A DNA stretch of 32,634 bases, from positions 1 to 32,634 of the forward strand of contig JAAWQS010000030.1 in assembly GCA_022800665.1 (NCBI GenBank), read 5' to 3'. Position 1 is the stretch's first letter, and each line of letters begins with the position of its first letter. Below, piece after piece: positions 1 to 32,634 of the stretch. Under the pieces are notes generated by a model, which ran no database searches, was not told the DNA's origin, and was given only the letters and a program-made list of their open reading frames with translations. The DNA is from Oscillospiraceae bacterium. GTDB taxonomy: Bacteria > Bacillota > Clostridia > Oscillospirales > Oscillospiraceae. A program made the translations under genes and the position numbers.

Positions 1-181
1 CTTCTATCACCCCGCCACCGTTTCCCATCCCCATGCAGAACTGATCTCCGTTAACGAAGCTCGTTCGGTTTACCGTTTCCGCAAGGATGAGATTACCGCG
101 GCCCGGCTGATCGCTATTACTACTATTACTATCAATGTTCAAAAACAAAGTTGGTGTTTTTGTGTTTTTAAGGATCAACAT
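1..181 (-). CDS. Possible 5' part of an unrecognised gene, cut by the window edge
   Basis: The minus strand is open from an ATG at 181-179 to the window edge (60 codons). A good ribosome site (AGGAA, 8 nt spacing) precedes the ATG. The visible protein is rich in Asn and Gly (for example NGDQFCMGMGNGGG) and starts with a hydrophobic stretch. I do not recognise it. A 9-bp tandem repeat at 114-131 encodes the SNSSNS stretch. The opposite strand is also fully open here, so the call rests mainly on the ribosome site and on the divergent arrangement with the nrdG-like start at 235. It could be chance. Confidence 0.3.
   Translation of the reverse strand, partial: MLILKNTKTPTLFLNIDSNSSNSDQPGRGNLILAETVNRTSFVNGDQFCMGMGNGGGVIE
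114..131. repeat. Two exact tandem copies of a 9-bp unit
   Basis: CTATTACTA occurs twice in a row. It lies at the change from GC-rich (1-110) to AT-rich sequence (110-480). Confidence 0.7.
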
Positions 182-234
182 AGTGCAAATTCCTGTCATA
201 TAAGACGGCGTAAAGCAATACAGGAGCGAGAGAA

Positions 235-309
235 ATGTTATACTATACTGAATTCGGGCTTAGCCATCGTGAAGTTCCCAACGAAAGCTCAATCTGCATT
301 TATATATAA
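235..309 (+). pseudogene. Truncated start of an NrdG-like radical-SAM activating protein
   Basis: An ATG at 235 with a strong ribosome site (AGGAG at 222-226, spacing 8) opens a 24-codon reading frame ending in TAA at 307-309. The peptide contains the stretch HREVPNESSICIYI. This matches the start of one class of anaerobic ribonucleotide reductase activating proteins, where the pattern (R/Q)EVPxExSLCIxI is followed directly by SGC and the CxxxCxxC iron-sulphur cysteines. Here the frame stops exactly where SGC is expected, and the sequence continues as a different protein in another frame. It is therefore a gene head cut off by a rearrangement or by a mis-joined assembly. Recognition is from memory of the family and could not be tested by alignment. 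Confidence 0.55.
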
Positions 310-1999
310 TATTGATTCTTCCACAACGGAAAAGGTTGTCAGCTACTATGCGATTGATGTAACCAATGGCGACAAATTGACTGGTCTTGTTGAAGATTTG
401 GATGAAGTCGCTGCTCCCACATATCCACTTTATTTGAATGATGAAAGCGCCCCGCTTGTTCCCAGAATTACCCAAGATAATGCAGCAGTAACAGAGTACA
501 ACGTAGCAGTTACTGTGTCCGGAAATGGGAAAGCATATGGGAATGGGACATATGTGAATGGAACGTTTGCTAAAGTTGAAGCTGCTACCGATGGCGATGA
601 AAAATTCCAAGGCTGGTATCTTGATGATTCTCTTGTTTCCACTGAGGGAGAATACCGGTTTTTGGTGGATAAGGATATCAGCCTTGTAGCAAAATTCGGG
701 GAGTCGCCATCAGCAGGCACATATGCGTTGACAGTAGTCGATGGGACTGGGAGCGGCAGTTATGAGTCCGGGGCACAGATTTCCATCACGGCCAATTCAG
801 TACCAGATGGCAAGGTGTTTGACAAATGGACAACCAACAATGGTGGAACCTTTGCAAATGCCTCCAGTGCCACCACCACGTTTGCCATGCCTGCCAACAA
901 TGTAACGATTACAGCAACCTATAAAGATATTGTAACGCCGCCCACGCCGGGAGGACATACGCATAGTTGGGCAACAGCATGGAGCAGCAACGGAACCCAC
1001 CACTGGTATGAGTGTACTGCAAGCGACTGTGACATAGCTGACAACAGAGATAAGAACAGCTATGGTGTGCATGTCTACGATGATGACGCAGATTCCATTT
1101 GTAATACCTGCGGCTATACTCGCGCTGTGACCCCGCCCACGCCGCCGCGTCCAACTGACAAGAACGAGACTTACTACATCAGCATCTCCAAGACAGACAA
1201 TGGCGAAGTCATCCCCAGCACCCGCCATGCGGAGGACGGCGAGCGTGTGACCCTGACAGCGCACCCGAATGCTGGTAACGAGTTGGACAGCATCACCGTC
1301 ACCAATGTCCGTGGCCGCGAAATTACACTGCGTGATTTAGGCAGTAGCAGATACAGTTTTACAATGCCCAATACTCGCGTCAGCGTGAGTGCCAGTTTTA
1401 CTAAAATCGTGGACGGCACTCCCAGCACCCCGGCTGATGACGAACCCTTCACCGGCCTGGGTACACCCGGTATTTCTGGCATCGTTCTGAATCCGGCGGC
1501 GATGCCTTTCACGGATGTAAAATCCAGCTATTGGTTCTACAACAACGTGGATTATGTCTGGAAGCGCTACCTGATGAGCGGTGTGTCTGATACCCAATTC
1601 GCCCCCAATACTACCACCAGCCGTGCCATGATTTGGACTGTCTTGGCCCGGATGAACAATGTCCGCACAGACATCAATCCCGGTTCCACATGGTATGAAA
1701 AGGGGATGCTTTGGGCGATGGAACAAGGCGTGACGGACGGTTCCAATCCGATGGATGACATCACCCGCGAACAGCTTGCGACCATGCTGTGGCGTAGCGC
1801 TGGCAGTCCCGGCGGTAGGGCTGACCTGAATCAGTTCAGTGACAGCAGCGTGAGCGGTTATGCGGTAAGCGCGATCCGCTGGGCGGTAGCCAACGGTATT
1901 CTGCAAGGTTCCGATGGAAAGCTGAATCCTAAAGGGACTGCGACCCGTGCGCAGGTTGCGGCGATGGTCCAGCGTTATGGTGAACGCATCGGCGCATAA
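269..1999 (+). CDS. SLH-domain cell-surface protein, N-terminus missing
   Basis: This is a surface protein anchored to the cell wall through S-layer homology domains. Counting from the GTG at 269 (576 residues), there are three beta-type 'bacterial repeat' modules (about 75-145, 150-220 and 300-380, each ending in a VxxxATY or VSASF-like strand). A His/Cys module at 229-286 (HTHSWATAW, then CNTCGYTR) is common in clostridial surface proteins. Pro/Thr-rich linkers follow, then three SLH motifs at about 411-465, 470-512 and 520-576. No signal peptide or good ribosome site is present at 269. The frame is open back to base 2, but 235-306 reads as the head of an NrdG-like gene in another frame. 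The genuine surface-protein sequence therefore probably begins near 306, and the gene lacks its true start. The first third is AT-richer than the rest. Confidence 0.8.
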   Translation: MKFPTKAQSAFIYNIDSSTTEKVVSYYAIDVTNGDKLTGLVEDLDEVAAPTYPLYLNDESAPLVPRITQDNAAVTEYNVAVTVSGNGKAYGNGTYVNGTFAKVEAATDGDEKFQGWYLDDSLVSTEGEYRFLVDKDISLVAKFGESPSAGTYALTVVDGTGSGSYESGAQISITANSVPDGKVFDKWTTNNGGTFANASSATTTFAMPANNVTITATYKDIVTPPTPGGHTHSWATAWSSNGTHHWYECTASDCDIADNRDKNSYGVHVYDDDADSICNTCGYTRAVTPPTPPRPTDKNETYYISISKTDNGEVIPSTRHAEDGERVTLTAHPNAGNELDSITVTNVRGREITLRDLGSSRYSFTMPNTRVSVSASFTKIVDGTPSTPADDEPFTGLGTPGISGIVLNPAAMPFTDVKSSYWFYNNVDYVWKRYLMSGVSDTQFAPNTTTSRAMIWTVLARMNNVRTDINPGSTWYEKGMLWAMEQGVTDGSNPMDDITREQLATMLWRSAGSPGGRADLNQFSDSSVSGYAVSAIRWAVANGILQGSDGKLNPKGTATRAQVAAMVQRYGERIGA

Positions 2000-2031
2000 A
2001 ACAAGCAGAATATTGGATCATATATTAAAGA

Positions 2032-2064
2032 GTGGCCAGCCAAACGCACCGTTTGACTGGCCAC
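2032..2064 (+). terminator. Probable terminator after the surface protein gene
   Basis: An inverted repeat pairs GTGGCCAG with CTGGCCAC and CAAAC with GTTTG, with one mismatch and a 5-nt loop. It lies 32 bp after the stop codon. The T tract is short (TTACCC), so termination would be modest. Confidence 0.55.
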
Positions 2065-2095
2065 TTACCCTATAGGTCCCTGCAAAGGGCGTATG

Positions 2096-2206
2096 AACAA
2101 AGGGGCAGACCCCCAGCCGCCAAAGAGAGCTGCATTCATTCGTTGTATTATGCGGCGCATATCCAAATATCTCCACAATGTCTTTATTCGCTCTTTGGAC
2201 TATCAT
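2096..2206 (-). pseudogene. N-terminal remnant of a NotI-like restriction endonuclease
   Basis: A start at ATG 2206 has GGAG 9 nt upstream and gives MIVQRANKDIVEIFGYAPHN, continuing to LWRLGVCPFV. The pattern 'IVEIFGY...CPFV' resembles the N-terminus of NotI-family restriction enzymes, in which CPF is followed by a Cys-Thr-Lys motif. That continuation is absent: after CPFV the frame runs into unrelated sequence and the terminator hairpin at 2064. Directly upstream and in the same frame sits a methyltransferase-like fragment, which fits a former restriction-modification pair. The assignment is from motif memory only. Confidence 0.4.
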
Positions 2207-2221
2207 CTCCATTTGCTCCAA

Positions 2222-2299
2222 TCATTTGCAGGATTGTCTTTCCAACTTCATTCCATTCGGCAGCAGGTCAAAGGGAATATCCCTCCAATTACCGCAAAT
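2222..2299 (-). pseudogene. Fragment resembling a DNA cytosine methyltransferase
   Basis: The minus strand encodes GNWRDIPFDLLPNGMK and a few more residues, then stops at TGA 2224-2222. 'NWRDIP..LLP..MK' is a stretch I associate with the target-recognition part of C5-cytosine methyltransferases. It is cut upstream at 2300, exactly where the serA terminator begins, and ends just before the start of the restriction-enzyme-like fragment. It is too short for certainty, but the pairing of the two fragments supports a decayed restriction-modification locus. The rest of 2000-2361 holds only the two hairpins and these relics. Confidence 0.35.
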
Positions 2300-2303
2300 T
2301 AAG

Positions 2304-2336
2304 CTGGGCCGCTCCACGGGAAATGGAGCGGCCCAG
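2304..2336 (-). terminator. Terminator of the serC-serA operon
   Basis: A perfect 13-bp stem (CTGGGCCGCTCCA and its complement) encloses a 7-nt loop. On the minus strand it is followed by CTTAATTT. It lies 25 bp past the serA stop codon. Confidence 0.85.
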
Positions 2337-2361
2337 TCCAAACAGCATTCAAAAATAGGAT

Positions 2362-3273
2362 TTACTTCCCAAATCCCTCGATGATATCCACGATCTCCAT
2401 ACCAATTCTCTGCTGGGCCTCCTTTGTGGCCGCGCCGATATGGGGGGTGCAGGAGACGCTGGGATGGTTGTACAGCGCCTTGTTGCTGGCTGGCTCGTCG
2501 GCATAGACGTCCAGACCGGCGGCGCGGATTTTACCGGAGTTCAGGGCCTGCAGCAAATCGTACTCATTGACGTTGTCGCCCCGGCTGGTGTTGACAAATA
2601 CCACGCCGTCCTTCATCTTGTCGATGTTCTCTTTGCAGATGAGCTTCACGCCGTTGAGGGAGGGGGTGTGGAGGGAGATGAAGTCGGACTTTGCCAGCAG
2701 CTCGTCCAGCTCCACGTACTTCATGCCGATCTGCTCCTCAATGCCGGGAACATGGAAGATATCCTGCGCAATGACCTCCATGCCGATCCCCTTCGCCATG
2801 CGGCCCAGGGACTGGCCGATCCGTCCGAAGCCGATGATGCCCAGGGTCTTGCCGCCCAGCTCAATGCCCTTGCCGTACGCCTTCTTCTCCCACTGATCCT
2901 GCCGCATGGTGTGGCCGGCCACGGAGATAAACCGGGCGCAGGAGAACATATGGCCCATTGCCAGCTCCGCCACAGAGTTGGAGGAGGCGCGGGGGGTGTT
3001 CTTCACGGTGATGCCGGCGTCCTCGGCGTACTTCACGTCGATGTTGTCCACGCCAACGCCGCCGCGGATAATGAGCTTCAGTTTGCTGCCCTTGGCCTCG
3101 TCGATGTGGTTGGCGCGGACCTTGGTTGCGCTGCGCACCACCACCGCGTCAAAGTCCCGCAGGGCGGCGCCCAGTTCCTCAGGCTTGTAGAAACGCTCCA
3201 CGACCTCGTGTCCATTGGCTTTCAGCTGCTCCAGGGCGGTTTTGTCCATTCCGTCGGTAACAAGGATTCTCAT
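2362..3273 (-). CDS. serA: D-3-phosphoglycerate dehydrogenase, short form
   Basis: This enzyme oxidises 3-phosphoglycerate to 3-phosphohydroxypyruvate with NAD, the first step of serine synthesis, in the cytoplasm. The start is set at ATG 3273 (303 residues, MRILVTDG), with GGAG about 11 nt upstream; a TTG seven codons earlier is less likely. The NAD-binding Rossmann loop GFGRIG is at 148-153. The catalytic triad expected for the family is visible: Arg231 (NTSRGD), Glu260 (ADEP) and His278 (TPHIGAAT). The protein ends after the catalytic core, so the ACT or ASB regulatory domains of the long forms are missing. That implies no classical C-terminal serine feedback site. It lies 39 bp after serC and is clearly its operon partner. 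Confidence 0.93.
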   Translation of the reverse strand: MRILVTDGMDKTALEQLKANGHEVVERFYKPEELGAALRDFDAVVVRSATKVRANHIDEAKGSKLKLIIRGGVGVDNIDVKYAEDAGITVKNTPRASSNSVAELAMGHMFSCARFISVAGHTMRQDQWEKKAYGKGIELGGKTLGIIGFGRIGQSLGRMAKGIGMEVIAQDIFHVPGIEEQIGMKYVELDELLAKSDFISLHTPSLNGVKLICKENIDKMKDGVVFVNTSRGDNVNEYDLLQALNSGKIRAAGLDVYADEPASNKALYNHPSVSCTPHIGAATKEAQQRIGMEIVDIIEGFGK

Positions 3274-3312
3274 AGCTGCATCTTCTCCTATCAAGTAATT
3301 TATTTTAGCAAA

Positions 3313-4407
3313 TCAAGAATTTTCGGCTTCGAACTTCTTCAGGAAATCCACCAGAGCCTCCACGCCGTCCTTGGGCATGGCGTTGTATACGCTGGCCCGC
3401 AGGCCGCCCACGCTCTTGTGGCCCTTGAGGTTATCGTATCCGGCGGCCTTGGTGGCGGCTACCACCTTGGCGTCCAGATCCTTGTCGCCGGTGACGAAGG
3501 GAATATTCATCAAGGAGCGGGAATCCTTGTCCACGGTCCCTTTGAACATCTTGGAGCTGTCCAGGAAGTCATACATGACCTGGGCCTTTTCGATGTTCAT
3601 TTTCTCCATGGCCTCCAGACCGCCGATGCTCTTAAGGTACTTGAAGACCTTGCCGCAGCAGTAGATTGCCCAGCAGTTGGGGGTGTTGTACATGGAGCCG
3701 TTGTCCGCATGGGTCTTGTAGCTCATATAAAGGGGCGTCTTGGGGTCCAGCTCCGCGTCGTCGCGGATGAGGTCCTCCCGGATGATGACCACCACCATGC
3801 CCGCGGGTCCCACGTTCTTCTGCACACCGGCGTAAATGAGGCCGTAGTCGGACACGTTGCAGGGCTTGGAGAGGAACATGGAACTCTGGTCGCTGACCAG
3901 CACATGGCCCTTGGTGTTGGGGAGCTTGGCCCAGGTGACGCCGTGGATGGTCTCATTTTCGCAGATGTAAACATAGTCTGCATTCTCCGGGATATCCAGG
4001 TCGTCGCAGTTGGGGACATAGCTGTAATTGCGGTCCTTGCTGGAGGCGACGACATGCACTTCGCCGTACTTCTTGGCCTCCGCAATGGCCTTCTTGGACC
4101 ACGCGCCGGTCTCCACGTAGCAGGCCACGCCGTTTTTCATCAGGTTCATGGGGATCATGGCAAACTGGAGCGTTGCGCCGCCCTGGATAAACAGGACTTT
4201 GTAGTTATCGGGAATGCCCATCAGGTCCCGCAGGTCCTGCTCGGCCTCGTCGATAATCTGCTGATAGACGGGGGCGCGGTGGCTCATCTCCATCACGCAC
4301 ATGCCGGAACCCCTGTAGTTCATCATCTCGTCGCGGATTTCCTCCAGGACAGGCTCCGGCATTGTGGCAGGTCCAGCGGAAAAGTTATAACTGCGGTCGT
4401 ATTTCAT
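3313..4407 (-). CDS. serC: Phosphoserine aminotransferase
   Basis: This is a PLP enzyme that converts 3-phosphohydroxypyruvate plus glutamate to phosphoserine and 2-oxoglutarate, the second step of serine synthesis. It has 364 residues, the usual length. The N-terminal signature YNFSAGPATMP is present, and the PLP lysine is K197 in the context GVQKNVGPAG. The cofactor-contacting Asp is D173 in VSDQSSMF, where many homologues have DMSS. The C-terminus carries the family's RASVYN motif. The ribosome site AGGAGG lies just before ATG 4407. It is first in the operon, driven by the promoter at 4461-4489. No serB phosphatase gene is adjacent. Confidence 0.95.
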   Translation of the reverse strand: MKYDRSYNFSAGPATMPEPVLEEIRDEMMNYRGSGMCVMEMSHRAPVYQQIIDEAEQDLRDLMGIPDNYKVLFIQGGATLQFAMIPMNLMKNGVACYVETGAWSKKAIAEAKKYGEVHVVASSKDRNYSYVPNCDDLDIPENADYVYICENETIHGVTWAKLPNTKGHVLVSDQSSMFLSKPCNVSDYGLIYAGVQKNVGPAGMVVVIIREDLIRDDAELDPKTPLYMSYKTHADNGSMYNTPNCWAIYCCGKVFKYLKSIGGLEAMEKMNIEKAQVMYDFLDSSKMFKGTVDKDSRSLMNIPFVTGDKDLDAKVVAATKAAGYDNLKGHKSVGGLRASVYNAMPKDGVEALVDFLKKFEAENS

Positions 4408-4460
4408 TGGTCTTTCCTCCTCAAAATTAGGTTCGTAAAGCGTCTTCTCCAGACCATCTC

Positions 4461-4489
4461 AGTATAATACATTTTTTCGGAAGAATCAA
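4461..4489 (-). promoter_or_regulatory. SigA-type promoter of serC-serA
   Basis: On the minus strand TTGATT and TATACT are separated by 17 bp. The predicted leader is only about 47 nt, too short for a T-box or riboswitch. Confidence 0.8.
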
Positions 4490-4501
4490 CCGCAAAAAGA
4501 A

Positions 4502-4547
4502 ATATTTGCCAGCGGTCCTGAAAATGTTTCAGTCCGCTGGCAAATAT
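4502..4547 (-). terminator. Strong terminator after the Uma2-type gene
   Basis: A perfect 14-bp stem (ATATTTGCCAGCGG and complement) continues inward with CTGAAA/TTTCAG. On the minus strand it is followed by TTTCTTTTTG. It lies 16 bp after the stop codon and separates this operon from the serC promoter. Confidence 0.88.
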
Positions 4548-4563
4548 AACAGATCCCTGGGAT

Positions 4564-5139
4564 TCAGGGCAGCATGTCGTCGAAAATATCCGCGAGGGCG
4601 ATATTCAGGTCGTCAAAGAGGCTGCACCGGAAATGGGTAGCAACTCTGGCGCGCTCCTCCTCCTTCATACCCTCCAGCATCCAGTCCGGGTGAATGGTAT
4701 ACACCTGGTCCAGAACCAGCTCCTCCCCCTGCAGCAGATAGACCTCCACCGCCTGCTCGCCGGTGCTGACCAGCCAGTATTCCCGGACGCCGCACTGACC
4801 GTAAATTTTTTTCTTGTAGCCGCGGTCCCGCTGGGATGTGCTTGGGGAGAGCACCTCGATGACCAGGTCCGGCGCGCCGTATATTCCGTCCCGCCTGATT
4901 TTATTCCGGTCACAGACTACCATCATATCCGGCTCAAAGACATCCTTGTCCGTCAAATGCACATCAAATCCATCCTGGATGGCTGTACACTTTTTACCCT
5001 TCAAATATTTCTTAAATATGTGGTAAATATTCCCGGCAACAGACACATGGTTCCAGCCGGGGCTGGGCGACATTGCAACCAGCTCTCCGTTGATTACTTC
5101 TTCTCTCGGCGCCTCTTTGTACGCCAAATTGCTGTTCAT
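4564..5139 (-). CDS. Uma2 family (DUF820) PD-(D/E)XK nuclease-like protein
   Basis: The protein has 191 residues from ATG 5139, chosen because AGGAG lies 8 nt upstream; a GTG nine bases earlier would leave no spacing. It has the Uma2 fold signatures: a strand with FEPDMMVVCD (about 68-77), then PDLVIEVLSPSTS (90-102) with the Asp and Glu of the nuclease core, and a following Lys in RDRGYKKKIYG. The family is widespread in cyanobacteria and Firmicutes and is thought to be nuclease-related, but its role is unknown. It follows the DegV gene by 18 bp, with its ribosome site between the stop and start codons, and is last in the minus-strand run. Confidence 0.85.
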   Translation of the reverse strand: MNSNLAYKEAPREEVINGELVAMSPSPGWNHVSVAGNIYHIFKKYLKGKKCTAIQDGFDVHLTDKDVFEPDMMVVCDRNKIRRDGIYGAPDLVIEVLSPSTSQRDRGYKKKIYGQCGVREYWLVSTGEQAVEVYLLQGEELVLDQVYTIHPDWMLEGMKEEERARVATHFRCSLFDDLNIALADIFDDMLP

Positions 5140-5157
5140 GTTCCCCACTCCTTTCGT

Positions 5158-6021
5158 CTACACTGCGATTCTTCTGCTGATACCCATAGCGAAGGCGCCT
5201 GGTCCGGTGTGGCTGGCGATGCTGAGGGTAAGGGGGTCGTACTGGACCGGCTCGCCGGGGAAGGTCTGGGCGGCCAGGGCCAGCCACTCCTCTTCCTCCT
5301 CCCTGCGGTCGAAGCTGCCGGAGGCGTCCACCCGGATGTCCCAGCCCTTGGCCCGGTACTCCTCCACGCTTTTTTTCATCGCCTCCAGCAGCCGGGCCTT
5401 GCACTGTCTGGTCCCGCGGACCTTGGCAAAGGTGTCCAGCTTCTCGCCCTTGATGGTCAACAGGGGCTTGATGCCCAGCACGGTTCCCATAGCGGCGGCG
5501 GCGGGCGTGATCCTGCCGCCTTTTTTCAGGTACTCCAGTGTGTCCACGCCGATATAGATGAGGGAGTCCATGCCCACCGCCTCCAGCCGGGCCTTGATTT
5601 CCTGGGCGGAGAGTCCCGCCTCCGCCAGAGCCAGGGCGTCCCGGACGGCGTTTTTCAGCGGTACGGAAATCTGGCGGTTGTCCGCCACCTGCACACGTCC
5701 GCCGAAGTCCGCCGCCAGGATCAGCGCGGTCTGACAGGAGCTGCTCAGCCCGCTGGTCATGGGGATATAGACCACCTCGTCATAGCCGCTGGACAGGGCC
5801 TCCTCCCACAGCCTCAGAATATCCTCCGGCGCGGGCTGGGAGGTGGACACGCTCTTCCCCTCCCGCAGCATCCGAAAAAATTCCTCCGGGAACAGGTCCA
5901 CGCCCTCATAGTAGGTTTCGTTCTCAATGATGATGGGCATGGGTACAATCCGCACGCCCCACTGCTCGCCCAGCTCTCTGGTAATTCCGCTGTTGCTGTC
6001 GGTAATAATCGCTGTCTTCAC
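5158..6021 (-). CDS. DegV family fatty-acid-binding protein
   Basis: DegV/FakB proteins bind a single fatty acid. FakB members present it to the kinase FakA for phosphorylation and entry into phospholipid synthesis; other members have unknown partners. The protein has 287 residues, typical length. Visible motifs are TDSNSG at the start, STSQPAP (about 59-65), MTSGLSSSCQ (88-97), YLKKGGRI (164-171) and HTGPGAFA near the end, all contact regions of the lipid head group in this family. The start is GTG 6021, with GAGGG 9 nt upstream. It lies 33 bp after lepA and is probably co-transcribed. No fakA-like gene is seen nearby. Confidence 0.9.
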   Translation of the reverse strand: MKTAIITDSNSGITRELGEQWGVRIVPMPIIIENETYYEGVDLFPEEFFRMLREGKSVSTSQPAPEDILRLWEEALSSGYDEVVYIPMTSGLSSSCQTALILAADFGGRVQVADNRQISVPLKNAVRDALALAEAGLSAQEIKARLEAVGMDSLIYIGVDTLEYLKKGGRITPAAAAMGTVLGIKPLLTIKGEKLDTFAKVRGTRQCKARLLEAMKKSVEEYRAKGWDIRVDASGSFDRREEEEEWLALAAQTFPGEPVQYDPLTLSIASHTGPGAFAMGISRRIAV

Positions 6022-6054
6022 GCCGTCTTTCCCTCTTTCTCCACAGATTCCAGT

Positions 6055-7857
6055 TTATTCATCCAGTTTCAGCACCGCCATAAACGCCTCCGTGGGCAGC
6101 TGCACCGTGCCCAGGTTGCGCATCTTCTTCTTGCCCTCCTTCTGCTTCTCCAGCAGCTTTTTCTTCCGGGTGATATCGCCGCCGTAGCACTTGGCCAGCA
6201 CGTCCTTACGCATAGCCTTTACCGTCTCCCTGGCAATAATGCGCCCGCCGATGGCGGCCTGCACCGGCACCTCGAACAGCTGCCGGGGAATATTCTCCTT
6301 CAGCTTCTCGCACAGCCGCCTCGCCCTGGGATACGCCTTGTCCCGGTGGGCAATAAAGCTCAGGGCGTCCACCTGGTCGCCGTTGAGCAGCAGGTCCACC
6401 TTTACCAGATCGCTGGGCCGGTAGCCGCTCAGCTCGTAGTCCAGGGAGGCGTAGCCCTTGGTGTGGGCCTTCAGGGTGTCGAAGAAATCGTAGATAATCT
6501 CGTTCAGGGGCATCTGATAGTGCAGCTCCACCAGATGGGTGTCCAGATACTGCATGTCCTTGAATTCCCCCCGGCGGTCCTGACAAAGAGGCATGATATT
6601 GCCCACGTACTCATTTGGTGTTATAATAGAGACCTTCACATAGGGCTCCTGGGCCTCGGCAATGGCGCTGGGGTCGGGGTAGTTGTGGGGGTTGTCCACG
6701 TCCACATGGGAGCCGTCGGTCCGGGTGACCTTGTAGATGACGGAGGGCAGGGTGGTGATGAGGTCCAGGTCAAACTCCCGCTCCAGCCGCTCCTGGATGA
6801 CCTCCGTGTGGAGCATTCCCAGGAAGCCGCACCGGAATCCGAAGCCCAGCGCCACAGAGCTCTCCGGCTCGAAGGTGAGGGAGGCGTCGTTCAGCTGCAA
6901 TTTCTCCAGCGCCTCCCGCAGATCCGGATACTTGCTGCCGTCCTCGGTGTACACGCCGCAGTAGACCATGGGCTGGGCCTTGCGGTAGCCGGGGAGGGGC
7001 TGGGCCGCCGGAGCCTCGCTGCTGGTAATGGTGTCGCCCACCTCGGTGTCCCGCACGTTTTTGATGGACGCGGTGAAGTAGCCCACCTGTCCCGCCTGGA
7101 GCTGCTCGCAGGGCTCGTAGCCCAGGGGCCGCAGGAAACCGCACTCCAGAATCTGGTATTCCGCCCCCGATGCCATCATGCGGATGGGCATACCCTTTTT
7201 GATGGCGCCGTCGATGATGCGGAAATAGACGATGACCCCCTTGTAGGCGTCGTAATAGCTGTCAAAAATCAACGCCCGCAGGGGAGCGGCGGGGTCCCCC
7301 GCAGGGGCGGGGATATTCTGCACCACGTCCTCCAGCACGGCGGGAATGTTCAGTCCCACCTTAGCGGAAATCTCCGGCGCGTCCATGGCCGGGATGCCGA
7401 TGATGTCCTCGATCTCGTGCTTGACCTTCTCCGGGTCCGCGGCGGGCAGGTCGATCTTGTTGATGACGGGGCGGATCTCCAGGTCGTTGTCCAGGGCCAG
7501 ATATGTGTTGGCCAGGGTCTGGGCCTCGATGCCCTGGCTGGCGTCCACCACCAATACCGCGCCCTCGCAGGCCGCCAGGGACCGGCTGACCTCATAGTTG
7601 AAGTCCACATGGCCGGGGGTGTCGATGAGGTTGAGGGTGTAGGTCTCCCCGTCTGCGGCCTGGTAGTCCAGGGTCACGGCGCGGGCCTTGATAGTGATGC
7701 CCCGCTCCCGCTCCAGGTCCATGTTGTCCAGAAGCTGGTTCTCCATCTCCCGGTCGGACACCGCCCCGCACACCTCCAGAATGCGGTCGGCCAGGGTGGA
7801 TTTTCCGTGGTCTATATGGGCGATAATCGAAAAATTCCGAATTCTTTTCTGATCCAT
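6055..7857 (-). CDS. lepA: Elongation factor 4 (LepA), ribosome back-translocating GTPase
   Basis: LepA is a translational GTPase that acts on the ribosome and helps in initiation or back-translocation under stress. The protein has 600 residues, full length. The GTPase motifs are AHIDHGKST (G1), DTPGHVDF (G3) and NKIDLP (G4). The EF-G-like domains and the LepA-specific C-terminal domain follow, ending in a Lys-rich stretch ([16 protein letters not shown]) typical of the family. The start is ATG 7857 with AAGGGA upstream. It follows the XRE regulator by 35 bp and precedes the DegV gene by 33 bp, so one transcript could carry all four genes from the promoter at 8604-8632. Confidence 0.97.
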
Positions 7858-7892
7858 AGCAATTCATTCCCTTCTATAAAGGATTGTGGCAT

Positions 7893-8564
7893 TTATTCGT
7901 CAAGCGTTTTTACCCGCTCGTCGGTATTGTGGAACACCTGGGCCACCGCCTGGGCCATACCCTGGTAGCTGTTGGCCATGGACTGGGCGTCCACCGCCGG
8001 GTATTCGCCCTGGTATGCTTCCAGGGCCTTGGCGTAGCGGATGCGGGAGAGGGTCATGTCCGCGGAGAGCACATCCATGTCAAAGGTACGCACGGCGGTG
8101 GAGAAATAGCTCTCGTTTCCCCCGGCGCAGCGGTAGAGCTGGCGGAAGAGCTGATAGAGGGCACTGCTCAGATACGCCCCCGCCGCCTCCACAGCCTCCC
8201 GGCTGCCCACCTGGCCCAGCAGGTCAAACAGGACGCTGGTGGTGTTGACCAGCAGTTTTTTCTGGAGCTTGGCCTTGACGCCGCCCTTGAGGGACTCCTT
8301 TTCCTCGCTGGCGTCCACCAGCTCATCCATCTCGATCATGGCCCCGTCCCGGCTGAGGGTGCGGCCCAGGAGGTAGTCGGCGGACACATGGTAGTAATCG
8401 CAGGCTTTGGCGACAAAATTGAGGCCCGGCTCCCGGATGCCGTTTTCGTAGTGGCTCAGAAGGGCCTGGCTGATGCCAAGCTCCGCAGCGGCTTTTCTCT
8501 GGCTGATGCCCTTCTCCTGCCGCAACAAGGAGAGGACCCGTGAAAAATTGGCGTTTATGCTCAC
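7893..8564 (-). CDS. XRE-type helix-turn-helix transcriptional regulator
   Basis: The protein has 223 residues. The start is set at GTG 8564 because GAGG lies 9 nt upstream, although the frame stays open far further back. An N-terminal Cro/C1-type HTH spans about 8-65 (GISQRKAAAELGISQALLSH, then YENGIREPG). The remaining 150 residues are a predicted all-helical domain of unknown ligand or partner, with no recognised enzymatic motif. The gene is divergent from the pyridoxamine kinase gene and sits directly upstream of lepA. A long inverted repeat covers its own promoter, so it is probably an autoregulator. Its signal cannot be read from the sequence. Confidence 0.85.
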   Translation of the reverse strand: MSINANFSRVLSLLRQEKGISQRKAAAELGISQALLSHYENGIREPGLNFVAKACDYYHVSADYLLGRTLSRDGAMIEMDELVDASEEKESLKGGVKAKLQKKLLVNTTSVLFDLLGQVGSREAVEAAGAYLSSALYQLFRQLYRCAGGNESYFSTAVRTFDMDVLSADMTLSRIRYAKALEAYQGEYPAVDAQSMANSYQGMAQAVAQVFHNTDERVKTLDE

Positions 8565-8590
8565 AGCAATATACCTCGTTTTCTCTTTCA

Positions 8591-8631
8591 ATACAAGACG
8601 TATAGTATAACAGACGCTATACCTCTTGTAA
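8591..8631. promoter_or_regulatory. Large inverted-repeat operator candidate
   Basis: ATACAAGACGTATAG (8591-8605) and its near-perfect inverse (8617-8631, 13 of 15 matches) are separated by 11 bp. The repeat lies across the -10 to -35 region of the XRE gene promoter and between the two divergent genes. Confidence 0.75.
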
Positions 8632-8632
8632 A
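8604..8632 (-). promoter_or_regulatory. SigA-type promoter of the XRE-lepA run
   Basis: On the minus strand TTTACA and TATACT are separated by exactly 17 bp. The promoter is embedded in the inverted repeat at 8591-8631. Confidence 0.8.
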
Positions 8633-8699
8633 GACGGTAAATCGCATTTTCTAACAATAGTTTTATAAAAAAATCCAAAATCTGGAAAGGAGACGTATT

Positions 8700-9623
8700 A
8701 TGTCCACACCCCGCGTCGCTGCCATCCACGATCTCAGCGGCTTTGGCCGCTGCTCGCTCACCATCGTCATCCCCACCCTCTCCGCCATGGGCGTGCAGTG
8801 CTGTCCGCTGCCCACGGCCTACCTCTCCACCCACACCGGCGGCTTCACCGGGAACACGTTTCTGGACCTCACCGGCCAGATTGCCCCCACAGCCGCCCAC
8901 TGGCGGGACTGCGGCGTTGCCTTCGACGCGGTATACACCGGCTTCATGGGGAGCCGGGAGCAGATGTCGCTGACAGCGGATTTTATTGAGAGCTTCCGCC
9001 CCTGCCTGGCCGTGACCGACCCCGTCATGGGGGACCATGGCCGGACCTACCGCACCTACACGCCGCCCATGTGCCGCGCGATGGTACGGCTTGCGGAGCA
9101 GGCGGACGTCATCACCCCCAACCGCACAGAGGCGGCCATTCTGCTGGGGGAGGACTACGAGGCCCTGCGGCTGGACACGGAGGCGGACTGCCGCCGGTGG
9201 GCGGAGGCATTGAGCCTGGAGGGCCGGCGTTCGGTGGTCCTCACCGGCGCGGCCCCCGGACAGAGGGACCGGGCGGGAGCGGTGTGCTTTGACCGGACCT
9301 CTGGCCGGACGGATTTTGTCTCCGCTCCCCTGGCCCCCGGACAGTTCCACGGCACAGGGGACCTGTTTGCCAGCGTCCTCACCGGGGCGCTGGTCCGGGG
9401 ATATGCCCTGGCGGAAGCCGCCCAGCTGGCGGCGGATTTCACCAGCCTCTGCGCCCTTCGCACGGAGGGCCTCCCCGTCCGGGAGGGGCTGGATTTCGAG
9501 CCGCTGCTGTGGCGGCTGGGCCAGGCGGCGGAGGGGCATTCACCCCAACGCCGGTACAATCAGGCTGAGCAACATCAACGCCACCAGTACGCCGATAATG
9601 ATGCGGGAAATCAGCTTCACTAG
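8700..9623 (+). CDS. Pyridoxamine/pyridoxal kinase of the ribokinase-like fold
   Basis: This enzyme phosphorylates vitamin B6 vitamers with ATP to supply PLP. The protein has 307 residues. The N-terminus VAAIHDLSGFGRCSLT is typical of the clostridial pyridoxamine kinase family. TDPVMGDHG (about 106-114), the nucleotide site around TPNRTEA, and the anion-hole/catalytic motif HGTGDLFASVLTGAL near 220-234 (catalytic Asp) are present. The start ATG 8700 has GGAG about 7 nt upstream. The last 26 or so residues (from HSPQRR) are hydrophilic and unlike the family. They overlap, antisense, the small membrane protein gene at 9540-9635, so the stop codon appears to have moved or the tail is a read-through. 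Its product PLP serves the PLP enzymes in the window. Confidence 0.9.
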   Translation: MSTPRVAAIHDLSGFGRCSLTIVIPTLSAMGVQCCPLPTAYLSTHTGGFTGNTFLDLTGQIAPTAAHWRDCGVAFDAVYTGFMGSREQMSLTADFIESFRPCLAVTDPVMGDHGRTYRTYTPPMCRAMVRLAEQADVITPNRTEAAILLGEDYEALRLDTEADCRRWAEALSLEGRRSVVLTGAAPGQRDRAGAVCFDRTSGRTDFVSAPLAPGQFHGTGDLFASVLTGALVRGYALAEAAQLAADFTSLCALRTEGLPVREGLDFEPLLWRLGQAAEGHSPQRRYNQAEQHQRHQYADNDAGNQLH

Positions 9624-9635
9624 CTTCTGACTCAT
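9540..9635 (-). CDS. 31-residue single-pass membrane protein (DUF4044-like)
   Basis: The gene encodes a short basic N-terminus (MSQKLVKLISR) followed by one hydrophobic helix (IIIGVLVALMLLSLIVPAL). Size and pattern recall the DUF4044 family of tiny Firmicutes membrane proteins, though the match is by general shape. The ribosome site AGGAGG lies inside the end of the DUF951 gene. The ATG at 9635 shares its A with the DUF951 stop (TGATG), and another ATG at 9638 overlaps it as ATGA, so translation should be coupled. The gene lies entirely opposite the 3' end of the pyridoxamine kinase gene. Confidence 0.7.
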   Translation of the reverse strand: MSQKLVKLISRIIIGVLVALMLLSLIVPALG

Positions 9636-9823
9636 CATTTCCCCTCCTCCCCTACGATTTTTTTGATGGCTTTTTCCGCTTTGCTCCGGGGGAGCATCAG
9701 CTCATGGCCGCACCCGGCGCAGCGCAGTTTGATATCCATACCCACCCGCAGGACGGTCCAGATTCTGCCGCCGCAGGGATGGGGTTTCTTCAGCTCCACC
9801 TGCTGGTTCAATTTCAGTTCCAT
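9635..9823 (-). CDS. DUF951 family small zinc-ribbon-like protein
   Basis: The protein has 62 residues and matches the DUF951 pattern along its whole length: LKKPHPCGGRIW, then LRVGMDIKLRC, CAGCGHE and LPRSKAEKAIKKI. Three conserved cysteines plus a histidine suggest metal binding. The family is near-universal in Firmicutes; some annotations suggest nucleic-acid binding, but the function is not established. The ribosome site GAGG lies 9 nt before ATG 9823. It is divergent from the S1-domain gene and coupled to the tiny membrane protein gene downstream. Confidence 0.93.
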   Translation of the reverse strand: MELKLNQQVELKKPHPCGGRIWTVLRVGMDIKLRCAGCGHELMLPRSKAEKAIKKIVGEEGK

Positions 9824-9864
9824 GATACAACACCTCTGTTTTCAACAGTCAAGCTGTCTCCTGC

Positions 9865-9901
9865 ATACACTGTCTTATCTGAAAAAGATAGGACGGTGTA
9901 T
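9865..9901 (+). promoter_or_regulatory. Hairpin covering the ribosome site of the S1-domain gene
   Basis: As plus-strand RNA, 9865-9879 pairs with 9887-9901 over 15 consecutive base pairs, two of them G-U, around a 7-nt loop (UGAAAAA). The right arm contains AGGA (9890-9893), the likely ribosome site, and the alternative GTG start. No T tract follows, so it is not a terminator. Confidence 0.7.
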
Positions 9902-9904
9902 TGC

Positions 9905-10786
9905 TTGCGCAGAAACGAATACTTACCGGAAGGGGCCGGCCCCCTCTTTCCGGAAAATCAAAGCCTTGCAGTCCTCCAGGAGGCGCGGGACCGGCAGACG
10001 GTCCTGGAGGGCATGGCCATCCGGTGCGGCAGCAGCCGGGACCTGGCGGTCCGCTTCGGCGGCTACGAGGGGACCATCCCGCGGGCCGACGCCATCCATC
10101 CCTCCATCAGCGGCTCGGACCGGGATATCGCCATCTTATCCCGTGTGGGCAAGCCCACCTGCTTCACCATCACGGACATCGCCGTGGACGGCGGCGGAAA
10201 GCCCCATCTCACCCTCTCCCGCCGCCGCGCCCAGGAGCAGGCCATCGCCTGGCTGCTGGAAAACGGGAATCCCGGCCAGGTTCTCCCGGCCAAGGTGACG
10301 CACCTGGAAAAATTCGGCGCGTTTGTGGACCTGGGCTGCGGCGTCACGTCCCTGGCGCCGCTGGAGAACATCTCCGTGTCCCGCATCCCCCATCCCTCCG
10401 CCCGCTTCCGGACCGGGCAGGAGATTCTGACCCTGGTGGTGGGGGTGGACCGGGAGGCGTCCCGGTTCTATCTCAGCCACAAGGAGCTGCTGGGGACATG
10501 GATGGAGAACGCGGCCCAGTTTGCCCCTGGGGACGCGGTGACGGGAATTGTGCGGGGAATCCGGGACTACGGCATTTTTATTGAACTTACCCCCAACCTC
10601 TCCGGCCTGGCGGACTGGCGTCCCGGCCTGGAGCCGGGGGATCAGGTCTCCGTGTACATCAAGTCCATCCGTCCCGATACCCGGAAAATCAAATTGCAGG
10701 TCATCCAGAACCTGGGGCCGTCGGAAACCCTGCCCGCTCTGAAATACTTCATTACCGACGGCACGGTGGAGAACTGGCGGTACTAG
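9905..10786 (+). CDS. S1-domain RNA-binding protein (ribosomal protein S1-like)
   Basis: The protein has 293 residues from TTG 9905; GTG 9896 is the alternative. No ATG fits, because upstream sequence in the frame is antisense of the DUF951 gene. An N-terminal region (GTIPRADAIH, then RDIAILSRVGKPTCF) precedes two S1 OB-fold domains at about 120-195 (PAKVTHLEKFGAFVDLGCG) and 205-270 (GIVRGIRDYGIFIELTPNL). The signature FYLSHKELLGTW lies between them. This architecture is common in Oscillospiraceae, annotated as 30S protein S1 but shorter than the classical 4-6 domain S1. It probably binds mRNA or rRNA. The hairpin over its ribosome site suggests control of translation. Its stop codon overlaps that of rarA. 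Confidence 0.85.
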   Translation: MRRNEYLPEGAGPLFPENQSLAVLQEARDRQTVLEGMAIRCGSSRDLAVRFGGYEGTIPRADAIHPSISGSDRDIAILSRVGKPTCFTITDIAVDGGGKPHLTLSRRRAQEQAIAWLLENGNPGQVLPAKVTHLEKFGAFVDLGCGVTSLAPLENISVSRIPHPSARFRTGQEILTLVVGVDREASRFYLSHKELLGTWMENAAQFAPGDAVTGIVRGIRDYGIFIELTPNLSGLADWRPGLEPGDQVSVYIKSIRPDTRKIKLQVIQNLGPSETLPALKYFITDGTVENWRY

Positions 10787-12042
10787 CTCTTGCGTTTTTC
10801 CCAGTATGCCTGGGCTGCCTGTTCCGTTTTATTGTCGCCGTAGCGGTAGTAGACGGTTCCCGCCAGCTCGTCGGGCAGGTACTGCTGCCGGACCCAGTGG
10901 CCGGGGAAGTCGTGGGGATAGAGATAGCCCTGTTCCCGCTCCTGGCCGGTGGTGTCGGCGTGGACGTTCTGCAGTTCCCTGGGGATGGCTCCGGTCCTTC
11001 CCCGGCGGACGTCCGCCCTGGCCGCGCCGATGGCCGTACAGACGCTGTTGGATTTTGGCGCGGTGGCCAGAAGAATCGCCGCCTGCGCCAGCGGCAGCTG
11101 GGCCTCCGGAAGCCCCAGCTGCATGGCCGTGTCCACGCAGGCTTTTACAATGGCCGCCGCCTGGGGGTAGGCCATCCCCACGTCCTCGCTGGCGGAGCAG
11201 AGGAGGCGGCGGCAGGGGGTAATCAGGTCCCCGGCCTCCAGGAAGCGGGCCAGGTAGTGGAGGGCCGCGTCCGGGTCGCTGCCCCGGAGGGACTTCATCA
11301 GTGCGGAGGCGATGTCGTACATGGCGTCGCCTCCCTTGTCGTAGCGCATGGCGCTGCGCTGGGAGACCTGCCCGGCGTCCGCCAGCGTCAGCAGCAGCCT
11401 GCCGTCCGCCGGCTGTGCCGCCTGGGCCAGCAGCTCCACCGCGTTCATGGCCTTGCGCACGTCCCCGCCGCAGGACTGGGCGATATACATTGGCAGGTCC
11501 TCCTCCCATTCCAGGGGCAGGGGGCTCTCCCCGCGGACCAGCTCCAGGGCGCGCTCCACCGCGGGCAGGACCTGGCTGGCGGCGACGGGCTTGAACTCAA
11601 AAACCGTGCTCCGGCTGAGCAGGGCGGCGTACACATAAAAATAGGGGTTTTCCGTGGTGGAGGCAATCAGGGTGATGGAGCCGTTCTCCATAAATTCCAG
11701 CAAAGACTGCTGCTGCTTTTTGTTGAAATATTGTATCTCGTCCAGGTACAGCAGCACGCCGCCGGGAGCCATCAGCGTCCCTACATCGGCTATGATGTCC
11801 TTGATGTCCTGGAGGGATGCCGTGGTTGCGTTGAGGCGGTACAGGGTGCGGTGGGTACGCTTGGCGATGATGTTGGCGATGGTGGTCTTTCCCGTGCCGG
11901 ACGGGCCGTAGAACACCATGTTGGCGTCCGTTCCCTTCTCGATAAACCGCCGCAGCAGCGCCCCCTGTCCTAAAAGATGCTGCTGTCCCACCACCTGCTC
12001 CAGCTCCTGGGGCCGGATGCGGTCGGCCAATGGTCTGTCCAT
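10783..12042 (-). CDS. rarA: Replication-associated recombination AAA+ ATPase RarA (MgsA)
   Basis: RarA is a clamp-loader-like AAA+ ATPase acting at stalled replication forks. The protein has 419 residues from ATG 12042, chosen for the ribosome site GGAG at 7 nt spacing. Walker A GPSGTGKT is at 46-53, and Walker B is in LLYLDEIQYF, with the sensor region STTENPYF after it. The C-terminal part has the RarA tetramerisation signatures (GSDPDAALHYLARFLEAG, SEDVGMAYPQA, GYLYPHDFPGHWV). It follows the LURP-one gene by 19 bp. The stop TAG (10785-10783) overlaps the S1 gene stop in a shared CTAG. Confidence 0.95.
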   Translation of the reverse strand: MDRPLADRIRPQELEQVVGQQHLLGQGALLRRFIEKGTDANMVFYGPSGTGKTTIANIIAKRTHRTLYRLNATTASLQDIKDIIADVGTLMAPGGVLLYLDEIQYFNKKQQQSLLEFMENGSITLIASTTENPYFYVYAALLSRSTVFEFKPVAASQVLPAVERALELVRGESPLPLEWEEDLPMYIAQSCGGDVRKAMNAVELLAQAAQPADGRLLLTLADAGQVSQRSAMRYDKGGDAMYDIASALMKSLRGSDPDAALHYLARFLEAGDLITPCRRLLCSASEDVGMAYPQAAAIVKACVDTAMQLGLPEAQLPLAQAAILLATAPKSNSVCTAIGAARADVRRGRTGAIPRELQNVHADTTGQEREQGYLYPHDFPGHWVRQQYLPDELAGTVYYRYGDNKTEQAAQAYWEKRKS

Positions 12043-12061
12043 TGCATCGCTCCCTTCTATG

Positions 12062-12520
12062 TCAGCGGTACTGCCCGACGGCCAGCACAATCATCAGCGA
12101 ACAGAGGGTGTTGGCAGTATCTTCCACATCCAGGGCGTAAATGTTGTTCAGCTGGCAGCGTTCCTTTGACGCCGACGCGACCAGACCCTGCCGCGGACTG
12201 GTGATGGCATATTCCGACCCCATCGCGTTGCCCGTCACCACCCAGTCGCTTCCCTCGATACAGAACTGCGGCTTGAGGAGGGTTATCCTCTGCTTCATGC
12301 GGCCCAGGTACTCCCCATAGGCGAACAGGTCGTAGGACGGCAGGAAGGTCGAGGTGCGCCTCTGTATGCTGGCAACCTGCTCCCCCGCCGCGTCCAGGAT
12401 GTGCAGGCAATAGCCCCAATCACGGCAGCTCTTCACGGTAAACAGAATTCTGCCGGTCTCGTCATAGACTTTGCTGCCGCCGAACCACGAGAACACGATT
12501 TGTTTGAACCTCAGCTTCAT
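12062..12520 (-). CDS. LURP-one-related (LOR, DUF567) family protein
   Basis: The protein has 152 residues with the tubby-like LOR pattern: a repeated strand arrangement such as SKVYDETGRILFTVK, then LHILDAAGEQVASIQRR and PSYDLFAYGEYLGRM. Members are small beta-barrel proteins (YxjI in Bacillus) with unknown roles, perhaps lipid or membrane linked. The ribosome site AGGA lies about 9 nt before ATG 12520. The gene is upstream of rarA in the same direction with a 19-bp gap, so they probably share a transcript. No clear link in function is visible. Confidence 0.85.
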   Translation of the reverse strand: MKLRFKQIVFSWFGGSKVYDETGRILFTVKSCRDWGYCLHILDAAGEQVASIQRRTSTFLPSYDLFAYGEYLGRMKQRITLLKPQFCIEGSDWVVTGNAMGSEYAITSPRQGLVASASKERCQLNNIYALDVEDTANTLCSLMIVLAVGQYR

Positions 12521-12640
12521 TGCTCGATATCCTTTCAGAAAAACGTATTACTTTATCTTAGCACATTTTTTTCGGTTTGCACAGATGTTTTCCTCGAAAA
12601 ATGTCGCGGAGTATGGTATGATGGCAGGGAGGTGAATGCT

Positions 12641-13285
12641 ATGAAAGAACAAGCGGCGGTTTCCGCCATTATCCAGGAACTGAAAAATATCTATCCCATT
12701 GCGGAATGCACCCTCCCCTTCAACCCGGAAAAAGCGTATGAACTGCTGTTTTCCGTCCGTCTGGCCGCCCAGTGTACCGACGCCCGCGTCAACATGGTGA
12801 CGCCTGTCCTCTACGCCCGCTTCCCCACCCTCCAGGCCCTGGCCGAAGCCAGCGAGGAGGAGATCGGCGAGATTATCCACTCCACCGGCTTCTGGCGGGC
12901 CAAGGCGCGGGACATTGCCGCCGCCAGCCGGATGCTGCTGGAGGAGTACGGCGGACGGGTCCCGGACACCATGGAGGACCTGCTCCGCCTGCCCGGCGTG
13001 GGCCGCAAAACCGCCAACCTGATTCTCGGCGATGTATACGGGAAGGAGGGCTACGTGTGCGACACCCACTGCATCCGGATTACCGGCCTGCTGGGCATCA
13101 CCGACGGCAGCAAGGACCCCCTGAAGGTGGAAAAGCAGCTGCGGCAGTGCATACCGCCGGAAGAGAGCAACAACTTCTGCCACCGGATGGTCATGCATGG
13201 CCGGGCGGTGTGCGCGGCCCGGAAGCCGGACTGTGAAAACTGTACCCTGCGGCCCTGGTGCAGCCACTGGGCGGGGAAGCAATGA
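12641..13285 (+). CDS. nth: Endonuclease III, base-excision repair glycosylase/lyase
   Basis: This enzyme removes oxidised pyrimidines from DNA and nicks the abasic site. The protein has 214 residues from ATG 12641 (GGGAGGTG 6 nt upstream). The helix-hairpin-helix reads LPGVGRKTANLIL with the catalytic lysine at K123, and the catalytic aspartate is D141 in CDTHCIRI. The C-terminal iron-sulphur cluster motif C-x6-C-x2-C-x5-C is intact (C191, C198, C201, C207). A modest promoter (TCGAAA, 17 bp, TATGAT) lies just upstream of the ribosome site. The gene is monocistronic and ends at a shared terminator. Confidence 0.95.
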   Translation: MKEQAAVSAIIQELKNIYPIAECTLPFNPEKAYELLFSVRLAAQCTDARVNMVTPVLYARFPTLQALAEASEEEIGEIIHSTGFWRAKARDIAAASRMLLEEYGGRVPDTMEDLLRLPGVGRKTANLILGDVYGKEGYVCDTHCIRITGLLGITDGSKDPLKVEKQLRQCIPPEESNNFCHRMVMHGRAVCAARKPDCENCTLRPWCSHWAGKQ

Positions 13286-13286
13286 T

Positions 13287-13327
13287 AGAGCAAAGGCCGG
13301 CCTCCTGATGACCGGCCTTTGCCCGCT
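13287..13327. terminator. Bidirectional terminator between nth and the cyclase gene
   Basis: CAAAGGCCGG (13291-13300) pairs with CCGGCCTTTG (13312-13321) around an 11-nt loop. Flanking GATAGAG and CTCTATC can extend the stem beyond an internal bulge. T tracts are short. Confidence 0.7.
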
Positions 13328-15136
13328 CTATCCAATAATCTCATCCAGGGTGAGGATCTCAAAGCCCTCTTTCTTTCCCTTCAGCTTGATGGTATCCCCC
13401 AAAGATGTGGTGCGGATGCGGCCCTCCAGGGCGTCCGCCACCGCGCGGGATATGTAGATTGTGCCGCCCGGCGCGTTGGCCTCCAGGCGGGCGGAGGTGT
13501 TGACCGTATCCCCGATGGCTGTGTAGTCCATGCGCTGGGGAGACCCGATGTTGCCCACAACCGCTTCCCCCACGTGTACGCCGATTCCAAAGGATACCGT
13601 GCGTCCGAACTGCTCCATCAGCTCCTCAGACAACGCCTGGGACCCGCTGGCCATATCCGCCGCCGCCTGACAGGCCCGCATGATATAGTCCTCCTGGGGC
13701 AGCGGCGCACCCCAGAAGGCCATGGCCGCGTCGCCTACGAATTTATCCAGCGTGCCGCCGTTTTTCAGGATGCAGTCCGCAATCAGGGTCAGGTACCGGT
13801 TCAGAATCGCAACCACCTGGGGCGGCTCCAGCATCTCCGACATGGTGGTAAACCCGCGCACGTCCACAAACAGCACGGCAATGGTGGTCAGCTTGCCGCC
13901 CAGCTCCAGGGCCTCGGTCCCCTCTTTGAGAATTTCGTTGACGATCTCCGGGGCGACGTACCGCTTGAAGGTATTAGTGACCTGCCGCCGCTCCGCCGCC
14001 GCCTGGATGTAGTTCACCGCCAGACAGCCCGCGTACAGAACCGTCACCCCCACCGGAATCCACAGCACATGCAGCGCCCAGCCCGCCTGGTACAGCACGG
14101 CGCACAGTCCGATCCAGCCGCCGCAGAGCACAGCCCACAACGCCGTTGCCGCCAGCACCCTGCGCCGCCAGAAGCCCCACATGCCCAGCAGCAGCGCTGC
14201 AAACAGGACCGCCAGCTGCAGGCCGTCCCCGGCCTCCTGCTTGTACTCCCCCCACAGCAGCGCCTGCACCGCGTTGGCCTGGAACTCCATGCCGAACATC
14301 TGCCGGGCATGGTCGATGGCCGACACATAGCTGTCCTGCAGGCCGATGGTATACGGTCCGATAAAGACCACCTTTCCCGCGAAATACTCCGGGTCAATGT
14401 CCCCGTTAATCAGGTCCACAATGGAAATGGACTCGTCAAAATCCCCCGGCATACCGCAGAACGGCATATACCAGAAGTTCCGTCCGTCCACCGGCGGCAG
14501 CGTTACCGGACCCAAGTCCCAATAGTCGGTGTACATCTGCGCCAGAGCCAGGGCCATGGAGGGCATCTCCCTGCCGTCCGGCGTGGTGTAGCGCAGGAGA
14601 TGGTGGCGGAGAATGCCGTCCTTGTCCAGCATGGCGTTGATGTGTCCCTGTGTGGTTACAGAGCGCAGGGCCTGGTACGGCTCCTCAAAATTCAGGATGG
14701 AAAAATCCTTCAGGTAGAAGCTCCCATCCCCGTCCTCCACAGCCGCCGTGCCGAACTGGGACAAACAGGCGGTTACGACGTTTCCGTACCGGCCCGCCGC
14801 ATCCGCCAGCCGCTGGTCCCACTCCGGCTCTGATTCCCCCGAATAGAGCACGTCGATGCCAATAGCCGCCGGGCGGCAGTCCTCCGACTGGTTCAGCGCG
14901 TCCAGCGCCTGCGCCATAATTTCGCGGGTCCACTGGCCGTATGGGCCAAGCTCGTCAATGGCCCGGTCGTCGATGCCTACCAGCAGCACTTCGCCGTCTG
15001 TGGCGGCCCGGCTCTGGTAAAGGGCGTCGGAAGCCGCGTAGTCCGCCGTGTCCAGCGCGCCCATCCACACCAGGGCCGTCAGGACCGAGGCCGACAACAG
15101 CGAGACCAGAATGATACGGGACCTTTGCTTCTGCAT
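13328..15136 (-). CDS. CHASE2 sensor adenylate cyclase, class III
   Basis: This is a membrane sensor that probably makes cAMP. The protein has 602 residues: an N-terminal helix (about 8-27), an extracellular CHASE2 domain (30-300, with GIDDRAI and AGKVVFIG), three transmembrane helices (about 305-375), then a class III cyclase domain (415-590). Visible catalytic residues are metal-binding D425 (FVDVRGFT) and D469 (KFVGDA), adenine-site K465 and T539, and transition-state N546 and R550 (NTSAR). The Lys/Thr pair is typical of bacterial class IIIb adenylate cyclases, several of which respond to bicarbonate. The ribosome site AGGAGG lies 9 nt before ATG 15136. It is third in the operon with the HD-GYP-like and hydrolase genes. 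Confidence 0.92.
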   Translation of the reverse strand: MQKQRSRIILVSLLSASVLTALVWMGALDTADYAASDALYQSRAATDGEVLLVGIDDRAIDELGPYGQWTREIMAQALDALNQSEDCRPAAIGIDVLYSGESEPEWDQRLADAAGRYGNVVTACLSQFGTAAVEDGDGSFYLKDFSILNFEEPYQALRSVTTQGHINAMLDKDGILRHHLLRYTTPDGREMPSMALALAQMYTDYWDLGPVTLPPVDGRNFWYMPFCGMPGDFDESISIVDLINGDIDPEYFAGKVVFIGPYTIGLQDSYVSAIDHARQMFGMEFQANAVQALLWGEYKQEAGDGLQLAVLFAALLLGMWGFWRRRVLAATALWAVLCGGWIGLCAVLYQAGWALHVLWIPVGVTVLYAGCLAVNYIQAAAERRQVTNTFKRYVAPEIVNEILKEGTEALELGGKLTTIAVLFVDVRGFTTMSEMLEPPQVVAILNRYLTLIADCILKNGGTLDKFVGDAAMAFWGAPLPQEDYIMRACQAAADMASGSQALSEELMEQFGRTVSFGIGVHVGEAVVGNIGSPQRMDYTAIGDTVNTSARLEANAPGGTIYISRAVADALEGRIRTTSLGDTIKLKGKKEGFEILTLDEIIG

Positions 15137-15178
15137 ATGCGTTCTCCTCCTGTGTTGGTTTTGCGGGAAAAAAGGGAC

Positions 15179-16660
15179 TCAGGCCGGAGGGCTCTCCGGG
15201 TTTTCCCAGCACCGGCTCTCGATAAACAGCTTTGTCAGCTGCGGGTCCAGCTTCCCCTCCTTCTCCGCCATAATGGTCAGAATATGGAGGCCCTTTTCAA
15301 TGGGCATACCGGGTTTGTAGGGCCTGTCGTCCGCCACCAGGGCGTCGAAAATATCCAGTATGCTGATAATGCGCACTTCCATGGGAATTTCATCACCGGA
15401 GAGGTGGTTGGGATAGCCGCTGCCGTTGAGCATTTCATGGTGGGACGACGCCCACTGGCGGACATGGGACAGCTCCTCGGAAAACTCAATCTGACTGAGC
15501 AGCTTCCCTGTGACCACCACGTGCTCCTCCATGACCGTCCGCTCCCCGTCAGAGAGGGTCCCCTTGCGGATGGAGAGCATGGCGTACTCCTCCGGCGTTA
15601 TCCAGGGCTGCTCGCAGCCGTTGGAATCCATGTATGTCCGTCTGCTCAGCGCGTCCAGCTCTGCCAGCCGCTCGTCCGTGACAAAGCCGCAGCCGTTGAC
15701 GGCGTCCACCAGGGTCCGGGCGTCCTGAGCGGCCCGGCAGAGCGCGTCCTTTTCCGCCGCCGTGATCTGCCCGGAGAGCAGCTGAATCTCCCCCCGCAGG
15801 CGGATGACCTCCAGGCGGTGGACAAAATCGCTGTACTGCTCCGGCAGAAGCCGGTGCATCTTGTTCATAACCTCCAGGGGCGTGACCAGCTTGCCGATGT
15901 CGTGGAGCCATACGCTCATGAGCACCTCCTCTTTGTGGCTTGGGGTGAAGGGGATGTCCTCTCCGGCGGCAATGGCGCGCTGGTTGAGAAAGTCCAGGAA
16001 CCGGTCGCCGTACATGGCCATGTGGCGGGTGTGGCTGCCGTTGTATGGGGTCCTCTCGTCTACGGCGGAGGACATGACCTTGACAAAGGAGTGGAAAAGG
16101 TTCTTGATCTGCTGGATATAGCGGACGTTCTGCACCGTGATCGCCGCCTGGGAGGCCACGGACTCCACCGCCAGCACGATCTCGTCCTCAAAAGGGATGA
16201 CGTTCCCCTCCTCGTCCTGGGCGTTGATGAGCTGCAGGACGCCGATCTTGCCCCCCTCCCGGTTCCGCATCGGCACGACAATCATAGACTGGGTGTGGTA
16301 GCCGGTGATGGCGTCGTAGCGCATGGGGCCGGTGAGGTCGTACTCCGTGCAGTGGTAGGCGTCCTCCACCCGGATGGTCTTGTTGTCCAGCAGGGCCAGG
16401 GCGCATACGCTCTCCCTGGTCACGGCCACCGGCGGCAGGCCGCAGTCCGACCCGTCCCCGCCGGAGTAGGTATTCATGGTGTTATTGCGCATGATTTTGA
16501 AGTGCAGCGCCCCGTTCTCCAGCAGATACAGGGTACCGGCGTCGCAGTTGGACAGCTCCATCACGCACAGCAGGATTCGTTCCAGCAGACGGTTGTAGTT
16601 CCGTTCGGCGGAGAGGGACACGCCCACCTCCAGAAACATCCTGAATTTCTCTTCTCTCAT
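15179..16660 (-). CDS. GAF plus HD-GYP-like phosphohydrolase
   Basis: The protein has 493 residues. A GAF ligand-binding domain covers about 18-180 (VVPMRNREGGKIGVLQLIN), a linking helix 180-200, and an HD-GYP-like domain 200-480. Visible metal-site motifs are H209/H213 region (GSHTRH), HD at 253-254 (WLHDIGKL), HHE at 407-409 and D436-D439 (ILDIFDAL), followed by DRPYKP. The signature loop reads NGSGYP rather than DGxGYP. About 150 residues separate HDIGK from HHE, more than in standard c-di-GMP phosphodiesterases. The substrate could be a cyclic di- or mononucleotide. The start ATGA overlaps the hydrolase stop by 4 nt, so translation is coupled. The cyclase gene follows after 42 bp. Confidence 0.88.
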   Translation of the reverse strand: MREEKFRMFLEVGVSLSAERNYNRLLERILLCVMELSNCDAGTLYLLENGALHFKIMRNNTMNTYSGGDGSDCGLPPVAVTRESVCALALLDNKTIRVEDAYHCTEYDLTGPMRYDAITGYHTQSMIVVPMRNREGGKIGVLQLINAQDEEGNVIPFEDEIVLAVESVASQAAITVQNVRYIQQIKNLFHSFVKVMSSAVDERTPYNGSHTRHMAMYGDRFLDFLNQRAIAAGEDIPFTPSHKEEVLMSVWLHDIGKLVTPLEVMNKMHRLLPEQYSDFVHRLEVIRLRGEIQLLSGQITAAEKDALCRAAQDARTLVDAVNGCGFVTDERLAELDALSRRTYMDSNGCEQPWITPEEYAMLSIRKGTLSDGERTVMEEHVVVTGKLLSQIEFSEELSHVRQWASSHHEMLNGSGYPNHLSGDEIPMEVRIISILDIFDALVADDRPYKPGMPIEKGLHILTIMAEKEGKLDPQLTKLFIESRCWENPESPPA

Positions 16661-17463
16661 ACGAGCGCCTCCATGTACTCGCGGGCAAAACAGACCCCCG
16701 GCCCTGCCGCCAGACGTTCCTGCTCCCGCAGAAAATCATCGGTATAAGATTGATTATAGTGTGTCATCAGAATCAGTCCGGCCCCGGCCTCCCGGCCCAG
16801 CTCCACCCCCTGCTCCCAGGAGGAGTGTCCCCAGCCGGGATGCCGCGCCAGGTCCTGACTGGTAAAGTTGGCGTCCCAGACCAGCGCCCCCGCCCCGCGG
16901 CAGAACGCCGCCAGCCGGGGCCGAAGGGCGTCCGTCAGCTCGCAGTCCAGTGCGTAAGCCACGCTCCGCGTTCCGGAGTCCAGCCGGTACAGCAGGCTCA
17001 GATTGGGATGGTTGCCCCGCATGGTGCGGACCGTCCGCCCGCCGGAGAGGGGGACCGTCTGGTCCGGCCCGATCTCGTGGATGGCGATACCGGCCTTGAA
17101 GTCGCTGAAGCCCACCGGCCAATAGGGCGGGCCGACAATGGCCTCCAGCTGCCGCTGGAAGGACACGCCGCCGCGGGCTTCCCCGTAGAGATGGACCTCC
17201 GCGCCGGGGGTGTGGAACAGCGGAAACGTGTACAGGCCCAGCAGGTGGTCGATGTGGACATGGCTGATGAAGATGTGGACAGGACAGCTGCCGGACAGCT
17301 GTCCGGCTAAAGCCAGCAGACCGCTGCCTGCGTCAAAGACCACCAGGTCTCCCGCCCCGCAGTCCACGGATACGCAGGAGGTATTGCCTCCATAGTCCAG
17401 GAAATTACGGGACGGCGCAGGCATCGAACCGCGTACGCCCCATATGTTCAGTTTCCAATCCAT
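16657..17463 (-). CDS. Metallo-beta-lactamase-fold hydrolase
   Basis: The protein has 268 residues from ATG 17463 (AGGAGG just upstream); the frame is open further back but without a ribosome site. The start IWGVRGSMPAPSRNFLDYGG is typical of a family often found beside signalling proteins. The metal motif HVHIDH is at 68-73, with further ligands likely at H152 (GNHPN), D173 (ALDCE) and H235 (MTHYNQ). The family includes phosphodiesterases and RNase Z-like enzymes. Next to a cyclase gene, a cyclic-nucleotide phosphodiesterase role is attractive but unproven. It is first in the three-gene operon. Confidence 0.87.
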   Translation of the reverse strand: MDWKLNIWGVRGSMPAPSRNFLDYGGNTSCVSVDCGAGDLVVFDAGSGLLALAGQLSGSCPVHIFISHVHIDHLLGLYTFPLFHTPGAEVHLYGEARGGVSFQRQLEAIVGPPYWPVGFSDFKAGIAIHEIGPDQTVPLSGGRTVRTMRGNHPNLSLLYRLDSGTRSVAYALDCELTDALRPRLAAFCRGAGALVWDANFTSQDLARHPGWGHSSWEQGVELGREAGAGLILMTHYNQSYTDDFLREQERLAAGPGVCFAREYMEALV

Positions 17464-17480
17464 CCTGTCCTCCTTTCCCA

Positions 17481-17502
17481 GCCGTCCCCGCCGCCGGACG
17501 GC
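17481..17502 (-). other. GC-rich hairpin in the leader of the signalling operon
   Basis: GCCGTCC and GGACGGC form a 7-bp stem just upstream of the ribosome site of the hydrolase gene. It could influence translation or mRNA stability. Confidence 0.45.
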
Positions 17503-17523
17503 CCGCGACAAAATGCAGGCTAT

Positions 17524-17552
17524 ATTATAATGGTATACCTGGAAAAAAGCAA
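17524..17552 (-). promoter_or_regulatory. Promoter of the cyclic-nucleotide signalling operon
   Basis: On the minus strand TTGCTT and a perfect TATAAT are 17 bp apart, about 60 bp before the hydrolase start codon. Confidence 0.82.
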
Positions 17553-17597
17553 GGCATTTTCCCGCATTTTGCCGCCAAATTCCGACGGGGCGGGGAT

Positions 17598-17626
17598 TTG
17601 ACAAAACGCCGGTATTGTGGTATATA
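17598..17626 (+). promoter_or_regulatory. Promoter of the dehydrogenase-trk run
   Basis: A perfect TTGACA and TATATA are separated by 17 bp, divergent from the promoter at 17524-17552. Confidence 0.82.
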
Positions 17627-17676
17627 TGGGTCACTGTCAACAAATGCTTTTAGAGGGGCTTTATGGAGGAGATGTC

Positions 17677-18639
17677 ATGAAAATCGTAATATTGGACGGC
17701 TATTGTCTGAACCCCGGCGACCTGAGCTGGGCGGATTTCGAGGCTCTGGGCCAGGTGTCCGTCTACGACCGCACCCCCCTGGACGATGTGGAGGAGATCG
17801 TGCGCCGCATAGACGGCTGCGATATTGTCCTGACCAACAAGACGCCTGTGACCCGCGAGGTGTTGGCCCGCTGCCCAGGCGTCCGCTATATCGGCGTTCT
17901 GGCCACGGGCTTCAATGTGGTGGACATCCAGGCCGCCGCGGAGCGGGGGATTCCCGTGTGCAACGTACCCGGCTACGGAACCGGGGCCGTGGCCCAGTTC
18001 GCCATTGCCCTGCTGCTGGAGGTCTGCCACCACATCGGGGAGCACAGCCGGGCGGTCCACGCCGGACAGTGGAGCAGCTGTCCGGACTACTGCTTCTGGA
18101 ATTACCCCCTGGTGGAGCTGGAGGGCAGGACCATGGGCATCATCGGCTATGGCCGGATTGGCCGGGCCGTGGGCCGCATTGCCGCCGCTATGGGTATGCG
18201 CGTCATCGCCTATGGCCCCCACCCCTGGACGGAGGGCGATGCGCCGTACACACCCTTGGAGGAGCTGCTGGAAAAGAGCGACGTGGTCAGCCTCCACTGC
18301 CCCATGACGCCGGAGACGGAGCGGCTGATTAACCGGGATACCATTGCCAGGATGAAGGACGGCGCAATCCTGATTAACAACAGCCGGGGCCAGTTGCTGG
18401 CAGAGCAGGACGTGGCCGAGGCCCTGGCCGCCGGGAAGCTGGCGGCGTTGGGCGTGGACGTGGCGGAAGCGGAGCCTATCCCTGCAAACAGCCCCCTGCT
18501 GGGCGCGAAAAACTGCATCATAACCCCCCATATCAGCTGGGCCGCGCTGGAGACCCGGCGGAGACTGCTGGAGATTGCGGCGGAAAACCTCCGCTCCTTC
18601 CTGGCGGGAAAACCAGTGCATGTTGTCAATTCCCTTTGA
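17677..18639 (+). CDS. D-2-hydroxyacid dehydrogenase (glycerate dehydrogenase-like)
   Basis: This is an NAD(P)-dependent enzyme that interconverts a 2-keto acid and a D-2-hydroxy acid. The closest style is hydroxypyruvate/glyoxylate reductase; the exact substrate is not readable. The protein has 320 residues from ATG 17677 (GGAGGAG upstream). The Rossmann motif GYGRIG is at 157-162. The catalytic triad is R237 (NNSRGQ), E266 (EAEP) and H285 (TPHISWA). The N-terminal half carries VLATGFNVVDI and VPGYGTGAVAQFA, usual for glycerate dehydrogenases. It is first in a likely operon with the BrkB-type and Trk genes, and clearly distinct from serA at 2362. Confidence 0.9.
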   Translation: MKIVILDGYCLNPGDLSWADFEALGQVSVYDRTPLDDVEEIVRRIDGCDIVLTNKTPVTREVLARCPGVRYIGVLATGFNVVDIQAAAERGIPVCNVPGYGTGAVAQFAIALLLEVCHHIGEHSRAVHAGQWSSCPDYCFWNYPLVELEGRTMGIIGYGRIGRAVGRIAAAMGMRVIAYGPHPWTEGDAPYTPLEELLEKSDVVSLHCPMTPETERLINRDTIARMKDGAILINNSRGQLLAEQDVAEALAAGKLAALGVDVAEAEPIPANSPLLGAKNCIITPHISWAALETRRRLLEIAAENLRSFLAGKPVHVVNSL

Positions 18640-18665
18640 GTTCATTCGTAAGGAGGCCCCTGCCT

Positions 18666-19565
18666 ATGCCGGTATGGATGCAGCCCGTTGCAAACAGCCG
18701 TCCGGGACGGTTTATCTCCCACATGGTGCGCCGGTACTTTGCCCACGACGTGGGCCGTCAGGGCGCGGCCCTGGCCTATTACCTGCTGTTCACCATCTTC
18801 CCCTTCCTGATTTTCCTCAGCAGTCTGCTGGGTCTGCTGGACCTGGATATCTCCGGCATCACCCAGGCCCTCTCGCCGCTGCTGCCGGTGGAGGTCGTGG
18901 ATGTGGTGGAGACCTATCTCAGCTATGTCTCCGCCACCTCCAGCGCGTCTATGCTCTGGTTCGGCCTGTTTTTCAGCATCTATTTCCCCATGCGGGCCGC
19001 CGACTGTCTGATGCAGGCCGTGCGCCGGGCCTACCGCCTGCCTGTGCCGAAAAATCAGATTGCCTATACCTGTAAAGTGCTGCTGTACACCATTTTCCTG
19101 CTGCTGTCCGTCGCCCTGACGCTGGCGTTGGCTACGGTGGGGGAGTGGGCGCTGCAAATGGTGAAACACGTGGCCGCCCTGCCGGACGACTTCATCCGCC
19201 ACTGGATCGACTGGCGGTTCGTTGCCCTGGGGGTGGTCATGTTCGCCGCCGTGGGCATCCTCTACGCCGCCGCCCAGGACCAGCGGCAGCCCGCCCGGCA
19301 GGTTGTACCCGGCGTGTGCGCCGCCCTGGCGGGCTGGATGGTGGTGTCCGCCGTGTACTCCTTCTATGTGGAGAACTTCGCCAGCTACTCCATCATTTAC
19401 GGCGCGCTAGGTACTGTGATTGTCCTGATGGTCTGGCTGAACCTCTCCGCCGTGGCCCTGATTCTGGGGGCCGAGGTCAACGACACCCTGCTGGCTATGA
19501 GGCTGGAGAAGCAGAAAATTCAAAAGCAGCCGGAGACTGCCTCCGGCAAGGAGAAAGCATTATGA
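18666..19565 (+). CDS. YihY/BrkB family inner-membrane protein
   Basis: The protein has 299 residues from ATG 18666 (AGGAGG at 9 nt). About six membrane segments are visible: one near GAALAYYLLFTIFPFLIFL (45-65), one near the FFSIYFP stretch, and four more between 140 and 280. The family signature around ALAYY...FPF and the late motif GALGTVIVLMVWLNLSAVALI are present. The family was once called RNase BN; that assignment is known to be wrong, and its function (perhaps transport or envelope related) is unsettled. The stop overlaps the trkA start as ATGA, so it is translationally coupled to potassium uptake genes. Confidence 0.88.
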   Translation: MPVWMQPVANSRPGRFISHMVRRYFAHDVGRQGAALAYYLLFTIFPFLIFLSSLLGLLDLDISGITQALSPLLPVEVVDVVETYLSYVSATSSASMLWFGLFFSIYFPMRAADCLMQAVRRAYRLPVPKNQIAYTCKVLLYTIFLLLSVALTLALATVGEWALQMVKHVAALPDDFIRHWIDWRFVALGVVMFAAVGILYAAAQDQRQPARQVVPGVCAALAGWMVVSAVYSFYVENFASYSIIYGALGTVIVLMVWLNLSAVALILGAEVNDTLLAMRLEKQKIQKQPETASGKEKAL

Positions 19566-20923
19566 AAATCATCATCATCGGCAACGGCAAGGTGGGCTTC
19601 ACCCTGGCCAAGCAGCTCAGCGGGGAGGACCACGACCTGGTGCTTATCGACCACAACGCCGAGGCCCTGCGCGTTGCCGACAGCACTCTGGACATCATGT
19701 GCCTGGATGGAAGCGGCGCATCCATCCAGATTCTGCGCACCGCCGGCGTCCGGGAGGCGGAACTGGTGGTCGCCGTCACCGGGTCTGACGAGCTGAATAT
19801 CGTCTGCTGCCTTATCGCCAAAAAGCTGGGGGCGCGGCATACGGTGGCCCGTATCCGGTCGCCGGAGTATTTCAGGGAGGCCAACCTCCTCAAGCGGGAA
19901 ATCGGCCTGAACATGATTATCAACCCGGAGTACGCCGCCGCCCAGGAGATCAGCCGCCTGCTCCGGGTCCCCTCCGCCTTCAGTGTGGAGACTTTCGCCA
20001 GGGGCCTGGTGGAGATGATCGGCTTCCCCATCCAGGAGAGCGACGGTCTGGCCGGTCTGAGCCTCTTTGAGTACAACAAGCGCAATCCCAACAACCGGGG
20101 CGTCCTCATGTGCGCCGCCATCCGGGGGGACGAGGTCTATGTGCCTAACGGACGGTTTGTGCCACAGGTGGGCGACAAGGCGTATGTGATCGGGTCCCAG
20201 CAGGAGATTGTGCAGTTTTTCCAGAACCTGGGCCGGGATTCCGGCAGGCTGCGGCAGATCACCGTGCTGGGCGGAAGCCGTATTGCCACGTATCTGACGT
20301 GGGCAGTGGAAAAGGTGGGCATCAAGGTGCGAATCGTGGAGCAGAGCGGAGAAAAATGCCTGGCCCTGGCGGAGAAGCTGCCGAAAGCCCTGATTATCCA
20401 GGGCGACGGCACCAGCAGCGAGCTGATCGACGAGGAGGACCTGCTGGATACGGACGCCTTCATCGCCCTGACCAACCGGGACGAGGAGAATCTGCTGATG
20501 GCGATGACCGCCCAGCGTCACGGCGTAAAAAAGGTCATCGCAAAGATGACCCGGCCCAACTATATTGAGATGATTCGGGAGTTCGGCGTGGACAGCGTCA
20601 TCAGTCCCAAGGATATCACCGCCAACCAGATCTCCGCCTATGTCCGCGCGATGGCCCGCAGCCAGGGCAGTGCGGTGGAAAACCTATACAAGCTCCTGGG
20701 CGGCGCAATCGAGGCCGTGGAGTTCACCGCCACCGAGACCACCAGATTCCTGGACACCCCCCTGAAGGACCTGCGGCTGAAACCGGGCATGCTGGTAGCC
20801 GCCATCGCCCGCGAGGGTAAGACGATCATCCCCGACGGTTCCACCAGCATCCACGCCGGAGATAAGGTGATTGTCATGGCCAAGAGCCTGTTTTTGCAGG
20901 ATTTGGACGAGATCCTTCAGTGA
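19562..20923 (+). CDS. trkA: Trk potassium uptake regulatory NAD-binding subunit
   Basis: TrkA is the peripheral cytoplasmic ring that gates the TrkH channel in response to nucleotides. The protein has 453 residues with two RCK_N plus RCK_C pairs, the full TrkA layout. The first Rossmann start is MKIIIIGNGKVGFTLAK with the acidic end LIDHN; the second is ITVLGGSRIATYLTWAVE near residue 234 with RIVEQ. RCK_C domains lie at about 145-220 and 370-453. The second glycine loop is GGSRIA, not a classical GxGxxG, so the two nucleotide sites may differ in affinity. AAGGAG precedes ATG 19562 by 8 nt. trkH follows 19 bp later. Confidence 0.95.
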   Translation: MKIIIIGNGKVGFTLAKQLSGEDHDLVLIDHNAEALRVADSTLDIMCLDGSGASIQILRTAGVREAELVVAVTGSDELNIVCCLIAKKLGARHTVARIRSPEYFREANLLKREIGLNMIINPEYAAAQEISRLLRVPSAFSVETFARGLVEMIGFPIQESDGLAGLSLFEYNKRNPNNRGVLMCAAIRGDEVYVPNGRFVPQVGDKAYVIGSQQEIVQFFQNLGRDSGRLRQITVLGGSRIATYLTWAVEKVGIKVRIVEQSGEKCLALAEKLPKALIIQGDGTSSELIDEEDLLDTDAFIALTNRDEENLLMAMTAQRHGVKKVIAKMTRPNYIEMIREFGVDSVISPKDITANQISAYVRAMARSQGSAVENLYKLLGGAIEAVEFTATETTRFLDTPLKDLRLKPGMLVAAIAREGKTIIPDGSTSIHAGDKVIVMAKSLFLQDLDEILQ

Positions 20924-20942
20924 ATCGAGGTATGGTACTGCA

Positions 20943-22388
20943 ATGAATTACAGACTGGTTTTACACGTTTTGGGCCTGATCCTCCGGGTGGAGGCTGTCT
21001 TGATGATTCCCGCCGCCGTGATTGGCGTGGCGCTGGGAGAGGCGGGGTCCGCCATGCTGCTGTCAGGCGGTATTACCCTGGCCGTGGGACAGGCGTTGGT
21101 GATGCTGCCGGTGAAAAACAACAAGATGCAGGCCCGCGACGGCTTTGCCGCCGTTGCGCTGTGCTGGATTGTGCTGTCCATGTGCGGCGCGCTGCCCTAT
21201 GTGTTCAGCGGCGTGCTGCCCAACTACGCGGACGCCTTTTTTGAGACCGTGTCCGGCTTCACCACCACCGGCGCAACGGTGTTTACTTTCATCGAAGGTC
21301 AGCCGGACGCCATCCTCTTCTGGCGCGCGCAGACCCAATGGATGGGCGGCATGGGCGTACTGGTGCTGGCTCTGGCGTTGGTGCCGAAGCTGGGCGAGGG
21401 CAGCGTGTACCTGATGCGGGCGGAATCCCCCGGCCCTATCAAGTCCAAGCTCACCCCGCGGGTGGGCGATACCGCGAAAATCCTCTACAGTATTTATATC
21501 GGGCTGACCGTGGCGGAAGCCCTCTGCCTGCGGCTGGCCGGTATGCCCTGGTTTGACTCCGTGATTCACGCCTTTACCACCATTTCCACCGGCGGCTTCT
21601 CCGTGAAAAACGCCAGCATCGCCGCCTATGGGAGTATTGTGATTGAGTGGATCATCATTATCTTTATGTTCCTGTCCGGCATCAACTTCGCCCTGCTCTT
21701 CTACGCCCTGCGGCGGGATTATCAGGCCGTGTTCCAGAGCGAGGAGCTGCGCTCCTATACCCTCATGACCGCCGCCGCCTCCGGGCTCATCGCTATGAAC
21801 CTGATTGTCCACGCAGGTCAGGCCGCCACCTTCCAGACCGTCACCGACAGCGTCTTCCAGGTGGTGACGCTGATGACCACCACCGGGTATATGACCAAGG
21901 ACTATGTGCTCTGGCCCACGTTCTCCCAGGTGGTTCTGATTCTGGTCATGTTTGCCGGAGGCTGCGCCGGGTCCACGGCGGGCGGCATCAAGCAGATTCG
22001 TCTGGTCCTGCTGTGCAAAAACCTGCACCGGGAGGTGCAGCGGATCCTCCACCCCCGTGTGGTGAAGACGCTGGACAGCGACGGCGACCGTGTGGAGGAG
22101 GCCACGCTGTCCGGAATTTCCCTGTTTTTTTTCGCCTACATTCTCCTCCTGCTGCTGGGGACGCTGGTGGTGGCCTGGGACGACGTGGGGTTCACCGCCG
22201 CCTTTACCGGTGCGCTGACATGTATCAGCAACGTAGGTCCGGCCTTCGATGCGCTGGGTCCGACAAGCAATTTCTTCGATTTGGGGAATGTGAGCAAGGT
22301 GGTGCTGAGCTTCGAGATGCTGCTGGGAAGGTTGGAGATTATGCCCCTGCTGCTGCTGCTCTTCCCAGGGCTGTGGAGTAAACGGTGA
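20943..22388 (+). CDS. trkH: Trk potassium uptake channel subunit
   Basis: This is a membrane K+ channel-like transporter that works with TrkA. The protein has 481 residues from ATG 20943. The four pore loops are readable: SGFTTTGATV, TTISTGGFSV, MTTTGYMT and CISNVGPA, each with the key glycine. A further family mark is the GGCAGSTAGGIK stretch before the last third, which belongs to the intramembrane gating region. Many transmembrane helices are evident. The C-terminus (GRLEIMPLLLLLFPGLW) is typical. It is last in the run starting at 17677; a weak small stem after the stop is the only terminator candidate. Confidence 0.95.
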   Translation: MNYRLVLHVLGLILRVEAVLMIPAAVIGVALGEAGSAMLLSGGITLAVGQALVMLPVKNNKMQARDGFAAVALCWIVLSMCGALPYVFSGVLPNYADAFFETVSGFTTTGATVFTFIEGQPDAILFWRAQTQWMGGMGVLVLALALVPKLGEGSVYLMRAESPGPIKSKLTPRVGDTAKILYSIYIGLTVAEALCLRLAGMPWFDSVIHAFTTISTGGFSVKNASIAAYGSIVIEWIIIIFMFLSGINFALLFYALRRDYQAVFQSEELRSYTLMTAAASGLIAMNLIVHAGQAATFQTVTDSVFQVVTLMTTTGYMTKDYVLWPTFSQVVLILVMFAGGCAGSTAGGIKQIRLVLLCKNLHREVQRILHPRVVKTLDSDGDRVEEATLSGISLFFFAYILLLLLGTLVVAWDDVGFTAAFTGALTCISNVGPAFDALGPTSNFFDLGNVSKVVLSFEMLLGRLEIMPLLLLLFPGLWSKR

Positions 22389-22422
22389 GGCGTCAGAGGG
22401 AAAGGTTTATCCGGAAAACCCA

Positions 22423-22452
22423 TTGACATAATATCAAATCTTGCGTTGCAAT
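22423..22452 (+). promoter_or_regulatory. Promoter candidate of the M29 aminopeptidase gene
   Basis: A perfect TTGACA is followed after 18 bp by TGCAAT (4 of 6 matches). AATATCA repeats flank the -10. Confidence 0.55.
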
Positions 22453-22492
22453 ATCATTTACTGACAAAAACAACGAAAAAGGAGACACACCC

Positions 22493-23722
22493 ATGCAGGA
22501 ACAACTGAAAGAATACGCCAAGTTGCTGGTAGAGGTAGGCGTCAACGTCCAAAAGGGCCAGAATCTGGTCATCAACAGCCCGGTGGAGTGCGCCTGGTTC
22601 GCGCGCCTGTGCGCTCAGGCCGCCTATGACGCCGGGTGCCGCGAGGTGGTCATGAGCTGGAGGGACGACGCCTTGGACCGGATGAAGTACCTGCAGGCCG
22701 CAGAGGACGTGTTCGACACCGTCCCCGATTGGCAGTCCTCTTTCTACAACGGCTACGCCAAAGAGGGCGCGGCTTATCTGGTCATCGCCGCCAAAGACCC
22801 GGAAAACCTGAAGGGCGTGGCCCAGGACCGCATTACCCGCGCCCAGCGCAGCTCCAGCGCGGCGCTGAAGGATTTCCGCCGCTTGCAGATGCGCAACGGC
22901 TTCCCCTGGTGCATCGCCTCCGTCCCCATCCCCTCCTGGGCGCGGAAAGCGTTCCCGGACCTGAATGATGAGCAGTCGGTCTCCCGGCTGTGGTCCGCGA
23001 TTCTGTCCGCTGTGCGGGTCGATGGACAGGGCCATGCTGTGGAACGCTGGCGGAAGCATCTGGAGACGCTGAAGGCGCGGGTTGATAAGCTCAACGCGCT
23101 GGATTTGGAGAGCCTGCACTATACCAACAGTCTGGGAACAGACCTGGTGATCCGCCTGCCCGAAGACCATGTGTGGGCCGGTGGAAACGGCGTGGCCTCC
23201 AGCGGCGTGCCGTTTATCGCCAATATCCCCACGGAGGAGATTTTTACCGCACCCTTGAAGGAGGGCGTTGACGGCGTGGTATATGCGTCCATGCCGCTGT
23301 CCCACGACGGAAACCTGATCGACAAATTCTCTATGACTGTCAAACAGGGCAAAATTGTGGAGGTCCACGCGGAGGTGGGGGAGGAAAACCTGAAAGCCGC
23401 CATTTCCGTGGACGAAGGCGCGTCCTTCTTTGGCGAGGTTGCCCTGGTCCCCTACGACAGCCCCATTTCCCGGCAGAAGCTGCTCTATTACAACACGCTC
23501 TTTGATGAAAACGCCTCCTGCCATCTGGCCTTCGGCGAGGCGTACCCTGAGTGCGTGAAGGGGGGCGAGGCGATGTCCAAGGAGGAACTGAAGGAGTGCG
23601 GACTCAACGACTCGATTACCCATGTGGATTTTATGGTCGGTACGGCGGACCTGAAAATCATGGGCCGGACCTGGGACGGGGAGGAAGTGCCGGTGTTCCT
23701 GGACGGAAATTTTGCGCTGTAA
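22493..23722 (+). CDS. M29 family metallo-aminopeptidase
   Basis: This is a cytoplasmic peptidase that releases N-terminal amino acids using two metal ions (AmpS/thermophilic aminopeptidase family). The protein has 409 residues, full length. Expected metal and catalytic regions are visible: NIPTEEIFTAP with its Glu, FFGEVALVPYDSP with the second Glu, ENASCHLAFGEAY with a His, and SITHVDFMVGTAD near the end with His and Asp. The ribosome site AAAGGAG is 8 nt from ATG 22493. It has its own promoter. The DUF2461 gene runs towards it with only 12 bp between the stops and no terminator. Confidence 0.93.
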   Translation: MQEQLKEYAKLLVEVGVNVQKGQNLVINSPVECAWFARLCAQAAYDAGCREVVMSWRDDALDRMKYLQAAEDVFDTVPDWQSSFYNGYAKEGAAYLVIAAKDPENLKGVAQDRITRAQRSSSAALKDFRRLQMRNGFPWCIASVPIPSWARKAFPDLNDEQSVSRLWSAILSAVRVDGQGHAVERWRKHLETLKARVDKLNALDLESLHYTNSLGTDLVIRLPEDHVWAGGNGVASSGVPFIANIPTEEIFTAPLKEGVDGVVYASMPLSHDGNLIDKFSMTVKQGKIVEVHAEVGEENLKAAISVDEGASFFGEVALVPYDSPISRQKLLYYNTLFDENASCHLAFGEAYPECVKGGEAMSKEELKECGLNDSITHVDFMVGTADLKIMGRTWDGEEVPVFLDGNFAL

Positions 23723-23734
23723 GGCATTCCGCCA

Positions 23735-24412
23735 TCACTTCAAATCCTCCAGCCCCGCTTTGCAGAAGGATTTCAAGTATTGATAGTACGGCTCCAGAAA
23801 TGTGAAGCCGTCCACCAGGGCATCTATCAGCTCTGGTGAGCAGACCAGAGCGTCAAAAGGACGGTCGCATCCGATTGACAGGGATTTTTTGTTGTACCAG
23901 GGCGTCAGCAGCGGAGAGGGATCGCCTTTGCTGCGGGCATAGTCCTGTCCCTGCAGACGGAAGCGTCCGTCCTTTTTCAGACGCCGCGCCAGCTTTGCCA
24001 GTCGTTTCGGGTCCTCGTCGATGTCCCGGCGCATGGCGGCCATGGTCCGGGCGTCCGCGTTCCAGAAACCAACGCCGTAGCTCCAGCCCTCCGGGGTGAT
24101 TTCAAACCAGAATACCGGCTGGTGGCTCCACACGTCGTTCTCCGGGCGGATGGTGAGCCAGAGATGATCCTTATACGGCCCGCGGCCATGGAGGCGGCGG
24201 GCATCCCGGTAGATGCGGCAGACGTGGAGGTTCAGGTCCAGCTTGGGGAATTTTCCCATAAAACGGGCATAGACCTCGTTTCCCAGGTCCATGGTGGGCT
24301 GGTAGAGGTATTGGAGATAGTCGTCCTTGTGTTCGGTGAACCAGGCGCGGTCGTTGTTGAGGCGGATGCCCCATAGGAAGTCCAGAGTTTTGTCGCAGTA
24401 GCCAGTAAACAT
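23735..24412 (-). CDS. DUF2461 domain protein
   Basis: The protein has 225 residues and covers the DUF2461 domain: LDFLWGIRLNNDRAWFTEHK at the start, VCRIYRDARRLHGRGPYKDH (about 64-83), FWFEITPEGWSYGVGFWN, and CDRPFDALVC towards the end. The family is widespread and its function is unknown. The ribosome site GGAG lies 8 nt before ATG 24412. The truncated hicA reading frame upstream runs into it in another frame, so the hicA promoter at 24581-24609 probably drives this gene now. Confidence 0.9.
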   Translation of the reverse strand: MFTGYCDKTLDFLWGIRLNNDRAWFTEHKDDYLQYLYQPTMDLGNEVYARFMGKFPKLDLNLHVCRIYRDARRLHGRGPYKDHLWLTIRPENDVWSHQPVFWFEITPEGWSYGVGFWNADARTMAAMRRDIDEDPKRLAKLARRLKKDGRFRLQGQDYARSKGDPSPLLTPWYNKKSLSIGCDRPFDALVCSPELIDALVDGFTFLEPYYQYLKSFCKAGLEDLK

Positions 24413-24439
24413 GGTTGTCTCTCCTGTATCTTTTGATTA

Positions 24440-24560
24440 GGCAGGCGCGCAGGGCCGGGTTTACCTCTCTGCCATTTGTAATGATCGTATGATTTCCACC
24501 CTCCCGGAGCAGCCGCCATCCATTGCTGTAAAACAATTTCAATAAATCCCTTTGCTTCAT
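24440..24560 (-). pseudogene. Truncated HicA-type toxin gene
   Basis: From ATG 24560 (GGAGG upstream) the frame reads MKQRDLLKLFYSNGWRLLRE, then GGNHTIITNGREV. This is the HicA mRNA interferase start, with the catalytic His in the GGNHTI motif. After NGREVN the family's conserved tail (a Pro-Arg-His stretch and a Leu-Ala rich helix) is missing. The frame reads through into the DUF2461 gene as unrelated sequence. No hicB antitoxin gene is present. It is probably a dead toxin, since the double-stranded-RNA-binding fold would lose its last strand and helix. Confidence 0.7.
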
Positions 24561-24580
24561 CCCCATCCCTCCCCACGAAA

Positions 24581-24609
24581 ATTATACCCGCAAGCCCCGG
24601 CTCTGTCAA
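24581..24609 (-). promoter_or_regulatory. Perfect consensus promoter of the hicA remnant
   Basis: On the minus strand TTGACA and TATAAT match the SigA consensus at all 12 positions with 17-bp spacing. CTCTGT...ACAGAG (24601-24606 and 24614-24619) forms a dyad over the -35. Confidence 0.88.
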
Positions 24610-24624
24610 GGAAACAGAGTTTTT

Positions 24625-24654
24625 CCGGACAGCGGCGCAAAAGGCCGGACAGCG
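24625..24654. repeat. 10-bp direct repeat with 20-bp period
   Basis: CCGGACAGCG occurs at 24625-24634 and 24645-24654, two helix turns apart, between the divergent hicA and gntR promoters. It could be a protein-binding site or a remnant. Confidence 0.55.
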
Positions 24655-24680
24655 TAGTTTTGCAGATTTGAAAAAAATGC

Positions 24681-24709
24681 TTGACATTTGGGCGCAGCGG
24701 TAGTATAGT
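24681..24709 (+). promoter_or_regulatory. Promoter of the GntR-ABC transporter operon
   Basis: TTGACA and TATAGT are separated by 17 bp. Confidence 0.85.
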
Positions 24710-24712
24710 TAG

Positions 24713-24724
24713 TTACACAAGTAA
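24713..24724 (+). promoter_or_regulatory. Operator candidate for the GntR regulator
   Basis: TTAC-ACAA-GTAA is a short dyad at the predicted transcription start, directly after the -10. Position and form suit a YtrA-type repressor site. Confidence 0.5.
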
Positions 24725-24764
24725 TGAACCACTCAAGTAGAGAATCAGGAAAGAAGGAGGATCA

Positions 24765-25130
24765 ATGAACGGACGGCTGACAGAACAGAAATCCATTTAT
24801 CTCCAAATCGGAGAAATGATTGAAACAGACATTCTGCGGGGTATTCTGCTGGAAGAGGAGCAGGTTCCCAGCACCAACGAGCTGGCTAAGCTCTATACCA
24901 TCAATCCCGCTACCGCCGCCAAAGGCGTCAACCTGCTGGTGGACGAGGGCATCCTGTACAAACGGCGGGGGATCGGTATGTTCGTGTCCAAAGGAGCGCG
25001 GGACAAGATTTTGTCCAAGCGTCGGGAGGCGTTTGCAGAGAACCACATCGCCCCCATGGTGGCAGAGGCGAAAAGCCTGGATATTACCAAGGAGAAATTA
25101 GTGACCATGATAGAGGAGAAATATATATGA
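24765..25130 (+). CDS. YtrA-subfamily GntR transcriptional regulator
   Basis: The protein has 121 residues. The N-terminal winged helix spans about 8-76 (IYLQIGEMIETDILRG, then PSTNELAKLYTINPATAAKG and GILYKRRGIGMFV). A short helical C-terminal dimerisation part follows instead of a large ligand domain, which is the YtrA pattern. YtrA regulators repress ABC transporter operons that often respond to cell-wall antibiotics. The ribosome site AAGGAGG lies before ATG 24765. The stop overlaps the ATPase start as ATGA. It is probably an autorepressor of the operon through the site at 24713-24724. Confidence 0.92.
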   Translation: MNGRLTEQKSIYLQIGEMIETDILRGILLEEEQVPSTNELAKLYTINPATAAKGVNLLVDEGILYKRRGIGMFVSKGARDKILSKRREAFAENHIAPMVAEAKSLDITKEKLVTMIEEKYI

Positions 25131-26002
25131 GCCTGATCTGTGAAAAAATCGTGAAAACCTATAGCGGAAAGGATGTGCTGCAGTCCGTTTCCCTGGAACT
25201 GCAGGAGGGGAAAATTTATGGACTCATTGGACGCAACGGCGCGGGCAAAACTACCCTGTTGTCAGTCCTCACCGCCCAGAACCCCGCCTCCAGCGGCTCT
25301 GTCACCCTGGATGGAATGCCGGTGTGGGAAAACCGCAGAGCGCTGGAAAAACTCTGTTTCTCCAGAGAACTGAACGCCAACGCGGAGAGCGGTCTGGCGG
25401 CGCTGAAGGTCAAAGAGTACCTGCGCATCGCGGCGACCTATTACGAGGGCTGGGACAAGGAGATGGAAGGCCGGCTGCTGAATCTGTTCCATCTGGAGGT
25501 GAAAAAGAAGCTGGGCAAGCTGTCAAAAGGAATGCTCTCCATGGTGACAATCATCGTGGCCCTGTGCTCCAAATCGCCCTATACCTTCCTGGATGAACCG
25601 GTGGCGGGATTGGATGTGGTGGCCCGCGAGCAGTTCTATAAACTGCTGCTGGAGGAGTACGCCGCCACAGGCCGCACCTTTGTCATCTCCACCCACATCA
25701 TTGAGGAGGCCGCCAATGTGCTGGAGGATGTGATTATCCTCCACGAAGGGAAAGTTCTTATTCAGGGCGACACCCAGGCGTTTGTGGACAGCGCACGCTA
25801 TGTCAGCGGCAAGGCGGAGGACGTGGACGCCGCCGTGAAGGACCTGGAGGTCCACCACACCGACATAATTGGCCGGAGTAAAGGCGTGACGGTATTCCTC
25901 AAACCAGGCCAGGCGGTGGACGAGAGCTATGATGTGTCCGTTCAGACCGTCAACTTGCAGCAGGCGTTTGTGGCTCTGTGCGGAGAGGAGGCGCAGCAAT
26001 GA
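25127..26002 (+). CDS. ABC transporter ATP-binding protein
   Basis: This is the ATPase of an export-type ABC system. The protein has 291 residues. Walker A GRNGAGKTT is at 35-43, the signature region is LSKGMLSMV (a YtrB-like variant of LSGGQ), Walker B and the catalytic Glu are in YTFLDEPVAGLD, and the switch His is in STHI. The C-terminal 80 residues after the ATPase core form an accessory domain. The start is coupled to the GntR gene (ATGA), with GAGGAG upstream. The two following permease genes complete the transporter. The substrate is unknown; relatives act on antibiotics or peptides. Confidence 0.93.
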   Translation: MSLICEKIVKTYSGKDVLQSVSLELQEGKIYGLIGRNGAGKTTLLSVLTAQNPASSGSVTLDGMPVWENRRALEKLCFSRELNANAESGLAALKVKEYLRIAATYYEGWDKEMEGRLLNLFHLEVKKKLGKLSKGMLSMVTIIVALCSKSPYTFLDEPVAGLDVVAREQFYKLLLEEYAATGRTFVISTHIIEEAANVLEDVIILHEGKVLIQGDTQAFVDSARYVSGKAEDVDAAVKDLEVHHTDIIGRSKGVTVFLKPGQAVDESYDVSVQTVNLQQAFVALCGEEAQQ

Positions 26003-26688
26003 GACGGAATCTGCGCTTCTGGAGCCGGTATACCTGGGAGAGCATGGAGGCGGAACTGATTGCGATGGGCGCGTTCGTGCTGATAAGCGCCGTCAGCAGC
26101 GACCCCCTCTGGACCAAGGGTATGAGCGGTCAGTCGGGCTGGACGGATTACCTGGCCCTGGCTCCCTTTTATCTGATTGTAGCCGCCGTGATCTGCATCA
26201 TGATACTTGGCCCCGGCAGTCAGACGCTCTACATCCCCCTGCTCATTTCCAACGGAGAACCCCGTAAAAACATCTTCTGGGGCTATCAATTCCACCGCCT
26301 TCTGCTGGTTGCGGCGACGTCCGTCATCGCGGGACTGACCTGGCTCTTGATTCCCAGTGAGATTTCCGATGCCTGCCTGTCCTGCCTGCCCATGATTGTC
26401 ACAGGGCTGGTCATCTGCTCCTCTGCCGGCAATCTGTTGGGGTCGGCTTATGTGAAATGGAAGTGGTTCGGTATGGTGGCGATGGTGCTGTTTTTTGGCG
26501 TCTGCGGCGGGCTGGGCGGATGGCTGGTCAGCACAGGGGGCCTTAAAATCCCTGCGGTCTCCCTGCTGACCCTGGGGTTGACTACTATTATTCCATCATG
26601 GCAGATGGCGGCTCTGGCCGCCGCGCTGCTGGCGGTGGATCTGGGGGTGCAGTGGCTGCTGCTGCGCCGCCGGGAAGTGAAATTTTGA
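25999..26688 (+). CDS. ABC transporter permease, first subunit
   Basis: The protein has 229 residues from ATG 25999, which overlaps the ATPase stop as ATGA. About six transmembrane segments are visible (starting around ELIAMGAFVLISAV, LALAPFYLIVAAVICIMIL, and continuing to LAAALLAVDLGVQWLLL). A cytoplasmic stretch with ISNGEPRKNIFWGYQ after the second segment fits the pattern where ABC-2-type permeases contact the ATPase. No named family is certain. It forms one half of the membrane channel with the next gene. Confidence 0.8.
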   Translation: MRRNLRFWSRYTWESMEAELIAMGAFVLISAVSSDPLWTKGMSGQSGWTDYLALAPFYLIVAAVICIMILGPGSQTLYIPLLISNGEPRKNIFWGYQFHRLLLVAATSVIAGLTWLLIPSEISDACLSCLPMIVTGLVICSSAGNLLGSAYVKWKWFGMVAMVLFFGVCGGLGGWLVSTGGLKIPAVSLLTLGLTTIIPSWQMAALAAALLAVDLGVQWLLLRRREVKF

Positions 26689-26702
26689 GGAGGAGAGAAA
26701 AC

Positions 26703-27410
26703 ATGGTAATTCCCAAATATGTGCGGGCCGTTAAGAAGCAGTTCCTGTATATGCTCTGGCTGCAGCTGGGCATGTTTGTCATAGGCGTGGCCTTTGTAAT
26801 CATCATCAACGGTCTGTTCAATGAAGACCAGGATTATGCCTGTATGGGTACGCTGATGGCGCTATCCGGACTCATAGCAGGCGAAGCCCTCCAGCTGAAT
26901 AACGTGGACTTCCGGCTGGCGGTGCTGATGGGGGAGACACGGCATCATTATCTGCTGTGGAAACCGCTGGTCGCCCTAGTCGCCGCCCTCCAGGGGTGGC
27001 TGACGGCCTTCTGCCTCTACAAGCTGGAAATGCTGCTGTACAGTGTCGTTTATCCAGGCTACGAATCAGGTTTGCCGGTTGGTGCGGCTTTCAAGTGGCC
27101 GGTGGTTTTGCTGAGCGCAGTGGCCGTGAGCATTATCTGCCTGTTTTTAGGCGCTCTGTATGCGAAATTCGGCCCAAAGGGTACCATGACCGTCTGGCTG
27201 ATTTTCTGGTCCGGCTGTATGCTGATCCCCCAGGGGGTTCAGCAGTTCCAATCCGGCAGGACCAGCCTGCTGGCCAAGCTGGGCTGGCTGACGCTCACGG
27301 TGGTGGAGCTGCTGACTCCAGCTATGTGGGGTGCAGTGGGCGGAGCGCTGCTGCTGTGCGCTCTGGCTTTCAGCGTGCGGATTTATCTGCGGGCGGAGGT
27401 GCGGATGTAA
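26703..27410 (+). CDS. ABC transporter permease, second subunit
   Basis: The protein has 235 residues from ATG 26703 (GGAGGAG upstream). It has about six hydrophobic segments, the first at LYMLWLQLGMFVIGVAFVII. The loop LMGETRHHYLLWK parallels the SNGEPRKN loop of the first permease, which suggests they are paralogues forming a heterodimer. It is last in the operon, followed by a strong terminator at 27441-27476. The substrate is unknown. Confidence 0.8.
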   Translation: MVIPKYVRAVKKQFLYMLWLQLGMFVIGVAFVIIINGLFNEDQDYACMGTLMALSGLIAGEALQLNNVDFRLAVLMGETRHHYLLWKPLVALVAALQGWLTAFCLYKLEMLLYSVVYPGYESGLPVGAAFKWPVVLLSAVAVSIICLFLGALYAKFGPKGTMTVWLIFWSGCMLIPQGVQQFQSGRTSLLAKLGWLTLTVVELLTPAMWGAVGGALLLCALAFSVRIYLRAEVRM

Positions 27411-27440
27411 AGGAGAATTGGAGAAAATCGCAAACCAACA

Positions 27441-27476
27441 TAAATGCCACGGACCAAGAATAGTCCGTGGCATTTA
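27441..27476. terminator. Strong bidirectional terminator
   Basis: A perfect 14-bp stem (TAAATGCCACGGAC and complement) surrounds an 8-nt loop. It lies between the converging permease and Rpn genes, with AT-rich tails on both sides. Confidence 0.88.
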
Positions 27477-27482
27477 TATATA

Positions 27483-28418
27483 TTATTCCTGTTCAAGCAA
27501 ATCCATATACTTCTGACGCTCTGCCTCTGGAACTTCCAGTACAGACATTGCCTGTTCAACAGACATACCCAAGTTCTTTACAAGGTTTTTAATGGAAGCC
27601 AAGATACCATTTGTCATGCCTTTAGCCTCAACACCCTTACTCAGATTACACATAACCGACACCTCCTGTTCCATTGTCTGTGTCATTTGAATCCCATAAT
27701 CGTCCTGAAGGATTTTTCGTTTCTCCACCTCGCTGGTCTCGTTGGAGAGCAATACATCCAGCATCCGAAGCACGCCCTCATAATTTCCTCCCCCCGGACC
27801 TCCCAGGCACAACATTACAATAGACAGCAAATCATAATTCTCCACTGGCTCTACTGCCTCTCCCACAAGTTGCTCCTCCACCAATCGATACCGCGTGATG
27901 CTGTTCTTTCGATACTTTGGCGGATTCATACAAATCCATATGGAATAGACCTTCTTTATGCGTTCGTAATGAGAGCCGGTGAACTCCCTGCCATACTGGG
28001 AGGATATGATGCGGCAGCAATAGTATACGCCCCGCGTGATAATCGGATAACCGGGGTAGAAATCATTCTGCGCTTCTACATTGATAATCAGGCCGATCTG
28101 CTCCTCCGTTCCGGGGACGACCGCACGAAACCGGATATCATAGGTGACGCTTCCCTCCCGTATAGATTTATCCTCTGTGTCCATACCGCTGATGACACTG
28201 CCGCTCTCGTCCGGCAGCACGGGGACTTCTGATACCTGGGGTTGACCTTCAATATATTTCCCTGCAATGTCGTTGACATCGCAGTTCTTATATTCTTCCA
28301 GACAGGCTTTCATTATCCTTGCCAGAATCGCCTTTTCCGACAGAACCCGCTTACAGGCGGCATCATAACCCGCATTCTCATCTGTAATGTGCAGCCCTTG
28401 AGCCATAGTCGTTTCCAT
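27483..28418 (-). CDS. Rpn family (PD-(D/E)XK) recombination-promoting nuclease-like protein
   Basis: The protein is about 311 residues from ATG 28418 (AGAGGG 9 nt upstream); ATG 28424 and TTG 28445 are alternatives. The nuclease core is visible: Asp in YDIRFRAVVPG, then LIINVEAQND (an E-x-Q active-site variant typical of Rpn/PDDEXK_12 proteins), and YPIITRGVYYCCRIIS. The C-terminal third is helical with the frequent 'GMSVEQAM..L.V' motif. Such proteins are linked to recA-independent recombination or phage defence and often spread by transfer. Base composition is clearly lower in GC than the neighbours, and codon use is less biased, which fits acquisition. Confidence 0.88.
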   Translation of the reverse strand: METTMAQGLHITDENAGYDAACKRVLSEKAILARIMKACLEEYKNCDVNDIAGKYIEGQPQVSEVPVLPDESGSVISGMDTEDKSIREGSVTYDIRFRAVVPGTEEQIGLIINVEAQNDFYPGYPIITRGVYYCCRIISSQYGREFTGSHYERIKKVYSIWICMNPPKYRKNSITRYRLVEEQLVGEAVEPVENYDLLSIVMLCLGGPGGGNYEGVLRMLDVLLSNETSEVEKRKILQDDYGIQMTQTMEQEVSVMCNLSKGVEAKGMTNGILASIKNLVKNLGMSVEQAMSVLEVPEAERQKYMDLLEQE

Positions 28419-28495
28419 ATCCATCGTCCCTCTACCCTCTTTCAACTTATTTTACCACGGCTTTACGGCCACGTCCACTATTTTTTGTTTCCGGC

Positions 28496-28537
28496 AAACG
28501 TCCGGCTGGTCAAAGAGATAGGACCAGCCGGACGTTT
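28496..28537. terminator. Terminator hairpin after the DUF5662 gene
   Basis: A perfect 16-bp stem (AAACGTCCGGCTGGTC and complement) encloses a 10-nt loop, just beyond the DUF5662 stop codon and upstream of the Rpn gene. It insulates the two. Confidence 0.8.
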
Positions 28538-28543
28538 AATATT

Positions 28544-29119
28544 CTATCCTATTTTCGCGCTTTCCCTGGGTTTTGACCGGTAGTCCCGGCGGTGCAGCAC
28601 ATCCTCCCGGATATACGCCAGCGTTTCCGCCTCGCCCTTGTCCCGCAACATTTTCAACAGCCGTTCCAGCAGCTCCTGGGTCTCCGGATGCAGCAGGTAG
28701 TGGTCCTTAGACTTGGCGTAGTACTCCCACGGCGCGGCGTCCGTGTACTGCTCCATCATATAGGTCTGACTGGCCGCCACCCGGTCGCAGAACATCTCCA
28801 CTACATACCGTACCGGCATTTTCATGCCGCTCATGGCAAACCCCTGCCTCGGATCGTAGTCAATCCAGTATTCCAGATGGTGCCTGTTCCGCCCCTTGTG
28901 GTGCAGCCACGCGGACGATACCCCGGTTGCCAGCCGTTCCGCCTCGTTGGGACTGCGGTTCCCCTGGTAGTATTTCGCCCCTACCAGAAATTCCCTGGGT
29001 CCGTATTTGCTCAAGTCATGGGCCAGGCCCTGCCGGTACAGACCCACCTGAAAACAGTATTTCATCACCCGCCATTTGTGGGCGGTGATGGTCTTCAAAT
29101 GACCGCGCCAGTTTCCCAT
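28544..29119 (-). CDS. DUF5662 family protein
   Basis: The protein has 191 residues. It matches the DUF5662 pattern: TITAHKWRVMKYCFQVGLYR at the start, HDLSKYGPREF (about 34-44), a YYQGNRSPNEAER stretch, HHKGRNRHHLEYW (73-85), and a late CDRVAAS motif. The conserved His/Asp arrangement resembles a metal-binding HD-like helical domain, but no activity is established. The ribosome site AAAGGGGG lies before ATG 29119. It starts 14 bp after the pepF stop and is probably co-transcribed. Confidence 0.85.
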   Translation of the reverse strand: MGNWRGHLKTITAHKWRVMKYCFQVGLYRQGLAHDLSKYGPREFLVGAKYYQGNRSPNEAERLATGVSSAWLHHKGRNRHHLEYWIDYDPRQGFAMSGMKMPVRYVVEMFCDRVAASQTYMMEQYTDAAPWEYYAKSKDHYLLHPETQELLERLLKMLRDKGEAETLAYIREDVLHRRDYRSKPRESAKIG

Positions 29120-29133
29120 ATCCGGTCCCCCTT

Positions 29134-30936
29134 TCAGGAAAGCAGTTCTTCCATCTCGCCGGTCAGCTGTTCAAACAGCGCCAGCGCGTCCTCTACCGGC
29201 TTCGGCGTCCCCAGGTCCACCCCGGCTGTCCGCAGCAGTGAAAGCGGGTCTGTGGAACAGCCGCCGCTTAAAAATTGCAGGTAGTCCTCCACAGCCGCCG
29301 GACCGCCCTCTAAAATCCGTTTCGACAACGCCATTGCCGCCGAAAAACCGGTGGCGTACTGGTACACATAGAACCGCCGGTAGAAATGGGGGATCCGCGC
29401 CCACTCCAAGGCAATTTCCTCGTCGTGAACCACATTTTCGCCGTAATAGAGCTGATTCAGGCCGTAGTAAATCTCGCACAAACGGGCGGCGGTCAGCGAC
29501 TCCCCCGCCTCCGCCAGCCGGTGGGTCTCCAGCTCGAATTCTGCAAACATCGTCTGCCGGTACAGCGTCGTACGGAACTGCTCCAGGAAATAGTTGATCA
29601 GTACCGCCCGCTTCTTCCGGTCCTCCGTCTTCCCCAGCAGGTACTGCATCAGCAGAGCCTCATTGCATGTGGACGCCACTTCCGCTACAAAGAGCACGTA
29701 GTCGGAATAAACCGGCGGCTGGCGTTTTGTGCTGAGATAGGAGTGCATGGCGTGGCCCAGCTCGTGGGCCAGGGTGAACTCGCTGTTGAGATCGTCGGTG
29801 TGGTTGAGCAGCAGGAAGGGATGCGTGCGGCACCCGCAGGAGTACGCTCCGGAGCGTTTGCCCTCGTTTTCATAAATATCCATCCACCGCTGTTCAAAGC
29901 TCTGCGCCGCCGTCTGGCAGTAGGCATCGCCCAGGGGCCGCAGGGAGGCCAGTACCTCCTCTTTTGCCCGCTGGAAGGAGATGACCTCGTCTCCGCCGGG
30001 GACGATGGGCGTATAAATGTCGTACATGTGGAGCTCGTCCACCCCCAGCGCCTTTTTCCGCAGGTCCATATACCGGTGCAGGGGACGGAGGTTTTTGTGG
30101 ACGGCGTCAATCAGGCTGTGGTACACCTCCGCCGGTACCTCGGAGGCGTGCAGCGCGGCCTCCAGCACGCTGGAATACTTCCGCGCCTTGGCAAAAAAGA
30201 CATTCTTTCGGACCTCCGCGTTCAGCGACGCCGCCAGCGTGTTCCGAAAACCGCCGTATACGCCGTACAGCGATGTGAAGGCGTTTTTCCGCAGGGTCCG
30301 GTCCCCGCTCTCCATCAGGGAAATATACGTGCCGTTGGTCACGGCGCGCTCTGTCCCCTGGCTGTCCCTGGCAGAGGGGAACTTCATGTCCGCATCTGTC
30401 AGGGCCTGGAAAATGTTGCCGGGTCCCTGCCCCACGCCGCCTGCGGCGGCCAGCAGCTCCTCCTCGCTGTGGGAGAGGATGTGCGCCCGCTCCAGACGGG
30501 CCTTTGTCAGATAACGGCGGTACTTTTCCAACGCCGGGACCTGGGCGTAGAATCCGTCCAGCGTCTCGTCCGGAATGGCGGTCAGCTCCGGGCCCTCAAA
30601 GGCGGCTGCGCTGTTCAGACGCACCAGCAGGTCCATACAGCGGCCATACATGGCCTGGTGGTCCGCCTGCGCGGTGTCCTCGTCGTGGCGCAGGAAAGCG
30701 TATACATAGACCGGCTCTATGCGCACGTCCAACGCCTCGCTGAAGGTCAGGTAGTCATAGAGGGACTGGGCCGACTCCCCCAGCCGTCCTCTCCACGCGG
30801 CGGCTTCCTCCGGCAGCCGCCCCAGGGCCTGGAACGCCTCCTCCCACGCCTGATCGCTGGGGAAAAGGTCGGAGATGCTCCAGCAGACGCTGGGGTCCAG
30901 TTCTTCTCTTTTGCGGATTTTCTTTACTTCTGTCAT
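29134..30936 (-). CDS. pepF: Oligoendopeptidase F (M3 family)
   Basis: This is a cytoplasmic zinc metallopeptidase that cuts short peptides. The protein has 600 residues, full length. The zinc motif HELGH is at 391-395, with the third ligand probably at E419 (FVAEVAS). An N-terminal helical domain covers about 110-185, and the family's C-terminal motif around FYVYQYATGFSAA is present. AGGAG lies about 11 nt before ATG 30936. An extended -10 promoter (TAGACT, 17 bp, TGG-TAAAAT) is visible upstream on the minus strand. It leads an operon with the DUF5662 gene. Confidence 0.95.
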   Translation of the reverse strand: MTEVKKIRKREELDPSVCWSISDLFPSDQAWEEAFQALGRLPEEAAAWRGRLGESAQSLYDYLTFSEALDVRIEPVYVYAFLRHDEDTAQADHQAMYGRCMDLLVRLNSAAAFEGPELTAIPDETLDGFYAQVPALEKYRRYLTKARLERAHILSHSEEELLAAAGGVGQGPGNIFQALTDADMKFPSARDSQGTERAVTNGTYISLMESGDRTLRKNAFTSLYGVYGGFRNTLAASLNAEVRKNVFFAKARKYSSVLEAALHASEVPAEVYHSLIDAVHKNLRPLHRYMDLRKKALGVDELHMYDIYTPIVPGGDEVISFQRAKEEVLASLRPLGDAYCQTAAQSFEQRWMDIYENEGKRSGAYSCGCRTHPFLLLNHTDDLNSEFTLAHELGHAMHSYLSTKRQPPVYSDYVLFVAEVASTCNEALLMQYLLGKTEDRKKRAVLINYFLEQFRTTLYRQTMFAEFELETHRLAEAGESLTAARLCEIYYGLNQLYYGENVVHDEEIALEWARIPHFYRRFYVYQYATGFSAAMALSKRILEGGPAAVEDYLQFLSGGCSTDPLSLLRTAGVDLGTPKPVEDALALFEQLTGEMEELLS

Positions 30937-30977
30937 GCTTTTAATCGCTCCTCAGATTCCGTATTGCTGTAACGCTT

Positions 30978-31006
30978 TTTGCCGTTTGATTTTACCACAT
31001 CCACAG
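30978..31006 (-). promoter_or_regulatory. Promoter candidate of pepF
   Basis: On the minus strand TAGACT and TAAAAT are separated by 17 bp, with TG one base before the -10 (extended -10). The position is approximate to a few bases. Confidence 0.5.
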
Positions 31007-31028
31007 GGAAAAGTCTATCAAAAAACAG

Positions 31029-31057
31029 TTGACAGGGAAAATGTGGGGCGCTATAAT
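31029..31057 (+). promoter_or_regulatory. Perfect consensus promoter of the sulfhydrylase gene
   Basis: TTGACA and TATAAT are separated by exactly 17 bp. Confidence 0.92.
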
Positions 31058-31067
31058 CACTCTATAA

Positions 31068-31082
31068 ACCGATTTAATTGGT
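31068..31082 (+). promoter_or_regulatory. Operator candidate at the transcription start
   Basis: ACCGATT-T-AATTGGT is a 15-bp dyad with one mismatch, about 10 bp after the -10 of the promoter at 31029-31057. Confidence 0.5.
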
Positions 31083-31147
31083 GGGTTTTTAAGCCGCTTT
31101 CCCGGTCTCCGCCCGCCCAGATTATAAAAAACGAGAGGTAAGCAGCC

Positions 31148-32428
31148 ATGAGCAAGTATAAATTTGAGACTATGCAGCTCCATGTGGGCCAGGAACAGCC
31201 CGATCCCGCTACCGATGCCAGGGCCGTACCCATCTATCAAACCACCTCCTATGTCTTCCGGAACGCCGCCCACGCCGCCGCCCGCTTCGATCTGTCCGAC
31301 AGCGGCAATATCTATGGCCGCCTGACCAACTCCACCCAGGACGTGCTGGAGAAGCGGATCGCCGCCCTGGAGGGCGGTTCGGCAGCTCTGGCTACCGCCT
31401 CCGGCGCAGCCGCCATTACATACGCTTTCCAGGCCCTGACCCATATGGGCGACCACATCGTGGCCCAAAAGACCATCTACGGCGGTACCTACAACCTCCT
31501 CGCCCATACCCTGCCCGCCTGCGGCGTGCAGACCACCTTTGTGGATATCCACAATCTGGAGGAGGTGGAGGCCGCGATCCAGGACAACACCAAGGTCCTC
31601 TTTATTGAAACCCTGGGCAATCCCAACAGCGACATCCCCGACCTCGACGCTGTGGCGGCCATCGCCCACCGGCACGGCCTGCCCCTGGTGATCGACAACA
31701 CCTTCGGCACCCCCTACCTCATCCGCCCCATTGAGCACGGCGCGGATATCGTCGTCCACTCCGCCACCAAGTTCATCGGCGGACACGGCACCACACTGGG
31801 GGGCATCATTGTGGACTCCGGGAACTTTGACTGGAAGGCCAGCGGAAAATATCCCGAAATCGCGGACCCCAACCCCAGCTATCACGGCGTGTCCTTTGCC
31901 GAAACAGCCGGTCCCGCCGCCTTTGTCACCTATGTGCGGTGCATCCTCCTGCGGGACACCGGCGCGGCTATTTCCCCCTTTAACGCCTTCCTGCTGCTGC
32001 AGGGCGTGGAGACCCTGTCCCTCCGGCTGGAGCGCCACGCGGAAAACACAAAAAAAGTGGTGGAGTTCCTGGCCCGGCACCCCAAGGTGGAGCACGTCAG
32101 CCACCCCAGCCTGCCGGACCATCCCCAGCATGGGCTGTATGAGAAATACTTCCCCAACGGCGGCGCGTCCATCTTCACGTTTGAGGTCAAGGGCGGTCAG
32201 GAGGAGGCCCACCGGTTCATTGACAACCTGGAAATTTTTTCCTTGCTGGCCAACGTGGCGGATGTAAAGAGCCTGGTCATTCACCCCGCCACCACCACCC
32301 ACGGCCAGCTCACCGACGAGGAGCTGCTGGACCAGGGCATCCGGCGGAATACCATCCGGCTGTCGATTGGAACAGAACACATTGACGATATTCTTGCCGA
32401 TTTGGAAAAGGGCCTTGCCGCGGTATAA
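31148..32428 (+). CDS. metY: O-acetylhomoserine sulfhydrylase-type PLP enzyme
   Basis: This enzyme joins sulphide (or methanethiol) to O-acetylhomoserine to make homocysteine (or methionine). Some relatives also act as cysteine synthase. The protein has 426 residues, the longer MetY-type length. YGRLTNST (56-63) carries the phosphate-binding Tyr and Arg of the partner active site, and the PLP lysine is K208 in HSATKFIGGHGT. The substrate-binding C-terminal mark RLSIGTEHIDDI is present. AGAGGTAAGCAGCC precedes ATG 31148. It is monocistronic, with its own promoter and terminator. The roughly 84-nt leader is too short for a SAM riboswitch. Confidence 0.93.
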   Translation: MSKYKFETMQLHVGQEQPDPATDARAVPIYQTTSYVFRNAAHAAARFDLSDSGNIYGRLTNSTQDVLEKRIAALEGGSAALATASGAAAITYAFQALTHMGDHIVAQKTIYGGTYNLLAHTLPACGVQTTFVDIHNLEEVEAAIQDNTKVLFIETLGNPNSDIPDLDAVAAIAHRHGLPLVIDNTFGTPYLIRPIEHGADIVVHSATKFIGGHGTTLGGIIVDSGNFDWKASGKYPEIADPNPSYHGVSFAETAGPAAFVTYVRCILLRDTGAAISPFNAFLLLQGVETLSLRLERHAENTKKVVEFLARHPKVEHVSHPSLPDHPQHGLYEKYFPNGGASIFTFEVKGGQEEAHRFIDNLEIFSLLANVADVKSLVIHPATTTHGQLTDEELLDQGIRRNTIRLSIGTEHIDDILADLEKGLAAV

Positions 32429-32443
32429 ACGGACGGGCTTGTG

Positions 32444-32475
32444 CGCGGCGGCTGGGTCAAGGCCCGGCCGCCGCG
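32444..32475 (+). terminator. Terminator after metY
   Basis: A 9-bp GC-rich stem (CGCGGCGGC with GCCGCCGCG) and a 14-nt loop are followed by TTCTCCTC. The hairpin begins 15 bp after the stop codon. Confidence 0.7.
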
Positions 32476-32575
32476 TTCTCCTCCGCAGAAACTATAAAAA
32501 TATTCCACAGGTAAAGTGCATTTGTCAGCACGCAGCACACGGTAATTGAATGAGTAAAGGAAATGTGAACAGAGG

Positions 32576-32604
32576 AAGACAAGGGAGGAAAAAGGTGATA
32601 TACT
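32576..32604 (+). promoter_or_regulatory. Promoter candidate for a gene beyond the window
   Basis: AAGACA and an extended -10 (TGA-TATACT) are 17 bp apart. GAGGAGG at 32618-32624 may be the ribosome site of a gene starting just past the window end. Otherwise 32476-32634 holds nothing recognisable. Confidence 0.4.
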
Positions 32605-32634
32605 GGGTTTCAAAAAAGAGGAGGGCAAAAGGAT

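Follow-up and report, generated by a model that had tools for sequence, protein, structure and literature searches.

Introduction

Two elements of the circuit considered here are already known, namely GAF-HD-GYP proteins that are activated by cAMP and gene clusters that combine CHASE2, phosphodiesterase and FecR proteins. With respect to the former, the GAF-HD-GYP protein Tlr0485 is listed as a cAMP-responsive phosphodiesterase in a section of a review (PMC8846402). A cluster of the latter kind, encoding a CHASE2 adenylate cyclase, a phosphodiesterase, a FecR protein and a TPR protein, is said in a passage on the Campylobacterota to spread by transfer (PMC9239204). On cAMP signalling in gut Clostridia hardly anything was found in the open-licence articles of PMC, and these articles yielded no activity data for the proteins described below; the literature found on class III cyclases in Clostridia was off-target only.

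We have analyzed a stretch of 32,634 nucleotides from an Oscillospiraceae bacterium (the window), which carries an operon for an MBL-fold hydrolase, a GAF-HD-GYP protein and a CHASE2 cyclase. The reading that we prefer, with a probability of roughly 0.58, is a relay between two messengers, in which a surface signal would raise cAMP, cAMP would gate the breakdown of c-di-GMP through the GAF domain, and the MBL protein would act as the cAMP eraser.

Genome sets and counting rules

In the tables of 200 family genomes 23 out of 29 cyclase matches were kept; those dropped have a cyclase domain only (G019, G022, G092, G125, G166, G174). In G174 this domain, without a CHASE2 match, is accompanied by the MBL. 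The CHASE2 set of 23 includes a CHASE2-HD-GYP fusion without cyclase (G176) and fragments in G083, G086 and G139. HD-GYP matches were kept at E below 1e-60 (18 of 96) and MBL matches in 20 of 22 cases, the two others lying at about 5e-4. From a contig profile scan for relatives the best 80 of 148 were used. A search of the phylum gave 54 other matching genomes, of which 37 were taken and 17, being weaker and mostly partial, were omitted. The 37 phylum loci and 19 family loci add up to 56, and 54 are left after omission of two without CHASE2 in view (L109, L226). The cyclase loci do not include L050, which has no cyclase, L051, which has fragments, and G139, which lies on a tiny contig. The search that covered the fusions and the same-genus genomes considered up to two candidates for each genome. 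The counts for FecR, NHL, cNMP, TIM-barrel and GAF-ABC proteins rely on small self-built profiles with few members, most of which were checked in Pfam.

Organization and conservation of the operon

The three genes are found on the minus strand in the order MBL, GAF-HD-GYP, CHASE2 class III cyclase (Table 1), and the products match Lactamase_B_2 (3.9e-17), GAF (8.2e-11) with HD_5 (4.2e-28), and CHASE2 with Guanylate_cyc (1.3e-22), respectively. The identities, the 4-nt overlap and the short gap given in the sequence-only reading were confirmed, the gap between the HD-GYP and cyclase genes being 42 nt. The single promoter it proposed is plausible, considering the perfect TATAAT with a weak -35 box before the MBL gene, although the consensus promoter scan does not list this TATAAT. 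A strong inverted repeat separates the cyclase gene from the endonuclease III gene that converges on it; this repeat, perhaps a shared terminator, is likewise absent from that listing.

Table 1. Features of the operon and its flanks (positions in the window)
Feature	Position	Strand	Remark
MBL-fold metallo-hydrolase (RNase Z / YhfI-Rv1339 type), proposed cAMP phosphodiesterase (eraser)	16657..17463	-	268 aa
GAF-HD-GYP protein, proposed cAMP-gated c-di-GMP phosphodiesterase (reader/output)	15179..16660	-	493 aa; Pfam
CHASE2 - class III adenylate cyclase, membrane bound, proposed maker	13328..15136	-	602 aa; Pfam
GAF domain, PDE-type	16136..16591	-	Pfam residues 24-175
HD-GYP domain with long conserved insert, HD motif to next metal histidine	15203..16105	-	
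CHASE2 sensor domain	14183..15082	-	Pfam residues 19-318, 2.6e-41
Class III cyclase catalytic domain	13367..13888	-	Pfam residues 417-590
4-nt overlap ATGA, MBL stop / HD-GYP start	16657..16660	-	
Possible -10 box TATAAT (perfect) of operon promoter	17524..17529	-	upstream of MBL gene; read from the sequence
Weak -35 TTGCTT	17547..17552	-	17-nt spacer; read from the sequence
Inverted repeat, strong	about 13294..13321	.	fold z-score -4.57

In the 200 family genomes the CHASE2 set of 23 comprises 19 of the 20 genomes with the MBL and all 18 genomes with a full-length GAF-HD-GYP protein. Moreover, in 48 of 53 two-gene loci (103 scanned) the GAF-HD-GYP gene begins no more than 100 nt after that of the MBL and has the same orientation; at least L119, L120, L121 and L127 duplicate the family genomes G011, G057, G065 and G190, and therefore some genomes are represented twice in this tally. 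Loci with no cyclase in view are found as well: among the best 80 of 148 relatives 28 GAF-HD-GYP loci are of this kind, 21 of these being cut by a contig end and 7 having full 10-kb flanks. The joint conservation of the three genes, the order of which had been put forward as a check within the Oscillospiraceae, extends well beyond that family. The idea that unrelated genes merely ended up in one operon by chance was rejected and has a negligible probability; the patchiness of the cassette within the genus (of 10 listed genomes of the same genus 2 carry it) would fit it, but it is contradicted by the family co-occurrence (p about 1e-21) and by gene neighbourhoods that recur across families and phyla.

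The cyclase

In class III cyclases two Asp residues hold the metal, a Lys/Thr pair recognizes adenine, and an Asn and an Arg stabilize the transition state. All of these, indicated beforehand as D425, K465, D469, T539, N546 and R550, were found at precisely those positions and do not vary among 19 aligned cyclases, one of which is the window's. The protein aligns to solved cyclases, its class III (IIIb-like) residue set is complete, and the Lys/Thr pattern is that of the ATP-using class IIIb enzymes. CHASE2 is located N-terminal to the cyclase domain, and hydrophobic segments are present at about 5-29, 304-323, 327-351 and 354-375, as in a CHASE2 sensor cyclase. The protein, which is the sole Guanylate_cyc match of its genome, is likely a membrane enzyme that makes cAMP.

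The GAF-HD-GYP protein

The GAF domain resembles the GAFs of cyclic-nucleotide phosphodiesterases. A profile of 11 sequences retrieved 21 matches from the PDB, namely 19 cyclic-nucleotide PDEs, 1 adenylate cyclase and 1 GAF-HD-GYP protein, so that 20 of the 21 are GAFs of a cyclic-nucleotide PDE or cyclase; two control GAFs from the same genome gave no PDB match of any kind. This type assignment is in keeping with the earlier suggestion that the domain could sense the signal. Cyclic-nucleotide GAFs carry the motif NKxnFx3DE, of which the window's GAF has kept only a part, namely N146 and F157, and lacks the K and the D.

The HD-GYP domain contains HHEMLNGSGYP, which matches the signature HHExxxGxGYP, and H210, H253, D254, H380, H407, H408 and D436 are invariant in 16 aligned GAF-HD-GYP sequences. 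Seven of the eight metal ligands of the PmGH type are kept and invariant in the 16, and the equivalent of E185 is Tyr206. HD-GYPs with Y or F at the E185 position form a subfamily for which a binuclear metal centre has been predicted (PMC4159591). The two best PDB matches, 4mcw and then 5z7c, are structures of relatives that act on cyclic dinucleotides.

The sequence-only reading had allowed either hydrolase to degrade the signal. This is not supported; HD-GYP enzymes act on cyclic dinucleotides, so that an output role is more likely for this domain than the removal of cAMP. A self-contained circuit, with two hydrolases that both remove what the cyclase makes and a GAF that only tunes this removal, is favoured by the adjacency and by the presence of two metal hydrolases, but we consider it very improbable in view of these structured relatives and of what occurs in cassettes without the HD-GYP. 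The HD-GYP as a second cAMP eraser was in fact rejected: its place is taken by readers (cNMP-binding proteins such as CRP), not by erasers.

It is rather improbable, though less so, that the HD-GYP domain acts on another cyclic dinucleotide (e.g. 3'3'-cGAMP) or the GAF binds another ligand, with cGMP as the cyclase product or cAMP read elsewhere. The second-best PDB match, 5z7c, is a 3'3'-cGAMP-specific PDE and the GAF motif is degenerate. On the other side, the three GGDEF matches in the window's genome can supply c-di-GMP, and both the Lys/Thr pattern of the cyclase and the CRP-type readers in sister cassettes argue for cAMP. The only cNMP-domain protein of the genome has, as judged by eye, no RSA cassette.

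The MBL hydrolase

The MBL protein carries SHVHIDH, which fits [T/S]HXHXDH, in the MBL fold the motif of atypical class-II PDEs (PMC9293780). The motif does not discriminate, because RNase Z shares one of such kind. The MBL profile is equally close to the structures of RNase Z (1y44, 2.7e-20) and YhfI (6kns, 4.2e-20), and the protein stays below the equivalog cut-offs of the NCBIfam models, both for YhfI/Rv1339/CpdA (NF041851; 40 versus 400 bits) and for RNase Z (TIGR02651, 53.6 versus 292.95 bits, and others). A housekeeping RNase Z was rejected on the latter cut-offs and on the presence of the CHASE2 set in 19 of the 20 MBL genomes of the family sample.

An unlikely alternative is that the MBL clears the HD-GYP product (pGpG) or processes RNA, leaving a cAMP to c-di-GMP relay without a dedicated cAMP eraser. 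The proximity to RNase Z and the usual location of the MBL directly before the HD-GYP gene agree with it. In addition, both MBL and an endonuclease-IV-like TIM barrel are missing within 6 kb in 20 of the 23 cyclase loci with only a cNMP-type reader, a count that weakens the preferred relay with an MBL eraser and strengthens this alternative. In the family the MBL accompanies the cyclase, however, where full-length GAF-HD-GYP is missing, both genome-wide (G008, G167, G196) and in the cassettes of G608 and G789. Conversely, it is absent from three fusions in which HD-GYP occurs without the cyclase. Among the phylum loci with only HD-GYP, the MBL lies within 6 kb in 2 of 8.

Exchange of the proposed readers and erasers

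Within 6 kb of the 54 CHASE2 cyclases we found only GAF-HD-GYP in 18 loci, only a cNMP-binding protein in 23, both in 1 and neither in 12 (Fisher 1.2e-5, kinship being addressed by two quick trees only). Four of the loci scored as neither (G071, G065, G011, G057) have HD-GYP and MBL further off or on another contig, and in the one locus with both readers (L210) the cNMP gene is on the other strand. The exchange between GAF-HD-GYP and cNMP-binding readers takes 4 changes on a quick tree. The swapped-in readers include CRP-type regulators (Pfam on two; 13 of 17 proteins by eye), cNMP-GGDEF and cNMP-DUF2225 proteins. In three cassettes without HD-GYP (G196, G608, G789) a GAF-ABC ATPase, the GAF of which is PDE-like, and an FtsX permease adjoin the MBL. 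Most of the distant CRP-type cassettes have neither MBL nor TIM barrel nearby.

The MBL and the endonuclease-IV-like TIM barrel never occur together in the best 80 of 148 relatives (0/80), and 2 changes on the tree separate them. The circuit appears to be modular, because relatives swap reader and eraser for other proteins. Across the Bacillota a non-homologous protein with a likely matching function can stand in for the reader, and in the wider clade of the window also for the eraser. CHASE2 can also be fused directly to HD-GYP, as in three genomes (G176, G699, G786), and the cyclase, GAF and MBL are then missing from the cassette; in the same search 17 of 18 non-fusion cassette genomes have the MBL.

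Surface partners

FecR surface proteins are encoded close to the cyclase in 34 of 54 related loci and in 13 of 18 family loci, and 17 of the 20 family genomes with FecR are in the CHASE2 set of 23. The cassettes of relatives also include SLH/NHL proteins. The operon in the window is without a FecR gene, and the two FecR matches of its genome are on other contigs. Considering these partners and a circuit that appears to feed into c-di-GMP, the earlier description as self-contained is not supported.

Discussion

According to the preferred relay, the CHASE2 cyclase would sense a signal from the envelope or the outside, probably in concert with surface proteins of the FecR, NHL or SLH kind, and make cAMP. 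The catalytic residues that this step requires are present, and the activity and the signal are predicted. Binding of cAMP to the GAF domain would then switch on the HD-GYP domain and with it the breakdown of c-di-GMP, and hydrolysis of cAMP by the MBL would reset the switch. Of the make-sense-erase circuit envisaged in the sequence-only reading, the maker (class III residues), the sensor (PDE-type GAF) and one eraser (an MBL that accompanies the cyclase within the family and is missing in the fusions) are supported as candidates; the HD-GYP as eraser is not supported. Against the preferred relay count the partly kept GAF motif, Tyr206 in the HD-GYP domain, the equal closeness of the MBL to RNase Z, the weaker link to an eraser outside the window's clade, the GAF-HD-GYP loci with no cyclase in view, the MBL of G174 and the two readers near L210.

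Tentatively, and with more doubt than confidence, the comparison suggests a plug-in cAMP platform of the Bacillota. The CHASE2 cyclase would be the core, CRP, cNMP-GGDEF, cNMP-DUF2225, GAF-HD-GYP and the GAF-ABC/FtsX exporter would be exchangeable readers, and the eraser of the gut clade would be either the MBL or the endonuclease-IV-like TIM barrel, which would constitute an unrecognised class of cAMP phosphodiesterases. In the gut Clostridia the platform would have been rewired from transcription to c-di-GMP.

With a maker, a reader and an eraser each predicted, this compact and conserved cassette provides a direct handle on cAMP signalling in gut Clostridia, and it would tie cAMP both to c-di-GMP and to surface proteins of the S-layer and FecR kinds. 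The natural swaps and bypass fusions amount to genetic experiments already carried out by nature, from which the function of each part can be predicted; among these parts are two candidate families of cAMP phosphodiesterases.

Comparison with known systems

The Campylobacterota cluster shares with the cassette the CHASE2-cyclase, a PDE to which cAMP hydrolysis is ascribed, and a surface protein with a FecR domain, in a clustered arrangement, but it is Gram-negative and includes a TPR protein (PMC9239204). For that cluster no partner of the GAF-HD-GYP, MBL or endonuclease-IV-like kind is named in the passage, and FecR is an outer-membrane protein there, whereas the window's relatives have SLH/NHL proteins (PMC9239204). 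In Sinorhizobium meliloti CyaD1, CyaD2 and CyaK are CHASE2 cyclases too, an outside signal raises cAMP via the surface partner NsrA, and the FecR protein SMc02177 is among the Clr targets; the output is a CRP-family transcription factor (Clr) versus an HD-GYP here (PMC5498481, PMC13001267). Tlr0485 of Thermosynechococcus, likened by the review's description alone, has the same GAF-HD-GYP architecture and is listed as a cAMP-responsive PDE; the section mentions no association of its gene with those for a CHASE2 cyclase and an MBL (PMC8846402). Bd1971 of Bdellovibrio is a cNMP-EAL protein and differs from GAF-HD-GYP in both sensor and catalytic domains (PMC6717892). The atypical class-II PDEs YhfI, Rv1339 and CpdA have the fold and motif of the MBL, and 6kns is among its best PDB matches (PMC9293780); unlike these, the window's MBL scores far below their family model and is encoded with a cyclase. 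Finally, in a Burkholderia operon a FecR surface protein adjoins a CHASE2 sensor, as in the relatives' cassettes, but this CHASE2 drives a histidine kinase and the operon has no cyclic nucleotide enzyme (PMC5192318).

Operon structure and conservation

We favour, with a probability of slightly under 0.6, a relay in which a surface signal would lead to cAMP through the CHASE2-cyclase, cAMP would set off a GAF-gated breakdown of c-di-GMP by the HD-GYP domain, and the MBL hydrolase would erase the cAMP. The sequence-only reading had proposed a cAMP operon of three genes under one promoter, with either hydrolase as a possible degrader of the signal. It is borne out in part. All three genes were found at the places and in the order it gave, and the six cyclase residues it named (D425, K465, D469, T539, N546, R550) are present and invariant in 19 of 19 aligned sequences.

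Genes of the operon in the window
Gene	Position	Strand
MBL hydrolase	16657-17463	minus
GAF-HD-GYP	15179-16660	minus
CHASE2-cyclase	13328-15136	minus

The first two genes overlap by 4 bases (ATGA), 42 nt separate the second from the third, and a strong inverted repeat lies 3' of the cyclase gene. The MBL gene is preceded by an exact TATAAT whose -35 partner is poor. Since the consensus promoter scan listed none ahead of that gene, a single promoter is only plausible. A Pfam search of the window's genome (95.4% complete) yielded no second class III cyclase.

The cassette is real and conserved. Among 200 genomes of the same family, 23 form the CHASE2 set, which includes 19 of the 20 genomes that carry the MBL, all 18 with a full-length GAF-HD-GYP and 17 of the 20 with FecR (Fisher tests with kinship ignored: 1e-21, 2e-21 and 6e-17, respectively). 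The cassette occurs in two of the ten same-genus genomes listed. The best 80 of 148 relatives from a GAF-HD-GYP profile search belong mainly to the Lachnospiraceae and Oscillospiraceae, and also to the Synergistaceae, Defluviitaleaceae, Fusibacter, Dethiobacter and other phyla. A cyclase domain is visible within the stretch examined in 52 of these 80 loci; 21 of the other 28 end at a contig edge and seven are fully flanked. The commonest orders, MBL - GAF-HD-GYP - FecR - cyclase and cyclase - TIM barrel - GAF-HD-GYP - FecR, each account for 15 of 103 scanned loci, and the window's order for six.

In four loci of other families (L209, L210, L214, L216) a diverged GAF-HD-GYP gene with weak profile scores lies beside CHASE2 cyclases; the two genes may thus have come together at least twice. 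One cassette is decayed (L051, G086:C64, about 6127-7343), with a fragmented cyclase and a stop codon in the HD-GYP. On contigs of Gemmatimonadota, Latescibacterota and Handelsmanbacteria (L184, L187, L188, L190), the same GAF-HD-GYP family has no cyclase in view; some 2-3.5 kb upstream of it lies a gene for a cNMP-binding protein.

Proposed reader and output

When the GAF-domain profile was compared with the PDB (E up to 0.01), 19 of the 21 matches were to phosphodiesterases of cyclic nucleotides, and the other two to an adenylate cyclase and a GAF-HD-GYP. The window's GAF-HD-GYP as a single query also matches PDE5 GAFs (1.4e-7), and two other GAF domains of the genome, each used as a single query, gave zero PDB matches. 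The main point that argues against a cyclic-nucleotide-type sensor is the GAF motif NKxnFx3DE, which is incomplete in the GAF-HD-GYP family. The sole cNMP-domain match of the window's genome (L192) is a CRP/FNR relative that by eye lacks an RSA cassette, and the GAF domain is therefore the best candidate cAMP receptor of this genome.

Within 6 kb of the cyclase, 18 of 54 cyclase-centred loci have a GAF-HD-GYP, 23 a cNMP-binding protein, 12 neither and one both (L210, where the cNMP gene lies on the opposite strand); a quick cyclase tree shows four changes between the two neighbours. By eye 13 of 17 inspected cNMP proteins look like CRP-type regulators (confirmed by Pfam in both of two tested), and cNMP-GGDEF and cNMP-DUF2225 proteins also occur. 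In G008 genes for the latter two follow the MBL (L048:9323-11589), and here cAMP may raise rather than lower c-di-GMP. Three further cassettes (G196, G608, G789) have cyclase, MBL, FecR and NHL, lack GAF-HD-GYP, and carry genes for a GAF-ABC ATPase and an FtsX permease directly before the MBL; in a fourth case (G167) the permease is seen at the contig end. The GAF of this ATPase is also PDE-like, as its 24 PDB matches comprise 18 cyclic-nucleotide PDEs, one adenylate cyclase, one GAF-HD-GYP and four other GAFs. A cyclic-nucleotide-type sensor is what the alternative readers have in common.

As to the output, the reference PmGH (PMC4159591) has eight metal ligands, of which the HD-GYP has seven, all invariant. 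The eighth, E185, is replaced by Tyr206, which places the protein in the Y/F subfamily. With three GGDEF matches in the genome, c-di-GMP is a sensible predicted substrate; 3'3'-cGAMP could be an alternative one.

One genus includes three genomes (G176, G699, G786) whose CHASE2 joins straight onto this HD-GYP, with neither a GAF nor a cyclase domain in the fusion protein. No cyclase, MBL or TIM barrel was seen in these cassettes (L050, L248, L249), and a search of the three genomes found no MBL. Of 18 cassette genomes without the fusion, the same search was positive in 17, G008 and G731 of the same genus among them; the one without a match is G739 (81% complete). G111, which belongs to that genus but has no cassette, lacks the MBL too. 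A related cyclase is absent genome-wide in G176 and from the cassette in G699 and G786. This pattern is what a cAMP relay predicts: a bypass of the messenger should remove its maker, the reader domain and the eraser at once.

The proposed eraser

Eight MBL residues (H68, H70, D72, H73, H152, D173, H213, H235) are invariant in 19 sequences. The protein is equally close to RNase Z (1y44) and YhfI (6kns), and passes no curated cut-off for either group; YhfI/Rv1339/CpdA form a cAMP phosphodiesterase group (PMC9293780).

In one branch the place of the MBL is taken by a TIM-barrel protein (Pfam AP_endonuc_2, 2.1e-25), related to the solved TTHB071 and MJ1311 and weakly to an AP endonuclease. Its alignment contains a His/Asp/Glu set, which we take to resemble the endonuclease IV metal site. 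The 52 cyclase loci from the best 80 of 148 relatives have the MBL in 25 cases, the TIM barrel in 18, neither in nine and both in none. On a quick 76-row tree the exchange took two changes, one of them within the MBL clade, where in L169 the TIM barrel directly precedes GAF-HD-GYP. An endonuclease-IV-like gene also lies about 3 kb from the cyclase of L198 (G420, 13868-14651), on the opposite strand.

The MBL lies within 6 kb in only 15 of the 54 cyclase-centred loci and the TIM barrel in two; among the 23 cNMP-only loci, 20 lack both. These low counts speak against a general eraser role: the link of the MBL to the cyclase is strong in the family and clade of the window, but not in the 6-kb neighbourhoods of distant CRP-type cassettes.

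Surface partners and known systems

In relatives, genes for FecR-domain and NHL-repeat proteins lie among or beside the three cassette genes, and several of the products have SLH (S-layer) or leucine-rich repeats and, by eye, signal-peptide-like starts. The window's operon has no such gene. Its genome encodes, on a separate contig, a 1933-residue FecR + LRR + SLH + NHL protein, and the protein right after the cyclase in the L033 relative has the same domain make-up. In some relatives (L156, L254, L259) three to four genes for FecR-domain proteins follow one another in tandem between HD-GYP and cyclase, as though the surface partner were undergoing multiplication. Within the window, 11 kb from the operon, a 576-residue protein (269-1999) has InlB-type repeats and an S-layer homology domain, with no FecR match reported. 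CHASE2 cyclases are likewise described as paired with FecR or other surface proteins in Campylobacterota clusters (PMC9239204) and S. meliloti (PMC5498481, PMC13001267), a trait shared with the window's relatives.

Searches of open-licence PMC papers turned up no report of the conserved Clostridia operon, of the exchanges of reader and eraser or of the bypass fusions, which as far as these searches go look new. The mechanism already has precedents, because Tlr0485, Lcd1 and Bd1971 have been reported. A review names the GAF-GGDEF protein Lcd1 alongside Tlr0485 (PMC8846402), and according to the same review the latter is a cAMP-responsive GAF-HD-GYP protein, the very architecture of the cassette's proposed reader. 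Bd1971 is described as connecting cAMP and c-di-GMP, as the cassette is proposed to do, but with different domains (PMC6717892).
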